Shown one piece after another: positions 1 through 64,000 of a stretch of DNA of 64,000 nt (position 1 is its first letter; each line of letters opens with the position of its first letter). The notes beneath the pieces were generated by a model, which was not told where the DNA came from, searched no databases, and worked only from the letters and a program-made list of their open reading frames with translations. The stretch spans positions 744,001 to 808,000 of the forward strand of contig NC_014654.1 in NCBI RefSeq assembly GCF_000166415.1, in the 5' to 3' direction. The stretch comes from Halanaerobium hydrogeniformans. Its GTDB lineage: Bacteria; Bacillota; Halanaerobiia; Halanaerobiales; Halanaerobiaceae. The translations under genes and the position numbers were made by a program.

Positions 1-1111
1 TAGCTAATACTGCTATAGCTAGGATCAGTTCTCCTGATTCAACACCTGCTGCCAGTGGAACAGCACCAATTGCCGCCTGAACAGTTGCTTTGGGAGTATA
101 GGCAATAACAGCAAAAAATCTTTCTTTCCAGTTAAAATCTGTACCTGCTACAGAAAGGAGAACCCCTGCCGATCTTGCCAGAAGTCCAGCTGTAATAATT
201 ATAAGTCCCAGTATACCAGATTCAAAAGCAAGATAAATATTTACTTCTGCACCTACCAACACAAAAAGCATAATTTCTGCAAAGACCCAGATTTTATTAA
301 ATTTCGAAGATAATCTTTTCCCCAGAATTTTATATCTTTCCTGAAGAACAAAACCAATTGTCATCACTCCAAGTAGAGCTGCAATAGGTATTATACCTTC
401 TAGAACCTCTTCAAAACCTGTCAGCAAAATAGCAGAACTTAAGATTAAGAGAGCCTTTTTAGTATCACGCATATGATATTTTTTAAACAAATAGACGAGA
501 ATAAAGCCAGCAATTATACCCAAAATTATACCGATAATTATTGAGACAGGAACATTAAATATTTGCTGTCCAATACTAAGGTGACTTCCTCCATACATAC
601 CTAAAAAGGTAGAAAAAATGGTAATTGCAATAACATCATCAATTGAAGCACCTGTTAAGATTAAAGTTGGAATACCTTTTTCAGCTCCGCGATTATCATT
701 AATTAAAGATAACATCTGGGGAACAACCACTGCAGGGGAGACAGCTGCAACAATAAAAGCAAGCATCCCTGCTTCAATAATCGAAAGAGAAAATATGTAG
801 CGGGAAATAAATAAGATGGTTATTCCTTCCATAACACCCGGAATAAAGCTAAGTTTTACTGCAGGTAAACCTACTTTTTTTAAGGTATCTTTTTCTATAC
901 CAAGACCTGCTCTTATTAAAATTATTATTAAAGCTATTTTCCTTAAATCAGCTGAAATATTTAAAATATCACCACTAATTAAAGAAAATCCATAAGGACC
1001 AATCAAAACTCCTAAAATCAACATTCCCAATAAACTGGGTAGTTTTATTTTTTCAAAAATTTTATTTATCAATAATGCTAAAATCAAAATTAATGCAAGG
1101 CTAAATGCCAT
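1..1111 (-). CDS. Cation:proton antiporter (CPA family), 3' end beyond window
   Basis: Integral membrane exchanger of the CPA (Na+/H+ or Kef-like) superfamily. About 370 codons are visible and the C-terminus runs off the left edge. Translating the minus strand from ATG 1111 gives almost continuous hydrophobic helices. The first repeat contains LPSLLGMLILGVLIGPYG. A SPAVVVPQM segment follows, and then GASIDDVIAI near residues 154-163, whose paired Asp sits where CPA exchangers place their ion-binding acidic pair. The start is set by GAGGTG 7 bases upstream, lying inside the last codons of the dynamin-like gene, so the two are co-transcribed. Some fluoride-riboswitch operons are known to carry cation antiporters, which fits the leader upstream. 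Substrate (Na+, K+ or Li+) cannot be read from the sequence. Family confidence is high. Confidence 0.85.
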   Translation of the reverse strand, partial: MAFSLALILILALLINKIFEKIKLPSLLGMLILGVLIGPYGFSLISGDILNISADLRKIALIIILIRAGLGIEKDTLKKVGLPAVKLSFIPGVMEGITILFISRYIFSLSIIEAGMLAFIVAAVSPAVVVPQMLSLINDNRGAEKGIPTLILTGASIDDVIAITIFSTFLGMYGGSHLSIGQQIFNVPVSIIIGIILGIIAGFILVYLFKKYHMRDTKKALLILSSAILLTGFEEVLEGIIPIAALLGVMTIGFVLQERYKILGKRLSSKFNKIWVFAEIMLFVLVGAEVNIYLAFESGILGLIIITAGLLARSAGVLLSVAGTDFNWKERFFAVIAYTPKATVQAAIGAVPLAAGVESGELILAIAVLA

Positions 1112-1114
1112 CAA

Positions 1115-2831
1115 CTAACACCTCATTATAAAATTATTTAAGTTATTTAGGTCTTTTTCCAATTTTTTTAGATGTTTATTCTGTTCTTCTAAACCTTTAG
1201 TCTTTTTTTCTCTACTGTTTTCAATTATTTTATTTATCTTTTCGATTAATTCATTAATTTCTTCTTCCCAGTGAGAAATGAATCCAGCAGCAGTTTTATT
1301 TATTCTTTTATCGAAGTCATAGCGGATCCGACCACAATTTTTATCAACCTGATGTTTTACCTCCTCTTCAATTTTGTTTTTAATAATCTTATCTTTAAAT
1401 ATAGCAGGTAGGAATTTTAAGAATTTGCTGGCTTCAATTTTGGTATAGAAAGTTTCTTCTTCTTTAAAATGGTAAGAAAAATCCCAGCTTTCAACGATTT
1501 GATCAGGTTCCTGAATTTGCACTCTTAGTTCAAATTGTTCTGTTAAAACCTGATTAATTTCTTTTATAACTGACTTGATTTCTTCAACAAATTTTTGACC
1601 CTGCTTTTTAATCATTTCACTTATTTTTTCTTTTTCTTCCTGCCGCCATTTTTCGAAACTTTCTTCAATTTCTTTGCTCAAAAATTTTTCTAATTCTTCA
1701 ACAAAATTTGAACTATTACTTGCATTTATTTTTTCTTGAGCAGCTTTAATAAGTCTTTTTTCTTCCTTCTTTTTAAAATTATCTATATCGTCTGCAAGTG
1801 TTTTTATAATATTTTCTATTTCAGCTTTAAAAAGATAGATTTTATTTTTTTTCTTTTCCCTGATTATTTCAAGTTTTTCATCAATAATTTTGATCTTTTC
1901 CTGCAGTGTTTCCAGTGGTTCCAGCATTATCTTCTTTTCTAATTTTAGTTTAAAAAGCAGTTCTTCAATAATATAGTTCAACTTTCTTTCAACAGAATCA
2001 ATAATTATTTGAGCTTTTTGTTCAGTTATAAGTTTTTCGACTTTTTGACTGAACTTTTGAAAAGCAGAACTTTTTTCGTCATTAGAATTTAAGATATTTT
2101 CTGCAGAAAGGGGAAAAATGGAGATCTCATCAAGCTTTGTTTTATTTGTAATAACTTTTCGAGCAAAATCAATAATCTCTTTTTTTTCATCCTCAGCAAC
2201 TAAATCAATTTTATTAACGACAAATATTATTTTATTTGCTATTCCTTCTACTTTGTTTAGAAAATTAACCTCATCTTCGGTCATCGGTGGATCTACAGCC
2301 AGGACAAAAATTACAGCATCTGCATGTTTTAAATATTTTTCTGTTGTTTCTGTATTATTCTGGTGAATAGAGCCAATACCAGGAGTATCAATTAAAATTA
2401 CACCTTTTTTAAGCAATTCAGAAGGATAATAAATATTAACTTCTTTAATATTTTTTTCGTTTTTAGGATTCTCTTTTTCTGAAATATAATTATTTAATTC
2501 TGAGAATTTAATAGCTTTTTTTTTCATCATTTAAGAATACAACCTCAGCTTTTTTCTCTTCTCCATAATAGAGTTTTGTTATAATGGCCGTTAAAGGTAA
2601 AACCCCACTGGGCAGTAATTCCTCATTGATAAGAGCATTAATCAAGGTTGATTTACCTCTTTTGAACTGTCCTAAAACTGTAAGATTAAAATGGCTTTGT
2701 TTTAATTTTTCTTTTTGTTCTAATAAAAGTTTTTCTAAGCCCTGATTATCATATTCTTCAATAAAATAGTCAAGTTCCTCAGCTTTATTAAATAGTTCAT
2801 TTTTGCTCTGCTCAAATTTTTCTAACATCAA
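1115..2831 (-). pseudogene. Dynamin-like GTPase, split into two frames
   Basis: Bacterial dynamin-like protein, a large membrane-associated GTPase. Two frames together encode one protein. The first (ATG 2831 to stop at 2508, 107 aa) has the P-loop GQFKRGKST at 54-62 and the switch I Thr in LPLTAI. The second (2530 to 1115, 471 aa) has DTPG at its residues 48-51, NKID at 106-109 and a long charged coiled-coil stalk. They meet in a run of nine A (2516-2524, minus strand). Removing one A gives a single reading frame of about 571 residues. It may be a real frameshift, a transcriptional or translational slippage site, or a sequencing error. The gene follows a fluoride-type leader and is translationally close to the antiporter (3-bp gap). 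Membrane remodelling or repair is the family's usual role; here that is inference. Confidence 0.8.
2516..2524 (-). other. Nine-A homopolymer at frame change in dynamin-like gene
   Basis: The minus strand reads GATG, nine A, GCTATT. Frame 1 stops six bases after the run. Skipping one base restores the downstream GTPase frame exactly between GEEKKAEVVFLNDEKK and AIKFSEL. A run of this length is known to provoke polymerase slippage. Confidence 0.75.
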
Positions 2832-2858
2832 ATCACCCCATAAAAATAAATTTACAAT

Positions 2859-2914
2859 AAAAAAAGCCCCTATTTATCAGCTATATCTTTAAAATATAAC
2901 CAGTAAATAGGAGC
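2859..2914 (-). terminator. Leader terminator upstream of dynamin-like gene
   Basis: On the minus strand GGCTCCTATTTA pairs with TAAATAGGGGC across a loop of about 30 bases, followed by seven T. The 5' arm is also the 3' strand of the putative fluoride aptamer, so aptamer folding and termination exclude each other. Confidence 0.8.
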
Positions 2915-2960
2915 CATCATCTCAATTTAATGAGCAATTATAGGTGAGCACCTTCACCTT
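2903..2960 (-). promoter_or_regulatory. Fluoride (crcB) riboswitch candidate
   Basis: The leader begins GGTGAAGGTGCTCACC, fitting the crcB-motif pattern GGNGANGGNGNUCNCC. An A-rich joint follows, then a short GCTC/GAG helix, then ATGATGGCTCCTA, which matches the conserved 3' strand of that aptamer. The loop GGTGC can pair with GCTCC with one mismatch, as the family pseudoknot requires. Identification is from remembered consensus and the B. cereus example, not a covariance search. It would switch on the dynamin-like/antiporter operon when fluoride is bound. Confidence 0.72.
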
Positions 2961-2978
2961 ATTTATATGTACTATTAA

Positions 2979-3007
2979 ATTATATGGGAAGCTCAGTCTA
3001 AAGTCAA
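2979..3007 (-). promoter_or_regulatory. SigmaA promoter of dynamin-antiporter operon
   Basis: Minus strand TTGACT (3007-3002), a 17-base spacer and TATAAT (2984-2979). The transcript would start just before the riboswitch candidate. Confidence 0.85.
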
Positions 3008-3028
3008 GTAGAACCTTATAATCGCCTA

Positions 3029-3057
3029 TTTACGATTAACGATTAATATGCTATAAT
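3029..3057 (+). promoter_or_regulatory. arsM promoter with overlapping operator-like sequence
   Basis: TTTACG, 17-base spacer, TATAAT (3052-3057). The spacer contains ATTAACGAT (3035-3043). The reverse complement of that 9-mer, ATCGTTAAT, recurs in the inverted repeat before arsR (3886-3894), suggesting one ArsR-type regulator recognises both. Confidence 0.65.
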
Positions 3058-3078
3058 AATGCTGAGGAGGTTGATATA

Positions 3079-3870
3079 ATGGAAAATAAAAAAGAAAAAA
3101 TAAAGCAGAAAGTCAAGCAAAATTATGGGGAAATAATAAATGCTGATCAGCTAGGCTGCTGCAGTGGTTCTTCCTGCTGTGGAGAGGAAACAGGGATTGG
3201 CAGAACCAAAATAGCACAAAAAATAGGCTACGAAAAAGAGGCGCTCAACTCAGAATTTGCAGAGGCAAACTTCGGCTTGGGCTGTGGCAATCCCCGGGCC
3301 ATCGCTGCTCTCAAGGAAGGAGAAACAGTTCTTGATCTCGGCTCTGGAGCAGGTTTTGATGCTTTTTTAGCCTCCAGAGAAGTAGGTGAAAAAGGCAAAG
3401 TGATCGGGATCGATATGACAGAAGAGATGGTAGAGAAAGCCAGAGAAAATGCGCAAAAAAATGGAGTTAAAAATGTAGAATTTATTCTGGGTGAAATTGA
3501 GGATTTACCTCTGGCAGATGAGAGTATAGATGTAATAATCTCCAACTGTGTCATTAACTTGTCAACAGATAAAAAACAGGTTTTCACTGAGGCAAAAAGG
3601 GTCTTGAAAAAAGGTGGTAGGCTTGCCATTTCAGATGTCTTAAGGGCAGCTGATTTCCCAGAAGAGATCAAAGCTGATCTTGATAATTACAGCAGCTGTG
3701 TCACAGGTAGTATTGAGGAAAAAGAATTAAGAACCATTTTAACAGAGCTTAACTTCAAAAAAATTAATATAGAAAGAAAGTCTAATAGTGATCAAATTGT
3801 TGCAGACTGGAGTTCTAAACTGCAGCTATCTAACTATATCTATTCTGCCTATATTGGAGCAGAAAAATAA
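3079..3870 (+). CDS. arsM: Arsenite S-adenosylmethionine methyltransferase
   Basis: Cytoplasmic methyltransferase that converts As(III) to methylated, partly volatile arsenicals using SAM. The 263-residue length is normal for bacterial ArsM. Visible features are the N-terminal cysteine cluster LGCCSGSSCCG (Cys 27, 28, 33, 34), Cys69 in GLGCGNP, the SAM loop DLGSGAGFD at 86-94, Cys157 in SNCVINLS and Cys207 in SSCVTGS. Cys69, 157 and 207 correspond to the known arsenic-binding trio of the family. The start has a GAGGAGG site 7-8 bases upstream. The gene is followed 41 bp later by an ArsR-type regulator, so the pair is an arsenic-responsive unit. No arsenite efflux pump or reductase is nearby. 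Confidence 0.93.
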   Translation: MENKKEKIKQKVKQNYGEIINADQLGCCSGSSCCGEETGIGRTKIAQKIGYEKEALNSEFAEANFGLGCGNPRAIAALKEGETVLDLGSGAGFDAFLASREVGEKGKVIGIDMTEEMVEKARENAQKNGVKNVEFILGEIEDLPLADESIDVIISNCVINLSTDKKQVFTEAKRVLKKGGRLAISDVLRAADFPEEIKADLDNYSSCVTGSIEEKELRTILTELNFKKINIERKSNSDQIVADWSSKLQLSNYIYSAYIGAEK

Positions 3871-3911
3871 GGGAGGTGCAGGTTTATCGTTAATTTCGAT
3901 AAACTGCAAAA
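3871..3911 (+). promoter_or_regulatory. Hairpin/inverted repeat between RBS and arsR start
   Basis: GGGAGGT (3871-3877) lies 34 bases from the ATG, too far for normal use. Between them TTTATCG and CGATAAA form a 7-bp stem, extended by GCAG/CTGC around one bulged base. Folding it would bring the RBS within about four bases of the ATG. The same DNA is a plausible ArsR operator. Confidence 0.65.
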
Positions 3912-4226
3912 ATGGTTGAAAAAGAATCTTTAAATCAAGAAGCTAAAATAGCAGAACTGGCTGAACTTGCTAAGGCGCTGGGTCACCGCCACCGGGTAAA
4001 AATTATTAAAATGCTGGCAGAATTTCCGGAAAACAATAAATGTATGGTAAGCTCAATTGTAGAAGAATTACCGATTGCTCAATCTACGGTTTCCCAGCAT
4101 CTTAAAATTCTAAAAGAGGCAGGCTGGATAGAAGGCAGAATAGATGGACCCAGGGTCTGTTACTGTCTTAAAGAAGGAATTTTAGAATATTTTAAAGCGG
4201 AATTTGATCAGCTGTTGAATAGTTAA
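3912..4226 (+). CDS. ArsR-family winged-helix repressor
   Basis: Small (104 aa) metalloregulatory DNA-binding protein. The winged-helix core includes LGHRHRVKIIKMLAEF and the recognition helix in AQSTVSQHLKILKEAGWIEG. The classical metal motif ELCVCDL is absent. Cysteines occur instead in NKCMVSS and VCYCL, which may form a different As(III)/Sb(III) site (inference). An in-frame stop just upstream excludes longer starts, so ATG 3912 is used. It sits downstream of arsM and before a strong terminator. The last ten codons and 3' flank are duplicated at 10635-10691, where the rest of the gene is missing. Confidence 0.88.
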   Translation: MVEKESLNQEAKIAELAELAKALGHRHRVKIIKMLAEFPENNKCMVSSIVEELPIAQSTVSQHLKILKEAGWIEGRIDGPRVCYCLKEGILEYFKAEFDQLLNS

Positions 4227-4249
4227 ATGCAGGATATATTTGCTAATTG
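4193..4249 (+). repeat. 57-bp repeat, copy 1 (arsR 3' end)
   Basis: Matches 10635-10691 at 54 of 57 bases. All three differences are synonymous in the arsR reading frame, and the 23 bases after the stop codon are identical. Confidence 0.9.
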
Positions 4250-4267
4250 ATAAAAATAATAAACAAA

Positions 4268-4297
4268 CTTAAACCTGCTTATGGCAGGTTTTTTATT
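4268..4297 (+). terminator. Terminator after arsM-arsR
   Basis: AAACCTGC, loop TTATG, GCAGGTTT followed by a T-rich tail. The 309-bp gap 4227-4535 holds this terminator, an AT-rich stretch and the sigma54 promoter below; no gene is seen in it. Confidence 0.85.
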
Positions 4298-4492
4298 TTA
4301 AATAGTAATTTTTTTTACAGGTATTAATAGCGGTAGATTTTGTTATTACATTTTATACCACAAAATAAATAGTATATAATGTTATTAGCTTAAATAATTT
4401 AAATAAATATTTTAAAAAATTTTATGCCATAAGTGTTGTTTTGCAAGTGATTTCTCAATTTTTTATAATTTATTTTTTTAAAAATCAGACTA

Positions 4493-4510
4493 TTGGAACA
4501 AGAATTGCAT
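4493..4510 (+). promoter_or_regulatory. Sigma54 (-24/-12) promoter of PTS operon
   Basis: TTGG and TTGC elements in TTGGAACAAGAATTGCAT have the required 10 bases between GG and GC. The first gene downstream is a sigma54 activator of the LevR type, so autoregulation with the PTS genes is likely. Confidence 0.8.
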
Positions 4511-4535
4511 AATTATTAAGTGAGGAGGAAAAGAG

Positions 4536-7448
4536 ATGAATAGTGAACTAAAAAAAATAATTGGTGGTGAAAACAAAAAAAATCCGTTTACAGATGAAGA
4601 AATCGCAGAAAAAATTAATTTAAGCAGAGAAAAGGTAACCTTAATGAGAAAAGAAAATAATATTCCCTCATCTAAAGAGCGAATGAAACCATTATTAAAA
4701 AAAGAGATTAAAAATATATTAACTGATAATCCAGATATTTCAATAAGGCAGCTGACCCAAAAGGTTAAAGAAAATGGATTTGCAGTTTCAAGATATATAG
4801 TGAGACAGGAGTACAATAAACTTTCTGCTCAGATACTTAATGGGAAAAACAATGTTGAAAATTATAATTCCAAAATAGATGATTACAGTTTCAATGATAA
4901 ATTTAGTTCTGATAAAGAAGATTCTTTTAAAGAAATTATAGGTGCAGAATTAAGCTTAAAAACACAGATCCAGCAGGCAAAAGCAGCGGTTCTTTATCCA
5001 CCTAATGGGCTTCATACCTTGATAATTGGAGAAAGTGGGGTAGGCAAGAGTTTTCTAGCAAAGAAAATGTATAATTTTGCTGAAGCTAATAAAAGGCTTG
5101 AAAAAGATAAATTTGTTGTTTTTAATTGTGCAGATTATTCAGAAAATCCTCAGCTTCTTTATTCCCATCTCTTCGGTCATAAAAAAGGTTCATTTACAGG
5201 TGCAGAAAAAGATAAAGATGGTCTAATTAAAAGGGCTGATGATGGCATACTTTTTCTCGATGAAGTGCATAGATTATCCAGTGAAGGCCAAGAAATGCTT
5301 TTTAATGTTATCGATAATGGTTTTTATAGAAAATTAGGTGAAACAGAAAAAAATGAAAAGGTTAATCTCATGATTATTGCTGCAACAACGGAGGATATCA
5401 AGTCAAATTTATTGGCAACTTTTAGACGAAGAATTCCTCTGATAATCGATCTTCCTCCTCTAGATAAAAGAACTTTAGAAGAAAAATTAAAGTTTATAAA
5501 ACTTTTTATTTCAAGGGAAAGCAGGCAGATAAATCAACAAATTACATTAAAATATGAAGCTGCCAGAGCCTTATTGAGTTTTGACCCGGATAATAATATC
5601 GGACAGCTTGAAAGCAAGATTAAAGAAATTTGTGCACGTGCTTACCTTAATTTTATAAGCGGAAAAAATGAAAGCGTAAAAATAACAATTGAATTGCTAG
5701 ATCTAAAAATTCAGCGAAGTTTTTTTGAAGGCAGTGTAAAACGAGAAGATATCAAAAAACTGATTAAAGATGATATTATTTTGAACCCTGATGCTAAAAA
5801 GAATGCCATAAAAACTGATTTTAAACAGGCATATAAATTAGATAATGACATTTATAAATACTTAGAAGAAAAAAATAAAGAACTATATTCTTTGGGCTTT
5901 ACTAAAGATGAGATAAACAAAAAGTTGAATCAATTGTTAGCTGAAAAAGTAAAAAGTGTTTTTAATCAGGCAGAAGATAGTTTTTTTGAGAATGAAGAAA
6001 TATTAAAAGAAATAGTTTCTACAAAGGTATTAGATATGGTGAATGATGTATTGGTGATTGTTCATCGTGAATTACCAGAATTTGTTTTTAATCAGCGCTT
6101 AAAATATGCTCTGTCTATTCATCTGGATGCGGTAATTGAAAGAATCAAATCTGGCAAAATTATTAAGCACCCTGATCTTAGAGAAATAAAACAATCACAT
6201 GAAAAATTATTTAAGGTCTCAAAAAAGATTGTTGAATATATAAATCAAGAATATGCACTTCAGATACCAGAAGATGAGATCGGATATATTACAATGTATC
6301 TTAACTCTGTAATAGATAGTGAAAAACAAAGAAATAAATTATCAAGGCCTGGTGTTATTGTGGTTTCACACGGTGGTGTTGCATCCGAGATGCTTAAAGT
6401 TGCAAACTGTCTTTTGGGCAAATCAAATGCAGTAGCAGTTGATATGTATTTGGATCAACCACCAAGACAAATTTTAGAAGACATTGTAATGCTGGCAAAA
6501 GAAGTTGATCAGGGTAAGGGAATATTACTGTTAGTTGATATGGGATCACTTAAAAGTTTTGGTGATATTATCACAGAAAAAACAGGAATTAATACAAAAG
6601 TAATTTCAAGAGTCGATATTGTTATGCTGATGGAGGCCATAAGATGGTCAAGGTATGATAATTTAGATCTGAATGAAATCGCTGCTAGAATAACAAAATC
6701 AGTGAATAGTTACACAGGAAGCAGAGAAAAAGTATTATTGATATACTGTATAACTGGTCAGGGAGCTGCTTTAAGAATTAAAGATTATCTAATCCACAGA
6801 CTACCTGGATTAGAAGACGAATTGAAAATAATCACAACTGGTCTGCATGATAAAAATATAAAAAAATATCTAAATGATATTGCGAAGGAATACCAGGTGG
6901 AGGCAGTTATCGGCAACTTAAAACCAGACATTACTGATATTGATTATTACAGTTTTGAAGATATATTTTCTGAAAAAGGTTTTGATAATTTTATAAAAAA
7001 ACATAATTTGCAGAAAATAAATGTAAAAGAATTTGATTCAGCAAAACTATTAGATAAAAATTTAATTTATCTTAGTCCTGGATTTAACAGTAAAAAAGAA
7101 GCAATAGAATTTTTAAGTAAGAAAATGATTGTTTCAGGTTCTGCAAAAGATACATATTACAATGCAGTTCTTGAAAAAGAAAATCAGGGTGTAACATATG
7201 TTGGCAATGGAATTGCAATTCCACATGCAGAAAGCAAACATGTCAATTATTCACAATTTGCAATTGCTATACTTGAAGAGCCAATTGACTGGTCAGGTTT
7301 TGAAGTAGATATAATATGTATGTTTGCATTTAAGGATCTCAAAACCGACCACTTCAAGGAATTTTATAATAGATTACAAAAAAATATAGATTATATAAAA
7401 AATGCTGATAATATTGATCTTATTAAGGAGGTGCTTATAGATGGATGA
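4536..7448 (+). CDS. LevR-type sigma54 activator with PTS regulation domains
   Basis: A 970-residue transcriptional activator for RpoN promoters, controlled by PTS phosphorylation. Order: N-terminal helix-turn-helix region (about 1-100), AAA+ domain with Walker A GESGVGKS at 165-172, the sigma54-contact loop GSFTGA at 218-223 and Walker B GILFLDEVHR. A PRD follows (about 460-590), then a mannose-type EIIA domain starting PGVIVVSHGGVASEM (about 605-720), and a segment with CITGQGAA resembling an EIIB/Gat-like P-loop region. The C-terminus (about 840-970) is a fructose/mannitol-type EIIA domain with phosphorylatable His897 in GIAIPHAESKH, instead of the usual terminal PRD2. It overlaps the next EIIA gene by 8 bases and heads the operon, so it probably senses this PTS's own phosphate flux. 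Confidence 0.88.
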   Translation: MNSELKKIIGGENKKNPFTDEEIAEKINLSREKVTLMRKENNIPSSKERMKPLLKKEIKNILTDNPDISIRQLTQKVKENGFAVSRYIVRQEYNKLSAQILNGKNNVENYNSKIDDYSFNDKFSSDKEDSFKEIIGAELSLKTQIQQAKAAVLYPPNGLHTLIIGESGVGKSFLAKKMYNFAEANKRLEKDKFVVFNCADYSENPQLLYSHLFGHKKGSFTGAEKDKDGLIKRADDGILFLDEVHRLSSEGQEMLFNVIDNGFYRKLGETEKNEKVNLMIIAATTEDIKSNLLATFRRRIPLIIDLPPLDKRTLEEKLKFIKLFISRESRQINQQITLKYEAARALLSFDPDNNIGQLESKIKEICARAYLNFISGKNESVKITIELLDLKIQRSFFEGSVKREDIKKLIKDDIILNPDAKKNAIKTDFKQAYKLDNDIYKYLEEKNKELYSLGFTKDEINKKLNQLLAEKVKSVFNQAEDSFFENEEILKEIVSTKVLDMVNDVLVIVHRELPEFVFNQRLKYALSIHLDAVIERIKSGKIIKHPDLREIKQSHEKLFKVSKKIVEYINQEYALQIPEDEIGYITMYLNSVIDSEKQRNKLSRPGVIVVSHGGVASEMLKVANCLLGKSNAVAVDMYLDQPPRQILEDIVMLAKEVDQGKGILLLVDMGSLKSFGDIITEKTGINTKVISRVDIVMLMEAIRWSRYDNLDLNEIAARITKSVNSYTGSREKVLLIYCITGQGAALRIKDYLIHRLPGLEDELKIITTGLHDKNIKKYLNDIAKEYQVEAVIGNLKPDITDIDYYSFEDIFSEKGFDNFIKKHNLQKINVKEFDSAKLLDKNLIYLSPGFNSKKEAIEFLSKKMIVSGSAKDTYYNAVLEKENQGVTYVGNGIAIPHAESKHVNYSQFAIAILEEPIDWSGFEVDIICMFAFKDLKTDHFKEFYNRLQKNIDYIKNADNIDLIKEVLIDG

Positions 7449-7905
7449 AATACATATTGATGATGATTTAATAGAAATGGATTTAAAGGTTGATTCTAAA
7501 AAAGAAGTTATAAAAAAATTAAATAAGAAGATGCTAAAAAAGGAGATTGTAAAAGAAAGCTATCTGGATGCTGTATTAAAGCGGGAAGAGGAGTTTCCAA
7601 CTGCACTTAGTACTGAAAATATAAACTTTGCTATACCACATACAGATCCTAAACATGTCAATCGAGCAGCACTTGCAATTGCACTTTTAAAAAACAAAGT
7701 AAATTTTATTAGTATGGAAAATTATGATAAAGAAATTGAAGTAGAGATTGTTTTCCTTTTAGCAATTAAAGATCCATCAAAACAGGTGAAAGTTTTGCAG
7801 AAACTAATGGAAATTATGCAAAGCAAAGTTATAGTAGATAAAATTTTGACTGCTGAAAATCAAAGCAAACTGGTAGATATTTTTGAAAAAAGATTAAAAA
7901 TATAA
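7441..7905 (+). CDS. PTS EIIA component (fructose/mannitol type)
   Basis: Cytoplasmic phosphocarrier that passes phosphate from HPr to the operon's EIIB. A single 154-residue EIIA type-2 domain with His67 in FAIPHTDPKHV as the phosphorylation site. It starts within the last codons of the regulator gene (8-bp overlap, GGAGGTG site), implying translational coupling. The regulator's own C-terminal domain is homologous (compare IPHAESKHV), so the operon carries two EIIA domains, one catalytic and one apparently sensory. No EI or HPr gene is in the window. Confidence 0.9.
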   Translation: MDEIHIDDDLIEMDLKVDSKKEVIKKLNKKMLKKEIVKESYLDAVLKREEEFPTALSTENINFAIPHTDPKHVNRAALAIALLKNKVNFISMENYDKEIEVEIVFLLAIKDPSKQVKVLQKLMEIMQSKVIVDKILTAENQSKLVDIFEKRLKI

Positions 7906-7929
7906 ATCAATAATTTAGGGGGGTTAGAA

Positions 7930-8220
7930 ATGAAAAAGAAAAAAGTATTGGTCGCTTGCGGTTCAGGTATTGCCACTTCCACATTAATAATGGACAAATT
8001 AAAAAATGGTTTAGAAGAAAGGGGTGTTGATATTGAATTAGAACAGTGCAAAATATCTGAGGCAAAAAACTATATAGAAGATTTAAACTTAGATATTATT
8101 ATCTTAAATGGGCCGGTAAACAGTGAATACGACATACCAGCTTTTAGTGGGGTTAGTTTTTTAACCGGGGTCGGAGAAGAAAAACTTCTAGATGAAATTG
8201 AAGATGAACTAAGAAACTAG
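7930..8220 (+). CDS. PTS EIIB component, galactitol type
   Basis: Small (96 aa) cytoplasmic phosphotransfer protein. The phospho-Cys loop VACGSGIATST places the active Cys at residue 10, as in GatB-type EIIB. It should accept phosphate from the EIIA His and deliver it to the incoming sugar through EIIC. A GGGGGG-rich RBS precedes the ATG. It lies 24 bases after EIIA and 34 before EIIC. Confidence 0.9.
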   Translation: MKKKKVLVACGSGIATSTLIMDKLKNGLEERGVDIELEQCKISEAKNYIEDLNLDIIILNGPVNSEYDIPAFSGVSFLTGVGEEKLLDEIEDELRN

Positions 8221-8254
8221 AATTTAATAAAAAATAAGAAGAGGAGGAAAATTT

Positions 8255-9724
8255 ATGCAACAAGTAATGGATATTATTAATTTTATTTTGGATATGGGAC
8301 CCAGTATAATGATGCCGATTATATTGTTTGTTATGGCAATGGTTTTCAGAATTAAAATTAGCAAAGCAATTAGGTCATCATTAACAGTAGGCATGGGCTT
8401 TATTGGTATTAATTTAGTTTTAGGTTTAATGGTTGAAACTCTTAGTCCAGCAACTGAAGCAATGGTAGAAAACTTTGGTTTACAGTTAAATGTTATGGAT
8501 GTAGGATGGCCTGCAGCTTCGGCTATTGCATTTGGGACTACATCGCTTGTTCCCTGGATATTTGGTTTGGGAATACTGCTAAATATAGTAATGATCATGC
8601 TAAAATGGACAAAAACTTTAAATATAGATTTGTGGAATTATTGGCATTTTATATTTGCAGCAGCTTTTGTTTATGCCGCTACCAACAACTTTGTTTTAGC
8701 AATTACAATTGGTTTATTGACAGAAGCAATTGTTTTGATTTTAGCTGATATAAGTGCACCCATTGTTCAAGATTTTTTTGGTATGCCTGGAGTATCTTTG
8801 CCCCATACAGAAACAATCTCCTGGGCACCAGTAGGATGGGCAATCAATAAAATTATAGAAAAAATTCCAGTTGTTAGAGAATGGGATTTAGACCAGGATA
8901 AAATTCAAGAAAAATTTGGTATAATGGGAGAATCTTTAATGATTGGTACAGTCATAGGTTTAATTATTGGTTCATTAGCTTATGGCCCGGGTATTGCAAC
9001 AGATATGTCAGGCAGTCTTTCTCAAATAATTAATACAGCAATAACATTGGGTGCTGTAATGCTTATATTCCCAAAAATGGTTAAATTACTTATGACAGGG
9101 TTATTACCCTTATCAGAGGGTGTTAAAAAGTTCTTAAATAAACGTTTTCCTGATAGAGATTTATATATAGGTCTTGATGCTGCTACAGTTATTGGGCATC
9201 CTGCAAATGTTGCAACTGGTTTAATCTTGATCCCTGTGTCTATACTTCTAGCTGTTCTTTTAAGCATGTTGGGCTTAAATCGGATGTTACCATTTGCTGA
9301 CTTGGCGATTATGCCTATTTTAATTCTATGGGCGACAGGCTGGTCAAAAGGTAATATTTTTAGAGGTGTTGTAATTGGAAGTGTATTTATCGTTGGATTT
9401 TTAGTAATTGGAACATTTTTAGCCCCTATGACAACAACCCTTGCATATGAAGCAGGTTTTGCTATACCAGAAGGAGCAACACAAATTTCTAGTTTAAATG
9501 GTGGTGCTCATCTTGCCCCCTGGCTATTAATGCTTCCTTTCATAGGTAATATATTTGCAGAACTTGGAAGTGGATTTGCAATATTTTCAATTATATTTGC
9601 AATATTCACTGCCGGGTGTTATGGAATATTTTTTTACAAAGCTGCTAAAGGAGAACTGATAACAGATTCTGATGCAGGTATTGAGTCAGAACAATCATTT
9701 AGAAAAAAGGAAAGTGTTAACTAA
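8255..9724 (+). CDS. PTS EIIC permease, galactitol family
   Basis: Polytopic membrane permease of 489 residues in the GatC family, translocating and phosphorylating a polyol or sugar. Hydrophobic helices run from IMMPIILFVMAMVF to the C-terminal FAIFTAGCYGIFFY. The family-like loop segment PGVSLPHTETISWAP occurs near residue 180, followed by a polar cytoplasmic stretch ending in EKFGIMGES. Substrate is unknown. The downstream fuculose-phosphate-type aldolase suggests the phosphorylated product, or a derivative, is cleaved to a triose-phosphate and an aldehyde. The stop codon overlaps the start of a small membrane ORF by one base. Confidence 0.9.
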   Translation: MQQVMDIINFILDMGPSIMMPIILFVMAMVFRIKISKAIRSSLTVGMGFIGINLVLGLMVETLSPATEAMVENFGLQLNVMDVGWPAASAIAFGTTSLVPWIFGLGILLNIVMIMLKWTKTLNIDLWNYWHFIFAAAFVYAATNNFVLAITIGLLTEAIVLILADISAPIVQDFFGMPGVSLPHTETISWAPVGWAINKIIEKIPVVREWDLDQDKIQEKFGIMGESLMIGTVIGLIIGSLAYGPGIATDMSGSLSQIINTAITLGAVMLIFPKMVKLLMTGLLPLSEGVKKFLNKRFPDRDLYIGLDAATVIGHPANVATGLILIPVSILLAVLLSMLGLNRMLPFADLAIMPILILWATGWSKGNIFRGVVIGSVFIVGFLVIGTFLAPMTTTLAYEAGFAIPEGATQISSLNGGAHLAPWLLMLPFIGNIFAELGSGFAIFSIIFAIFTAGCYGIFFYKAAKGELITDSDAGIESEQSFRKKESVN

Positions 9725-9876
9725 TGATATATCAATTTGTCTTAGCAGCTTTAGGCCCACATGGGCGGAGGATGTTGAGCTTTATTGTTGATCATCAATT
9801 AATAATAATGGCAATTGTTTTTACACTTTTGATTATAGAAAGAATTAAAAAAGGACCTGAAACAGATAATTATTAA
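9724..9876 (+). CDS. 50-aa single-span membrane protein of PTS operon
   Basis: Unrecognised small protein that starts at the ATG overlapping the EIIC stop (TAATGA), a translational-coupling arrangement. It begins MIYQFVLAALGPHGRRM and has one hydrophobic helix, LIIMAIVFTLLIIERIKK, with a positive cytoplasmic flank, then ends GPETDNY. The spacing to the next gene is 13 bases with a GGAGG site, so it is part of the operon. A helper or stability subunit of EIIC is conceivable but is inference. It could also be a chance ORF, although its hydrophobic pattern and coupling argue against that. Confidence 0.6.
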   Translation: MIYQFVLAALGPHGRRMLSFIVDHQLIIMAIVFTLLIIERIKKGPETDNY

Positions 9877-9889
9877 CTGGAGGAAAAAA

Positions 9890-10534
9890 ATGAAATTAGA
9901 ATTGGAAAAAATGAAAATAATAGAATTTGGCAAAAAATTAGTTGATACAGGTTTAACCAAAGGAACTGGTGGAAATTTAAGTATTTATAATCCTGAAAAA
10001 GGGTTAATGGCGATCAGTCCATCTGGAATTCCTTACTATGATATAAGATTAGAAGATATTGTCGTAATGGATTTAGATGGCAATATAGTTGAGGGAAGCA
10101 GAAAACCCTCTAGCGAATACGAAATGCACAAAATATTTTATGAAAAAAGAGATGATATTTTTGCTGTAGTTCACTGTCATTCTATTTATTCAACCACTAT
10201 CTCGATCTTAAGAGAAGATTTACCTGCATCTCATTATATGATCGCTTTAGCAGGGAAGAATGTTCGCTGTGCTGAATATGCAACATATGGTTCTTCAGAG
10301 CTTGCAGTAAATGCCTTTGAAGCTATGCAAGATAGATATGCAGTAATCCTGGCAAATCACGGATTGCTTACTGGAGCAGATTGTATAGAAAATGCATTTA
10401 ATACTGCAGAAGAATTAGAATATGTAGCTGAAACATATTATAGAGCCAAATCTATTGGTGATCCTATAATTTTAGATGATCAGGAAATGGAAAAGATGGA
10501 AGAGAAGTTTAAAAGTTATGGACAGGCTAGGTAA
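9890..10534 (+). CDS. Class II L-fuculose-phosphate-type aldolase
   Basis: Zinc-dependent aldolase of the FucA/AraD fold (214 aa, typical length). It cleaves a ketose- or deoxyketose-phosphate to dihydroxyacetone phosphate plus an aldehyde. GTGGNLS (26-32) and SPSG (43-46) form the phosphate site. Glu76 in SSEYEMH, His95 and His97 in VVHCHS, and His157 in ANHGLL match the catalytic Glu and the three zinc histidines of FucA. As last gene of the PTS operon it presumably acts on the PTS product. No dehydrogenase lies in the operon, so any oxidation step would be encoded elsewhere. Confidence 0.88.
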   Translation: MKLELEKMKIIEFGKKLVDTGLTKGTGGNLSIYNPEKGLMAISPSGIPYYDIRLEDIVVMDLDGNIVEGSRKPSSEYEMHKIFYEKRDDIFAVVHCHSIYSTTISILREDLPASHYMIALAGKNVRCAEYATYGSSELAVNAFEAMQDRYAVILANHGLLTGADCIENAFNTAEELEYVAETYYRAKSIGDPIILDDQEMEKMEEKFKSYGQAR

Positions 10535-10599
10535 TTAACTTGTCATCTATAAGTTAATTAAATATTTGCATCTATCAAAAACTTTACATTATTCACTGT

Positions 10600-10626
10600 G
10601 AGGCTCTCTATTATAGAGAGTCTCAT
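10600..10626 (+). terminator. Hairpin after PTS operon
   Basis: GAGGCTCTCTA and TAGAGAGTCTC form an 11-bp stem. No T tract follows, so it may be an mRNA-end or processing hairpin rather than an efficient terminator. Confidence 0.5.
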
Positions 10627-10634
10627 TACTTATG

Positions 10635-10691
10635 TAAAGCAGAATTTGATCAACTGCTGAATAGTTAAATGCAGGATATATTTGCTAATTG
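10635..10691 (+). pseudogene. arsR 3'-end relic, copy 2 of 57-bp repeat
   Basis: Encodes the last ten residues of the ArsR protein (KAEFDQLLNS plus stop) with three silent changes and an identical 3' flank, but nothing of the gene remains upstream. The 6.4-kb PTS block lies exactly between the two copies. This suggests duplication and insertion, or recombination between two ars loci. Confidence 0.8.
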
Positions 10692-10717
10692 GCTAAATAT
10701 ATTAATAATGATATAAT
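10689..10717 (+). promoter_or_regulatory. Promoter of small Cys-rich ORF
   Basis: TTGGCT, 17-base spacer, TATAAT (10712-10717), 20 bases before the ATG at 10738. Confidence 0.6.
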
Positions 10718-10737
10718 AATTACAGGAGGTAATTATT

Positions 10738-10872
10738 ATGAGCAAAGAAAAAGAAAGCCAAAAACAAAAAGAAGAACTCAGAAAAAGGCTAAAAGAAGAT
10801 TGTGGTAGAATTATGATCGGCAGCAGTCAAAAGGGTTGTAAGATGGGCTGTTGTGACTTTAAAATAAAATAA
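10738..10872 (+). CDS. 44-aa cysteine-rich protein, function unknown
   Basis: Begins MSKEKESQKQKEELRKRL and ends GCKMGCCDFKIK, with Cys22, 34, 38 and 39. It has its own promoter and a GGAGGTAATTATT-ATG start region. The first half is a charged helix; the second half could bind a thiophilic metal. It follows the arsR relic, so it may once have belonged to an ars operon (inference). It ends 18 bases before the mannose-1-phosphate guanylyltransferase gene. No family recognised. Confidence 0.6.
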   Translation: MSKEKESQKQKEELRKRLKEDCGRIMIGSSQKGCKMGCCDFKIK

Positions 10873-10890
10873 TTTTGGGAGTGGTAAACT

Positions 10891-11967
10891 GTGATAAATG
10901 CGCTCATAATGGCCGGAGGAGAAGGGACTAGATTTTGGCCTTTAAGTAGAAAAAACAAACCAAAACAATTTTTAAAACTAAGTGATGAACAGTGTAATAT
11001 GCTGCAGAAAACAGTTCATCGGATCAAGAGCTTTGTTGGTTTGGAAAATATATATATATCAACAAATCAACTTTATGCTCCTGCCATTAAAGAACAGTTA
11101 TCTCATCTGCCAGCAGAGAATATAATAATCGAGCCATTAAAAAAAGGGACTGCTCCTTCTATAGCATTATCTACTGCTGTAATTTCTAAAAAGAATCCGG
11201 GGTCTACTATCATAGTTTTACCCTCTGATCATTTAATACAGGATTCTGAAGCTTTTATTGAGATTATAAAAAAAGCAGTTATGACTGCTTCGATAGGTAA
11301 AAATTTAGTCACAATCGGGATTGAACCAACCCATCCAGAAACCGGTTATGGCTATATTCAATATGGTAAAGAGATTCATAATATAGATGGTAAATCTGTT
11401 TTCAAAGTTGAAAAATTTAGAGAAAAACCAGATCTGGCTAAAGCTAGAGAATATTTAGAGGCAGGAAATTATCTCTGGAATAGCGGTATTTTTGTCTGGA
11501 ATATAAAAACTATTCTGGCAAGTTTTAAAAAATATTTACCTGAAATTTATCAATCAATGCTCAAGATCAAAAAAGCTCTTGGCAGTGAAAATGAAACAGA
11601 AATTATTAGAACTGAATTTGAAAAAATGCCTGAGATAACTGTTGAATACGGAATAATGGAAAAAATAGAAAATATTTATGTAATTCCAGGTTCATTTGGC
11701 TGGGATGATTTAGGTAGCTGGCCTGCCCTGGCAAGAATAAAAAAATCAGATCAAGAAGGTAATATCGTAGTTGGTAAACATTATGGTATAGATACTACAA
11801 ATTCTATCATTTACAGTCAGGATAAGGTAATTACCACTATCGGCCTTGATAATCTGGTTATCGTCGATACTGATGATGCAATTTTAATCTGTGATAAAGA
11901 TAGAGCTCAGGATGTAAAAAAAATCAGAGATATTCTGGCAGCAGCAGGTTTAGAAGCTTATATTTAA
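10891..11967 (+). CDS. manC: Mannose-1-phosphate guanylyltransferase
   Basis: Cytoplasmic nucleotidyltransferase making GDP-mannose from mannose 1-phosphate and GTP, for glycans. The N-terminal signature is MAGGEGTRFWPLSR, followed by KPKQF. VLPSDHLI carries the metal-binding Asp, and EKFREKPD and GSFGWDDLGSW are typical of the family. At 358 residues it lacks the C-terminal phosphomannose isomerase domain, so it is the monofunctional type. The start is GTG 10891, preceded by GGGAGTGG. No other sugar-nucleotide gene is adjacent, and the gene ends at a strong terminator. Confidence 0.92.
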   Translation: MINALIMAGGEGTRFWPLSRKNKPKQFLKLSDEQCNMLQKTVHRIKSFVGLENIYISTNQLYAPAIKEQLSHLPAENIIIEPLKKGTAPSIALSTAVISKKNPGSTIIVLPSDHLIQDSEAFIEIIKKAVMTASIGKNLVTIGIEPTHPETGYGYIQYGKEIHNIDGKSVFKVEKFREKPDLAKAREYLEAGNYLWNSGIFVWNIKTILASFKKYLPEIYQSMLKIKKALGSENETEIIRTEFEKMPEITVEYGIMEKIENIYVIPGSFGWDDLGSWPALARIKKSDQEGNIVVGKHYGIDTTNSIIYSQDKVITTIGLDNLVIVDTDDAILICDKDRAQDVKKIRDILAAAGLEAYI

Positions 11968-12015
11968 AGGCTCTTCTTTTGAAAAAAACTTCTTAACATT
12001 AGAAATAATGTTTTT

Positions 12016-12038
12016 AATCCTCTTATGAGGATTTTTTT
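12016..12038 (+). terminator. Terminator after manC
   Basis: AATCCTC, TTAT loop, GAGGATT followed by a run of T. Confidence 0.85.
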
Positions 12039-12068
12039 CTTTTTAATATAAAGAATTTTCAAATTAAT

Positions 12069-12117
12069 TTGACAGCTCAAATATTTAGGTATATAATTGA
12101 ATTGAACAAAAATTCAA
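12069..12117 (+). promoter_or_regulatory. Promoter and operator-like repeat of SorC operon
   Basis: TTGACA (12069-12074), 17-base spacer, TATAAT (12092-12097). Right after it, TTGAA-6-TTCAA (12102-12117) is an inverted repeat over the expected transcription start. That position suits a SorC-family regulator binding its own promoter. Confidence 0.75.
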
Positions 12118-12190
12118 AGCATGAAATATTGTAAGGAGGTGTTCTAAAGTCGCAAATAAGGATATAGATTTAATTACGAAGGTTGCAATA

Positions 12191-13102
12191 TTGTATTACA
12201 AAAAAGAATTAAACCAGACCAAAATTGCTGAGAAATTAGGTATTTCAAGACCGAAAGTAAGCAGACTTTTAGCAAAAGCTCGTGATAAAGGGATAGTAAA
12301 AATTGAAATAGTAAGTCCTGTTACTGATACCTCCTATTTAGAAAGTGAACTGGCTCAGAAATTCAACCTAAAAGAAGTTATAATTGTTGATATGACAGAT
12401 GAAGAGCCAGAAGCAGAACGAAAAAGAACTGCCGCAGATGCAGCCCTATCTTTTGTTGAAAGAATAACAACCGGCAGTGAATACATAGGAGTTTCTGCCG
12501 GTACAACCATCCATGCTTTAGCCAAAAGAGCCCAAGCGACTGCAAAAGAAAATTATAAGATAATACCAATCATTGGAGCTTTAAAAGATACCGGAAAGAG
12601 TTTTAATGCCAATGAAATTTCCAATCTTTTATCAGAGAATATGGGAGGAACAAGTTTTCTTTTAAATGCACCTGCCTTTGTTAAAGACAGTAAAACTGCC
12701 GCTTTTTTTAGAAATGAAGATAGGATTAGAAAGATATTTAAGCTCTATGATAAATTGGATTTGGTTTTGCTGGGAATTGGTAAGGCAGATCAAAAACATC
12801 CACTTATAGCAGGGCATTTAAGGGGAAAAGAGCTTGCGAAATTTAAAAAGTTAAACACCTGTGGCAGTATTAGCTCTATTTTTTTTGATCAGGCAGGAGA
12901 GATTTTAGAGCTCCCCTTTAGAGATAGAATTATAGCAATCTCTGCTGAAAAATTGAAAAAAGTAGAATTTAAAATTGGAGTAGCTCTGGGAGGATATAAA
13001 AAACAGGCAATTTTAGGAGCTTTAAGAAGTGGCTTAATTAATGTCTTAGTTACAGACAGGTCGATGGCAGCCTGGTTAAAAAAACAAAAACAAGGAGTGT
13101 AA
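12191..13102 (+). CDS. SorC-family sugar-responsive regulator
   Basis: N-terminal helix-turn-helix (LNQTKIAEKLGISRPKVSRLL) and a C-terminal sugar-phosphate effector domain containing GSEYIGVSAGTTIHAL and DLVLLGIGKAD. It probably controls the transporter/kinase operon that begins 2 bases after its stop. The first legal start in frame is TTG 12191, preceded only by a weak GAAGG. Homologous sequence continues upstream in the same frame (DIDLITKVAI), back to a GTC codon at 12149 placed 7 bases after a perfect GGAGGTG. So the protein is probably 14 residues longer. Identity as SorC/DeoR-like is secure; the effector is unknown. Confidence 0.88.
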   Translation: MYYKKELNQTKIAEKLGISRPKVSRLLAKARDKGIVKIEIVSPVTDTSYLESELAQKFNLKEVIIVDMTDEEPEAERKRTAADAALSFVERITTGSEYIGVSAGTTIHALAKRAQATAKENYKIIPIIGALKDTGKSFNANEISNLLSENMGGTSFLLNAPAFVKDSKTAAFFRNEDRIRKIFKLYDKLDLVLLGIGKADQKHPLIAGHLRGKELAKFKKLNTCGSISSIFFDQAGEILELPFRDRIIAISAEKLKKVEFKIGVALGGYKKQAILGALRSGLINVLVTDRSMAAWLKKQKQGV

Positions 13103-13104
13103 AC

Positions 13105-14019
13105 ATGAAAAAAACATTAATCTTATTTTTAGTGGTAGCCGTTGTTTTAACTTTTTCCATTTCGGTCTTGGCTGAAAGCAAAGAGATAGCAGTTTTAACA
13201 CCCTATCTAGAATCAGTTACAACCAATACCATGATCAGAGCTTTTGAAGAAAAGGCAGAAGCAGAAGGCTGGAATGTTAGGGTCATTGATACCAAAGGTG
13301 ACTTTAATGAACTGGCAAATCGCTATGATGATGTTATATCTCAGGGAGTAGACGCTATTGTAATGGGAATGGGAGATCCCAATCAGCTGAGACAGCAGAT
13401 AAGAAAAGCCAATGAAGAAGGTATTCCTGTTTTTGGTGGAGATGCAGGCTATATAGAGGGAATGGAAGTTAATGTAACTTCTAATAACTACGTTTTAGGA
13501 GCTCAAAATACAAGTTATTTATTAAATAGGATCGGTTCCGGAAAAATAGTTAAATTATATCATTCTGCTCATCCAGGTGTTTATCAGCGTGAAGTAGTAT
13601 TTGACGCTATAGTTGATTCGCGTGATGATATTGAAGTAGTAGCAGAACACTATGTACAGGTTCCTGGACCAATCGAAAATGCTCAGCAGGCTATGCAGTC
13701 AATTCTTCTCTCCAATCCAGATATTGATGGAGTCTGGGCAGCCTGGGATGAACCTGCAATTGGAGCAGAACTTGCGATAAGGCAGTCCGGAAGAGATGAT
13801 ATTGTTGTTGTAGGTATAGATGGCAACTCTCAGGCAATTGAAATGATAGCCCGCGGTTCTTCTATTAAAGCAACAGTTAAACAGGATTTTGCAGCGATGG
13901 GAGAAATTTTAGTAGAACAGATTAAAACCGTTTTTGCCGGGGAAGAACTAACAGATCATATTCTTTATGCACCTGCTAATTTAATAACTGAAGATAATGC
14001 AGCCGAATTTATGGATTAA
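13105..14019 (+). CDS. ABC sugar-binding protein (ribose/rhizopine type)
   Basis: Exported substrate-binding protein, 304 residues. A signal peptide MKKTLILFLVVAVVLTF... ends near SVLAES. The mature part is a periplasmic-binding fold of the RbsB type, shown by AVLTPYLESVTTN, a repeated GVDAIVMGMGDP/PVFGGDAG hinge pattern and VVGIDGNSQAIEMIARGS. It lacks a lipobox Cys, which is unusual for a Gram-positive lipoprotein but normal if the envelope has an outer membrane, as Halanaerobiales do. It is first of the transporter genes, and a terminator-like hairpin separates it from the ATPase, so it should be made in excess. Confidence 0.9.
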   Translation: MKKTLILFLVVAVVLTFSISVLAESKEIAVLTPYLESVTTNTMIRAFEEKAEAEGWNVRVIDTKGDFNELANRYDDVISQGVDAIVMGMGDPNQLRQQIRKANEEGIPVFGGDAGYIEGMEVNVTSNNYVLGAQNTSYLLNRIGSGKIVKLYHSAHPGVYQREVVFDAIVDSRDDIEVVAEHYVQVPGPIENAQQAMQSILLSNPDIDGVWAAWDEPAIGAELAIRQSGRDDIVVVGIDGNSQAIEMIARGSSIKATVKQDFAAMGEILVEQIKTVFAGEELTDHILYAPANLITEDNAAEFMD

Positions 14020-14031
14020 AAAGTTAAATAT

Positions 14032-14066
14032 AACAGCCCCTCAATATCCGGGGGGTTGTTTTTTTA
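14032..14066 (+). terminator. Intra-operon attenuating terminator
   Basis: AACAGCCCC pairs with GGGGTTGTT-like sequence and is followed by T7. It lies between the binding protein and ATPase genes, which still follow in the same direction, so partial read-through is expected. Confidence 0.75.
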
Positions 14067-14081
14067 AAAGGTGGTGAAAAA

Positions 14082-15584
14082 ATGGCAGAGAATTTATTAG
14101 AACTAGAGAATATAACAAAAACTTTTCCCGGTGTTAAAGCATTAGATAAAGTCGATTTTTCACTTAATAAAGGAGAAATTAGAGCCCTGGTCGGAGAAAA
14201 TGGTGCCGGTAAATCAACTTTGATTAAAATTCTGGCAGGAATATATGAAAAAGACAGTGGTAAGATATTTTATCAAAAGCAAGAGGTTGAAATAGATGAT
14301 CCAGCCCGGGCTAAGGAACTTGGTCTGGCCTTTATCCATCAGGATTTAAATCTGATCCCCTATTTTAATGCGGTAGAAAATATCTGGTTGGGTTATGATT
14401 ATCCCAGACAGGGGGTTAAATTTAATAAAAAAAAGATGAGAAAAAGAGTTTTAGAACTGGCAGAAAGTTTAAATTTCGAATTTGACATTCTAAAACCTGT
14501 TTCAGAACTATCAACTGCCAATAAATGGCTGGTGGCAATTTTAAAAGCATTTATCATGGATGCAAAATTACTGGTTTTAGATGAGCCAACAGCAGCTTTA
14601 ACAGATAAAGAAATCAAGGAATTATTTATAAATTTAAAGAGGATTAAAAAAATGGGAATAGCAATAATCTATATTTCTCACCGTTTAGAAGAAATTTTTG
14701 AGATAGCAGATTCGATAACTGTTTTAAAAAATGGCAAAAAAGTAGCTGACCGTAAGATAGATGAGGTTAGTAAAGAAGCTTTAATCAAACTGATGACAGG
14801 AAAAGAAAAATTGAGCCGTTTTCCAGCCCGTGAAAACAGGCAAAAAAGCACAGAAAAGGTTTTAGAATTAGAAGGCTTAAGTGGAGAAAGCTTTTCTGAA
14901 ATCTCTTTTACTTTAAACAAAAATGAGATATTGGGCTTTTTCGGCCTGGTGGGTGCAGGCAGAACAGAACTGATGGAAGCAATATTTGCTTTAAGAGAAA
15001 TTAAAAATGGCAGTCTTAAAATAAATGAAGAGGAGATCAAAGTAAAAAATCCCGGGCAGATGATAAAAAAGGGTGTTGTTTTAATTCCTGAAGATAGAAG
15101 AGAAGAGGGTCTTGTTTTAAATATGGGTGTAGATGAAAATATCTCCCTCCCCAATTTAGAAATGATGCTGCAATCAAAGCTTTTAAAAAATATAGATAAA
15201 AAAGCAGAAAAAAAAGAAAGTAAAAGGCTAATAGAGGAGCTGAGTATTAAAACACCTAGTTTAGGTCAGCAGGTAAAATTTTTAAGTGGTGGTAATCAGC
15301 AGAAGGTAGTAATAGCAAAATGGTTATATAGAGACACCTCCGTCTTTATTTTTGATGAACCAACAGTAGGCATAGATGTAGGAGCTAGAACTGAAGTCTA
15401 TTCGCTAATCAATCAGCTTGTTGATGAGGCCGGTGTTATTGTGGTTTCTTCTGATATACTGGAGGTTATGGGTATTTGTGACCGGATTGCAGTAATGAGT
15501 AATGGTAGCTTAACAGGTATCTTAAATAAAGAAGAGTTCAGTCAGGATAAAATACTGCAGTTAGCCTATGAGGAGGTTAGATGA
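14082..15584 (+). CDS. ABC sugar transporter ATPase (RbsA type, duplicated)
   Basis: Cytoplasmic ATPase with two ABC modules in 500 residues, the layout of ribose/galactose importers. Module 1 has Walker A GENGAGKST near residues 39-47, signature-region ELSTANKW (degenerate) and Walker B LLVLDEPTAAL. Module 2 has the degenerate P-loop GLVGAGRTEL, a canonical LSGGNQQK signature and FIFDEPTVGID. One degenerate site per half is usual in RbsA. The stop overlaps the permease start by 4 bases. Confidence 0.93.
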   Translation: MAENLLELENITKTFPGVKALDKVDFSLNKGEIRALVGENGAGKSTLIKILAGIYEKDSGKIFYQKQEVEIDDPARAKELGLAFIHQDLNLIPYFNAVENIWLGYDYPRQGVKFNKKKMRKRVLELAESLNFEFDILKPVSELSTANKWLVAILKAFIMDAKLLVLDEPTAALTDKEIKELFINLKRIKKMGIAIIYISHRLEEIFEIADSITVLKNGKKVADRKIDEVSKEALIKLMTGKEKLSRFPARENRQKSTEKVLELEGLSGESFSEISFTLNKNEILGFFGLVGAGRTELMEAIFALREIKNGSLKINEEEIKVKNPGQMIKKGVVLIPEDRREEGLVLNMGVDENISLPNLEMMLQSKLLKNIDKKAEKKESKRLIEELSIKTPSLGQQVKFLSGGNQQKVVIAKWLYRDTSVFIFDEPTVGIDVGARTEVYSLINQLVDEAGVIVVSSDILEVMGICDRIAVMSNGSLTGILNKEEFSQDKILQLAYEEVR

Positions 15585-16516
15585 TGACAGAAATTTTTAA
15601 AAAATATGGAACAATAATTGGACTAATGATTATAATAATTACCTTTGCAATATTAAGGCCAAATACATTTTTAAGCCTTAGAAACTGGTCTAATATCTTA
15701 GAACAGATCTCCCTTTTAGCAGTAATTTCTGTTGGGGCAACAGTGGTAATGGTTATTGGAGAATTTGATCTTTCTATAGCCAGTGTGGCAAGTTTTGCCG
15801 GAATAATTACAGCCGGACTTTTGGTACAGGGATTTTCCATGTATTTAGTAATCCCAGCAGTTTTACTTTTAAGCTTTGCTTTTGGTTTAATCAATGGATT
15901 TTTTGTAGCAAAGTTAAACATCCTTTCTTTTATTACCACTCTTTCTAGTGGTACCTTTTTAGGTGGAATAACTTACTGGTATTCGGGAGGAACTATAATC
16001 TTTTCCGGAATTCCAGATGAATTTTTAATCTGGGGTCAGGGAAGTTTTTTAAATATAGCTCTGGTAATCTGGATTATGCTGATAGTTGCTGTAGTTTTCT
16101 GGTATATCTTTAATCAAACAATGCTGGGCAGGCATCTCTATGCTATTGGGGGTAATGAAAAAGCAGCCCGCTATTCTGGAATCAAGGTAGAAAAAAATAA
16201 ATTAATCGCCTTTGGTTTAACAGCTGTTTTAGCAGCCTTAACTGGAATACTTTTGGCATCACGTCTCGGCTCTGCCCATCCAACAGCTGGAGGAGGTTAT
16301 CTTTTAAGAGCATATGCAACAGTGTTTTTAGGAATGACCCTCTTTAAACAGGGAGAAGCTAATGTTTTAGGAACCCTGGTTGGTGTTTTAATCATGGGAG
16401 TATTGGCAAATGGTTTAACCCTCCTAAATGTTCCTAATTATTTTCAGGATATGCTTACAGGCTCAATAATAATTGCAGCTTTAGTTTTTCAGGGAATGAC
16501 AGTTAAAAACAATTAA
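15581..16516 (+). CDS. ABC sugar permease (RbsC type)
   Basis: Membrane permease of the BPD_transp_2 family, 311 residues with 8 to 10 helices. Family features include VGATVVMVIGEFDLSIAS, AIGGNEKAARYSGI and the coupling region near RLGSAHPTAG. A homodimer is expected to pair with the ATPase. The start overlaps the ATPase stop (ATGATGA), so translation is coupled. Confidence 0.92.
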   Translation: MMTEIFKKYGTIIGLMIIIITFAILRPNTFLSLRNWSNILEQISLLAVISVGATVVMVIGEFDLSIASVASFAGIITAGLLVQGFSMYLVIPAVLLLSFAFGLINGFFVAKLNILSFITTLSSGTFLGGITYWYSGGTIIFSGIPDEFLIWGQGSFLNIALVIWIMLIVAVVFWYIFNQTMLGRHLYAIGGNEKAARYSGIKVEKNKLIAFGLTAVLAALTGILLASRLGSAHPTAGGGYLLRAYATVFLGMTLFKQGEANVLGTLVGVLIMGVLANGLTLLNVPNYFQDMLTGSIIIAALVFQGMTVKNN

Positions 16517-16534
16517 TTCAGGCAGGTGATAAAT

Positions 16535-17335
16535 GTGGACAATAAAGAATTAAGCCAATATCTAAAAGAAAAAAAAGCAGCAGATAAAGCAATTTTAGTA
16601 GCATATTTACCTGCACTTTATCCGGACTATGAAAGATCAAAAAGATGGATAAATTTACTTTTTGCAAATGGAGTAGATGCTGTAGAACTTGGTTATCCAG
16701 CCCGGGATTCCAGTATGGATGGCCAGATTATTACAGAAGCCAACCAAAAGCTCTATCAGGTAGGTTTTAATGCAGAAAAATATTTAAAATTGGCTGCAGA
16801 TATAAATAGCAAAACAGAGATCAATAGATTGATCTTGATGGGTTACTGGAAAGAGTTAAAAAAAGAATTTTTCAGTGAATATAAAAAGCAGTGTCTTGAA
16901 ACAGGTATTGAATCATTGATTTTACCTGACCTAAAGGATAATGAGGATAAAAAATATCTCCAGGCTGAGGGTTTTAAAATAATATCTTTTCTGGACAAAA
17001 AAGAAAAAATAAAAAGCTACCAGCCTGATGGAGAACCTTTTGTTTACTGTCCCAGTTATCTGGGGAAAACAGGTCAGAGCAGTGAATTTGATTATGAACA
17101 TTTAAAAAATTTAAAAAAAGCTCTTGCCAATTCAGCTTTTGCTTTAATGCCACAGTTGGTTGGTTTTGGCATCAGTTCTGCCGAAGATGCAGCTCAGGTC
17201 ATGGAATTAGGTTATGATGGGATAATAGTCGGCAGTGCTCTGCTGAATAAATTTGAAGAGAGCGAAGCCGAAGCTATCGAATTTTTAAGAGAACTTAAGA
17301 AGGGTCTTAATAAGGAGTGGTCATATGTCAGATGA
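16535..17335 (+). CDS. TrpA-like (beta/alpha)8-barrel protein in sugar operon
   Basis: Homologue of the tryptophan synthase alpha subunit, about 266 residues (TrpA is about 268). Counting from the alternative GTG at 16526, the TrpA catalytic Glu aligns with Glu54 in VELGYPAR. The catalytic Asp aligns with Asp61 in RDSSMDG, where TrpA has SDPLADG. Phosphate-binding segments QLVGFGISSAEDA and IIVGSAL are retained. There is no trpB or any other trp gene nearby; instead it sits between an ABC sugar permease and an FGGY kinase, overlapping the kinase by 11 bases. TrpA does a retro-aldol cleavage releasing glyceraldehyde 3-phosphate, so this may be a sugar-phosphate aldolase (inference). GTG 16535 is preferred because GGCAGGTG lies 6 bases upstream. 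Confidence 0.82.
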   Translation: MDNKELSQYLKEKKAADKAILVAYLPALYPDYERSKRWINLLFANGVDAVELGYPARDSSMDGQIITEANQKLYQVGFNAEKYLKLAADINSKTEINRLILMGYWKELKKEFFSEYKKQCLETGIESLILPDLKDNEDKKYLQAEGFKIISFLDKKEKIKSYQPDGEPFVYCPSYLGKTGQSSEFDYEHLKNLKKALANSAFALMPQLVGFGISSAEDAAQVMELGYDGIIVGSALLNKFEESEAEAIEFLRELKKGLNKEWSYVR

Positions 17336-18818
17336 AAAATATCTGTTGAGTTTTGATATCGGATCAACTGCAGTCAAATTGATCATATTTGATAAAAAGC
17401 TAAAAGTAGTTTATAAAGCTCAAAAGGCGGTTCCAGGCTACCAGGAAGATGGTTTTCAGTATCAGAAGGCTGAAGACTGGTGGGAAATCATCATAGAATT
17501 AAGCCACAAAATGCTGCAAGAAAGTTCAATTGATGCGGATGAGATTGCTGCAGTAAGTTCTACAGGCCAGATGGAAGACTGCCTACTTTTAGATCAAGCA
17601 GGTAAACCATTGACAGAAGTGCTGCTTTATTCTGATGGCAGGGCAAAAAAGCAGTATCAATTTTTAGTTGATAAATATTCACAAAAAACTTTAAATAAAA
17701 TGACAGCCAACCAGTTTGATGTTTTAATGTCAATTAATAAATATCTCTGGCTGAGAGAGAACAGAAAAGAAACATTTAAAAAACACCGTAATCTTATTCT
17801 AGGTGCAAAAGATTATTTAAACTTTAAATTAACAGGAAAAAATGTATCTGATTATACTAATGCATCTACAACAGGATTTTTAGCTATGGAGAAAATGGAA
17901 TATAATCAGAAATTGATTAAGGAGCTTAATTTTGAGCGGGAGTATTTACCAGAACTTAAGACAGCTGAGGAGATTATTGGCACTATTAATGCTGAAGCAG
18001 CAGCAGAACTTTGGCTGCAAGCAGGAACGAAGGTTATTAATGGTTCAGGTGATGTTGGAGCCTCAACCCTGGGAGCAGGAGCCCTAAAGGTAGGAGATAT
18101 TTACTGTTACTTGGGTACTACCGGTTGGTTAGCAATGCCCTCTGAAGATATTTCTGAAAATAAAAATTTATTTACTTTAAGTAATACAAGAGCAGAAAAT
18201 TATATTATTGCTGGAGCTGTTTTAAATGCAGGTCAGGCTTATGATTGGTTTTTGAGTAAGATAATGAACCATCAAGAAATAGATGAAGAGGTTTATAAAA
18301 ATGCAGAAAATAAATTATCCAACTTAGACAGCACAAAAAATCAATCGATATTTATTCCCTATATAAATGGAGAAAGAAGTCCGCTTAAAGTCAGCGAAAA
18401 AAGTGGTGTTTTTGCCAGGCTAGGTGCTAATTCAGATAGCTGGCAGCTTTTAGAAGCTGTACTGGAAGGTGTGAGCTTTTCTCTAAAACATAACTTGATT
18501 GAAATGACCGGCAGCTCCAGCTTATTTGATAAAAAGCTACAGCTTAACTTAATTGGTGGTGGCAGTAAATCTAAAATCTGGCCGCAGATGCTGGCAGATA
18601 TTTTAGAAAGCAGAGTTAATGTACTTGACTTAGAAGTTGGTGCACCATCTCTGGGAGCAGCGATGATAGCCCTTAAGGCTCTTGGTGAAATTGATGGCTA
18701 TGGAGAGCTGAGAGAGAACTTTAAAATAACTAAAAGCTTTGAACCACAGAGTAGATTGAAAGATCATTATCAGCAGAAATATGAAAATTATATTCAGTTG
18801 GTAAATAAGATTTTTTAG
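17325..18818 (+). CDS. FGGY-family carbohydrate kinase
   Basis: Cytoplasmic ATP-dependent sugar kinase, 497 residues, xylulokinase-like. The N-terminal phosphate loop LLSFDIGSTAVKLIIFD, SSTGQMEDCLLLD, and the second-domain signatures NGSGDVGASTLGAGAL, YINGERSPL and NLIGGGSKSKIWPQ are typical FGGY blocks. It is last of the SorC operon and ends at a terminator. It should phosphorylate the sugar brought in by the ABC transporter, giving the substrate for the TrpA-like protein. Which sugar is used cannot be read from the sequence. Confidence 0.9.
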   Translation: MSDEKYLLSFDIGSTAVKLIIFDKKLKVVYKAQKAVPGYQEDGFQYQKAEDWWEIIIELSHKMLQESSIDADEIAAVSSTGQMEDCLLLDQAGKPLTEVLLYSDGRAKKQYQFLVDKYSQKTLNKMTANQFDVLMSINKYLWLRENRKETFKKHRNLILGAKDYLNFKLTGKNVSDYTNASTTGFLAMEKMEYNQKLIKELNFEREYLPELKTAEEIIGTINAEAAAELWLQAGTKVINGSGDVGASTLGAGALKVGDIYCYLGTTGWLAMPSEDISENKNLFTLSNTRAENYIIAGAVLNAGQAYDWFLSKIMNHQEIDEEVYKNAENKLSNLDSTKNQSIFIPYINGERSPLKVSEKSGVFARLGANSDSWQLLEAVLEGVSFSLKHNLIEMTGSSSLFDKKLQLNLIGGGSKSKIWPQMLADILESRVNVLDLEVGAPSLGAAMIALKALGEIDGYGELRENFKITKSFEPQSRLKDHYQQKYENYIQLVNKIF

Positions 18819-18851
18819 TAATATCTACTGAAAAATTTTATATTCAACTAA

Positions 18852-18877
18852 AAAGCTCCTGCATATGCAGGAGCTTT
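18852..18877 (+). terminator. Terminator after SorC sugar operon
   Basis: Perfect hairpin AAGCTCCTGC, ATAT, GCAGGAGCTT, with only a short T tail. Confidence 0.75.
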
Positions 18878-19000
18878 ACTGATAATATTAAATAAATTCA
18901 ATTTGTAATTTGCTTTTTTAAGTCATATAATTAAGCTGAAAACAGGCTGAAATTTAAATTTTTTTAACTCAAATGATCTTTAAATAAGGAGCTGAAAAAA

Positions 19001-19765
19001 ATGGCAGGAAATAATATAGAAGAAAAACTTTATCAGAGTATTTTTAAGAGAAAATCGATTAGAAAGTACAGCCAGGAGCCTTTAGAAATGCATAAATTGA
19101 ATCAGATCAGAGATTTTTTAGCCAGCAGATCAGGACTCTATTCAAACATAGATGTAGAGAGCAAAATTGTTTCCGAAGATAAAATCAGCAGTCTGCTGCC
19201 GATCAAAGCTCCCCATTATCTTGTCTTTTTTTCTGAAGAAAAAGACGGGTATTTGCAAAATGCCGGTTTTATACTTCAGCATTTAGATCTTTATCTTTCT
19301 TTAATTGGTCTTGGTAGCTGCTGGTTTGGACTTGCTAAAGCAAAAAAAGAAATAGCTGAGCAGTCTCAGCTCAGCTATGTAATAACTCTAGCCTTTGGTG
19401 CGGCTGAAGAAAAGCTTTATAGAGAAAATAAAGCAGAATTCCAACGCAAAGAGCTTCAAGAGTTAAGAGATAAAGATATTCATGATGAGCTGATTGAAGC
19501 TGCCAGGCTTGCACCTTCAGCAACCAATAATCAGCCCTGGTATTTTAAAGTCTCTCAAAATAGGATAGATCTTTATTTAGAAAAGCCTAACCTTTTAAAA
19601 AAGATATTTTATCAAAAAATGAATCAAATTGATATAGGTATTGCAGCAGCTCACTTAAAGTTAGCTGCCACTCACTATAATAAAGATGATAAATTTTTAT
19701 TCAACTGTCCAAAAGCAGATCAATTAGTTGATTATCTTTATCAATTTTCTTTAAAAGTTAATTAA
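19001..19765 (+). CDS. Nitroreductase-family flavoprotein
   Basis: FMN-dependent oxidoreductase of the nitroreductase superfamily, 254 residues. It starts with the family motif KRKSIRKYS and resembles the TM1586-type subgroup, with an internal half that repeats the pattern (EAARLAPSATNNQPWYF, the classic second motif). LIGLGSCWFGLA is the conserved mid-domain helix. Physiological substrate is unknown. The preceding AAGGAG site is well placed. It ends in a 4-base convergent overlap with mgtE. Confidence 0.85.
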   Translation: MAGNNIEEKLYQSIFKRKSIRKYSQEPLEMHKLNQIRDFLASRSGLYSNIDVESKIVSEDKISSLLPIKAPHYLVFFSEEKDGYLQNAGFILQHLDLYLSLIGLGSCWFGLAKAKKEIAEQSQLSYVITLAFGAAEEKLYRENKAEFQRKELQELRDKDIHDELIEAARLAPSATNNQPWYFKVSQNRIDLYLEKPNLLKKIFYQKMNQIDIGIAAAHLKLAATHYNKDDKFLFNCPKADQLVDYLYQFSLKVN

Positions 19766-21126
19766 AGCAGATGGCCTAAAAATACATTTACCAAAAAGAA
19801 GTAAATAAATAGGCCGGTAATATCTTTAATGGTTGTGATAATCGGGTCAGAACCTGCTGCCTGATCAAAACCTAATTTAACCAGTAAATAGGGGATCATG
19901 AATCCGAGTGCAGTAGCAATAGTAATTGTAAAGGTTAAAGAAAGCCCTACAACAATACCAAGAGCAGGCATCTGCTGCCAGAGGGCTGCAATTATTCCTG
20001 CTGCTAGGCCCAGTAATGCGCCCATGCTTAAACCTACCTTTACCTCACGCCACCAGTGCTGAAAAAACCTGCGGACATTGATCTGGCCTAAAACTAAGGC
20101 TCTAGTAAAAATTGTTGATGACTGAGTACCAACATTACCACCCATATCCATGATAACAGGGATAAAAATTGCCAGGGCTGCAATTGCCTCTAAACTTGCT
20201 TCAAAACCTTCAATCACCAGGCCGGCCAGCATACCACCGATTAAGGTGATAATTAAAAACGGGAGCCGAACCTTCCAGACATCCATCATTGAACCTGAAA
20301 TCAATACTCTACTCCGGTCTGTTTCATCTTCACCAAAACTACCAAAACCAGCTTTATTTAAAATATCCTCTGTTGTTTCTTCTTCAAGTACATCCATAGC
20401 ATCATCAAAAGTAATAATTCCAACCAGCCTGTTTTCTCTATCTACTACAGGAACTGATAAAAGATCCTGGTGCTGGAGAAGTCGGGCAACCTCTTCCTGA
20501 TCAGTATAGGTATTTACAGAAACAGGATTATCATACATTATATTTTCGATTTTTTCTTCGGGATCTGCTATTACCAGAACTCTTAAAGAAAGAACACCTT
20601 CAAGCTTTCTCTTGCTGTCAAGGATATAGATCGAATATATAGTTTCTTGATCGATCCCCATTTTTCTGATTTGTTTTAAAGCATCTTCAGCTGTTATTCC
20701 TTTTTTAAAGGCAACATAATTGGGGTTCATTATCCGACCTGCTGTTTCTGGAGCATATCCTAAAAGTTCTGCTATTGTGTCTCTTTCTTTTTTGCTAAAA
20801 GAGTTCATGATCCTTTTGGCAACTTTCGCGGGTAGTTCATCTAATAGTCTGGCCCGGTCATCAAACTGCAAATCTTCCATTAGTGCAATAACTTCATCTT
20901 CAGCAAAATTATTAATTAAATCTTCCTGGAAATTAGGGTCTAATTTTTCAAATACCTCAATTGCAAAGTCTTTATTTAATAATCTAAACACAATGACCTG
21001 ATCATTTTTTTCTAATTCACGCATCAGTTCAACTATTTCTACTAAATTCAGCTGATTTATTCTTGCTTTCAGCTGTGTCATCTTCTTTTTATCAATGAGA
21101 TGAGTGATTTCTTCATAAAGTGACAT
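19762..21126 (-). CDS. mgtE: MgtE magnesium channel/transporter
   Basis: Homodimeric Mg2+ channel, 454 residues (usual length about 450). Order: N-terminal superhelical domain (FRLLNKDFAIEVFEKL, DELPAKVAKRIM), tandem CBS domains (about 135-260; SVPVVDRENRLVGIITFDDA) that sense Mg2+, a plug helix, and five C-terminal membrane helices. These include the pore region IPVIMDMGGNVGTQS. GAGGAGG precedes ATG 21126. It is alone in its transcript behind an M-box, so it is expressed when Mg2+ is low. Confidence 0.96.
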   Translation of the reverse strand: MSLYEEITHLIDKKKMTQLKARINQLNLVEIVELMRELEKNDQVIVFRLLNKDFAIEVFEKLDPNFQEDLINNFAEDEVIALMEDLQFDDRARLLDELPAKVAKRIMNSFSKKERDTIAELLGYAPETAGRIMNPNYVAFKKGITAEDALKQIRKMGIDQETIYSIYILDSKRKLEGVLSLRVLVIADPEEKIENIMYDNPVSVNTYTDQEEVARLLQHQDLLSVPVVDRENRLVGIITFDDAMDVLEEETTEDILNKAGFGSFGEDETDRSRVLISGSMMDVWKVRLPFLIITLIGGMLAGLVIEGFEASLEAIAALAIFIPVIMDMGGNVGTQSSTIFTRALVLGQINVRRFFQHWWREVKVGLSMGALLGLAAGIIAALWQQMPALGIVVGLSLTFTITIATALGFMIPYLLVKLGFDQAAGSDPIITTIKDITGLFIYFFLVNVFLGHLL

Positions 21127-21234
21127 TTTAATTCCTCCTCAATCTTTATTTTTTTAAATTTTATAAGTGTTTGATCATCATCATCAGCCACTTTTGTATC
21201 ACCCCCAATTAAAATTATTGCCAGGAAAAAGAAA

Positions 21235-21254
21235 AAGGCTCCCTAAGGAGCCTT
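21235..21254 (-). terminator. Terminator of M-box expression platform
   Basis: Minus strand AAGGCTCC, TTAG, GGAGCCTT followed by a T-rich run, between the aptamer and mgtE. Confidence 0.85.
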
Positions 21255-21287
21255 GAATAATCAAGATAATAATTTTTAGATTAATTT

Positions 21288-21444
21288 TACTCCTCATCCT
21301 GGCTTTAGCACTATATGACGTAGATTAAAAATCAATCAGCTGCATTGGGTAGGCCTTATTCCGACCGTACCTGTTATACCCATTGGCGTCTCTGGACGTT
21401 TTTGGGCAGCAGCCTATATTCATATAGGAGCCTCACCTAACAAG
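21288..21444 (-). promoter_or_regulatory. M-box (ykoK) magnesium riboswitch
   Basis: The minus strand carries the M-box signature blocks in order: GTTAGGTGAGGCTCCTATAT, AGGCTGCTGCC, AAACGTCCAGAGACGCCAAT, GGGTATAACAGGTA and a 3' AGCCAGGATGAGGAG. It lies between the promoter and terminator of mgtE, the standard target. The 457-bp gap 21127-21583 is fully explained by this leader and its promoter apart from about 80 AT-rich bases. Confidence 0.95.
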
Positions 21445-21462
21445 TAATATTTATTTTTTTTA

Positions 21463-21491
21463 ATATTAACACACAATTTTTTTGCTGTCAA
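21463..21491 (-). promoter_or_regulatory. mgtE promoter
   Basis: Minus strand TTGACA (21491-21486), 17-base spacer, TAATAT (21468-21463), just upstream of the M-box. Confidence 0.85.
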
Positions 21492-21583
21492 GAAAATATT
21501 AATTTTTATCTTCTCCAGGTAGATGATATAATGAAAAAAATGAATGAATATTTGTGTAAAACTTTTAAGGGGGCTAATAAATT

Positions 21584-21823
21584 ATGAGAAATGACTGCTG
21601 CTGGTGTGGAAAAGATACGACTGGTGGTCCTGTGTTTTCGCTGTCTGCTTCTTTTAATGAAAAGGGTCAAAGTCTGACTGAAGAAGAAGGTTATATTAAA
21701 GACTTAAAAACAAGTGATGGTAAAGAAGTCTGGACGATGATTACTGGTGAAAAATCACCTGCTAAAAAAATGGACAGGATATGCTCTTTATGTGCTGTTC
21801 GAATAAATGTGCTAGTGAGTTAA
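21584..21823 (+). CDS. 79-aa zinc-ribbon-like protein, unknown
   Basis: Small cytoplasmic protein with two CxxC pairs, Cys5-Cys8 in CCWCG and Cys67-Cys70 in CSLC, that would form one zinc ribbon around a central acidic segment. No family recognised. AAGGGGGCT precedes the ATG. It is flanked by the mgtE leader (divergent) and an aldo/keto reductase 108 bases downstream. A role cannot be inferred. Confidence 0.65.
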   Translation: MRNDCCWCGKDTTGGPVFSLSASFNEKGQSLTEEEGYIKDLKTSDGKEVWTMITGEKSPAKKMDRICSLCAVRINVLVS

Positions 21824-21931
21824 AAGAAACTCTTAAAGAAGAAAAATCATTTCTGGATTCCATTTCTTTTTTCTAAAAAACTAAAAATAGTTAATTATTT
21901 CTCTTAAAAAGATAAAAGGAGATGGTAGTTG

Positions 21932-22759
21932 ATGCTTAAAGAAAAAAAATTAATAACAGGTGATAAAATACCAGAGATAGGATTTGGAACCTGGGATATA
22001 GCAGAAGAAGATGTTGGTAGAGCAGTTGAGATGGCTCTTGAAGCTGGCTATAATCATATAGATACAGCTGAAGGCTATAAAAATGAGGAGGGAATTGGCA
22101 GAGCAATTAAAGATTATGATCGCGAAAAATTATATTTAACCTCAAAGGTTCTGCCTAAAAACCTCTATTATGATCAATTGCTTGAGGCTGCTGAAAGATC
22201 AATAAATAAATTAGGTGTTGATTATCTAGATCTCTATTTAATCCACTGGCCTAATCCGGCTGTTTCTTTAAGAGAAAGCCTGGCAGCTATGAATAAACTT
22301 TATCAAAAAGGGTTAGTAAAAAGCATTGGAGTCAGCAACTTTTCTATATACCAACTAATGTTTGCTTTAAAAATAACTGATGTTCCGATTGCTGTTAATC
22401 AGGTAGAATTCCACCCCTATTATTATCAAAAAGAATTACTGGAATTCTGCAAAAATAATGATATTGTTGTGACTGCTTCTGCACCTTTGGCCAGAACAAA
22501 GGTTTTAAAAGATGAGCTCATTAAAAGTCTGGCTCAAAAATATGATAAATCAGCTGCTCAGATAGTACTGAAATGGGAACTCGCTAAAGGAGTTGTTCCT
22601 TTACCTAAGTCTACTTCTGCAGAGCATATAAAAGCTAATCTTGAATTATATGGATGGGAGATTGAACAAGACGACCTTGAAAAAATTGATCAACTTGAAC
22701 AGCAGAAAAAAGTATATATGATCAGTTTAGATAGTGAAACCTATGGTATTAATGCTTAA
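21932..22759 (+). CDS. Aldo/keto reductase
   Basis: NADPH-dependent carbonyl reductase of the AKR superfamily, about 275 residues. GFGTWDI begins the barrel. The catalytic tetrad is visible as Asp in NHIDTAEGY, Tyr in the same motif, Lys in LYLTSKV and His in YLIHWP. SIGVSNFSIYQL and VPLPKSTS are cofactor-binding segments. ATG 21932 is chosen over TTG 21929 because AAGGAG is 10-11 bases upstream. Substrate unknown. Confidence 0.9.
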   Translation: MLKEKKLITGDKIPEIGFGTWDIAEEDVGRAVEMALEAGYNHIDTAEGYKNEEGIGRAIKDYDREKLYLTSKVLPKNLYYDQLLEAAERSINKLGVDYLDLYLIHWPNPAVSLRESLAAMNKLYQKGLVKSIGVSNFSIYQLMFALKITDVPIAVNQVEFHPYYYQKELLEFCKNNDIVVTASAPLARTKVLKDELIKSLAQKYDKSAAQIVLKWELAKGVVPLPKSTSAEHIKANLELYGWEIEQDDLEKIDQLEQQKKVYMISLDSETYGINA

Positions 22760-22789
22760 GTATAGATAAAAAATAGAAATGAGGTATTT

Positions 22790-23095
22790 ATGAGAAAAGA
22801 ATGTACTATAAAAGCACTAAATTATGATAAAGAAATCGAGGCAACTATTTTTGTCGAATTAAAAGGGGAATGTCTTTGCTGGCATGGTTATGGAACAAGT
22901 GAAGACAATTGGGAAGAGGAAGAAGTATTTGCTACAGATCATGGAAATCTTTCCCTAAAATCTGTTTCTGCAGCTAATTATAATTATGAAATCGAAGGAC
23001 TAGGAGAATTTAAGGTTGAGCTCAAGTGGTGTGATTCTTCCGAATCCGAAAAGGATATTGACTTATCATCAATGGGCCAACAGATAGATTTTTAA
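22790..23095 (+). CDS. Hypothetical 101-aa acidic protein
   Basis: Unrecognised. Begins MRKECTIKALNYDKEIEATI, has no signal peptide or membrane segment, is acidic and contains scattered aromatic residues and Cys (CLCWHGYG). The alternating hydrophobic pattern suggests a small beta-rich fold. It follows the aldo/keto reductase by 30 bases with a GAGG site and may share its transcript. Confidence 0.6.
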   Translation: MRKECTIKALNYDKEIEATIFVELKGECLCWHGYGTSEDNWEEEEVFATDHGNLSLKSVSAANYNYEIEGLGEFKVELKWCDSSESEKDIDLSSMGQQIDF

Positions 23096-23128
23096 AATTT
23101 AACAAAAAGTTAACAGAGAAGATATAGT

Positions 23129-23156
23129 TTGTTCAGCTCAATTATGTTAATATTAT
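23129..23156 (+). promoter_or_regulatory. Promoter candidate of flavoprotein gene
   Basis: TTGTTC, 16-base spacer, TATTAT, ending 17 bases before the coding start. Confidence 0.45.
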
Positions 23157-23173
23157 TTTAAGGAGCTGAGAAT

Positions 23174-24532
23174 ATGAAAAAAGAAGTTGTAATTGTTGGA
23201 GGAAGTGATGTAGGAATTAGTGCTGCTCTGCGGATCAGAGAGCTTGATCAGAGTCTTAGGCCTTTAATAATAGCTGATAATAAATTTCCTAATTTCAGTA
23301 TCTGTGGGATTCCCTTTTTCCTAGGGGGAGAAGTAGAAAAATGGCAGGATTTAGCCCATAGAAAAGAGAGTGACATTAAAGCGGCTGGAATAGATTTGCT
23401 TTTAGAAACAAGGGTAGAAAAAATTATACCTGAAGAAAATAAGCTGCTGGCAGTTAATGAAAATGGGACTCAGGAAATATTTTATGAGCAGCTTGTTCTG
23501 GGTACAGGTGGAATTAATATTGAACCCCCGATTAAAGGTCTAGAATTAGATGAGGTCTTTTTTATGCGCTGGATGGATGATGCGATTAGTTTTGATAATT
23601 TTACCAAAGCAGAAAAGCCCAAAAAAGCTGTTGTTGTTGGAGGCGGCTATGTTGGTCTTGAAATGGCAGAAGCTCTGATCAACAGAGGTTTAGAAGTTAC
23701 CCTGGTAGAATTTTTAGATAGTGTTTTGACAACAGTAAATGAAAATTTTAGAGAGAAAGTTAAAGCAAAACTTGAGGAAAAAGGTGTTAAAATAATAGTT
23801 AATACAGCTGTAGAAAAGATCGAAAAAACAGAATCAGGGTTAAAGGTTTTAGGTAGTGATGGCTTTAAAACAGAGGGAGATACAGTTGTTGTATCAGTTG
23901 GTACGAAGCCAAACACAAAATTAGCAGAAGGAACAGAGCTTAAAACTAATGATACTAATGGTGCTTTTAAAGTAAATAAAAAGCTGCAGACAAATATCGA
24001 AAATATCTATGCCGGTGGTGATTGTGCAGAAACTTTAAACACTATAACTCAAGAATATGCATATTATGCTTTAGGAACTGTAGCTCACAAGCACGGCAGA
24101 ATAATCGGTAGTAATATTTGCGGTAAAAAGGTAGAATTTGAAGGTGTAATTGGAACTCAGTCAATTAAATTGTTTGATCTGGTAGTTGCCAGAACCGGTT
24201 TAGATGAAAGAGAAGCCAAAAAGGCAGGTTTTGAAGTTCAAAGTACTCAAATAGAGGCCTGGGACCACAAAATATATTATCCACCAGCCTATAGAACTTA
24301 TCTTAAGGTTATCGCTGATGAAAAGACCCGCAAAATATTGGGAGCCCAGATTTTGGGAAATATCGAAGCTGAGATTTCCAAAAGAATAGATATCTTTGCA
24401 ACAGCTATCTATAATGAGATGACAATCGAAGAGTTTAGCCAGCTTGATTTAAGTTACACACCGCCTTTAAGCAGTCCCTGGGATCCGGTTCAGTCAGTAG
24501 TTCAAAAACTAGAATTGAAATTAGAAGAATAA
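23174..24532 (+). CDS. CoA-disulfide reductase/NADH oxidase-type flavoprotein
   Basis: FAD- and NAD(P)H-dependent single-Cys disulfide oxidoreductase, 452 residues. The N-terminal FAD motif is VGGSDVG. The redox-active Cys44 lies in FSICGIPFFLGG, the family's SxxCGxPyy motif. A second dinucleotide fold is VVVGGGYVGLE, and the FAD site IYAGGDCAE is present. Members act as NADH oxidase, NADH peroxidase, CoA-disulfide or polysulfide reductase. These cannot be separated by eye. In an anaerobe it probably detoxifies oxygen/peroxide or reduces sulfur species. Confidence 0.87.
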   Translation: MKKEVVIVGGSDVGISAALRIRELDQSLRPLIIADNKFPNFSICGIPFFLGGEVEKWQDLAHRKESDIKAAGIDLLLETRVEKIIPEENKLLAVNENGTQEIFYEQLVLGTGGINIEPPIKGLELDEVFFMRWMDDAISFDNFTKAEKPKKAVVVGGGYVGLEMAEALINRGLEVTLVEFLDSVLTTVNENFREKVKAKLEEKGVKIIVNTAVEKIEKTESGLKVLGSDGFKTEGDTVVVSVGTKPNTKLAEGTELKTNDTNGAFKVNKKLQTNIENIYAGGDCAETLNTITQEYAYYALGTVAHKHGRIIGSNICGKKVEFEGVIGTQSIKLFDLVVARTGLDEREAKKAGFEVQSTQIEAWDHKIYYPPAYRTYLKVIADEKTRKILGAQILGNIEAEISKRIDIFATAIYNEMTIEEFSQLDLSYTPPLSSPWDPVQSVVQKLELKLEE

Positions 24533-24542
24533 AAAGCTTAAA

Positions 24543-24576
24543 ACCTTAGACCAGTTTAAAAGCGGTCTAAGGTTTT
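24543..24576 (+). terminator. Terminator after flavoprotein gene
   Basis: AACCTTAGACC pairs with GGTCTAAGGTT and is followed by TTTT. Confidence 0.85.
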
Positions 24577-24593
24577 TTCTTTATATCTTATAT

Positions 24594-24668
24594 GTACCAG
24601 GTACAGACAACGAGATCATTGATATTGTGGGGAATTAATAACCTGATGAAAGATTTCGTACCAGGTAC
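24594..24668. repeat. Two direct GTACCAGGTAC copies bounding 75 bp
   Basis: The 11-mer GTACCAGGTAC occurs at 24594-24604 and 24658-24668. The same word makes up the long palindrome at 27897-27936, so this is probably an interspersed repeat family. Confidence 0.7.
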
Positions 24669-24674
24669 CTATTA

Positions 24675-25445
24675 TTATTCCTCCTTATTTTGAGTTTTTA
24701 TAATCTTTAAGTACTGACTATATTTATCAAATTTGTCTTCACTTAAATTTTGATCAGTAATAATAGCATCAATTTCATCAAAATCAGCAATTTTATAAAA
24801 AGAAGCTTTATCAAATTTTGGGCTTTCACTTAAAATAAAGCTTTGCTCACTGCAGTCGATCATTGCCTTTTTGCTAAGAGCTTCTATGGAGCTGGCAGTT
24901 GATAAACCAAGACTGCTGTCAATTCCATTAACACCTAAAAAAGCTTTATCAAAATGCATTGCTCTGATCTGTTTTTCGGTTATAGGACCTTCAATCGTCC
25001 TAGCAAGATGAACATAATCCCCTCCAAGGACTGAAATATCATATTTTTTGCTGCCGCTTAATTCATTAATCACATCAATAGAATTGCTAACGATTTTTAA
25101 ATTAGCAGCCTCAAGTTCTTTAGCCATGAGATAAGTTAATGTACTTGAGTTAATTGCAATAATTTCTCCATCTTCTATTAAAGAAGCTGCATATCTGGCA
25201 ATAGAGCTTTTTTCTGCCCTATTTTCAGTTGTTTTTTTAATAAAATTATATTCATCATCAAAATTCTCTTTTAAGATTGCTCCCCCGTGGGTTCTTTTAA
25301 CATAACCTTTTTCCTCTAAATCGTTTAAATCACGCCTGATTGTAGAATCTGAAACTCCAAAAGAATCAGCTAATTTTTTTATTGTGGTAGATTTGCTAAC
25401 ATTTAATTTATTAATAATTTTGAGCATACGTTGTTCTTTTAGCAT
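24675..25445 (-). CDS. DeoR-family transcriptional repressor
   Basis: N-terminal helix-turn-helix (KKLADSFGVSDSTIRRDLNDL, then EEKGYVKRTHGGAI) and C-terminal sugar-phosphate sensor domain with IARYAASLIEDGEIIAINSS and VLGGDYVHLARTIEGP. About 256 residues. ATG 25445 is chosen: AAGGAG abuts an earlier ATG at 25451, while 25445 has 6-base spacing. It is divergent from the iron alcohol dehydrogenase gene and its most likely target is that promoter, with a sugar phosphate as inducer. Confidence 0.9.
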   Translation of the reverse strand: MLKEQRMLKIINKLNVSKSTTIKKLADSFGVSDSTIRRDLNDLEEKGYVKRTHGGAILKENFDDEYNFIKKTTENRAEKSSIARYAASLIEDGEIIAINSSTLTYLMAKELEAANLKIVSNSIDVINELSGSKKYDISVLGGDYVHLARTIEGPITEKQIRAMHFDKAFLGVNGIDSSLGLSTASSIEALSKKAMIDCSEQSFILSESPKFDKASFYKIADFDEIDAIITDQNLSEDKFDKYSQYLKIIKTQNKEE

Positions 25446-25581
25446 TAGCATCTCCTTTCCAGCTTTATATTAATTTTATCAAGAAAGCCTGTTTTAATCA
25501 AGCTAACTGCATACTTTTGATAAATTTACACCTATTTTAATAAATAATTGGCATAAAAGTGAAAGAATTTGCTAATTATGC

Positions 25582-25610
25582 TTGACAAAATGCTCACTTT
25601 AGAGTATTAT
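25582..25610 (+). promoter_or_regulatory. Promoter of iron alcohol dehydrogenase
   Basis: TTGACA, 17-base spacer, TATTAT. TAATTTAAG follows, resembling the sequence after the 28359 and 38302 -10 boxes. Confidence 0.8.
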
Positions 25611-25653
25611 TAATTTAAGTTAAATAATTCACAAACTCTAAGGAGGAAATTAA

Positions 25654-26820
25654 ATGTATGATTATATGTTACCAACAGTAAATTTTATGGGAGCAGGTTC
25701 TGTTAAAGTAGTAGGAGAAAGAGCAAAAATTCTGGGTGCAAAAAAAGTTCTTTTAGTCACTGATGACTTTTTAAGTAATCTAGATGGTGGACCCTTTGAG
25801 ACCGTAGTTAAATATATTGAAGAAGCGGGTTTAGCATATGCTGTTTATGATGGTGTAAAGGCTAATCCCAGAGATACTAATGTTTATGAAGGCTTAGAAA
25901 TTTACGAAAATGAAAATTGTGATATGATAATTACAGTAGGTGGAGGAAGTCCTCATGATTGTGGTAAGGCAATCGGGGTTGCTGCAACTCATGATGGAGA
26001 TTTATATAAGGATTATGCCGGAGTAGAAAAATTAGAAAATGAAACACCTGCTATGATCTGTGTTAATACAACTGCTGGAACAGCCAGTGAGGTTACCAGA
26101 CATGCAGTAATAACTGATACTTCTCAAACACCTCATGTAAAGTTTGTAATTGTCAGCTGGCGTAATGTGCCAGATGTGTCTATTAATGATCCGGAACTAA
26201 TGGTAGCTAAACCTGCTGCATTAACTGCAGCTACAGGAATGGATGCTTTAACTCATGCTTTAGAAACCTTTGTTTCAACAGGTGCTAATTCATTAACAGA
26301 TGCAGCTGCCAAAGAAGCTATGGAACTAATAGCTAAGTACTTAAGAAGGGCAGTTTATAATGGAGAAGATATTGAAGCCAGAGAAGAGATGGCTAATGCT
26401 TCAGTTTTAGCCGGTTTTGCCTTCAACAATGGTGGTTTAGGTTATGTTCATGCTATGGCCCATCAGTTGGGTGGATTTTATGATATGCCACATGGGATAG
26501 CCAATGCAATCCTCCTGCCTTATGTTGAAAAATTTAATTTAGGAGCTAAAATAGATAAATTTGCCAAGGTCGCAGAAATATTTGGAGTTCCTACAGCTGG
26601 GCTTTCTAAAAGAGAAGCTGCTGAAAAATCTTTAGATGCAATTGTACAGCTGGCTGAAGATATCGGAATCCCGACTTCTTTAAGTGAATCAGAATATGAT
26701 GTCAAAGAAGAAGATTTTGAGGAGATGGCAAGATTAGCTTTAGAAGATGGTAATGCTTTAAGCAATCCTAGAAAAGCAACTCAAGCAGAAATTGCCGGAA
26801 TCTTTAAAGCAGCTTATTAA
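25654..26820 (+). CDS. Iron-containing alcohol dehydrogenase
   Basis: NAD(P)-dependent group III dehydrogenase, 388 residues, close to the 1,3-propanediol/methanol dehydrogenase type. The NAD loop is TVGGGSPHDCGKAIG. Iron ligands are expected in GMDALTHALETF and HAMAHQLGGFYDMPHG. A perfect AAGGAGG and strong promoter suggest high expression. Its place beside a DeoR regulator and before pentose-phosphate genes suggests it regenerates NAD+ by reducing an aldehyde from sugar fermentation. Exact substrate is unknown. Confidence 0.92.
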   Translation: MYDYMLPTVNFMGAGSVKVVGERAKILGAKKVLLVTDDFLSNLDGGPFETVVKYIEEAGLAYAVYDGVKANPRDTNVYEGLEIYENENCDMIITVGGGSPHDCGKAIGVAATHDGDLYKDYAGVEKLENETPAMICVNTTAGTASEVTRHAVITDTSQTPHVKFVIVSWRNVPDVSINDPELMVAKPAALTAATGMDALTHALETFVSTGANSLTDAAAKEAMELIAKYLRRAVYNGEDIEAREEMANASVLAGFAFNNGGLGYVHAMAHQLGGFYDMPHGIANAILLPYVEKFNLGAKIDKFAKVAEIFGVPTAGLSKREAAEKSLDAIVQLAEDIGIPTSLSESEYDVKEEDFEEMARLALEDGNALSNPRKATQAEIAGIFKAAY

Positions 26821-26854
26821 TTAATTGACTAATTAAAAAATGAGCAAGAACGAG

Positions 26855-26886
26855 AAAGCCTTTGTCTTAGACAGGGGCTTTTTTTA
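26855..26886 (+). terminator. Terminator after iron ADH
   Basis: AAAGCCTTTGTCT pairs with AGACAGGGGCTTT (13 bp with G-T pairs), followed by T. Confidence 0.85.
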
Positions 26887-26997
26887 ATGTCCAGAAAATT
26901 ATAATTAATGCTTGTTTTAGATAAAATTTAAAGGTTTTTTCTTTTCAATCTAAAATTAATATATTAGAAGAATTATTTAAGGAAGGGGAGATTAATA

Positions 26998-27663
26998 ATG
27001 GCCAAAATCGCTCTTATTCATACAACACCTGTTACAGTTGAGTCACTTAAGAATTTAATTAAAGCAGGTGCTCCTGATCTAAAAATTATTAATATAGTAG
27101 ATGATTCAATTTTACCGGAGTTAATTGATAATGAGGCTGACCTTAGTCTGGTAGAAAAAAGGGTTAAATATTATATTAATACGGCAGTTAAGCAGGGAGC
27201 AGATTTAGTCATGAGTGCCTGTTCATCAATTGGAGAGATTTTTGAAGAGGAAAATAGAAAATATGAGATTCCAATTATGCGAATTGATTCTGCAATGGCA
27301 GAAAAAGCAGTAGCAAAGGCTAGAAAAATTGGAGTAGCAGCAACTTTAGCAACCACTTTAAAACCAAGCACTAAATTATTAAAAAATAAAGCTGCTGAAA
27401 TAAATAAAGATATAGTAATTAGAAAAGTTCTGGCAGATAAGGCCTATCAAAAATTAATGGCTGGAGATCAAAAAGCCCATGATCAACTTTTAGCTGAAAA
27501 ACTAAAAGAACTGGCAGCAGAGGTAGAAATAGTGGTACTGGCTCAGGCATCAATGGCCAGGGCAGTAAAAGTTTTACCAGCTGAATTAAAGGATAAATTT
27601 TTAACAAGTCCTGAACTAGGAATAGAAAAAGCCTTAAAAATATTAGAAAAAAAACTAAATTAA
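26998..27663 (+). CDS. Asp/Glu/hydantoin racemase-family protein lacking second Cys
   Basis: 221-residue member of the two-cysteine racemase superfamily. The first catalytic Cys is present (Cys75 in MSACSSIGE). The second, normally in an LxCxxM-like strand, is replaced in VVLAQASMAR (residues 179-188) by Gln/Ala. One-base racemases need both Cys, so it may be an isomerase, lyase or binding protein instead (inference). GGAAGGGGAG precedes the ATG. It is monocistronic, between iron ADH and the pentose-phosphate operon. Similar proteins occur in sugar-catabolic clusters. Confidence 0.8.
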   Translation: MAKIALIHTTPVTVESLKNLIKAGAPDLKIINIVDDSILPELIDNEADLSLVEKRVKYYINTAVKQGADLVMSACSSIGEIFEEENRKYEIPIMRIDSAMAEKAVAKARKIGVAATLATTLKPSTKLLKNKAAEINKDIVIRKVLADKAYQKLMAGDQKAHDQLLAEKLKELAAEVEIVVLAQASMARAVKVLPAELKDKFLTSPELGIEKALKILEKKLN

Positions 27664-27664
27664 A

Positions 27665-27743
27665 AGAGGAAGACTCCACAATTTTTTCTCTGCTCATTAA
27701 GAAAAAAAGTGAAGTCTCTGCGTTGGAAATTATGTCTTAGCCT
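27665..27743. repeat. Structured repeat element, copy A
   Basis: AGAGGAAGACTCCAC ... AGTGAAGTCTC forms a stem around an inner hairpin with TGCTCA in its loop, then TTGGAAAT and ATGTCTTAGCC. Copy B at 27974-28050 keeps the stem with different bases and the same tail. It begins right after the racemase-like stop codon. Confidence 0.65.
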
Positions 27744-27896
27744 TATAATTGATCAGGAAAATTATTTAGCCCTAGCTAAATTTTTATTTACTTGTTAATA
27801 GTTTACACTAAGCAAAGAACTTTTTAAAGCTTATTTTAGCAATTATCAAAAAATTCATATAATTGAACAGGATATTACTATTGCTTGATTTTTGGT

Positions 27897-27936
27897 ATTT
27901 TTGGTACCAGGTACCTAGGTACCTGGTACCAAAAAT
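27897..27936. repeat. 40-bp perfect palindrome built from GGTACC words
   Basis: Arms TTTTTGGTACCAGGTACCT meet at 27916/27917. Further GTACCAAAAATC units follow to 27967. The word GTACCAGGTAC also flanks 24594-24668. Confidence 0.85.
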
Positions 27937-27973
27937 CAAGTACCAAAAATCAGGTACCAAAAATACCTATAAA

Positions 27974-28050
27974 TAGAGGGAGCTTCACTACTTAATCTCT
28001 TGCTCAGGGAGAAATAGAAGTGAAGCCCAATTTGGAAATATGTCTTAGCC
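27974..28050. repeat. Structured repeat element, copy B
   Basis: AGAGGGAGCTTCACT ... AAGTGAAGCCC stem with inner TCTC/GAGA hairpin carrying TGCTCA, then TTGGAAATATGTCTTAGCC. Homologous to copy A; orientation and function unknown. Confidence 0.65.
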
Positions 28051-28335
28051 ATTTATTAATTCGTATTATATTGCAATTATTTTTTGTTGTCAAGCATTTT
28101 TTATTAAAAATTAAAAAATATTTTTGAATTATTTCATTTAATAATAGTTTTAAATAGTGGGATATGATTGTTAGATCGGCACTTTAAAAGGCGTTACAGC
28201 ACAATTAATAGAGAAAAATAGCTTTATTTTAGATTTGTTAACTTTTTAAAAAAGCTAATTAATATAAAAAAACTAAACTTTAATTGCAATTATGAAAAAA
28301 TATAAAAGAAAATAAAAATAAATAATAAAAATTGC

Positions 28336-28364
28336 TTGCATTACTTTTTATATTGTGGTATTAT
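28336..28364 (+). promoter_or_regulatory. Promoter of rpiB-tal-tkt operon
   Basis: TTGCAT, 17-base spacer ending TGTGG, TATTAT, then CTAATTAAGAAA. Nearly the same arrangement precedes araM (38279-38307). An A/T-rich UP-like region lies upstream. Confidence 0.8.
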
Positions 28365-28417
28365 CTAATTAAGAAAGAAAATAAGCAGAATTAAAATTAT
28401 TTTAGGAGGGCTTAAAT

Positions 28418-28900
28418 ATGAGTGATAAAGTCAATAAAAAGATCGTTATTGGTGCAGCAGCAGCTGGTATAGAACTAAAAGAAACAATTAAAGAACTAAT
28501 GGATGATTTAGGAGTAGAATATGAAGATGTAGGTCTTAATTCAGCAGATGAAGATGTATATTATCCTACAGTTTCAAAAAGGGTTGCCGAAAAGATAATT
28601 GATAGTGATTATGAAAAAGAAGGTATAATTATCTGTGGAACAGGGATAGGAGTTGCAATTACAGCAAATAAATTCCCGAAAATTTATGCAGCTCAGGTAT
28701 ATGATTGCTATGGTGCTGAAAGAGCAGCTCTAAGTAATGATGCAAACGTAATAACCTTAGGTTCTAGAATTACCGGTCCTGTTTTAGCTCAAAAAATAGT
28801 TAAAGAATGGTTAGGCCTAGAATTCAAACCAAGCCGCTCATCTAAAAAACTGGACGAAATTTATGAGATAGAAGCAGAAAATTTAAAAGATCTTAAATAA
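28418..28900 (+). CDS. rpiB: RpiB/LacAB-family sugar-phosphate isomerase
   Basis: Cytoplasmic aldose-ketose isomerase of the RpiB fold, 160 residues, most likely ribose-5-phosphate isomerase [15 protein letters not shown] holds the active Cys and phosphate loop, and [15 protein letters not shown] is the conserved C-terminal helix. It is first in an operon with transaldolase and transketolase, which supports a pentose-phosphate role. A substrate shift to another pentose or hexose phosphate, as in LacAB, cannot be excluded. Confidence 0.88.
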
Positions 28901-28925
28901 TAAGCACCCAAAAAGGAGTGATATA

Positions 28926-29579
28926 ATGAAGTTTTTTATAGATACAGCTAATTTAGAAGAAATTAAAAAAGCAGAAAGTCTTGGAGTAATTGATGGGGTG
29001 ACAACAAACCCCTCTTTAGTTGCTAAAGAAGGCGATATAGATTTCGAAACAAGAATCAAGGAGATTTGTGATATTGTAGATGGTCCTGTAAGTGCTGAAG
29101 TAGTTGCTTTGGATGCAGAGGGAATGATTGAAGAAGCAAGAGAATTAGCAAAAATTGCTGATAATGTAGTTATCAAAATTCCAATGACGATGGAAGGTTT
29201 AAAAGCGGTTAAGACTTTAAGTAAAGAAGGTATAGATACCAATGTAACCTTGATCTTCTCTGCTAACCAGGCTCTTTTAGCTGCAAAAGCTGGAGCAACT
29301 TTTGCCAGTCCGTTTATCGGTAGGTTAGATGATAGAGCACATGATGGAATGGATTTAATAAAAGAAATAGTTCAGATTTATGATAACTATGATCTCGATA
29401 CAGAAATAATCTCTGCCAGCATTAGACATCCAATGCATGTTAAAAATGCAGCTTTAGCTGGAGCACATATTGCAACTATACCATTTAATGTAATTGAAAC
29501 ACTTTCTAAACATCCTTTAACTGATATGGGAATTGAAAGATTTTTAGAAGACTGGAATAAAACTCAAGGTTCTAAATAA
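28926..29579 (+). CDS. tal: Transaldolase (TalC/FSA-like)
   Basis: Short-form transaldolase, 217 residues. [20 protein letters not shown] and [13 protein letters not shown] are the N-terminal signatures. The Schiff-base Lys lies in [11 protein letters not shown], and [14 protein letters not shown] completes the active site. It moves a dihydroxyacetone unit between sugar phosphates. It lies 25 bases after rpiB and 19 before transketolase, in one transcript. A fructose-6-phosphate aldolase activity is an alternative within this family. Confidence 0.93.
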
Positions 29580-29598
29580 ATAAGAAGGTGGTTATGAA

Positions 29599-31572
29599 AT
29601 GTTAAATAAAATAGCAAAAACTGTCCGGGGTCTGGCCGCAGATGCAGTAGAAGATGCCAGCTCTGGACATCCAGGATTACCAATAGGTTGTGCTGATATC
29701 GGAGCAGTTCTTTATGGAGAAGTTATGAATTATGATCCTCAAAAAACTGATTGGGCAAATAGAGATCGTTTTGTACTTTCAGCAGGTCATGGTTCAATGC
29801 TGCAGTATGCTTATCAGCATCTAGCAGGTTTTGATCTTTCTATAGATGATTTAAAGAGTTTTCGTCAGCTAGGTTCTAAAACACCAGGTCATCCAGAATA
29901 TGGCTGGACACCAGGAGTAGAAACAACAACCGGTCCTTTAGGCCAGGGTTTTGCCAACGCGGTCGGTATGGCTCTAGCTGAAGAAATTAAAGCAGCTAAA
30001 TTCAATACAGAAGACCATAAAATTGTTGATCACTACACTTACAGTTTAGCCGGTGATGGTTGTATGATGGAAGGTGTAACTTCAGAAGCAGCTTCACTTG
30101 CAGGTCATTTAGGCTTGGGTAAATTAATCGTGATCTATGATGATAATGATATTTCTATTGCTGGAAATACAGATCTAACTTTTACAGAGGATGTAGCAGC
30201 CAGATTTAAAGCCTATAACTGGCAGGTAATAGAAAATGTAGATGGTCATGATGCAGAAGAAATTAAGGCTGCAATTAATAAAGCGAAAGCCGTAGGAGAT
30301 AAACCAAGTTTAATCATGGCTAAAACAAAAATAGCCTGTGGTGCCCCAACTAAAGAGGGTACAGCCGCATCTCATGGTGCTCCTTTAGGTCAAGCTGAAG
30401 TTGATGGTTTAAAAGAAAACATTGGTCTACCTGTAGATGAAAAATATTATATCCCCGGTGAAGTTAAAAAATATTTTGCCGAACATCAAGCAAAACTAAA
30501 AACAAAACGTTTAAAATGGGAAAGTGAATTTTCTGGCTGGGCAGCAGCAAATCCAGAACTTAAAAAAGCCTGGGATAAAGCAGAAAATCAGCTACTACCA
30601 GAAGGACTTAAATCAAGTCTTAAAAATTTAAAAATTAAAGCACCTGCTTCAACAAGAGATGTTTCAGGAGCAGTTTTAAAAGAGATGGCAGATCAAATCG
30701 ATTATCTGCTTGGTGGTTCTGCAGATTTAGCACCATCGAATAGAAGTTATTTAGATAAATATGCCGAAATCCAAAAAGATAATTATAATGGTCGTAATCT
30801 GCGTTTCGGAGTTAGAGAACATGCTATGGGAGCGATTGTAAATGGGATTTCTCTTTATGGTGGTTTTAGACCATACTGTGCAACCTTCCTGGTATTTAGC
30901 GATTACATGAAACCAGCAATCAGGATGGCTGCTTTAATGAAACAACCAGTTATCTATATCTTTACCCATGATTCAATCTATATTGGTGAAGATGGACCAA
31001 CCCATCAGCCTGTAGAACATCTGGAAGCCCTAAGAATTATTCCAGGACTTAAGGTTTTAAGACCAGCTGATGAGGAAGAAACAAAGGCTGCCTGGTTAGA
31101 AGCACTTGAAAACAAATCAGGTCCAACAGCTCTAATTTTAACCAGACAGGGATTAGACCACTTAGATAAAGAAAATGATTTCTGGACAGGTGTTAAAAAA
31201 GGTGGTTATACTGTTTTATCCACTCAAGCTGAAAAATATGATTATACATTTTTAGCAAGTGGTAGTGAGGTTTCACTGGCAGTTGAAACAGCAAATAAAT
31301 TAATTGAAGAAGAGAAAAAAGATGTTAGGGTAATATCTGTTCCGGATAGAAAAACCCTGGCTGAACAAAAAGATTTTGTAAACAAATTAACTGCAAATAG
31401 CAAAAAAACCGTTGTCATAGAAGCTGGTATTGGAAATGGCTGGTACAAACTTCTCAAAGGAGATTGTGAACTGATTACAGTTGAAGATTATGGAGAAAGT
31501 GGTCCAGGTCAGGAAATTGCAGAAGAAAAAGGTTTCAGTGTAGATAAAATTATTGAAAAAATAAGTAAATAG
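29599..31572 (+). CDS. tkt: Transketolase, full length
   Basis: Thiamine-diphosphate enzyme moving two-carbon units between sugar phosphates, 657 residues in one chain (normal). ASSGHPGLPIGCADIG and GPLGQGFANAVGMAL mark the N-terminal domain. GDGCMMEGV is the ThDP GDG motif. FGVREHAMGAIVNGI and YIFTHDSIYIGEDGPTHQP follow in the Pyr domain. With RpiB and transaldolase it forms the non-oxidative pentose-phosphate branch. Last gene of the operon; a hairpin at 31602-31634 follows. Confidence 0.96.
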   Translation: MLNKIAKTVRGLAADAVEDASSGHPGLPIGCADIGAVLYGEVMNYDPQKTDWANRDRFVLSAGHGSMLQYAYQHLAGFDLSIDDLKSFRQLGSKTPGHPEYGWTPGVETTTGPLGQGFANAVGMALAEEIKAAKFNTEDHKIVDHYTYSLAGDGCMMEGVTSEAASLAGHLGLGKLIVIYDDNDISIAGNTDLTFTEDVAARFKAYNWQVIENVDGHDAEEIKAAINKAKAVGDKPSLIMAKTKIACGAPTKEGTAASHGAPLGQAEVDGLKENIGLPVDEKYYIPGEVKKYFAEHQAKLKTKRLKWESEFSGWAAANPELKKAWDKAENQLLPEGLKSSLKNLKIKAPASTRDVSGAVLKEMADQIDYLLGGSADLAPSNRSYLDKYAEIQKDNYNGRNLRFGVREHAMGAIVNGISLYGGFRPYCATFLVFSDYMKPAIRMAALMKQPVIYIFTHDSIYIGEDGPTHQPVEHLEALRIIPGLKVLRPADEEETKAAWLEALENKSGPTALILTRQGLDHLDKENDFWTGVKKGGYTVLSTQAEKYDYTFLASGSEVSLAVETANKLIEEEKKDVRVISVPDRKTLAEQKDFVNKLTANSKKTVVIEAGIGNGWYKLLKGDCELITVEDYGESGPGQEIAEEKGFSVDKIIEKISK

Positions 31573-31601
31573 AAAAAATATCTTAAGAAAACAATTATTA
31601 A

Positions 31602-31634
31602 GCAGGCTCTGGAAAGTTAAGTTCCAGGGTCTGC
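31602..31634 (+). terminator. Hairpin after transketolase
   Basis: GCAGGCTCTGGAA pairs with TTCCAGGGTCTGC (13 bp with G-T pairs). No T tract, so termination strength is uncertain. Confidence 0.55.
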
Positions 31635-31694
31635 AAACAAATGAAATAATTCAGAATATTATTTAAAAAAATAGCAAAAATTTGTTTAATTTTT

Positions 31695-31723
31695 TTGACT
31701 TTCTTCAAATAAGATGTTATAAT
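31695..31723 (+). promoter_or_regulatory. Promoter of glpP-like gene
   Basis: TTGACT, 17-base spacer, TATAAT. Confidence 0.8.
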
Positions 31724-31772
31724 TATAAACGTGATAAGAAGTAAAAGTTCAAATGTAAAAAAATAAAAGGTT

Positions 31773-32360
31773 GTGAAAATAATTAAAAAGAGCAAATTAA
31801 TGATAAGTGAAATATTTAATAACAATTTGATCATACCATCACTTAGAAAGTTGAGATATCTTGAAACTGCTCTTAACGGTAAAGCTCCTGCCCTTTATTT
31901 ATCCAATGTCCATATCGGAAATTTGAAATCAATAACTCAAAAATGTCATCAAAAAAATAAATTAGTTATTGTCCATACAAAATTGATTGGTGGTTTTAAG
32001 GCTGATCAGACGGGGATTAAATTATTGAAGAACTCATTTAAGGTAGATGGATTATTTTCTACCAACCCCCAGACAATAAATCTGGCTAAAAAAGAAGGAC
32101 TTTTTGCTATTCAAAGATTGTTTTTTATGGATTCAATCTCAACTGATTATGCACTTGATAATCTGAGAAATTCAAGTCCTGATGCCTGTGAACTCTTACC
32201 TGGACCTATAGCTTTAAAAGTTAAGGATAAGATTAAAGAAGTGGTCCCAGAAATACCTCTTTTAGCAGCAGGATATATAGATAATCAAGAACTTGTAGAT
32301 AAAATCTTTGCAGCTGGTCTGGATGGTCTAACTACGAGCAGCAAAGAATTATGGCCTTAA
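31773..32360 (+). CDS. glpP: GlpP-like glycerol-3-phosphate-responsive antiterminator
   Basis: Barrel-type RNA-binding regulator of the GlpP family, 195 residues from GTG 31773. GlpP with glycerol 3-phosphate binds leader RNA and prevents termination upstream of glycerol genes. Visible family segments are NNNLIIPSLRKLRYL, VHTKLIGGFKADQTG, GLFSTNPQTINLAKKEG, ELLPGPIAL and PLLAAGYI. ATG 31800 is an alternative start matching the usual N-terminus. The next gene is an SDR dehydrogenase preceded by a strong terminator at 32525-32577, a possible target. No glpD, glpF or glpK lies in the window. Confidence 0.85.
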   Translation: MKIIKKSKLMISEIFNNNLIIPSLRKLRYLETALNGKAPALYLSNVHIGNLKSITQKCHQKNKLVIVHTKLIGGFKADQTGIKLLKNSFKVDGLFSTNPQTINLAKKEGLFAIQRLFFMDSISTDYALDNLRNSSPDACELLPGPIALKVKDKIKEVVPEIPLLAAGYIDNQELVDKIFAAGLDGLTTSSKELWP

Positions 32361-32524
32361 AAACTTATTTTAAGTAAATTAATCTTAATTTTCAAAATAA
32401 ATAAGCAATTAAAACTAATTAAAACAAAATAACATAACAAAATAATGAGCTAAAAATAAATATCATTTTAAATTTTTAATATTAACTAATTAAAACAAAA
32501 TTAACCTAACGGGTCTGTGAAGAG

Positions 32525-32577
32525 AAACCCCACTCTTAGACAATAGAAGATTTTCTGTTGTTCTAAAGTGGGGTTTT
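32525..32577 (+). terminator. Leader terminator before SDR gene (possible GlpP target)
   Basis: AAACCCCACTCTTAGA pairs with TTCTAAAGTGGGGTTT, with a smaller hairpin in its loop, and ends in a T run. It is 40 bases before the next ATG and follows glpP directly, so it may be read-through controlled. Confidence 0.8.
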
Positions 32578-32616
32578 TATGCATTTTTTTAAGACCTATT
32601 TGAGGAGAGTGAGTTT

Positions 32617-33384
32617 ATGGAAGCAGATTATCTGGGAATCAAAGGCAAAAAAGCTTTGGTAACCGGTTCTTCACGTGGGGTTGGTAAGGCAATAGCTCTA
32701 GCACTGGCAGAAGCAGGGGCAGATGTTGCTGTTAATTATAGAAGTAGTGCAGAAGAAGCCCTGGATGTTGTTGAAGAAATTAGAGAAATGGGTAGGGATA
32801 GTCTGGCTATTCAGGCGGATTTAGCTTATCCTGATCAGGCCTTAAATTTAATGGAAAAGACCACAGAAAGATTTGGTGAGCTTGATCTTCTGGTAAATAA
32901 TGCAGCTTATTTCCCTACAAATTGGGTTAAAGATATCAGTCTTAAAGAATGGCAGAAAACCCTTGATGTTAATCTAACAGCTGTCTTTCTCTGCAGTAAG
33001 TTTTTGGTCAATCATGCTTTAGAAAATGAGAAAAAGGCCAAAATTTTAAATATCAATTCACAGGCAGCTTTCCATGGCTCAACTACCGGTCATGCCCATT
33101 ATGCTGCTTCAAAAGGTGGGATGTGGACCTTTACAATCTCTCTGGCCAGAGAGGTTGCAGATCAGGGTATAAATGTAAATGGACTGGCTTTAGGAATAGT
33201 TGAAACTGAGATGGTTAAACCACTTTTAAAAAAAGATGAAGAATATTATTTAGATAGAATACCGAAAAATGAGTTTGCTCAACCTGAAGAAATTGCAGAT
33301 ATTGCAGTGTTTTTACTTTCAGAAAAAGCAGATTACATTACCGGAGCAACCTTAGATGCAACTGGTGGAATGTTAATGCGTTAA
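32617..33384 (+). CDS. Short-chain dehydrogenase/reductase
   Basis: NAD(P)-dependent classical SDR, 255 residues. Cofactor motif VTGSSRGVGKAIA (about 14-26), NNAAYF, the catalytic Ser in ILNINSQAAFHGS, and Tyr/Lys in HYAASKGG. C-terminal GATLDATGG is usual. First of a group with FGGY kinase, class II aldolase and SorE-like reductase, it probably interconverts a polyol and a ketose. Exact substrate unknown. Starts at ATG after GAGGAGAG. Confidence 0.88.
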   Translation: MEADYLGIKGKKALVTGSSRGVGKAIALALAEAGADVAVNYRSSAEEALDVVEEIREMGRDSLAIQADLAYPDQALNLMEKTTERFGELDLLVNNAAYFPTNWVKDISLKEWQKTLDVNLTAVFLCSKFLVNHALENEKKAKILNINSQAAFHGSTTGHAHYAASKGGMWTFTISLAREVADQGINVNGLALGIVETEMVKPLLKKDEEYYLDRIPKNEFAQPEEIADIAVFLLSEKADYITGATLDATGGMLMR

Positions 33385-33464
33385 TTTGTCAAAATTTTTA
33401 AAATAGCTTTTAAATTTGCTTATTTTAAGCAAGTATCATAAATCTAATTAGGAGGTAATTTTTT

Positions 33465-35003
33465 ATGAAGTATTTATTAGGAGTAGACATTGGGACATCT
33501 GGAGCTAGATCAGCCGTTTTAACTGAAGAGGGAGATTTTGTAAAGTCGGCTTATACAACCCATACTTACAATATCCCCAATCCTGGCTGGGCAGAGCAGG
33601 AAGCAGAAGTATATTGGGAAAGCTTTTGTGAAGTAGCAAAAGAAGCAGCAGAATGGATAGAGGAGCAGAATGGCGAATTAGCGGGCTTATCTATTAGTGG
33701 TTTAACACCTGATGTTTTACCAATCAACAAAAATGGTGAAGCGATTTATCCGGCGATTTTATGGTTGGACAGAAGAGGGACAGATGAAGATGAATGGATT
33801 AGAAAAAATATCGGTGAAGAAAAGGTATTTAAACTGAGTGCAAATACAGTAGATCCTTATTATGGTCTGGTAGAACTTCTCTGGCTTAAAAACAAAGAAC
33901 CTGAGATTTATAAAAAAGCATATAAGTTCTTAAATGTTAAAGATTATGTAGCATATAAGGTTACTGGAGAAATAACCATGGACTATACTCAGGCTGGATG
34001 TACAGGTATCGGCTTTGACATTAGAAATAAGAGATGGGATCCTGAAATGTTCAATAAATTAGGACTTGACATCGAAAAAATGCCGATGCTGGTTGAATGT
34101 GAGCAGGTAATAGGTCATACCCAGCCAGAAATTCAAGAAGCTACAGGATTAGAACCTGGTATCCCTGTTGTTGCAGGTGCTGGAGATGCAATGGCAAGCA
34201 TGATGGCTGCCGGAATAAGTGAAGTAGGAGAAAATGTTGTTGCTTTAGGTACCTCTGCAGTTTGGGGCTTTTTAGGAGAATCAGATGAATTTGCTAAAAA
34301 TATGCTGGTAACACCTGCAGTAGGCTATAAAGATATGTATTTAACCAGTGCAGCTCCTGCCTTTACAGGTGGTGTATTTAAGTGGATGAGAGATGAATTG
34401 ATGAAAGATGTAGAAGATGGTGCCTATGATACGATGAACGAAGAGGCAGCTAAGATTAATCCTGGTTCAGATGGTGTAATAACCCTTCCTTATTTTGCTG
34501 GAGAAAGATCACCTGTCTGGGATGCAAGAGCACGAGGAGTTGTTTTAGGACTTTCAACAGATCACAGCAGAGCTCAGCTATTTAGATCAGGTTTAGAAGC
34601 TGTAGCATTTGCCCTATTAGATAGTTTGAAATATATTAGAGCTTCAGGAACAGAAATCGGTGAAGATATGGTTGTAACCGGTGGTATGGCTAAAAGTAAG
34701 CTCTTACGTGAGATCTTAGCCAATGCTCTTAATATGAATGTAGTCTATATCGGTGGTAATGTTAGTGCAGAAGTAGGAGTTGCCTATATTGCCGGTAGAG
34801 GTGTAGGAATCTTCGATAGTTATGAAGTAGCTAAAGAAAAGCTAGAGGTTATTGATAGAATAGAGCCAGATCCAGAAATGAACGAAATCTATGAAGAATA
34901 CTACGAAAAAGTATATAAGAAGATGCACCCTGCTTTAAAAGAAATTTTTGCTGATAACTATGATATTAGAGCAAAAGTAGACAAAATCATGGAAAAAAAA
35001 TAA
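33465..35003 (+). CDS. FGGY kinase, xylulokinase-like
   Basis: ATP-dependent sugar kinase, 512 residues. MKYLLGVDIGTSGARSAVL is the phosphate loop, PGWAEQEAEVYW is the xylulokinase-like sugar-contact region, and GLSISGLTPDVLPIN, GAGDAMASMMAAG, YFAGERSPVWD and VVTGGMAKSKLLRE are later FGGY blocks. It likely makes ketose 1- or 5-phosphate for the adjacent aldolase or the pentose-phosphate genes. It is separate from the kinase at 17325 and only distantly similar. Confidence 0.9.
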   Translation: MKYLLGVDIGTSGARSAVLTEEGDFVKSAYTTHTYNIPNPGWAEQEAEVYWESFCEVAKEAAEWIEEQNGELAGLSISGLTPDVLPINKNGEAIYPAILWLDRRGTDEDEWIRKNIGEEKVFKLSANTVDPYYGLVELLWLKNKEPEIYKKAYKFLNVKDYVAYKVTGEITMDYTQAGCTGIGFDIRNKRWDPEMFNKLGLDIEKMPMLVECEQVIGHTQPEIQEATGLEPGIPVVAGAGDAMASMMAAGISEVGENVVALGTSAVWGFLGESDEFAKNMLVTPAVGYKDMYLTSAAPAFTGGVFKWMRDELMKDVEDGAYDTMNEEAAKINPGSDGVITLPYFAGERSPVWDARARGVVLGLSTDHSRAQLFRSGLEAVAFALLDSLKYIRASGTEIGEDMVVTGGMAKSKLLREILANALNMNVVYIGGNVSAEVGVAYIAGRGVGIFDSYEVAKEKLEVIDRIEPDPEMNEIYEEYYEKVYKKMHPALKEIFADNYDIRAKVDKIMEKK

Positions 35004-35017
35004 TTAAATAATCATAG

Positions 35018-35044
35018 CTTGGCCTCCTTTACGTATAATTAGGG
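35018..35044 (+). terminator. Weak intra-operon hairpin before aldolase
   Basis: GCCTCC pairs with GGGGGC across a 14-base loop in the 91-bp gap between kinase and aldolase. No strong T run. Confidence 0.4.
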
Positions 35045-35103
35045 GGCTGAGTTATTATTTTGCAATATTATCTCAGTGTTCATATTATAAGGAGTTGGTA
35101 ATT

Positions 35104-35967
35104 ATGTTAGCAAATTTAAATTATGTATTAGCAGATGCTCAAAAAAAAGGCTATGCAGTTCCTGCTTTTGACTGTGTAGAAGATTTTATGGTTAGGACAA
35201 TTTTAGAAACAGCGGAGGCCAAAAATTCTCCTGTAATTTTAATGTCATTAAGACATGATTTAGAAGAGGGAAAAGGTTTTGAATATATTTCTGGACTTAT
35301 CAATACAGTTGCTCCTGCTTATGATATTCCCATCGTTTATCATTTAGATCATGCTGAAGATTTTGATTTTATTAAAAAAGCAATAGATATGGGTTTTACC
35401 TCGGTTATGTATGATGGCTCTAAACTTCCTTTCGAAGAAAATGTTAAAAACACCAGACAAGTTGTGGAATATGCCCACAAAAGAGGTGTTTCAGTAGAGG
35501 CAGAATTGGGTCATGTTGGTGGAATGAACTTAGATGGAAGCAAAGAAGGAGACTCACAGCTTACAGAAGCTTCTGATGTTAAAAGATTTATTGAAGAAAC
35601 AAATGTAGATGCCCTTGCAATTTCAATTGGTACAGCTCATGGAGTATATGAAGCAGAACCTGTTTTAAATATAGAACGCCTAAAAGAAATTAGAGAAATT
35701 ACTGATGTACCACTAGTTTTACATGGGGGTTCCGGAACTCCTTTAGATCAAGTACAGGAGACAATAAAAAATGGTATTACAAAGATAAATATCTTCGCTG
35801 ACCTCAGAATAGCAATGTATAAAGGCCTGCTGGAAGCAGCAGAAAAAGCAGAGGCAGCAGATAGAGATGACCCAACCCCAGATGTATTATTTGCTCCAAT
35901 TAAAAACTCTTTAGGAAAAGTTGTTGGGAAAAAAATAGAGCAGCTTTATGCTAATGATAGAGTTTAA
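35104..35967 (+). CDS. Class II fructose/tagatose-bisphosphate aldolase family
   Basis: Zinc-dependent aldolase, 287 residues, forming dihydroxyacetone phosphate plus an aldehyde from a ketose phosphate. PAFDCVEDF is the N-terminal block, and the zinc/catalytic segment is YHLDHAEDFDFI. VEAELGHVGG, AISIGTAHGVY, LVLHGGSGTP and KINIFADLR follow in family order. ATG 35104 is used: AAGGAG lies 9 bases upstream, whereas TTG 35095 is too close. With SDR, kinase and SorE-like enzyme it suggests ketose-1-phosphate cleavage. Confidence 0.9.
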   Translation: MLANLNYVLADAQKKGYAVPAFDCVEDFMVRTILETAEAKNSPVILMSLRHDLEEGKGFEYISGLINTVAPAYDIPIVYHLDHAEDFDFIKKAIDMGFTSVMYDGSKLPFEENVKNTRQVVEYAHKRGVSVEAELGHVGGMNLDGSKEGDSQLTEASDVKRFIEETNVDALAISIGTAHGVYEAEPVLNIERLKEIREITDVPLVLHGGSGTPLDQVQETIKNGITKINIFADLRIAMYKGLLEAAEKAEAADRDDPTPDVLFAPIKNSLGKVVGKKIEQLYANDRV

Positions 35968-35999
35968 ATAAACTCACATTTGAATGGAGATGATAAATA

Positions 36000-37256
36000 G
36001 TGAAGAATAAAGCGCTTAGATTATATGGAAAAAAAGATTTGCGATTAGAAGAATTTGAAATGCCGGAAATAAAAGAAGATGAAATACTGGCTAAGGTAGT
36101 GACAAATAGTGTTTGTATGTCAACCTATAAAACTGCCCTTCAGGGTTCTGATCACAAAAGGGTACCTGATAATGTAGCAGAAAATCCTACTATTACCGGT
36201 CACGAATTTGCCGGAGAAATATTAGAAGTGGGTGAAAAATGGCAGGATCAGTTTTCAGCTGGACAAAAGTTTACCGTCCAACCAGCTTTAGAGTATCAGG
36301 GTAGTTCTTATGCAGCTGGTTATTCCTATCAATACTTTGGTGGAAACAGTCAATATGTAATTATTCCTCCAGAAGTAATGGAATTAGGTTATCTGCTTAA
36401 ATATGATGGGGAAAGCTATTTTGAAGCTTCTCTTGCCGAACCCGTTGCCTGTGTTATTGCAGGATATAAGACGGTTTATCACACTCATCCTAAGGATTAT
36501 GGTCATGATCATGGTATAGTCGAGGATGGTAAGATGGCCCTTTTTGGAGCAGCTGGACCTATGGGTTTAGCAGCTATAGATTATGCAGTTCATGCTGATA
36601 AAACCCCAGCATTGCTTGTGGTAACTGATGTTAACCAGGAAAGATTGGATAGAGCTAAAAGGATTTTCCCTAAAGAAGATGCAGCTCAAAATGGAGTTGA
36701 CCTGCATTTTGTAAATCCTAATGATTTAGATGATACTGTTGCTGAGCTGAAAGAGATGACAGGTGGAGATGGTTTTGATGATCTATTTGTCTATGCTCCG
36801 GTAAGAGAACTGGTAGAACAGGGAGATCAGCTACTTGCTCAAGATGGTTGTCTGCACTTTTTTGCCGGTCCGACAGATAAGAATTTTTCTGCAGAGGTTA
36901 ATTTCTATGATGTACATTATTCTGCAACTCATTTTACCGGTTCTTCTGGCAGTAATGACCGGGATATGAAAGATGCCCTAGAGCTATTTGCTAAAGGAAG
37001 ATTAAATCCAGCAAAAATGATAACCCATATCGGTGGCTTAGATAGTGCAGAAGGTGTTATCTTAAATTTACCTGATTTACCTGGAGCGAAAAAACTAATT
37101 TATACAGATATCGAAATGGAATTAACGGCACTTGAAGATTTGAGAGAAAAAGGAGAAGAAAATCCGCTTTTTATAGAGCTTGCTGAAATAGTAGAAAATA
37201 ATAATGGGCTCTGGTCTAAAGAAGCAGAAGATTTTTTATTGAAAAACTTTAGTTAA
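36000..37256 (+). CDS. Zinc-type alcohol dehydrogenase, SorE-like sugar-phosphate reductase
   Basis: Medium-chain dehydrogenase of 418 residues, longer than typical ADH and resembling L-sorbose-1-phosphate reductase. Features: NSVCMSTYKTALQGSDHKR, the GHEFAGEILEVGEKW catalytic block, a long NGS-rich insert, LAEPVACVIAGY, and the nucleotide loop FGAAGPMGLAA. Starts at GTG 36000 after GGAGATG. It probably reduces or oxidises a ketose/polyol phosphate of the same pathway. Followed by a bidirectional terminator shared with the DeoR gene. Confidence 0.82.
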   Translation: MKNKALRLYGKKDLRLEEFEMPEIKEDEILAKVVTNSVCMSTYKTALQGSDHKRVPDNVAENPTITGHEFAGEILEVGEKWQDQFSAGQKFTVQPALEYQGSSYAAGYSYQYFGGNSQYVIIPPEVMELGYLLKYDGESYFEASLAEPVACVIAGYKTVYHTHPKDYGHDHGIVEDGKMALFGAAGPMGLAAIDYAVHADKTPALLVVTDVNQERLDRAKRIFPKEDAAQNGVDLHFVNPNDLDDTVAELKEMTGGDGFDDLFVYAPVRELVEQGDQLLAQDGCLHFFAGPTDKNFSAEVNFYDVHYSATHFTGSSGSNDRDMKDALELFAKGRLNPAKMITHIGGLDSAEGVILNLPDLPGAKKLIYTDIEMELTALEDLREKGEENPLFIELAEIVENNNGLWSKEAEDFLLKNFS

Positions 37257-37265
37257 CAATAATAA

Positions 37266-37294
37266 AACCCCGCAGTTTAAAAGCTGTGGGGTTA
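37266..37294. terminator. Bidirectional terminator
   Basis: AACCCCGCAG pairs with CTGTGGGGTT between convergent genes; A-rich flanks give T runs on both strands. Confidence 0.8.
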
Positions 37295-37306
37295 AATTCA
37301 AAACTA

Positions 37307-38077
37307 TTATTCTCCAACTTCTATATTGATTCCTGACTTACGGATCCTTTCTACTTCTTTAGGATCTACATTGGAGTCAGTTATTAAAACATCTATATCC
37401 TTTGTTCTGGCAAATTGGGCTGCAGAAGTATGACCGATCTTAGTATGATCAACTAAAGCAATTAATTTATCTGCTTTAGCAACCATTCGCTTTTTTAGTT
37501 CAACCTCATAAAAGTTGAAATCTGTCAGGCCGTTTTCTACATTAAAGCCGTGGGAAGAAGTAATCATTATATCTGCCGAAAGATTATCTATCATACAGCC
37601 ACCAATTAATCCTTCAACAGAACCTGATTTAGGCCGAACAATACCACCTAACAATATAACATTGAAATCTTCTTCGTTCTTTACTTCTAAAGCAGTATAG
37701 ATGCCATTTGTAATCACGGTTAATTTCTGACAGTTTGATAAATAAGGGAGCAGATATAAGATAGTTGAGCTTGCATCAAGGATAATGGTCTGACCATCTT
37801 TAATATACTCTTTGGCTTTTTTACCGATCGATTTTTTTTCTTCAACATTTTTTTCGCTTCTTTTGTGGAAGCTTCTAAAACTGCTTTTATCATCCTGCTT
37901 GGGTAAAACAGCTCCACCATGGATTCTTTCTATCAGGCCTTTTTCTTCTAACTGAGCAAGGTCATTTCTGATTGTTGCTCCGGAGACATTTAACTCTTCT
38001 TCAAGCTCCTGAGTAGAAATCTGTTTATGAGTTTTTAAAAGCTCTAGTATTTTGTTTTTTCTAGTATGTGATAGCAT
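37307..38077 (-). CDS. DeoR-family sugar regulator (second copy type)
   Basis: 256-residue repressor: helix-turn-helix with ISTQELEEELNVSGATIRND, then IERIHGGAVLP, and a sensor domain with DGQTIILDASSTILYLL and VILLGGIVRPKSGSVEG. It lies between the SorE-like gene (convergent) and araM (divergent). Its own promoter spacer is made of two tandem 10-bp repeats, suggesting autorepression. Likely targets are the flanking sugar operons. Only loosely similar to the DeoR protein at 24675. Confidence 0.9.
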   Translation of the reverse strand: MLSHTRKNKILELLKTHKQISTQELEEELNVSGATIRNDLAQLEEKGLIERIHGGAVLPKQDDKSSFRSFHKRSEKNVEEKKSIGKKAKEYIKDGQTIILDASSTILYLLPYLSNCQKLTVITNGIYTALEVKNEEDFNVILLGGIVRPKSGSVEGLIGGCMIDNLSADIMITSSHGFNVENGLTDFNFYEVELKKRMVAKADKLIALVDHTKIGHTSAAQFARTKDIDVLITDSNVDPKEVERIRKSGINIEVGE

Positions 38078-38137
38078 TGTTCAAAGTCCCCCCATTTATA
38101 TAATAATAATTCTTGTTCTTATACTTCATTTATTATA

Positions 38138-38166
38138 ATTGTATTTTATTTGATTTTATTTGTCAA
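38138..38166 (-). promoter_or_regulatory. deoR promoter with tandem 10-bp operator-like repeats
   Basis: Minus strand TTGACA (38166-38161), 17-base spacer, TACAAT (38143-38138). The spacer is almost exactly two copies of ATTTTATTTG (plus strand 38143-38152 and 38153-38162). Confidence 0.75.
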
Positions 38167-38278
38167 GAATTCCTTTGCAATTCAAGAGCAAATAAGCATT
38201 ATTAAACAAAAAAATAAGATTAAATAAAAAAATATTAAAAATAAATAAAAAATAATAAAAATAAATAACAAAAAGTGC

Positions 38279-38307
38279 TTGTTTTTAGTTTTATTTTATG
38301 GTATTAT
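38279..38307 (+). promoter_or_regulatory. araM operon promoter
   Basis: TTGTTT, 17-base spacer ending ATGG, TATTAT, then TTAATTAAGAAA. Shares GGTATTAT-N-TAATTAAGAAA with the rpiB promoter. Confidence 0.75.
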
Positions 38308-38415
38308 TTAATTAAGAAAATCATATTTATATTGTTATTTCAAAATTGCTGAAGATGGAAATTATAGACAACTTGACAAATAAGGGTAAAGACATAACAT
38401 GAGGAGGAAAAAATT

Positions 38416-39741
38416 ATGGATTTAAAAGAAATTTCAGCTAAAGAATGTTCTTGTGGAAGGGTACACCAGGTTCCAATTAAAGAAGTCTTGATTGAAGAAA
38501 ATGCTGTAAATAAGGCTCCCCATTTGTTAGAAAAAGTAACAGATTTCAAAAAGATTTATTTAGTAGATGATAAAAATACCAAAGAAGCTGCTGGTAATGA
38601 ACTCAAAATGACTCTAGAAGAAGCGGGTTTTGAAGTAGTAGAAATAATGCTTAAAGAAAAAGAAGGGGATGACCACCTGGTACCAGATCCAGATGCAGTT
38701 TTTGGGGTGTTAGCAGGGGTAGAAGCTGATGGTTATATTTTAGCCTGTGGTTCTGGTAGTTTAAATGATTTAACTGCTTATGCAGCCCATAAGATGAATA
38801 AACCTTATTCAATTTATGCTACTGCACCCTCGATGGATGGTTATGCATCTTCAATTGCTTCTATTACTGTTGATGGAGTTAAGAAGTCATATGATATTAC
38901 ACCACCTGAATTAATTATTGGAGATTTAAATGTACTTGCAGAATCACCATGGAAATTGATCCAGTCAGGCCTGGGAGATCTACTTGGTAAGGTTACTTCA
39001 TTATTAGGCTGGAAAATGCAGAACTTTTTATTGGATCCCTATTTTTGTCAGGAAGCTTATGATTTAGTTGAAAATGTTTTAGATGATTTAATGGATAATT
39101 ATGAAAGTATTATAGAAAGAGATATAGAGGGAGTAGATTCTTTAACCAAAGGTTTAATCTATTCCGGTATAGCAATGATGATGGTCGGTAATTCCAGACC
39201 TGCCTCTGCGGGCGAACACCAGATTTCACACTTTTTTGATATGTATTCAGGAATCTTTAAAGAGCCTGTTCCAACCCATGGAATCAAAGTTGGGGTTGCA
39301 AGTGTTATCACAAGTGATTTATACTTAAGGTTGTTAGAGCAAGATTTTTCAGAATTAGAGCTTAATCATGACCGTCTGGCAAGAGAAAAAGCTATCAAAG
39401 AAATTTATTTAGAAAAAGCTCCTAAAATTCTAAGCCTTTTAGATGAGAGATGGGAAAGAGAAAAAATCTCAAAAGAAAGACTTTTAGATAAAGAGGCTGA
39501 AATTAAGGCAGCAATTAAAGAATATCAAAGAAACCTCAAACAGGTTGAAGGTATTTTAGATGATTTCGAATTTTTTGCCAGAGAAGATGTAAAGAATTTA
39601 AACAGGGATTGGTTGAGAAAAGCCGTAAATTATGGTTTTGAAATTAGAAGTCGTTATTCCATCTTAACCCTATTATCACAGGTAGGACTCTTAGCAGAAT
39701 GGGGAGAAGATGCGGTACAAAAACTTGAAGCAAAACTTTAA
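38416..39741 (+). CDS. araM: sn-Glycerol-1-phosphate dehydrogenase (AraM/EgsA family)
   Basis: NAD(P)-dependent enzyme converting dihydroxyacetone phosphate to sn-glycerol 1-phosphate, 441 residues. NAD loop ACGSGSLNDLTAY, then YATAPSMDGYAS. Metal ligands are expected in GLGDLLGK, AGEHQISHFF and THGIKVG. The next gene is an AraL/NagD-type phosphatase, as in the B. subtilis ara operon. Together they could make glycerol from DHAP. The unusual stereochemistry (sn-1) is known in archaeal lipids and in B. subtilis heptaprenylglyceryl phosphate. Which product is made here is unknown. Confidence 0.9.
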   Translation: MDLKEISAKECSCGRVHQVPIKEVLIEENAVNKAPHLLEKVTDFKKIYLVDDKNTKEAAGNELKMTLEEAGFEVVEIMLKEKEGDDHLVPDPDAVFGVLAGVEADGYILACGSGSLNDLTAYAAHKMNKPYSIYATAPSMDGYASSIASITVDGVKKSYDITPPELIIGDLNVLAESPWKLIQSGLGDLLGKVTSLLGWKMQNFLLDPYFCQEAYDLVENVLDDLMDNYESIIERDIEGVDSLTKGLIYSGIAMMMVGNSRPASAGEHQISHFFDMYSGIFKEPVPTHGIKVGVASVITSDLYLRLLEQDFSELELNHDRLAREKAIKEIYLEKAPKILSLLDERWEREKISKERLLDKEAEIKAAIKEYQRNLKQVEGILDDFEFFAREDVKNLNRDWLRKAVNYGFEIRSRYSILTLLSQVGLLAEWGEDAVQKLEAKL

Positions 39742-39784
39742 GAATCTTAAGTTCTAAGAATTTAATTACAAAGGAATGGTTTAA

Positions 39785-40585
39785 ATGACAAAGCTTAAAG
39801 AAATAGAATGTTATTTACTTGATATGGATGGGACTATCTATTTAAGTGATCAGCTGATTGATAAGGCCAAAGAATTTGTTGAGACCCTGGAAGAAAAGAA
39901 CAAGGATTATGTGTTTTTCACCAATAATTCTGCTAAAAACAGTCAGGATTATCAACAAAAACTGGAGAGACTTGGTCTTTCAATACCCTTAGAAAGAATT
40001 ATTAATTCTGGAGAGGTTACTGCCGATTATATCAGAAGCAAAAAAGAAGGTGCAAAGGTATATCCGCTCGGAACACCTTCATTTGAAAAAGAACTGGAAG
40101 ATGCCGGTTTAGAGGTAGTTAAAGAAAAAGAGGCAGGAATAGACTTTGTAGCTTTGGCTTTTGATACAACTTTAAGCTATCAGAAACTCTGGGATGCCCA
40201 TGATTTAATTTTAGCTGGAGTAGAGTATGTAGCAGCAAATCCAGATTATGTTTGTCCTTTAAAAGATGGTAAAACGATGCCGGATTGTGGCTCAATGATC
40301 AGTCTTTTAGAAACTTCAACCGGTAAAAGTCCACTGGTTATAGGTAAACCAAATAGTTTGATGATAGATTATGTAGCTAAAAATTTAGGGATCAAAAAAG
40401 ATAACCTGGCCATGGTTGGAGATAGATTATATACAGATATTCAGATGGCTATAGATGCTGATATTACAAGCATCTTGGTTTTAAGTGGAGAAACCGATAG
40501 GGAAATGTTAGCAGAAGCTCCTCAAGATCCGGACTTTGTTTTTGAATCAGTTGCAGAAATAAAAAGCGAATTAGAAAAGCTCTAA
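39785..40585 (+). CDS. HAD-superfamily sugar-phosphatase (AraL/NagD type)
   Basis: Cytoplasmic phosphatase, 266 residues, HAD subfamily IIA. Nucleophile motif CYLLDMDGTIYLSD, motif II FFTNNSAKN, a C2 cap containing the Cys/Asp-rich NPDYVCPLKDG, Lys in VIGKPNS and metal motif AMVGDRLYTDI. Preceded by araM at 43 bases, so probably acts on glycerol 1-phosphate or another small phosphate (inference from AraL-AraM pairing). Followed by a terminator. Confidence 0.88.
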   Translation: MTKLKEIECYLLDMDGTIYLSDQLIDKAKEFVETLEEKNKDYVFFTNNSAKNSQDYQQKLERLGLSIPLERIINSGEVTADYIRSKKEGAKVYPLGTPSFEKELEDAGLEVVKEKEAGIDFVALAFDTTLSYQKLWDAHDLILAGVEYVAANPDYVCPLKDGKTMPDCGSMISLLETSTGKSPLVIGKPNSLMIDYVAKNLGIKKDNLAMVGDRLYTDIQMAIDADITSILVLSGETDREMLAEAPQDPDFVFESVAEIKSELEKL

Positions 40586-40634
40586 AGAAAAAACTTAAAG
40601 CTTTTAAATAGATTATAATATCTTTATAAATTAA

Positions 40635-40675
40635 AAGAGAGCTGAAACTAAGCTGAAGTTTCGGTTCTCTTTTTA
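40635..40675 (+). terminator. Terminator after araM-phosphatase
   Basis: AAAGAGAGCTGAAACT pairs with AGTTTCGGTTCTCTTT, followed by a short T run. Confidence 0.8.
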
Positions 40676-40769
40676 AGAAATTAAATTAACTGAATTATTT
40701 AAATATTTCAAAATAAATGATAAGATAAAAGAGAGATAGTATTTTTATATTTAAAGGAGGGCTTAGAAA

Positions 40770-41768
40770 ATGAAAATTTATAATGATCCAGAAAAGGTTG
40801 CAGGTGAAGCAGTAGAAGGTTTTTTAAGAGCACACAGGAATAATTACAAAAGAATCGGTGATTATAATGCTGTGGCAAGAAAAGAAACCCCTATTGATGA
40901 CAAAGTAGCTGTTTTAATTGGTGGAGGTGCAGGTCATGAGCCGGTATTTTTAGAATTTATTGGTCCAGGACTGGCAGATGTTTCGGTTAATGGAGATATT
41001 TTTACCTCACCTGATCCAAATATGATTTATGAAGCTACTAAAGCCGTTGATAGTGGTAAAGGTGTGCTTTATCTTTATGGTAATTATGCTGGAGATAATA
41101 TGAATTTTGATATGGCTGCAGAAATGGCAGAAGCAGATGGAATAGCTGTAGAAACTGTTCGAGTTTGGGATGATGTAGCTTCCGGCCCACCAGAAGAAAA
41201 GAGCAAAAGACGTGGAATTGCTGGCGACTTATTTTTAATCAAAATTGCAGGAGCAATTGCCGATACAGGGGCAGATTTAGCAGAGGTAAAATCAGTTGTA
41301 GAAGCAGCCCGGGCAAATACAAGAAGTTTAGGAGTTGCTTTCTCAGCAGCAACCCTGCCGACGGAAAAAGAACCGATGTTTGAAATGGCAGACGATGAAA
41401 TGGAGATTGGAATGGGTCTTCATGGTGAACAGGGTATAAAAAGGACAAAAATAAAACCAGCTGCCGAACTGGTAGAGATGATGACAGAAAAATTGTTGAA
41501 TGATGATTTAGAATTAGATGCCGGAGATGAAATAGCAGTTCTAATCAATGATCTGGGAGCTATGACCAGAGAAGAGTTATTACTGGTATACAAGGAATTA
41601 GATGACATTCTAGCTGCAAAAGAGATTAAAGTTCATGATGTAGTTATGGGCGGATATTGTACAAGCCTTGATATGGCAGGTTTTTCTATCAGCTTCTTTA
41701 AATTAAATGATCAGCTAAAATCTCTTTATGACAGTAGTGCAGAATCTCCAGGTTTTAAAAAGCTTTAA
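40770..41768 (+). CDS. dhaK: Dihydroxyacetone kinase subunit DhaK, without DhaL
   Basis: Substrate-binding subunit of PTS-dependent dihydroxyacetone kinase, 332 residues. VLIGGGAGHEPVFLEFIGPG and NGDIFTSPDP form the substrate pocket. The His that binds DHA covalently is expected in GMGLHGEQGI. DhaK needs DhaL (ADP-carrying) and DhaM for catalysis, but neither is here: a terminator follows directly. It may use subunits encoded elsewhere, act as a DhaQ-like sensor, or belong to the newer tetrose kinases. Its place after DHAP-linked genes supports triose metabolism. Confidence 0.9.
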   Translation: MKIYNDPEKVAGEAVEGFLRAHRNNYKRIGDYNAVARKETPIDDKVAVLIGGGAGHEPVFLEFIGPGLADVSVNGDIFTSPDPNMIYEATKAVDSGKGVLYLYGNYAGDNMNFDMAAEMAEADGIAVETVRVWDDVASGPPEEKSKRRGIAGDLFLIKIAGAIADTGADLAEVKSVVEAARANTRSLGVAFSAATLPTEKEPMFEMADDEMEIGMGLHGEQGIKRTKIKPAAELVEMMTEKLLNDDLELDAGDEIAVLINDLGAMTREELLLVYKELDDILAAKEIKVHDVVMGGYCTSLDMAGFSISFFKLNDQLKSLYDSSAESPGFKKL

Positions 41769-41795
41769 CTTTTAGAAAAAGTATAGTTATAGATG

Positions 41796-41828
41796 ATCAG
41801 CCCTCTTTAATTAGGGGGCTTTTTTTCT
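41796..41828 (+). terminator. Terminator after dhaK
   Basis: AGCCCTCTTTAATTAGGGGGCT hairpin (about 7 bp) followed by a long T run. Confidence 0.85.
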
Positions 41829-41957
41829 GCAAAAAATTGCAGTTTATGTGTTTTTTTGACCACCTTTAAATTTCAAAAAATATCTTTTAAAAAAACTTTT
41901 AATAAAGCAAAATATCTGATATGATAAAAACGAAAATAGAAAAAGGAGGTCAATCTA

Positions 41958-43844
41958 TTGTTGCAAAATAAATTAGAGCAGAGGGTTAGGTATTTTTCCT
42001 TAATTCTCTTTTTAGCTTTTTTAATCAAATATAATTATTTAATGTTCCATATTTTTCAAACTCCATCTGTTATATCACTGGGTTTGAGAAATATAATTTT
42101 TGCTTATTTTTATATCAACTTCATTGAGCCTCTGCTAGTTTATAAAAGATCTCGGCAGAGGTTATTTATACTTGTCATTATTTTCACCACTTTTTTCTTT
42201 AGCAACTACTTTTACAACCGTTATTTTGGTAATTTTTTAAGTGTGAGTGATATAATGTCTGCAGAAGGTCTGGGAACTTTTTCCCTTTATGAAGTTCTTT
42301 TCAGACATATTATTAGATATAGAGATGTTGTATTTATTCTTGATATTATCATCCTCGGTTTTTTAGGATTTAGTTATTTACCTGATTTTAAATTTATCAA
42401 AGATCCACAGCGTATTTTTAAAAATGCTGCCAGTGATAAAAAAATGGCTATGTTAATAATCGTACTTTTAATAGTGGTTCAGTTATTCACAGCTTCATTA
42501 ATCTTTAATGGAGCTCAGCCAAACAGACTTTATCAGATTGGAAGCGGGAGTTTTGTTTCAGTCCATGGTCTAAGTTCATTTTATGCTGTTGATAGTTATA
42601 GTTATCTGCAGCGCCAGAAACAAGCAACTCCTGAATTAGAAGATATGCCCTATTACAGGAGGAGGGAACAATTAAGTGATATAGAAAAACTACCTGAGAA
42701 TACAAATGTTATCATGATTCAGGTAGAATCACTTGATGAAAGAATAATTAATTTTACCCAGGAAGGAAAAGAAGTTGTTCCGTTTTTGAATTCTTTCAAA
42801 GAAGAAAGCATATATTTTGAAGACTTTTATGCTCAAAAGGTAAATGCCAGCTTTGATGCTGATTTATCTGTTTTGACCTCTCTTTATCCGGTTAATAGGA
42901 GTTATGTTTATAGAGATATAGATTTGAGTAATTTTGCTTCATTACCAAAATTGCTAAATGAAAGAAATTATCAAACCCTTGCTTTTCACAACAACAACAA
43001 GGAATTTTTTAATCGTGGAGAAGCTTATCCAGCTTTAGGCTTTGATAATTTTTACAGCAAAGAAGATTTTAGTGAAGAAATTTTTGTGCTCCCTGAAGAA
43101 AGATCACTTGGGGTAAATGATTATGACTTTTTCAATCAGGCAGCTGAGATAATTATTGATGCTGAGCAGCAGGATGAGCCGTTTTTGGCTTTCATGATAT
43201 CACTGACCTGTCACACTCCCTTTAATTTTTATCCTGAAGATGGAGTGGATGATTTTGAAGGAGTAAACAGCAATTTTGTGCTTGATTATTTTAAATCAAT
43301 CAATTTTACTGATAGTGCTTTAGAAAACTTTTTTCAAAAATTAGAACAAGCAGGTATTTTAGATAATACTTTAGTTGTGATTTATTCTGATCATGAATCT
43401 GAAGTTGATACACCAGAATATAGTTCAGATAGGGATTTTAATCTCTGGAGAAATATTAAAAAGCCAGATCATGTTCCTTTATTTATCAGTCACCCTGATC
43501 TAGAAAGTCAAATAAGCAATAATCCCGGTACGACTACAGATCTCAGCCCAACAGTGCTAGATTTACTTGGGTTTGAGGAACTCCCTCAACAGTTTGTTGG
43601 CCGTTCACTATTTTTAGATAAAGAAGAGCCCCTGCTCTTTTTGGATGAAACTCCCAAGATCTTATATAAAGATCAGCTTTTTGTAGAAGAAATGGGTGTG
43701 TTAAATAAAGTAGGTTATCTTGAAGATAAAGAAAAAGAAGTAGAAATTGATCAGCAGAGAATTGCTGAAATGGAAGGGATAATCCGCTATATGCGGAGAA
43801 TTTTTGGAGTTCATGAAGGAGAGATTTTTAGGGAGGTGGAATAA
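41958..43844 (+). CDS. LtaS-like phosphoglycerol transferase (sulfatase fold)
   Basis: Membrane enzyme, 628 residues: about five N-terminal helices, then an external alkaline-phosphatase/sulfatase domain from about residue 250 (NVIMIQVESLDERII). LTA synthases polymerise glycerol phosphate from phosphatidylglycerol. The nucleophile region reads VNASFDADLSVLTSLYP, where LtaS has a GKTSDSEF-type motif. The catalytic Thr is therefore aligned with Ser. Metal site VIYSDHESEVD is present. TTG start after AAAGGAGGT. Coupled to the GDPD gene. If the cell has an outer membrane the product may be another glycerophosphate-decorated polymer. Confidence 0.87.
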   Translation: MLQNKLEQRVRYFSLILFLAFLIKYNYLMFHIFQTPSVISLGLRNIIFAYFYINFIEPLLVYKRSRQRLFILVIIFTTFFFSNYFYNRYFGNFLSVSDIMSAEGLGTFSLYEVLFRHIIRYRDVVFILDIIILGFLGFSYLPDFKFIKDPQRIFKNAASDKKMAMLIIVLLIVVQLFTASLIFNGAQPNRLYQIGSGSFVSVHGLSSFYAVDSYSYLQRQKQATPELEDMPYYRRREQLSDIEKLPENTNVIMIQVESLDERIINFTQEGKEVVPFLNSFKEESIYFEDFYAQKVNASFDADLSVLTSLYPVNRSYVYRDIDLSNFASLPKLLNERNYQTLAFHNNNKEFFNRGEAYPALGFDNFYSKEDFSEEIFVLPEERSLGVNDYDFFNQAAEIIIDAEQQDEPFLAFMISLTCHTPFNFYPEDGVDDFEGVNSNFVLDYFKSINFTDSALENFFQKLEQAGILDNTLVVIYSDHESEVDTPEYSSDRDFNLWRNIKKPDHVPLFISHPDLESQISNNPGTTTDLSPTVLDLLGFEELPQQFVGRSLFLDKEEPLLFLDETPKILYKDQLFVEEMGVLNKVGYLEDKEKEVEIDQQRIAEMEGIIRYMRRIFGVHEGEIFREVE

Positions 43845-44828
43845 ATTAAAAAATATCTAATAATAATTGCCATTGTTTTAATAGTGGCATTTATATATTT
43901 CGAATTTTATTATTTAATCCGTCCTTCTAGACTGGGAAAAGAAATTATTGAGAAATATAATTTTGATTATCCTGTTTTAATTGCTCACCGAGGTTCTTCT
44001 TATGAGGCTCCTGAATCAACAGAACCTGCCATGAAAAAATCTGTTCAAAGTGGTATCGACTATATAGAAATGGATGTACAGAGAACAAAAGATGGAGAGT
44101 TGGTTATCTTCCATGATCAAGAACTCTTAAGATTAACCGATGCAGCTGAGGTTTTTCCTGAGCGTGATAACTACAGATTCAGGAATTTTACCCTGGAAGA
44201 ATTAAGAAAACTTGATTATGGCAGCTGGTTTAATGAAGCCTACCCTGATCGAGCCAGAGATGAATATGAGGGTTTAGACATCTTAACTTTAGAAGAGGTA
44301 ATTGAGATTGTTGATCCTGTAAATACTGGGGTGGGACTGGCAATAGAGTTGAAAAGTCCTTACCTTTATCAGGATATTGAAAAAGAAATAATTGAACTAT
44401 TAAATGAAAAAGAAATATATGAAGATGAAGAATTAGCTCCCAGGGTTCTTTTTCTTTCCTTTTCACCTGCCAGTTTAGAGAGATTGGGAGAGTTGAGACC
44501 AGAATCCCCAAGGCTGCTTTTAACCAGCAGTAATGTAGCTACTAAATGGCGTTGGGAGGGCTGGCTTAATTTAACTGAAGAGGTTGCAGAAGGAATTGGA
44601 CCGAAAGGACATGTCTCTCTGCCCTGGTATATAGGTGCAGCTCATAGAAGAGGGCTGTTTGTATTTCCTTATGTTATTAATCATTCCTGGCAGATAAAAG
44701 TATTGACCTGGTTTAGTGCAGATGGCTATATTACAGACCGACCAGAGCTGCTTAATAACTTTTTTGACAGGGCCAGAGAAATCAGTGAAAGAACTGAAGA
44801 ATTTGGTGAAGAAATGTTTTCTGATTAA
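43845..44828 (+). CDS. Membrane-anchored glycerophosphodiester phosphodiesterase
   Basis: Hydrolyses glycerophosphodiesters to glycerol 3-phosphate and alcohol. The GDPD barrel has VLIAHRGSSYEAPESTEPA (catalytic His/Arg and Glu), DYIEMDVQRTKDGELVIFHD (metal Glu/Asp and second His) and LAIELKSPY. The only well-placed start is ATT 43845, directly after the LtaS-like stop and 6 bases after GGGAGGTGG. That adds the N-terminal helix KKYLIIIAIVLIVAFIYF. GTG 43884 lacks a ribosome site and would cut the helix in half. Role: releasing or recycling glycerol phosphate near the LtaS-like product. Confidence 0.86.
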   Translation: MKKYLIIIAIVLIVAFIYFEFYYLIRPSRLGKEIIEKYNFDYPVLIAHRGSSYEAPESTEPAMKKSVQSGIDYIEMDVQRTKDGELVIFHDQELLRLTDAAEVFPERDNYRFRNFTLEELRKLDYGSWFNEAYPDRARDEYEGLDILTLEEVIEIVDPVNTGVGLAIELKSPYLYQDIEKEIIELLNEKEIYEDEELAPRVLFLSFSPASLERLGELRPESPRLLLTSSNVATKWRWEGWLNLTEEVAEGIGPKGHVSLPWYIGAAHRRGLFVFPYVINHSWQIKVLTWFSADGYITDRPELLNNFFDRAREISERTEEFGEEMFSD

Positions 44829-44949
44829 TTCTTAATTTTTATGGAAATCAAAGTTGTTTTTGTGATATAATTTATTGAGTAAGAAATTTATTAATTATAA
44901 ATGTTTTTTGAGCAAAAAGCTGAATTTTTTTCAGGTTTAAAGGAGTTTT

Positions 44950-44967
44950 ATGAAAATTTTTGCCTGA
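44950..44967 (+). other. Five-codon upstream ORF before butanol dehydrogenase
   Basis: AAAGGAG, TTTT, ATG AAA ATT TTT GCC TGA (MKIFA). It overlaps an inverted repeat ATGAAAAT ... ATTTTCAT (44950-44980) and ends about 40 bases before the real ATG. Confidence 0.4.
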
Positions 44968-45007
44968 AAACATTTTCATAGAGCTATTTAAAAGGAGGCA
45001 GTTAATA

Positions 45008-46174
45008 ATGAGAAATTTTATTTATGAAAATCCTACCAAAATTATTTTTGGTAAAGATAGAGAAAAAGAAGTGGGTAAGCATACTGCAGAACACGGAACT
45101 AAGGTGCTGCTTCACTATGGTGGTGGTAGTATTGAAAAATACGGCACCTATGATGCCGTAGTTAAATCTTTAGAAGAGGCAGGTATAGAATATGTTGAGC
45201 TTGGTGGGGTTAAACCTAACCCCAGATTGGAGCTTGTTAAAAAAGGTATAGATATTGTAGAAAAAGAAAATATAGATTTCATCCTAGCTGTTGGTGGTGG
45301 TAGTGTAATTGATTCTGCTAAAACTATTGCAGTTGGCCACTATTATGATGGTGATGTCTGGGATTTCTTTGAGTCCAATGCAAAAATCAAGCAAGCTTTA
45401 GCAGTAGGGGTTGTACTAACTATTCCAGCTGCAGGTAGTGAATCAAGCACCTCAGCAGTTATCACTAAAATGGAAGGAGAGCACAAGCTCTCTATAAATT
45501 CAAAACATATTAGACCCCAATTTGCGATTATGAACCCTGAATTAACCTACACCCTTCCTGATTACCAGACAGCTGCTGGTGCAGTTGATATTATGTCCCA
45601 CATCCTGGAAAGATATTTTACAAAAACAAAAAATGTAGAATTAACAGATAGACTTTGTGAAGCTGCTTTAAAAACCATGATTACTAATACTCCACTTGTT
45701 CTAGAAGATAATGAAAATTATGCTGCCAGAGCAGAAATTATGTGGACTGGAAGTATAGCCCATAATAATCTTTTAGATACAGGTAGGATTGGTGATTGGG
45801 CTTCACATGGGATAGAACATGAGTTAAGTGCTCTTTATGATGTGGCTCATGGAGCTGGGCTTGCAGTAATTTTACCTGCCTGGATGGAGTATGTTTATGA
45901 ACATGATTTAGAACGTTTTGCCCAGTATGCGGTTAGAGTTTGGGGTGTAGATCCTGATTTTAAAGATCTTAAATGGACTGCTGAACAGGGGATAAAAAAG
46001 ACCAGAGAATTTTTCAAATCTATAGGAATGCCCCTTACACTTAAAGAATTGGGTGTACCCGGTGACCGCCTGGAAGAAATGGCTGCTAAAGTAGTTGCAG
46101 GTAAGGAAAGAGGAAGTATTGTTAAAATAGATAAAGAAGATGTTTTAAATATATATAAGAGCGTATTAAAATAA
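45008..46174 (+). CDS. Iron alcohol dehydrogenase, butanol dehydrogenase type
   Basis: Group III NAD(P)H dehydrogenase, 388 residues, of the BdhA/YugJ branch. It begins MRNFIYENPTKIIFGKD. The cofactor loop is LAVGGGSVIDSAKTIAVG, with PAAGSESS. Iron ligand regions are AAGAVDIMSHILERYF and HGIEHELSALYDVAHGAG. ATG 45008 follows AAAGGAGGC; the longer frame opening at 44960 has no ribosome site. Reduces aldehydes to alcohols to dispose of reducing power. Not closely similar to the ADH at 25654. Confidence 0.92.
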   Translation: MRNFIYENPTKIIFGKDREKEVGKHTAEHGTKVLLHYGGGSIEKYGTYDAVVKSLEEAGIEYVELGGVKPNPRLELVKKGIDIVEKENIDFILAVGGGSVIDSAKTIAVGHYYDGDVWDFFESNAKIKQALAVGVVLTIPAAGSESSTSAVITKMEGEHKLSINSKHIRPQFAIMNPELTYTLPDYQTAAGAVDIMSHILERYFTKTKNVELTDRLCEAALKTMITNTPLVLEDNENYAARAEIMWTGSIAHNNLLDTGRIGDWASHGIEHELSALYDVAHGAGLAVILPAWMEYVYEHDLERFAQYAVRVWGVDPDFKDLKWTAEQGIKKTREFFKSIGMPLTLKELGVPGDRLEEMAAKVVAGKERGSIVKIDKEDVLNIYKSVLK

Positions 46175-46190
46175 AATTGGAGGTGTTTAA

Positions 46191-46697
46191 ATGCTGCAAA
46201 AAATATCTGCTTTTATCATCTTATTAATAGTTTGGATTATTTTTGCAGGAAGAATAACTATAGATGTATTGATAGTTGGTAGTGGCGCCTCCCTATTGGT
46301 AACCCTATTTTTTAGTGATATGCTGTTTAGAGAGGTTAAAAGAGATCTACCCTGGTACCATTATTTTCGTAAGTTATTTTTATTGTTCTTATTCATTCCA
46401 GTTTTTTTCTATGAAGCAATTTTGTCTGCTCTAAAAGTTTCTAAACATGTTTTTGAAAAAGATCCAAGTTTTAATCCGGGAATAGTAAAGGTTAAAACAG
46501 AGTTGACAGATATTACCGGCTTAAGTGTGCTGGCAAATTTAATTACCCTGACTCCGGGGACTCTAACCCTAGATTATGATAGGACAGAAAAATCATATTA
46601 TATTCACTGGATAGATGTAAAAACTTTAGAACAGGCAGAAATGAAACAGGAAATCATTGCCCGTTTTGAAAAATGGATTGGAGTGATCTTCAGATGA
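46191..46697 (+). CDS. mrpE: Mrp antiporter subunit E
   Basis: Membrane subunit of the multisubunit Na+/H+ antiporter, 168 residues with two to three N-terminal helices and a C-terminal soluble part containing DITGLSVLANLITLTPGTLTLD, the MrpE signature. First gene of an eight-gene cluster in the order E-F-G-(MbhD-like)-B-C-D-D', with overlapping starts and stops. Starts at ATG after GGAGGTG. Confidence 0.9.
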   Translation: MLQKISAFIILLIVWIIFAGRITIDVLIVGSGASLLVTLFFSDMLFREVKRDLPWYHYFRKLFLLFLFIPVFFYEAILSALKVSKHVFEKDPSFNPGIVKVKTELTDITGLSVLANLITLTPGTLTLDYDRTEKSYYIHWIDVKTLEQAEMKQEIIARFEKWIGVIFR

Positions 46698-46951
46698 TAC
46701 TTGGATTGGCAATATTTTTTACAACGCTTTCAATTATAGTATCTTACCGGGTTATTGTGGGACCTACAATTACTGACAGGTTGATCGGTGCAGATACAAT
46801 AGGAATATTTATGTCCCTTGTAATGTTGATGATTGCCCTACATTTTGATTTATTTTTACTGGTAGATATCGTTTTAGCCTATGCAATACTGCTTTTTGTT
46901 GATATGTTGATTTATGCCAAATACTTTGAACATGGGGAGTTGTATAGATGA
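46694..46951 (+). CDS. mrpF: Mrp antiporter subunit F
   Basis: About 85-residue membrane subunit with three helices. VGPTITDRLIGADTIG is the family signature. ATG 46694 overlaps the mrpE stop (ATGA) and has GGAGTGAT upstream; an in-frame ATG 21 bases earlier lacks a ribosome site. Stop overlaps mrpG. Confidence 0.9.
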   Translation: MILGLAIFFTTLSIIVSYRVIVGPTITDRLIGADTIGIFMSLVMLMIALHFDLFLLVDIVLAYAILLFVDMLIYAKYFEHGELYR

Positions 46952-47313
46952 TGTCAATCAGGTTAATAGCCGCATATTTTTTGATGTATTCTGGGGCAGG
47001 TTTTGCCCTGATAACGGTGCTTGGATTGCTGCGTTTTCCTGACGTATATACCAGAATTCATGCCGGGGCTGTGGTTTTAACAATTTCTGCTGTGCTGGTG
47101 ACTATGGGGACTGCAGTGTATGTCTGGGAATTCTTTTTAAGTGCTAAAATAGTATTGATTGGAGTATTTTTTCTCTTTTCAAACCCGATGGCTACTCATG
47201 CAATAGCAAGGGCGTCTTATCATCGTGAGGTTGCATTACCAAAAGAATATGCAATTGATGCCTATTCTGAATACTTAGGGAGAGATTATGATGACAGCAA
47301 CAGTAATTCTTGA
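46948..47313 (+). CDS. mrpG: Mrp antiporter subunit G
   Basis: 121-residue membrane subunit with three helices. LGLLRFPDVYTRIHAGA and FFLFSNPMATHAIARASYH are the family hallmarks. Overlaps mrpF by 4 bases and the next gene by 26. Confidence 0.9.
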   Translation: MMSIRLIAAYFLMYSGAGFALITVLGLLRFPDVYTRIHAGAVVLTISAVLVTMGTAVYVWEFFLSAKIVLIGVFFLFSNPMATHAIARASYHREVALPKEYAIDAYSEYLGRDYDDSNSNS

Positions 47314-47542
47314 AAATTTATTGCTTGTATTTTTGGTTTTATGTGCTGTAATGGCAGTCAGATTTGATGAAGAATTAATTTCTATAATATTTTTGTCGAC
47401 ATTTTCTATAGTTTTAACAGCACTTTATCTACTACATAGAGCTGCTGATGTTGCATTAGCAGAAGCAGTTATTGGAGCAGGTTTAAGTACTGCAATTTTT
47501 ATGAGTGCAATCAGTCAGATCAGACATGGTGATTCCGACTGA
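47288..47542 (+). CDS. MbhD-like subunit (DUF4040, part of split MrpA)
   Basis: 84 residues, three helices, with FSIVLTALYLLHRAADVALAEA, corresponding to the DUF4040/MbhD segment found inside MrpA of Bacillus. Here it is a separate gene, as in membrane-bound hydrogenase and archaeal Mrp clusters. Confidence 0.82.
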   Translation: MMTATVILENLLLVFLVLCAVMAVRFDEELISIIFLSTFSIVLTALYLLHRAADVALAEAVIGAGLSTAIFMSAISQIRHGDSD

Positions 47543-47565
47543 AATTCAGCCGGAGGTGAAAAAAT

Positions 47566-48285
47566 TTGCATAAATATTTTAAAAAAACATTGGTTATTTC
47601 AGTTTTTATATTAACAGCAATTGCTTTATATGAAAATTTTTCCCTGGTACCTGAATATACAGGTCTTGAGCTTGGAGTTTCTGACTACATTATCAGCTCA
47701 GGCTTAAGTGATACAGGTTCACTAAATTTAATTACAGCTGTACTTTATGATTATAGAGCTTTTGATTCACTTGGAGAAAGTACGGTGATTTTTGGTGCAG
47801 TAAGTGGTATTGTTTTGATTTTATCTAGAAAGATGCTACCGGTTTCTTCACGTGGGCTTTCCTTTATAGTTAAAAGAACTTTTGGTCTGGTTACTCCTTT
47901 TATTGCCCTTTTTAGCCTTTATGTAATCACCCATGGGCATTTAAGTCCTGGTGGAGGCTTTCAGGGTGGTGTTATTTTAGCAGTTATTTCGATCATTTTC
48001 TCTATAGTTTATGGTAGTGCCTATGATTACAGGCGTTATAGTCCACAGATGAAAACTGCTTTGGAAACAGTTGGAGCTTTTACCTTTTTGGGGCTCGGAG
48101 TTGCCGGTATTTTTATGGAGGGCTTTTTCCTGAAAAATTTAGGTTTTTTAACCGCTGAAACTGGAACTTTAATTTCAGCTGGTAGTATTCCATATGTAAA
48201 CTTTGGGGTTGGAATTAAGGTTGGAGCAGGACTGGCGATAATATTTTATAGTATGATTCAAAAAACTTTTAAGGAGGATTTTTAA
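47566..48285 (+). CDS. mrpB: MbhE-MrpB fusion subunit
   Basis: 239-residue membrane protein. The first third has a single helix and DYRAFDSLGESTVIFGAVSGI, the MbhE/MrpA C-terminal motif. The second part is MrpB, with LYVITHGHLSPGGGFQGGVILA and VGIKVGAGLAIIFY. So the C-terminal piece of MrpA is joined to MrpB. A TTG start follows GGAGGTG. Confidence 0.85.
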   Translation: MHKYFKKTLVISVFILTAIALYENFSLVPEYTGLELGVSDYIISSGLSDTGSLNLITAVLYDYRAFDSLGESTVIFGAVSGIVLILSRKMLPVSSRGLSFIVKRTFGLVTPFIALFSLYVITHGHLSPGGGFQGGVILAVISIIFSIVYGSAYDYRRYSPQMKTALETVGAFTFLGLGVAGIFMEGFFLKNLGFLTAETGTLISAGSIPYVNFGVGIKVGAGLAIIFYSMIQKTFKEDF

Positions 48286-48621
48286 ATGCGAAATAATTTC
48301 ATCTTTATAATCCTCTTTATGCTGGGTTTATATGCACTGATAATGAAAACTAACCTGATAAAAAATGTAATTGGTTTAAATTTAATGGAGGCTTCAATAT
48401 TTTTCTGGGTAATTGCCTTTTCTGATGTTGGAGGAGATGTAGCAATTCATAGAATGGGAGAGGAGTTTAGCAAGTTTAATGATCCTGTACCACAGGCTCT
48501 AACTTTGACGGGAATAGTTATTGGAGCAAGTACTGCAGCTCTTTTGTTAACCTTGATCATTGAATTAAATCAGTTTACTGATACCATTGATAGAGAAAAG
48601 ATAGAGGGGTTGAATAATTGA
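48286..48621 (+). CDS. mrpC: Mrp antiporter subunit C (NuoK-like)
   Basis: 111-residue, three-helix subunit homologous to NuoK. LIKNVIGLNLMEASIFFW and PVPQALTLTGIVIGASTAAL, the latter being the MrpC/NuoK signature with a possible proton-path Glu in EAS. Starts at the base after the MrpB stop; its stop overlaps mrpD (TGATG). Confidence 0.9.
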   Translation: MRNNFIFIILFMLGLYALIMKTNLIKNVIGLNLMEASIFFWVIAFSDVGGDVAIHRMGEEFSKFNDPVPQALTLTGIVIGASTAALLLTLIIELNQFTDTIDREKIEGLNN

Positions 48622-50153
48622 TGGAGACAAGAATAATACTGCTGATTATAGTACCCCTCGGAACAGCTTTTATAATTCCTTTTATCGATTTGATTAATGC
48701 AAAGCTGAGACGACTTTTTGTTCTGCTGGGTATTTTTATTCAAATCTTTAATTTGAGTTCGATTATTGTCAATTATTATGAGCAGATTAGAGATGGAAGT
48801 TTGTTTTTACAGTACCACCTAGGTGGTTGGAGGCCACCTTTTGGTATTAATCTGGTAATGGATAATTTAAGCTTTTTGTTTTTGTTAGTAGTTAATCTAA
48901 GTTTATTTTTCATAATAATATATTCTATAGGCTATGTTGGTCATCATGAGGGGAAATTTTATGTACTTTATTTTATAATCATTGCAGCTTCTAATGGTGC
49001 AATGCTCACCGGTGATCTCTTTAATATGTATGTATTTATAGAACTTTTAACGATTGCTTCAGGTGCTTTGATTGCTTTTCAGAGGAGTCATCCAGGTAGT
49101 GAGGCTGCAATTAAATATTTATTTTATAATATTGTTGCAGGATCTTTAATCTTTTTTGGAGTTTTGTTAACTTATTTTAATCTGGGTACCCTGACAATGG
49201 CAGATGTGGCAAATAACTTTGCCTCTTTAGAAAGTGGAATCCAGCTTTTTATTATTTCAATATTTTTAACAGCTTTATTAATCAAAATGGGTGTATTTCC
49301 ATTTTTGTTCTGGCTGCCTAAAAGTTATGATTCTTCACCGGCACCCGTAACGGCTGTTTTATCTGGAGTTCTTTCTAAAATTTATCTTTACTTATTTATT
49401 CGGATGATCTGGACAGTAATAGGTTTTGAAACTATTGTGGCATTAAACTTAAATGTATTACTTTTGGATATTGCACTCTTTTCTTCCTTTTTAGGCCATG
49501 TTTTTGCCCTGCAGTCAAATAATATTAAAAGATTGCTGGGATACTCAAGTATTGGCCATATTGGGATGATTTTTGCTGTAATAATGCTCAATACTGAAGC
49601 CGGTTTTTATGGAGGGATACTCCATATTATTGCCCATATGTTTATGAAAGCTGGACTTTTTGTAGCCTGTGGTTATCTCCTGCAGTATACGGTTTCTAAT
49701 CATTACCGCGATTTTAAAGGGGTAGGGTTGAGAGATAAACCAGTTTTTATTGCTTTTATCATCCTGCTTTTAAGTATGATCGGGATGCCACCACTTTTAG
49801 GTTTTGCAAGTAAGTGGTTTATTTTAATGGCCTTTTTGGAGGCTCAAAGTTATTTTGGTGCCTTTATAGTTATTTTTGGTAGTTTGACCGCTGTAATTTA
49901 TTATCTGCGTTACATAGCAAAGGGATTTGAAGAGGTTAGGCTAACCGAAGATGATTTGAAAATGGAAGTTTTCAATCAGCCCCTGCTCTCTGTATTATAT
50001 AGGGAAAAGATTGTTAGCTTTATTACCTATGCTTATACTGCAGTAATAATATTTTTTGGCTTTGGTTTCAGATTTCTTGATATACCACTGAGAATGTCAA
50101 TTGAAAGTATTATGAATGTGGAAAGATACATAGAACTAGTGTTGGGAGGTTAA
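48621..50153 (+). CDS. mrpD: Mrp antiporter subunit D
   Basis: 510-residue proton-translocating subunit homologous to NuoL/M/N with about 14 helices. NMYVFIELLTIASGALIAF holds the conserved TM5 Glu. LIKMGVFPFLFWLPKSYDSSPAPVTAVLSG holds the key Lys and the PAPV motif (shown in part: PSPAPVTAVLSG-type). LGYSSIGHIGMI follows. ATG 48621 overlaps the mrpC stop. Confidence 0.92.
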   Translation: METRIILLIIVPLGTAFIIPFIDLINAKLRRLFVLLGIFIQIFNLSSIIVNYYEQIRDGSLFLQYHLGGWRPPFGINLVMDNLSFLFLLVVNLSLFFIIIYSIGYVGHHEGKFYVLYFIIIAASNGAMLTGDLFNMYVFIELLTIASGALIAFQRSHPGSEAAIKYLFYNIVAGSLIFFGVLLTYFNLGTLTMADVANNFASLESGIQLFIISIFLTALLIKMGVFPFLFWLPKSYDSSPAPVTAVLSGVLSKIYLYLFIRMIWTVIGFETIVALNLNVLLLDIALFSSFLGHVFALQSNNIKRLLGYSSIGHIGMIFAVIMLNTEAGFYGGILHIIAHMFMKAGLFVACGYLLQYTVSNHYRDFKGVGLRDKPVFIAFIILLLSMIGMPPLLGFASKWFILMAFLEAQSYFGAFIVIFGSLTAVIYYLRYIAKGFEEVRLTEDDLKMEVFNQPLLSVLYREKIVSFITYAYTAVIIFFGFGFRFLDIPLRMSIESIMNVERYIELVLGG

Positions 50154-50156
50154 ACA

Positions 50157-51698
50157 GTGGCTTTATTATGGCAGCAGTTTTTAGCAAGTTTTAGTTTTGA
50201 AAGTTATTTTCCTCTGCTGGCTGAAGTTGGGGTTATTTTAACCCTTATTACAGCTTTAGCAGCCTGGAATTACATAAAAGAATATAAATTTTGGTATTAT
50301 ATATTAACCCTGGTTTACCTGATCAGCACGGTGGTAGTAATTTTAACAACTGACTGGTTCTTTTTTCTCTTTGCCTGGGAAATGGTCACTTTGAGCACAA
50401 CTTTTTTATTGGCCTGGAGCAGCTGGAAGCTGGTTAAACAGTATTTTGTGATTCAATTTGCGGGTAGTAGTATTTTGCTTTTTGCAGCTCTGGCAGCTAA
50501 TGCCCTTGGTTATACCGAAATCGCAGCAATAGATTCTGTGCTGCTGCAGTTTTTATTAATTATCGGTATTGCCACCAAAAGTGGTATTTTTATCTTCCAT
50601 TTCTGGTTGCCTCCCATTCATTCTGAAGCACCATCACCTGTTAGTGCAATTCTTTCTGGTTGGGTTGTTAAACTTGGTTATATTTTCTTGCTTAAGATTA
50701 TCCCGGTTGAAAGTGGAAATACAATGCTTTATTTGCTGGGGATAGCAATGGTGGTTTATGGAGGTTGGCAGGCTATACGCTCTGCTGATCTTAAAATTAT
50801 GCTTGCCTATAGTACGGTAAGTCAGCTCGGATTTATTGCTTTAGCAATCGGTACAGGTGGAGAAGTGGCATTTTTAGGAGCTGTACTTTTTATTATTGCA
50901 CATGGTTTTGCTAAAACAACCCTCTTTATTACAAGTGGTATTTTGCAGAGAGAATATGGGAGCAGAATCGTCTATGATTTTAAAGGTGCTATTTTTAAAA
51001 GACCTATTACCTCTCTGGCAGTTATTATTTCCTTTTTGTCAATGGCTGGTCTTGTTTTTTCAGCTGGATATAATGCTAAATATTTGATAAGCTCTGCCCA
51101 GATTCCAGGTCTTTTAACTAGAATAGTATTTTTTGGTTTTACCTTAATCAGTGTTATTTATTCATTGAGAATACTGTACTGGATCTTTGTTGTTGATGAA
51201 GATTACAGTCACTTTACTGAGAAGCTAAAAAAAGCTATCAACAGCTATCAAATTCACAGTACAGATATTCTTGCCATATTATTTGGTACTTTAGGGGTTT
51301 TAGTAGTTGCTTTTTGGCCGGAAATGCCAGGTGATATGCTGGGATATTTAGTTGATTATGATTTTAATATCATGGCTGGAATTAGGGATAGTCTATTATA
51401 TCTTTTAATCGTGGTTTATTTACTTCATAATAATGTAGGTTTTAAAGTTAAAGTAAGAGAAAATCTTTCATTGGAAAGATATCTCAGTTCAGCCCTTGAT
51501 TTTATATTTAGTATGAGTCGTAAAGATGCTAAATTTGATACTGATAAAATCTTTGAGACGGTTTTCTATAATACGATTTTTAATACATCAAAGAAAATAC
51601 ATGATTTTTTCTATCAGGACTTAACTCTACAGCTGCTTTGGATTCCTGTCTTTTTAAGTATTTTACTGCTCTGGCAGCAGATTTACCGATATTTTTAG
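50157..51698 (+). CDS. Second Mrp D/A-type antiporter subunit
   Basis: 513-residue NuoL/M-like protein with about 14 helices. LFAWEMVTLSTTFLLAW has the TM5 Glu, IATKSGIFIFHFWLPPIH the channel Lys/His, then EAPSPVSAILSG and LAYSTVSQLGFIALAIG. Together with the separate MbhD- and MbhE-like pieces it replaces full-length MrpA. GTG start 3 bases after mrpD. Last Mrp gene. Confidence 0.88.
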   Translation: MALLWQQFLASFSFESYFPLLAEVGVILTLITALAAWNYIKEYKFWYYILTLVYLISTVVVILTTDWFFFLFAWEMVTLSTTFLLAWSSWKLVKQYFVIQFAGSSILLFAALAANALGYTEIAAIDSVLLQFLLIIGIATKSGIFIFHFWLPPIHSEAPSPVSAILSGWVVKLGYIFLLKIIPVESGNTMLYLLGIAMVVYGGWQAIRSADLKIMLAYSTVSQLGFIALAIGTGGEVAFLGAVLFIIAHGFAKTTLFITSGILQREYGSRIVYDFKGAIFKRPITSLAVIISFLSMAGLVFSAGYNAKYLISSAQIPGLLTRIVFFGFTLISVIYSLRILYWIFVVDEDYSHFTEKLKKAINSYQIHSTDILAILFGTLGVLVVAFWPEMPGDMLGYLVDYDFNIMAGIRDSLLYLLIVVYLLHNNVGFKVKVRENLSLERYLSSALDFIFSMSRKDAKFDTDKIFETVFYNTIFNTSKKIHDFFYQDLTLQLLWIPVFLSILLLWQQIYRYF

Positions 51699-51710
51699 TC
51701 ATTTAAATAA

Positions 51711-51769
51711 TTTGACATTAAGACTATCTTTTTGCTATTATATATTTATCTTAATGATAATTATTATTA
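51711..51769 (+). promoter_or_regulatory. Promoter and Fur-like box before amidohydrolase
   Basis: TTGACA (51711-51716), 18-base spacer, TATTAT, then TGATAATTATTATTA (51755-51769), one base off the 7-1-7 Fur consensus TGATAAT-N-ATTATCA. AT-rich background makes the box tentative. Confidence 0.5.
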
Positions 51770-51820
51770 TTTAATAAAAGAGCAGGAATAAGTTCTTTGA
51801 AAGATTGAGGAGTGAAAAAA

Positions 51821-53005
51821 ATGAGAGAAGAAAAGATATTAAAAAAAGCAGCTGAAATTGAAAATAGAATTATAGAAATTAGACATCAAATTCATCAAAA
51901 TCCGGAACTTTCTTTTGCAGAAAAAGAAACAGCTAACCTTGCTGCAGATGAGATGAAAAAACTCGGTTTTAAAGTAGAAGAAAATATCTTTGGTACAGGA
52001 GTTTGTGCAAGTTTTTTAAATAGTGATAGTGATGATGCAAAAACACTTCTGATCAGGGCTGATATGGATGCTTTACCGGTAGAAGAAAAAAATGATTTAG
52101 ACTATAAATCGAAAAATAAAGGGGTAATGCATGCCTGTGGTCATGATGGTCATACTGCTATTTTGATCGGTACAGCCATGGTTTTAAAAGAACTGGCAGC
52201 AGAATTTAATGGTAATCTTAAATTTATTTTTCAACCTGGTGAAGAAACCAGCGGTGGAGCTGAAGGCATGATCAAAGCAGGGGTTCTAGAAGATCCTAAA
52301 GTAGATGCTGCAATGGGTTTACACCTCTGGGGAAGTACTGAAGAAGGAATTGTTGAATATAAAAGTGGGCCTTTGATGGCTTCACCTGACCGCTTTAATT
52401 TAAAAATTATTGGTAAGGGAGGTCATGCAGCCAGACCTCATAATACAATTGATCCTATTCCGATTGCTGCCCAGATTATCTCTTCTCTACAGAATATAGT
52501 TAGCAGAAGAATTGATCCCCTTGAGTCAGCAGTTATTTCGGTTGGTAAAATAGAGGCCGGTCAAACCCATAATGTTATTCCTGATGAAGTGGAAATCAAG
52601 GCAACTGTCCGTTCTTTAAAAAAAGATATCAGAGAAAAATTGGCTGAATATGTGGAAAGTGTAATTAAAAACATCTGTGAAATATATGGAGCTGAATATG
52701 AACTTGAATATATTTTCGGTTATCCAGCTGTAATTAATGATCCAAAGATGACAGATATTATTAAAAAAGCGGCTCAAAAGATTCTTGGTAAAGAAAAGGT
52801 TAGAAAAAAAGAAAAAGCTGAGATGGGTGGAGAAGATTTTTCTTATTTTGGTAGAGAAGTACCAGCAGTATTCTATTATCTTGGGATCGCTCCTCAGGGG
52901 GAGATTGTAAACCATCATCAATCAGATTTTAAGTTTAATGATTCAGTTCTAAAGACCGGGGTGGCGGTTATGGCCCAGGCAGCTTTAGATTATTTTGAGG
53001 CCTGA
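51821..53005 (+). CDS. M20-family amidohydrolase (N-acyl amino acid type)
   Basis: Metal-dependent cytoplasmic hydrolase, about 394 residues, cleaving N-acyl or peptide-like amides. RHQIHQNPELSF, ADMDALPV, MHACGHDGHTAILIG and QPGEETSGGAEGMI are the metal/catalytic segments; the lid domain begins GKGGHAARPHN. ATG 51821 after GAGGAG is chosen over GTG 51812. Substrate unknown. Single gene, ends at a terminator. Confidence 0.9.
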   Translation: MREEKILKKAAEIENRIIEIRHQIHQNPELSFAEKETANLAADEMKKLGFKVEENIFGTGVCASFLNSDSDDAKTLLIRADMDALPVEEKNDLDYKSKNKGVMHACGHDGHTAILIGTAMVLKELAAEFNGNLKFIFQPGEETSGGAEGMIKAGVLEDPKVDAAMGLHLWGSTEEGIVEYKSGPLMASPDRFNLKIIGKGGHAARPHNTIDPIPIAAQIISSLQNIVSRRIDPLESAVISVGKIEAGQTHNVIPDEVEIKATVRSLKKDIREKLAEYVESVIKNICEIYGAEYELEYIFGYPAVINDPKMTDIIKKAAQKILGKEKVRKKEKAEMGGEDFSYFGREVPAVFYYLGIAPQGEIVNHHQSDFKFNDSVLKTGVAVMAQAALDYFEA

Positions 53006-53059
53006 GCTAAAAATTAAAATTGTTTTTAAATTCACATTTAATATATTAAGATTCTACTT

Positions 53060-53086
53060 AAATCGGCTCTAAATTAGAGTCGATTT
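53060..53086 (+). terminator. Terminator after amidohydrolase
   Basis: AAATCGGCTCT, AAATT, AGAGTCGATTT followed by TCTATT. Confidence 0.75.
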
Positions 53087-53090
53087 TCTA

Positions 53091-53119
53091 TTGCTAGATG
53101 CTAAAAAGTTTGATATAAT
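53091..53119 (+). promoter_or_regulatory. Promoter of alaA-like aminotransferase
   Basis: TTGCTA, 17-base spacer, TATAAT. Confidence 0.7.
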
Positions 53120-53192
53120 CAATTATTAACAAGAATTTAATTATTAGCAGTAGCTCGAGTAGAGAGTATTGAGTAAAAATGGGGGAAAAAAG

Positions 53193-54410
53193 ATGGATTA
53201 TATTAAAAAGTCTCAAAAGTTACAAAATGTTTGTTATGATATTCGGGGACCTGTTTTAGAAGAGGCGACCAGACTGGAAGAAGAAGGCTATAATATCTAC
53301 AAATTAAATATTGGTAATACCGCACCATTTGGCCTGGATGCACCAGATGAAATTATTCATGATGTGATGTATAATTTAAAAAATGCCCAGGGATACTGTA
53401 ATGCCCATGGAATTTTTCCGGCCCGCAAGGCAGTAATGCAGTACTATCAGAATAAAGGTATTTTAGATGTAGAGATGGATGATATCTTTATTGGTAATGG
53501 AGTCAGTGAGTTGATTGTTATGGCAATGCAGGGGCTTTTAAATGATGGAGATGAGATTTTAGTTCCTACACCTGATTATCCACTTTGGACTGCAGCAGTG
53601 AATTTATCAGGTGGCAAGGCGGTTCATTATCTCTGTGATGAAGAAGCAAAGTGGTATCCTGACTTAGATGATATTAGAAATAAAGTTAATGAAAAAACAA
53701 AGGGGATAGTGATTATTAACCCCAATAATCCGACAGGTGCTAATTATCCACCGGATATATTACAGGGAATAATCAATATCGCTAGGGAAAATGATTTGAT
53801 TATTTACAGTGATGAAATTTATGAAAAGATAATTTATAACGGGACAGAACACACTTCAGTGGCAACTATGACTGATGAAGTTTTAGTTGTAACCTTCAGT
53901 GGGCTTTCTAAGTCTCATCGGGTACCAGGTTTTAGAGCAGGTTGGATGATGCTGAGTGGCCAGAAATATCATGCTAAAAGTTATATAGAAGGTTTAAACA
54001 TGCTGGCTTCGATGAGGCTCTGCAGTAATGTTCCTTCTCAGTACGCAATTCAGACCTCACTGGGAGGATATCAGAGTATTGAAGATCTTGTTTTACCCGG
54101 AGGAAGATTAAAAGAACAGCGTGATCTTGCCTATGATCTGCTAACAGATATTCCAGGGTTAAGCTGTGTAAAACCAGAAGCTGGACTTTATTTATTCCCG
54201 AAAATAGATACAGAAAGATTTAATATTAAAAATGATGAAAAGTTTATCCTGGATTTTTTAACCCAGGAAAAAGTATTATTGGTCCAGGGTAGTGGCTTTA
54301 ATTGGCCAAAACCAGATCATTTTAGGATCGTTTTTTTACCTGCTGAAGAAGATTTAAGAATTGCTCTAGGACGTTTAAAGAAATTTCTAAGTAACTATTC
54401 TCAATCATAG
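53193..54410 (+). CDS. alaA: Alanine aminotransferase-like PLP enzyme
   Basis: Class I/II aminotransferase, 405 residues, strongly like AlaA: LQNVCYDIRGPVLEEATRLE at the N-terminus, LNIGNTAPFGLDAPDE, IINPNNPTGANY, SDEIYEKIIY and the PLP Lys in FSGLSKSHRVPGFRAGW. Makes alanine from pyruvate and glutamate. ATG 53193 follows GGGGGAAAAAAG; earlier in-frame TTG is unsupported. Alanine production is a usual electron/nitrogen sink in fermenters (inference here). Confidence 0.9.
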   Translation: MDYIKKSQKLQNVCYDIRGPVLEEATRLEEEGYNIYKLNIGNTAPFGLDAPDEIIHDVMYNLKNAQGYCNAHGIFPARKAVMQYYQNKGILDVEMDDIFIGNGVSELIVMAMQGLLNDGDEILVPTPDYPLWTAAVNLSGGKAVHYLCDEEAKWYPDLDDIRNKVNEKTKGIVIINPNNPTGANYPPDILQGIINIARENDLIIYSDEIYEKIIYNGTEHTSVATMTDEVLVVTFSGLSKSHRVPGFRAGWMMLSGQKYHAKSYIEGLNMLASMRLCSNVPSQYAIQTSLGGYQSIEDLVLPGGRLKEQRDLAYDLLTDIPGLSCVKPEAGLYLFPKIDTERFNIKNDEKFILDFLTQEKVLLVQGSGFNWPKPDHFRIVFLPAEEDLRIALGRLKKFLSNYSQS

Positions 54411-54464
54411 TCGATTAGATTGATCTTTAAGAGCCTTTAGAAAATTAAGTTAAGGATGATTTTA

Positions 54465-55244
54465 ATGCTGAAAAAGCCTCTAACAGCTGTTATTTTAATA
54501 GCGCTAATAATATCGGGTTCATATTATTATCTGACAGAGGAAAGTCTTGAAGAGGTTTATATAAATCATGTTATTGATGGAGATACGATTAGAATAGCCA
54601 ATGGTGAATCGGTCAGATTTATCGGCATAGATACCCCAGAAATTGACTGGGATAATAATGAGGCCGAATATTATGGCTGGGAGGCAAGAGATTATCTTCA
54701 GCAAAAAATTCAAGCTAAAAATGTTAGGCTTAAATATGATCAAGAAAAAGAAGATCACTATGGACGACTTCTAGCTTATGTTTATTTAAATGGGCTGCAT
54801 CTTAACCAGGTCTTACTGGAAAATGGTTATGCTACCTTAATGATCGTTGAGCCCAATAATAAATATGAAACAGAGTTTAAAAAAGCAGCAGAAGAAGCCA
54901 GAAGAGCTCAAAAAGGACTCTGGAATAAGGTGGAAGAATTTAGTTCAAAATTACCACTGCTTGATTATCAGACAGCTCAGTTATTTATAGGTGAGAAGGT
55001 TATAGTAGAAGGAGAAATCGTCAATACTGCTAAAACAGATGCTGTGACTTATTTAAACTTTTCTGATGACTATCATAACACACTTTCAATAGTGATCTTT
55101 AATCGTAATCTGAATAAATTTGCCTATGAGCCTGATCAGTATTTAAAAGATAAGAGGATTAGAGTTCTGGGAACCATTGAAATATATCAATCAGCTCCCC
55201 AGATTATTGTTAGTGATCCTCACTATATTATGGTTGAATATTAA
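54465..55244 (+). CDS. Secreted thermonuclease-like nuclease with C-terminal OB-like domain
   Basis: Ca2+-dependent staphylococcal-nuclease family, about 259 residues. N-terminal signal/anchor KPLTAVILIALIISGSYYYL. SNase core HVIDGDTIRIANG, RFIGIDTPEID, DHYGRLLAYVYLNG with the catalytic Arg/Glu/Asp set, and AEEARRAQKGLWN. A further 100 residues (about 165-259), with AQLFIGEKVIVEGEI and KRIRVLGTIEIYQSAPQI, look like an OB nucleic-acid-binding fold. ATG 54465 is chosen since AAGGA directly abuts the earlier ATG. Confidence 0.85.
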   Translation: MLKKPLTAVILIALIISGSYYYLTEESLEEVYINHVIDGDTIRIANGESVRFIGIDTPEIDWDNNEAEYYGWEARDYLQQKIQAKNVRLKYDQEKEDHYGRLLAYVYLNGLHLNQVLLENGYATLMIVEPNNKYETEFKKAAEEARRAQKGLWNKVEEFSSKLPLLDYQTAQLFIGEKVIVEGEIVNTAKTDAVTYLNFSDDYHNTLSIVIFNRNLNKFAYEPDQYLKDKRIRVLGTIEIYQSAPQIIVSDPHYIMVEY

Positions 55245-55289
55245 AACTAATAATTTATTAACTTTAAAAATTAAATTTTAGCAAATAAA

Positions 55290-55336
55290 GAAGCCCTCTC
55301 AACACTTAATTGTGCTGAAAGGGCTTTTGGTTTTTC
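55290..55336. terminator. Bidirectional terminator (nuclease/TRAP)
   Basis: AAGCCCTCTCAACAC pairs with GTGCTGAAAGGGCTT with T/A-rich flanks on both sides, between convergent genes. Confidence 0.85.
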
Positions 55337-55366
55337 GAAAAATTTCTTTAGAAGTATTTCTTTAAA

Positions 55367-57322
55367 TTAAGCTGCAGCCTGATGGACACTAATTTCCTCT
55401 TTGTAATGAAGGAAAACAATAAATGCAACTATAATTGCCCCGATAAAATCAGTCGTCAAACCTGGTACTAAAAGTCCTAAAGAACCCAGGATTAAGGCAA
55501 GCCTTTCAACATTACTTACTTTTCTATTCAAATAACCAAGCACTGCTGCTGAAAGTGCAAATACTCCCAGAATAGAAGTTATAACAATTAAAACAACCTG
55601 AAAAATAGTTGCATCAATTAAGAGCATTGAGGGTGAATAAGCAAAAACAAAAGGAACCACAAAACCAGCCACAGCTAGTTTAACTGCCGTGAGCCCTGTT
55701 TTAAGTGGGTTTGAACCAGCAATACCAGCTCCGGCATAAGCAGCTAAAGCAGCTGGTGGAGTAAGATCAGCTATAACACCAAAATAAAGTACAAATAAAT
55801 GTGAGGCTAAAATAGGAACTCCCAAATTAGTTAAAGCAGGAGCCGCCATTGTTGCCAAAACAATATAGGTTGCAGTTGTAGGCAGGCCTTTTCCTAAAAT
55901 AGTACAGGCTACCATTGTAAAGAATAATGCTAGAAAAAGATTGCCCCTTGATAAAGCAACAGTTAGACTGGTAAACTTAAGTCCAAGCCCGGTTAAAGTA
56001 GTAGTACCAACAATAAAACCAACTGCTGCACAGGCTGCAGCAACTCCTAAGGCAGAAATTGCCCCTTCTTTAAGTGTATCAATTAAATCCATTAAACTCA
56101 TCCTTGTATCTTTTTTTAGAAAACTTAAAGCAAAAGAAACTAAAATACCAAGATAAGCTGCTCTTAAAGGCGTATAACCCCTAAATAGATAATAAAAAAT
56201 TACTATCAATGGTGCTATCATATGTCCTCTAGTTTTTAAAACAGTTAAAAACTTTGGAATTAATTCTGGAGCCATTCCTTCTAAACCCTGCTTTTTTGAT
56301 TCCAGGTGAACCATTATACCAACTGAGATATAATATAATAATGCTGGTAGAATAGCTGCTCTTGCAATCGTTACATAAGGCACACCAATAAATTCTGCCA
56401 TTATAAAAGCAGCAGCTCCCATGATCGGTGGCATTATCTGTCCTCCAGTTGAAGCAGCAGCCTCAACAGCAGCAGCAAACTGTGAATTATATCCGACTCT
56501 TTTCATTAATGGGATCGTAAATGAACCTGTAGTAACTGTATTAGCAACAGAACTTCCTGAAATCGAACCCATAAAACCACTGGAAACAACTGCAGCTTTA
56601 GCAGGTCCACCGGTTGTTCTACCGGTTAAAGACATAGCGAGATCAATAAATAAATCTCCCAGTCCGGTTCTTTTGGCAAAAGCTCCTAAAAGTAAAAAGA
56701 GAAAAATAAAAGTAGATGATACTCCAAGAGGAATACCAAAAATACCTTCAGTTGTATAATACATATGTTGAGCAATCCTTGTCCAGGAATAACCACGATG
56801 GCCTAACATTCCAGGCATCATAGGTCCAAAACGGGCATAAACTAGAAAAAGTATTGAAATAATCGGTAATTCTGGACCAATTACTCTTCTAGTACCTTCT
56901 AATACGATAATTATAGCTAAAACAGCCATTATATTATCCAGTTGTGTAAACATTCCTGCTCTTCTAACTAAAACTTCATAATTAATAATAATATATGAAG
57001 ATACTGCTATACTTCCCAATACAAATAATAGGTCAAGCCCCCAGATAAATTTATTATCTTCTTCTCCCTTTATTGCTGGATAGAGTAAAAAGATTAAGGT
57101 AAACATTAAACCTAAATGAGTTGCTCTTTGTTTAAGAGCTAAAAGAACTCCAAAACCAGCTGTATAAAGATGAAAAAGTGAAGTAAATACAGCAATACTT
57201 GTCACTATAATTGCTGCAATACCAGTATAACTGCGGTAGTCAGTACTGGGATCATATTTTTTTAGTAGTTCATCTTCTTTAAGATGTCCATTTTTTAATT
57301 TTAGTTCTTCTGATTCAGCCAT
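55367..57322 (-). CDS. TRAP transporter fused DctQM permease, TAXI type
   Basis: Membrane permease of 651 residues, combining the small Q and large M subunits as usual for TAXI-TRAP. Hydrophobic throughout; signature stretches include GGQIMPPIMGAAAFIMAEF, GSISGSSVANTVTTGSF and LGKGLPTTATYIVLATMAAP. Uses a Na+ or H+ gradient to import an organic acid; substrate unknown (glutamate in one studied homologue). ATG 57322 with GGGAGGTT overlaps the DUF1850 gene by 22 bases. Confidence 0.92.
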   Translation of the reverse strand: MAESEELKLKNGHLKEDELLKKYDPSTDYRSYTGIAAIIVTSIAVFTSLFHLYTAGFGVLLALKQRATHLGLMFTLIFLLYPAIKGEEDNKFIWGLDLLFVLGSIAVSSYIIINYEVLVRRAGMFTQLDNIMAVLAIIIVLEGTRRVIGPELPIISILFLVYARFGPMMPGMLGHRGYSWTRIAQHMYYTTEGIFGIPLGVSSTFIFLFLLLGAFAKRTGLGDLFIDLAMSLTGRTTGGPAKAAVVSSGFMGSISGSSVANTVTTGSFTIPLMKRVGYNSQFAAAVEAAASTGGQIMPPIMGAAAFIMAEFIGVPYVTIARAAILPALLYYISVGIMVHLESKKQGLEGMAPELIPKFLTVLKTRGHMIAPLIVIFYYLFRGYTPLRAAYLGILVSFALSFLKKDTRMSLMDLIDTLKEGAISALGVAAACAAVGFIVGTTTLTGLGLKFTSLTVALSRGNLFLALFFTMVACTILGKGLPTTATYIVLATMAAPALTNLGVPILASHLFVLYFGVIADLTPPAALAAYAGAGIAGSNPLKTGLTAVKLAVAGFVVPFVFAYSPSMLLIDATIFQVVLIVITSILGVFALSAAVLGYLNRKVSNVERLALILGSLGLLVPGLTTDFIGAIIVAFIVFLHYKEEISVHQAAA

Positions 57323-57831
57323 TTTTTAACCTCCCATGTCAAAAATTGAAAATAGCTTAATTTTTCAGTCCTAAATTCTATTAAAGTATTAGTGCCAGCC
57401 AATTCATAGAGAGGATATCTTTTATTCAGATATATCAACTCATGTTGAGAACTATCACTAATCCTTAACAAAAGATTATCTATTTTTTCTTCAATATCCT
57501 TAATAATAAATTTATCATTTTTTAAAATATATTGTCCTCTAGTATTGACAGGAAGACCTGCTCCATAAGATTGGTATTCAGTTGCTGTGAGAATGATTTC
57601 TCCATCTCTAATTTCAAAGAATTCTTTAACTTCTGTTTTAGCTACAGAATGAAGGTACTTAATAACAAAGCTATTTTTATTTATAATTCTTCTTTCCCAG
57701 ATTAAATTTTCATCTCTACTTTCAACTACTCTTAAAATTGTAACTTCATTTTGAAGAGAATAAAATAAAGTAAAAAAAATAAATAAAACCAGGATTATTA
57801 AAATTAATTTAAAAGTATTTTTTTCTAACAT
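57301..57831 (-). CDS. DUF1850 protein of TAXI-TRAP operon
   Basis: 176-residue protein with an N-terminal membrane helix (FKLILIILVLFIFFTLFY) and an outside domain containing SFVIKYLHSVAKTEVKEFFEI and TEYQSYGAGLP, the hallmark of DUF1850. These proteins commonly lie between TAXI binding protein and permease genes; function unknown. The operon order and coupling with the permease support a transporter accessory role. Confidence 0.85.
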   Translation of the reverse strand: MLEKNTFKLILIILVLFIFFTLFYSLQNEVTILRVVESRDENLIWERRIINKNSFVIKYLHSVAKTEVKEFFEIRDGEIILTATEYQSYGAGLPVNTRGQYILKNDKFIIKDIEEKIDNLLLRISDSSQHELIYLNKRYPLYELAGTNTLIEFRTEKLSYFQFLTWEVKKWLNQKN

Positions 57832-57843
57832 AACAAATTAGAG

Positions 57844-57865
57844 CCGGGTATTTTGCAATACCCGG
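57844..57865 (-). other. Intercistronic GNRA-loop hairpin in TRAP operon
   Basis: Minus strand CCGGGTATT, GCAA, AATACCCGG: a 9-bp stem with a GNRA tetraloop and no T run. It lies right after the binding-protein gene, so it probably stabilises that part of the mRNA. Confidence 0.7.
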
Positions 57866-57904
57866 TCATCCTCCTTTAAAATCTATAATATTTTAGATTT
57901 TAGT

Positions 57905-58864
57905 TTACATTACTTCATCAAAGTATGCTCGAGCACCAGGATGTAATTCTACTGTCATTCCTTCTAGAGCTGTATCAAGTGTGATATCATTTGCTCTTGA
58001 GTGAGCATCAACTAAACTCTGGCGATTTTCAAATATTGCTTTAGTCATATCATAAACTACTTCATCAGATAATGAAGCTTCAGCAACTAAGATAGCCTGT
58101 AAAGCAACAGTTTGTATATCATTGTCAACACCAGAATAAGTTCCAGCAGGAACTGTTACTCCAGTTAGGAATGGTAATTCTTCATTGATTTTTTCTACAT
58201 CAGAATCACTAAACTCAAGGAGTTCAATATCCTGTGTTGCTGCTACATCCATTACAGCTGCGGTAGGAATACCAGCTGTTAAAAATGCTGCATCAATCTG
58301 TCTATCACTAAGACGTCCAGCTGCTTCTCCAAATGAAAGATAATCTTCATTAATGTCATCATAAGTTATTCCAAATAGGTTTAAGATCTGGCTTGCATTA
58401 GCTTCAGCACCACTACCTGGAGCACCAACAGCAACTCTTTTGCCTTTTAAATCTTCCATAGTCTCGATATTGGCATCGGCACGAACAACAATTTGAATTA
58501 CTTCAGGATATAAAGCGGTGATACCTTTCATATTAGTAACTTGATTACCCTCAAATTGATTTTCTCCAGCAACAGCATAACTTGCTATATCATTCTGGAT
58601 TATTGCTACTTCTACTTCTTGATTGTAAATCAAACGTGCATTCTCAACAGAAGCACCGGTAGACTGAGCTGAAGCATTCATACCCTCAATATTATTATTG
58701 AAAACAGAAGCAATAGCTCCTCCAATTGGATAATATGTTCCAGCCGTTCCTCCAGTAGCAATTGAGAGGAAAGTTCTTCCCTGGGCAGCAATACTACCAC
58801 TAAGCACAACTGCTAAAATCATAAAAACTGCTAAAATCACTAAAAACTTTTTGCTTTTTAACAT
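57905..58864 (-). CDS. TAXI-family TRAP solute-binding protein
   Basis: Exported binding protein, 319 residues. Signal peptide KKFLVILAVFMILAVVLSGS up to IAAQG. Family features FLSIATGGTAGTYYPIGG and GKRVAVGAPGSGAEANA. Delivers solute to the DctQM permease. Starts at ATG after GAAGGGAGT. First gene of its operon, transcribed from a candidate promoter at 58939-58967. Confidence 0.93.
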   Translation of the reverse strand: MLKSKKFLVILAVFMILAVVLSGSIAAQGRTFLSIATGGTAGTYYPIGGAIASVFNNNIEGMNASAQSTGASVENARLIYNQEVEVAIIQNDIASYAVAGENQFEGNQVTNMKGITALYPEVIQIVVRADANIETMEDLKGKRVAVGAPGSGAEANASQILNLFGITYDDINEDYLSFGEAAGRLSDRQIDAAFLTAGIPTAAVMDVAATQDIELLEFSDSDVEKINEELPFLTGVTVPAGTYSGVDNDIQTVALQAILVAEASLSDEVVYDMTKAIFENRQSLVDAHSRANDITLDTALEGMTVELHPGARAYFDEVM

Positions 58865-58938
58865 AAATTACATCTACTCCCTTCGAAATTATGATAATTA
58901 AAAATCAGAGAAAAATTAACATAAACATCTCCATAAAT

Positions 58939-58967
58939 ATTTTATAACAAATTTGTGAAAAAAGCAA
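58939..58967 (-). promoter_or_regulatory. TAXI-TRAP operon promoter candidate
   Basis: Minus strand TTGCTT (58967-58962), 17-base spacer, TAAAAT (58944-58939). Confidence 0.55.
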
Positions 58968-59120
58968 GTTTTGACAGCTGCGATTAGCTCTTGAAAACAA
59001 GAGTATAGCAGTATTCATGGATAATTACTAAGTAAATTGATGGATGCTTTTTAAACAGTTTTGAAAGAAAATTAAAGCCCAAAAAATTAATGATTAATCA
59101 ACAAAAAGCTTTGGATTTAA

Positions 59121-59149
59121 TTGAATTATCTATTTTTCTATAATATAAT
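59121..59149 (+). promoter_or_regulatory. Promoter of MOT1-like gene
   Basis: TTGAAT, 17-base spacer, TATAAT. Confidence 0.75.
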
Positions 59150-59198
59150 TCACATTAGTTAAGCTTTAGTCAATAAAGACAAAGGTTAGGTGAAAGAT

Positions 59199-60293
59199 AT
59201 GCAGAAGAAATGGCCTGATTTTCGTTTTACAGCAGAAGAGACTGCAGGAGCTGTTGGAGATTTTGGGACCCTTTTTCCAATTATTATGGCTGTGGCAGTA
59301 ATAAGTGGGATGGAATTAGGTCCCATACTTTTATTTATGGGTATCGCCTACATAATAACCGGTTTATATTATAAGCTGCCGATGCCTGTAGAACCAATGA
59401 AATCTATCGGTGCTGTAGCTATAGCCGGTGGATTGAGTCAGGCTGAGATCGTTAGTGCAGCAATGATGATGGGGATAATCTTACTTATTTTAAGCTATAC
59501 AGGCTGGATGTCCAGATTTAAATCTGAAATACCTGAGTGGTTGATAAGAGGTATTCAGCTGGGATTAAGCTTTATTTTATTGGAACAGGCCGTAGTCTTT
59601 ATAGTGGGCGATCTTTACCTTGGTTTAATCGCTACTGCAGTGATCATTGCCTTTATTTTTCTACCCTTTAAAGATATATCTTCTCTGCTTGTTTTAGCTT
59701 TAGGTTTGCTAATCGGTTTTATGGAGTTGGGCTATATTCCAATTCATATTGCTGATCTACCTCAATTATATATTCCACCAGCAGAAGCATGGCTGCCCGG
59801 ACTTTTGCGGGGAGTCTTTCCACAACTGCCTTTAACTATTGCCAATGCAGTTTTGGCAACTTCGTTGATCATCGATGACCTTTTTGCTAAAAAAGTACCT
59901 GAAGAAAAGCTGCTTAAAACTATGGGTTTTTACTGTCTTTTTTTCAGTCCATTTGGTGCTTTTCCGATGTGTCATGGTTCAGGCGGACTGGCTGCTCAGT
60001 ACCGCTTTGGAGCCAGAACCGGAGGCTCAAATATAATTTCTGGGGTTATTATCTTAATAATGGGTCTGTTTTTTGCCTCACCTCAGCTTTTAGAGTTTTT
60101 TCCCTATGGAGTTTTAGGAGCTCTGCTCGTTTTTTCTGCTTTGCAGATGCTTAAATCAGGTAAAGAGAGCAATAGACCACTTCTAAGCCTCAGCACAGCT
60201 GTAATCGCATTTTTTGCTGATATAGGTATAGCATTTCTAGTTATGTTAGCCTTTATAATTTTAAGTAGATTTTTCAGGCAGCAGGCAGAGTGA
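59199..60293 (+). CDS. MOT1-like molybdate/sulfate transporter
   Basis: Membrane protein of about 364 residues with 10 to 11 helices in the SulP-related MOT1 family. Conserved motifs are LPMPVEPMKSIGAVAIAGG and PMCHGSGGLAAQYRFGARTG, the two MOT1 hallmarks. FTAEETAGAVGDFGTLFP opens the protein. Molybdate is the best-known substrate; sulfate or tungstate is possible. ATG 59199 is used because AGGTG lies 7 bases upstream; GTG 59190 is too close. Own promoter, ends at a terminator. Confidence 0.85.
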   Translation: MQKKWPDFRFTAEETAGAVGDFGTLFPIIMAVAVISGMELGPILLFMGIAYIITGLYYKLPMPVEPMKSIGAVAIAGGLSQAEIVSAAMMMGIILLILSYTGWMSRFKSEIPEWLIRGIQLGLSFILLEQAVVFIVGDLYLGLIATAVIIAFIFLPFKDISSLLVLALGLLIGFMELGYIPIHIADLPQLYIPPAEAWLPGLLRGVFPQLPLTIANAVLATSLIIDDLFAKKVPEEKLLKTMGFYCLFFSPFGAFPMCHGSGGLAAQYRFGARTGGSNIISGVIILIMGLFFASPQLLEFFPYGVLGALLVFSALQMLKSGKESNRPLLSLSTAVIAFFADIGIAFLVMLAFIILSRFFRQQAE

Positions 60294-60307
60294 ATTATTC
60301 TCTATCA

Positions 60308-60346
60308 AAAGCCCAACTAAACTATAGTTGCTGTTTAGTTGGGCTT
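60308..60346. terminator. Terminator between MOT1-like and TGase-like genes
   Basis: AAGCCCAACTAAAC pairs with GTTTAGTTGGGCTT, 14 bp, between convergent genes. Confidence 0.8.
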
Positions 60347-60374
60347 AATCTTTATCTTATGTCAAACATAATTT

Positions 60375-61580
60375 TTAATATGGTGGATAATCTCTGTATT
60401 CTATTGGTATATCTGAATTAAATTCATGAATTGTTATTTCTCGAGGGTCTTTAGGGTTTTGATAAATTTGTTCAAATTGATTATTTCTTATAGTATTAGC
60501 AAGATAATTTTCTCTGTATTTATTTGCTACATTTGTTTTTGTACCTATAGCTGGTAATCTTGTTTCTGATATTAGGCTCATGTGAGCAATATTTGGGTTG
60601 AAATATGTCAACATATCAATGAATGGATTGAAATCAGGATTACCATATTCATCAATATTTATTTCATGGATTACCCCTAATGAATTTCCTTCATAATAAG
60701 TTTGACCATTTTCTGGTGAAGAATAAACTTCTTGTTCCATAATATAGGGGAGGCCATCAAATACATAATATTTATTATTATGTTTTATATAATTAATTAG
60801 ATGGCCACCTCGTCTATCACCTAAAATATAACTATTGCTATACCAAATTGTCCCAACTTCATCATAATTATCTTCAAGTAAATAGGTTATTAAATTAGCC
60901 ATACCAGCACAATTAGCATGATTTTTTTCTATTGTATATTCAGCAGGAGCTGGAAACTGCCATGAGATTAAATAATTGCGATATTCTTCCATTGTCGTTT
61001 TATTTCCCGAACTAAGCTGCATATCAGATATTTGAATATATGCCAGTGCTTCGTATAAGGTTGTAATTTCATTTCTTAATTCTTCAGGCTTACCTTTAAG
61101 TGCTTTAAGTTCATCTAAAGTTTTTATCGGATAACCCAGTCTGTTTGATGGTACCCAGTGCATTTGACCTGTTTCAGGATGATAATTTGTCAAATCAACC
61201 CTATAATTTGCTTTGACCCTTAATTGTCTTGTGTTAAAATCAGCTTCATCATAATTGTTTATTATCTCTTGATTAAAATCTTGAATAATTTTTTCTGCAT
61301 TTTTATTTTGCATATCATGACTATCGAAATAATTTTCTACAAATTCTATTGTTATATTTTTTTCTTCTATCATATGTATAATCTCATTAATTAGATTATT
61401 TCTTTGAACAGTATTTAAGTTAGGTACTCTATTGATGCCCATTGTTAACTGAATTCTAAAGCTCCTGGGTATTTCTATTTCGTTTTGGCTGGCAGACACT
61501 TGCCCAAAAAACATAAAAGCAATTAAGATTGTTAGAGAAAAAACTAAAATATATTTTTGAAATAGATGTTTTTCTTTCAT
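60375..61580 (-). CDS. Secreted transglutaminase-like protein, unknown role
   Basis: 401-residue exported protein with signal peptide (ILVFSLTILIAFMFFGQVSA). A papain/transglutaminase-type triad is visible: Cys in KNHANCAGMANLITYL, His in RRGGHLINYIKHN and Asp in YYVFDGLPYI. The N-terminal 150 residues, rich in Asn/Glu helices, and the C-terminal tail match nothing I recognise. Could be a protease, peptide cross-linker or cell-wall enzyme (inference). Single gene, unlinked functionally to its neighbours. Starts at ATG after AAGGGGATG. Confidence 0.75.
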   Translation of the reverse strand: MKEKHLFQKYILVFSLTILIAFMFFGQVSASQNEIEIPRSFRIQLTMGINRVPNLNTVQRNNLINEIIHMIEEKNITIEFVENYFDSHDMQNKNAEKIIQDFNQEIINNYDEADFNTRQLRVKANYRVDLTNYHPETGQMHWVPSNRLGYPIKTLDELKALKGKPEELRNEITTLYEALAYIQISDMQLSSGNKTTMEEYRNYLISWQFPAPAEYTIEKNHANCAGMANLITYLLEDNYDEVGTIWYSNSYILGDRRGGHLINYIKHNNKYYVFDGLPYIMEQEVYSSPENGQTYYEGNSLGVIHEINIDEYGNPDFNPFIDMLTYFNPNIAHMSLISETRLPAIGTKTNVANKYRENYLANTIRNNQFEQIYQNPKDPREITIHEFNSDIPIEYRDYPPY

Positions 61581-61783
61581 ATTATCATCCCCTTTAAGAA
61601 TATATTCACGATAAAGTAAATTTTTCCTTTTTTTATTTAATTTATAAGTAAATATTTAACTTTTATGATTAATTTTGTTACAGATATCAATAAAGCTTTA
61701 GATAAGCTGAGAAAACAGGAATAATAATTAGCTTTCAAAACATTTTTTAAAGAACAAAAAAGATTTATTTTATTAGTGAAAAC

Positions 61784-61812
61784 TTGAACAAAGTCTAATT
61801 TTAGTGTATAAT
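61784..61812 (+). promoter_or_regulatory. Promoter of hydrogenase-maturation operon
   Basis: TTGAAC, 17-base spacer, TATAAT. The 430-bp gap 61581-62010 is otherwise occupied by a 200-base AT-rich stretch with nothing seen and by the leader RNA below. Confidence 0.85.
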
Positions 61813-61819
61813 TAACTCA

Positions 61820-61980
61820 AATTTAATATTTGAGCTGCCGGGTTAGTTAAATTTTACTAAGCTGTCTCCAAGGATATAATAATTAAGCACTTCCTGAATT
61901 TAAGGGGTTTAGCCTAAAAATCAGGGGAGGGGATCTTTTTATGCCTAATTTTACCCTGCCTATTTTTGGCAGGTTTTTTG
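61820..61980 (+). ncRNA. Structured leader RNA upstream of hyd maturation genes
   Basis: About 160 bases from the expected transcription start to a terminator. It has a 5' hairpin (CTCAAAT/ATTTGAG), GGGTTAG able to pair with CTAA-TTTTA-CCC, GTCTCC able to pair with GGGGAT, and a CCTGA/TCAGG hairpin. The 3' strand of the outer helix overlaps the terminator's 5' arm, the layout of an attenuating riboswitch. I match it to no known class; a free sRNA such as 6S RNA is an alternative. Confidence 0.55.
61955..61980 (+). terminator. Leader terminator of hyd operon
   Basis: CCTGCC, TATTTTT, GGCAGG followed by TTTTTT, 30 bases before the first ATG of the operon. Confidence 0.85.
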
Positions 61981-62010
61981 TTTTTAAAATATTTTTATGA
62001 GGTGAATTTA

Positions 62011-62280
62011 ATGAAAAAAAGAATTGGTGTTGTTGGTATTGTAGTAGAACAGCGAGAAAAGGTAGGGGACAGGATTAATAGTATTTTAAGCAAACATGTT
62101 GAAATTATTATTGGTAGGATGGGTATTCCTTCTGCAGAACATAATTTATCGATGATTTCTTTAATTGTAGAAGGTACTCCAGATGAGATCGGTGCTCTTA
62201 CCGGTCAATTGGGTAATCTTAAAGGTGTAAATTTAAAATCAGCCTTAACTTCTGTAGAAATAGAAGAGGAAGGAGAATAA
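62011..62280 (+). CDS. TM1266-type ACT-domain protein of hydrogenase system
   Basis: 89-residue ACT-like protein of the TM1266/iron-only hydrogenase system regulator family. RIGVVGIVVEQREKVGDRIN and VEIIIGRMGIPSAEHNLSMI are family segments. ATG 62011 has GAGGTG 7-8 bases upstream; an upstream in-frame extension lies within the terminator. Its stop adjoins the hydG ATG. A regulatory or sensing role in hydrogenase assembly is assumed in the family but not proven. Confidence 0.88.
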   Translation: MKKRIGVVGIVVEQREKVGDRINSILSKHVEIIIGRMGIPSAEHNLSMISLIVEGTPDEIGALTGQLGNLKGVNLKSALTSVEIEEEGE

Positions 62281-63732
62281 ATGAGTAAGCAGATAAATTA
62301 TTTTAAAGAGGATTTTGGTGAAGATTATAGAACAGAAGTCTGTGATTATATAACAGACGGTAAAATAGAGTCAATATTAGATTCTGCTAAAAAGCCTGAC
62401 AAAAAAGAAATTGAAAGAATTATTGCTAAAGCTTTAAAAATAAATGGAATTACCCCCCAGGAAGCAGCAGCTTTACTGCAGGTTGAAGATGAAGAGATGA
62501 TCAATCAATTTTTAAATGCAGCCAAAAAGGTCAAAGAGAAAATTTATGGTAAACGACTTGTTATCTTTGCCCCTTTATATTTTGCCAATCAATGTGTTAA
62601 TGACTGTCTTTACTGTGGTTTCAGAAAAGGGAATAAGGATATAGCAAGAAAAAAATTAAGTCAAAAAGAGATTATAAATGAAGTTGAAGCTTTAGAAAGA
62701 GAAGGCCATAAAAGGCTTTTGGTTTTAACCGGTGAGGCACCAAATACAGATTTAGACTATGTAGTTGAAAGTATTAAAACTGCCTATTCTGTAAAAACTG
62801 AAAATGGAGGAGAAATAAGAAGAATTAATGCTGAAATTGCTCCTTTAAGTACAGAGGACTTCAAAAAATTAAAAGAATCAGAGATTGGAACCTATACCTG
62901 TTTTCAGGAAACATATAATAGAAAGGCTTATGCTGAGCTTCATCCATCTGGCCCCAAAAGTAATTTTGAATGGAGGCTTTCAGTGATGGATAGGGCCCAA
63001 GAAGCCGGAATTGATGATCTCGGAATTGGAGCTTTATTTGGTCTCTATGATTATAAATTTGATGTAATCGGCCTGCTCTTACATGCAGAATATCTTGACA
63101 AAAAATATGGAGTTGGTCCCCATACTATTTCGGTTCCCCGCTTAAATCCTGCCAGTGGTAGTCCTTTAACTGAAGTTCCGTATCCGCTTTCTGATGCTGA
63201 TTTTCGCAAACTGGTAGCTGTGTTAAGACTGGCAGTTCCTTATACAGGCATGATTTTAAGCACCAGAGAAAGCACTGAAATGAGAAATGAGCTCTTTGCC
63301 CATGGTGTTTCTCAGATAAGTGCTGGTTCAAGAACAACTCCAGGTGGTTATGAAAAAAAAGAAAAAAACAAAGAAGAACTGGCCCAGTTTTCACTCCATG
63401 ATTTAAGGCCTATTGATGAGATAATTACCGGTATAGCCAAAGATGGTTATATACCTAGTTTTTGTACTGCCTGTTACAGATTAGGAAGAACAGGAAAGGA
63501 CTTTATGGATCTGGCTAAACCTGGTAAAATCCAGGAATTTTGCCGTCCTAATGCAATGTTGACCTTTAAAGAATATCTTGAAGATTATGGAACGGAAAGC
63601 AGCATCAATCATGGAACTCAGTGTATAAGTAATCTAATGGAAGAACTGAAAAAAGATAATTCTAAATTAGCAGCAAATATTGCTCAAAAACTTGAGGCGA
63701 TTGCTGATGGTGAACATGACCTTTACCTATAA
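62281..63732 (+). CDS. hydG: [FeFe]-hydrogenase maturase HydG
   Basis: Radical-SAM tyrosine lyase, 483 residues, making the CO and CN- ligands of the H-cluster. The N-terminal [4Fe-4S]/SAM site is CVNDCLYC, and the C-terminal auxiliary cluster is CTACYRLGRTGKDFMDLAKP with a third Cys 22 residues after the pair (QEFC). TYTCFQETY and HTISVPRLNPASGSPL are HydG blocks. It lies between the TM1266-type gene and hydE. HydF and the hydrogenase are not in the window. Confidence 0.96.
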   Translation: MSKQINYFKEDFGEDYRTEVCDYITDGKIESILDSAKKPDKKEIERIIAKALKINGITPQEAAALLQVEDEEMINQFLNAAKKVKEKIYGKRLVIFAPLYFANQCVNDCLYCGFRKGNKDIARKKLSQKEIINEVEALEREGHKRLLVLTGEAPNTDLDYVVESIKTAYSVKTENGGEIRRINAEIAPLSTEDFKKLKESEIGTYTCFQETYNRKAYAELHPSGPKSNFEWRLSVMDRAQEAGIDDLGIGALFGLYDYKFDVIGLLLHAEYLDKKYGVGPHTISVPRLNPASGSPLTEVPYPLSDADFRKLVAVLRLAVPYTGMILSTRESTEMRNELFAHGVSQISAGSRTTPGGYEKKEKNKEELAQFSLHDLRPIDEIITGIAKDGYIPSFCTACYRLGRTGKDFMDLAKPGKIQEFCRPNAMLTFKEYLEDYGTESSINHGTQCISNLMEELKKDNSKLAANIAQKLEAIADGEHDLYL

Positions 63733-63750
63733 TTTTAAAGAGGTGTTGTA

Positions 63751-64000
63751 ATGAAAAATAAAAAAATAAAAGAGCTGGTTGATAAAGCAGCTGCTGAAGC
63801 TAATTTAAGTAAAAAAGAAATAATATATTTATTAGAACAGGATTTTTCTAAACTTGATTATTTAATAAAAAAAGCTGATCAAAAACGCAAAGAATTATTT
63901 GGAGATGAAGTCCATTTAAGAGCTATCATAGAAATTTCTAGTTACTGCAAACAAAACTGCCATTATTGTGGGCTTCGCAAAGACAACAGTGAGTTAGAGC
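63751..64000 (+). CDS. hydE: [FeFe]-hydrogenase maturase HydE, 3' end beyond window
   Basis: First 83 codons of a radical-SAM protein. After a helical N-terminus with ELVDKAAAEANLSKKEIIYL the radical-SAM motif appears as SYCKQNCHYCGLRKDN (Cx3Cx2C). Position right after hydG (GAGGTGTTGTA site) identifies it as HydE, the maturase that with HydG and HydF builds the H-cluster. Partial because the window ends. Confidence 0.9.
   Translation, partial: MKNKKIKELVDKAAAEANLSKKEIIYLLEQDFSKLDYLIKKADQKRKELFGDEVHLRAIIEISSYCKQNCHYCGLRKDNSELE

Follow-up and report, generated by a model that had tools for sequence, protein, structure and literature searches.

A conserved leader RNA of [FeFe]-hydrogenase maturation genes and a candidate protein reader

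Is there an RNA layer in the control of the genes that mature [FeFe]-hydrogenases, and, if so, what reads it? In the open-licence literature that we searched, we found no RNA-level account of how H-cluster assembly is matched to hydrogenase demand. The question is raised near the end of our window, the 64,000-nucleotide stretch of DNA analyzed here, which spans positions 744001 to 808000 of a single-contig 2.61-Mb Halanaerobium genome. A promoter on the forward strand (61784 to 61812; −35 box TTGAAC at 61784 to 61789, a 17-nt spacer, and −10 box TATAAT at 61807 to 61812) is followed on the same strand by a leader and then by three genes: a TM1266 family putative regulator (62011 to 62280; TIGR03959, E = 2.4e-30; PF21699; PF08753, NikR_C), NikR_C-like and without a DNA-binding domain; hydG, the H-cluster radical SAM maturase (62281 to 63732; TIGR03955, E = 2.1e-165); and the 5′ part of hydE (63751 to 64000; top match TIGR03956), which continues beyond the window edge. 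The Shine-Dalgarno sequence GAGGTG and the ATG of TM1266 can be read from the sequence at 61999 to 62013 (forward strand), and the encoded protein is 94% identical to TM1266 of Halanaerobium polyolivorans. A preliminary description of this DNA had named both the perfectly spaced promoter and the order TM1266-type gene, hydG, hydE behind the leader; the promoter is where it was said to be, and the profile matches uphold the gene order.

Taken by itself, the window makes a weak case. Promoter-like sites are frequent in it, and TTGAAC-17-TATAAT alone lies within chance. The leader folded on its own (61819 to 62010) has a z-score of −0.32 against shuffled sequence, so that single-sequence folding finds no more structure than in the shuffles, and a terminator scan of the region returned 1 terminator-like hairpin versus 0.7 in shuffles. 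The promoter, fold, and terminator of the window alone are not beyond chance. The pairing-rich leader of about 160 bases put forward in the preliminary description consequently fails as an excess of pairing in the lone fold and stands as a fold conserved among relatives, and it is because of that conservation that we accept the leader RNA as real.

Leaders of TM1266-hydG operons were gathered from relatives via HydG searches and aligned from promoter to terminator. The window leader recurs across Halanaerobium, across its order, and beyond, and the −10 box is kept in every aligned leader. RNAalifold, given no structure beforehand, predicted two domains, the stem-loops P1 and P2, and found compensatory change at 9 pairs. 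The P2 core hairpin (61887 to 61934, forward strand), identified by our covariance models R1, R2, and R3 and by covariation, is the sole strong copy in the window's genome, and the minimum free energy fold of this segment is the consensus fold. Over 60 members the P2 consensus reads CCU-GA-NNNN-AA-GGG..loop..CCU-GA-NNNN-AA-GGG, a nearly two-fold symmetric arrangement in which the 2x2 internal loop 5′-CUGA-3′/5′-AAGG-3′ occurs twice, flanking a freely covarying 4-bp helix. In this alignment 91% of cells are paired, versus 76% in controls, and 96 cells are changed on both sides of a pair, versus 28.5 in shuffled alignments and never more than 31 with the register slid; because the sequences had been aligned to fit the structure, we put the weight on the shuffled and slid controls and on the independent RNAalifold prediction. 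The conservation and covariation among relatives on which the preliminary description had let its proposal hang are both present.

P1 (AUUUGA ... AAGGAU; 61828 to 61875, forward strand) is a single stem that covaries in the RNAalifold alignment and holds a third copy of the CUGA/AAGG loop. Its 4-bp helix varies by species as UCAG/CUGA, UCGA/UCGA, GUGA/UCAC, GUAG/UUAC, GGGG/CCCC, ACAG/CUGU, and GCAG/CUGC, and a P1-like element lies 5′ of P2 in 15 of 51 leaders outside the seed, versus 1.4 in shuffles. Judged from its letters, the window copy is a worn member of the motif, among the most worn: its P1 helix is GCUG/CUCC, with two of four pairs mismatched where congeners covary, and one nearly invariant CUGA is replaced by CUAA. 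The window P1 may be decaying or shifted. Elsewhere P2 modules occur in tandem within a single leader (L069 [= L083], L174, and L177), which suggests cooperative or multisite reading.

Does this RNA belong to a family already known? Neither the window leader nor diverse members of the motif matched any family in Rfam 15 at the gathering score, nor did a credible match appear at permissive thresholds, the families covered including 6S, T-box, Moco, NiCo, SAM, TPP, c-di-GMP, and M-box. The earlier remark that the leader fits no known riboswitch consensus is upheld by this search, and the leader is identified as neither a 6S RNA nor a T-box. Rfam does recognize two other elements in the window, both on the reverse strand: an M-box (magnesium) riboswitch at 21283 to 21451 (156 bits) and a fluoride (crcB) riboswitch at 2901 to 2967. 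The motif is undescribed in the open-licence literature and the catalogues of candidate structured RNAs that were searched, the main 2017 catalogue lying outside that scope.

How far the motif reaches, and before which genes, was followed with three successive covariance models whose E-values are approximate. R1, built from P2 alone in 16 TM1266 leaders and run on 101 genomes, gave matches outside its seed at E < 1e-3 (an approximate threshold) before hydF-aspA (L067, L068, and L069), before TM1266-hydF-hydE-hydG (L070), and between TM1266 and hydG (L071); the remaining ones were more leaders of the seed-type operon. R2, with 22 sequences, was run on 398 genomes of the phylum and added leaders of hydE (L113, L118, L119, and L123), hydF (L114), and TM1266-aspA (L115). 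R3, with 60 sequences and the same 398-genome sample, found matches in 80 genomes from 51 genera, and in 74 of the 80 the motif precedes maturation genes or an ECF transporter gene. The 89 matches listed for R3 comprise 49 before TM1266, 29 before hydE, hydF, or hydG, 4 before an ECF S-component gene, and 7 elsewhere; one of the 29 lies at a contig end and was assigned by near-identity. When only matches outside the training set and not before TM1266 are considered (n = 33), 22 precede hydE, hydF, or hydG, 4 the ECF S-component gene, and 7 nothing relevant. Orientation is equally consistent: the listed matches in 60 leaders of 500 nt are all sense except one, a second, weak match in L162 (approximate E = 0.3), and a pattern scan by full enumeration of 83 TM1266 leaders found 27 sense hits, 0 antisense, and 0.03 in shuffles.

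Some matches were counted as false. Weak matches at G000:67706 and in G007, where one of four copies was examined, fall at the ends of IS3-like insertion sequences, and those in L112, L116, L117, L120, L121, L122, and L061, together with the R3 matches in G330, G069, G007:1127528, and G352, lie in or next to unrelated open reading frames (ORFs). A further R3 match (L248; G205:C16:90865-90904) precedes an unrecognized 185-codon ORF and lies outside any sense ORF.

Ammonia-lyases are reported to act in making the bridging ligand of the H-cluster, and the presence of aspA among the targets fits such a role (PMC11736057). The ECF S-component gene (PF12822), lies directly 3′ of the motif in L233, L236, L240, and L242, all from one family, and its substrate could hint at the signal; in these four loci the motif sits just past the end of a trpS-like ORF. 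On these comparative data, a leader RNA that is new, conserved, covarying, and dedicated to the genes of [FeFe]-hydrogenase maturation is strongly supported. The candidate new riboswitch of the preliminary description survives as such a leader, with the strict small-molecule sense of the word left aside.

Could control at the promoter suffice without the RNA? A Rex-like operator, TAGTGAAAACTTGAACAA (61774 to 61791, forward strand), overlaps the −35 box and agrees with 11 of the 14 specified positions of the Rex consensus TTGTGAANNNNTTCACAA (PMC6391272); its 3/14 mismatches are within chance in the window, and the sites in L014 and L016 differ, by inspection, at 1/14. Sixteen leaders of TM1266 or hydF operons share the core GTGAA..TTG.AC without change, among them hydF leaders that lack the RNA, such as that of the window's own genome (G000:C1:920418; L085). 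Before this last gene, some congeners (L068 and L069) retain the motif. In Caldicellulosiruptor bescii, Rex binding is reported 5′ of the homologous CopG(TM1266)-HydG unit, and deletion of rex did not derepress that operon (log2 of about −0.2) (PMC6391272). We regard Rex control of the promoter as probable, and the lack of a rise in the C. bescii deletion would accommodate another layer of control, for which the leader RNA is one candidate. The conserved Rex-like site across the −35 box and the binding in C. bescii (PMC6391272) would suit an account in which Rex is the sole regulation and the leader an ordinary constitutive or transcription-coupled attenuator. We consider that account very unlikely, for it leaves unexplained a conserved, covarying, gene-specific RNA before hydE, hydF, and hydG in many genomes, and the same C. 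bescii operon was not derepressed when rex was deleted (PMC6391272).

If the RNA is a switch, which state turns the genes off? The leader carries an intrinsic terminator, CCTGCCtatttttGGCAGG followed by TTTTTT (61955 to 61980, forward strand), whose hairpin at 61955 to 61973 is the only terminator-like one of the region. Terminators lie 3′ of P2 in 38 of 66 leaders, versus 5.8 in shuffles, while several Halanaerobium leaders have no clear one. In the Halanaerobium leaders L004, L005, L007, L008, and L010 the terminator position is taken by a long palindromic sequence (such as GGTACCAGGTACAAAAAGGCC...) that the window does not contain. Folds of the growing transcript predict that the P2 3′ strand (61926 to 61931, forward strand) pairs as an antiterminator with the terminator 5′ arm (about 61954 to 61960) when the transcript ends after that arm, and that P2 plus terminator wins once the terminator is fully transcribed. 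Across loci, the P2 3′ strand is more complementary to its own terminator 5′ arm than to those of others, a modest effect (cross-locus permutation P = 0.025) that is striking in L070, L148, L176, and L199. The preliminary description, which had an outer helix compete with the terminator, was right in kind; the competing element is the P2 3′ strand, set against the terminator 5′ arm. A second platform appears in the ECF S-component leaders L233, L236, L240, and L242, where the Shine-Dalgarno sequence lies within the P2 3′ strand AAGGGGG, and in the hydG leaders L238 and L256, where that strand overlaps or directly adjoins it. Wherever the platform is legible, P2 frees the terminator or buries the Shine-Dalgarno sequence, and on that ground formation of P2 is rather likely to turn the genes off. 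Of the features of riboswitches, those seen are thus a structured, covarying 5′ leader and a terminator/antiterminator platform, with modest antiterminator pairing, or a Shine-Dalgarno platform.

What, then, would hold P2 in place? TM1266 is encoded in all 74 of the 74 genomes of the 398-genome sample that carry the motif in a sensible context. Among HydG-encoding genomes, 73 of the 180 with TM1266 carry the motif and 0 of the 32 without it do (Fisher p = 4e-7); once genomes with the motif before TM1266 are removed, the counts are 28 of 135 and 0 of 32 (p = 0.003), neither test being corrected for phylogeny and the models having been trained mostly on TM1266 leaders. No motif is detectable in 107 of the 180 genomes with HydG and TM1266, which implies either that TM1266 has another role there or that the RNA has diverged. 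TM1266 is curated as a "putative regulator," has a NikR_C-like domain as its sole domain, and is a homologue of the known structure 2nzc; a conservation comparison found no residues of the protein that separate motif-bearing from motif-lacking genomes, and the open-licence literature searched yielded no paper on TM1266 function. We hold the chance that TM1266 binds the motif RNA to be about even.

A leader read by a protein is at least as likely as a small-molecule riboswitch, and it is favored by the association with TM1266, by the repeated near-symmetric loop modules, and by the standing of TM1266 as an orphan regulator. A TM1266-read leader is our first choice and a direct riboswitch a close second. 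As a riboswitch, P2 (with P1) would bind an H-cluster-related small molecule or ion, such as iron, tyrosine, SAM, or a cluster precursor, and switch the genes off without any protein. Conserved unpaired GA and AA, covarying helices, varied platforms, and tandem copies are all typical of riboswitches, and the ECF S-component target would suit a transported ligand. Yet the motif is absent from all 32 HydG-encoding genomes without TM1266, its short core of repeated identical loops would be unusual as a metabolite pocket, and no one metabolite obviously accounts for repressing both maturases and a transporter; we rate this reading as possible but distinctly short of even. The repeated loop modules would suit binding by some other protein, for example a general RNA-binding protein, or reading by a regulatory RNA. 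No alternative candidate is tied to these operons, however, and TM1266 is the obvious partner; we consider a reader other than TM1266 very unlikely.

The TM1266-read leader, which as a whole is our best explanation of the sequence data and which we give an even prospect, would work as a cis-acting attenuator that tunes TM1266, hydE, hydF, hydG, and the aspA gene downstream of hydF. Transcription would begin at a promoter on which the redox regulator Rex probably acts as repressor, and the nascent leader would fold an optional P1 and then P2. With P2 held formed, its 3′ strand AAGGGG would be unavailable as antiterminator and the terminator would form; in other genomes the same strand would be the Shine-Dalgarno sequence, buried in the formed P2. 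TM1266, perhaps with a co-ligand, would most likely be what stabilizes P2, acting on its own mRNA and on other maturation mRNAs. If P2 formed means genes off on either platform, a feedback loop is to be expected. It is also conceivable, with a likelihood just under even, that TM1266, NikR-C/ACT-like and without a DNA-binding part, founds a family of RNA-binding regulators for the repeated CUGA/AAGG loops of maturation leaders, signaling to termination and translation the status of H-cluster assembly, or that of a precursor (for example iron or tyrosine).

A dedicated leader RNA in dozens of genera, with matches in 51 genera of the sample, would give the maturation pathway a feedback switch of its own and assign the TM1266 family a role. 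Mutations in P2 would offer a concrete handle by which hydrogen producers could be made to mature more hydrogenase. Were TM1266 the reader, a metal-regulator fold would have been converted to an RNA-binding one.

Among known systems, Moco/Wco riboswitches have been reported upstream of some hydrogenase genes, not HydEFG (PMC9481103); they share with our motif an RNA element tied to hydrogenase genes, but they are a different family, and the leader has no Moco match at permissive thresholds. The Rex regulon of Clostridia (PMC6391272) has in common with this locus an operator-like palindrome over the −35 box of TM1266-hydG, whereas Rex works at the DNA level and leaves the conserved RNA farther downstream unexplained. 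Attenuating and translation-blocking riboswitches are similar in their aptamer-like 5′ core, swappable terminator or Shine-Dalgarno platforms, tandem copies, and service to one pathway; our motif departs from the known ones in its want of an Rfam match, its near-symmetric CUGA/AAGG repeats, and its confinement to TM1266 genomes. TRAP, PyrR, and ribosomal-protein leaders are autogenous protein-binding leaders, and although we know of no RNA binding by TM1266, the maturation leaders resemble them in a small regulator as first gene, in alternative structures, and in repeated modules, with the difference that the fold of TM1266 is related to the NikR C-terminal domain (PF08753).
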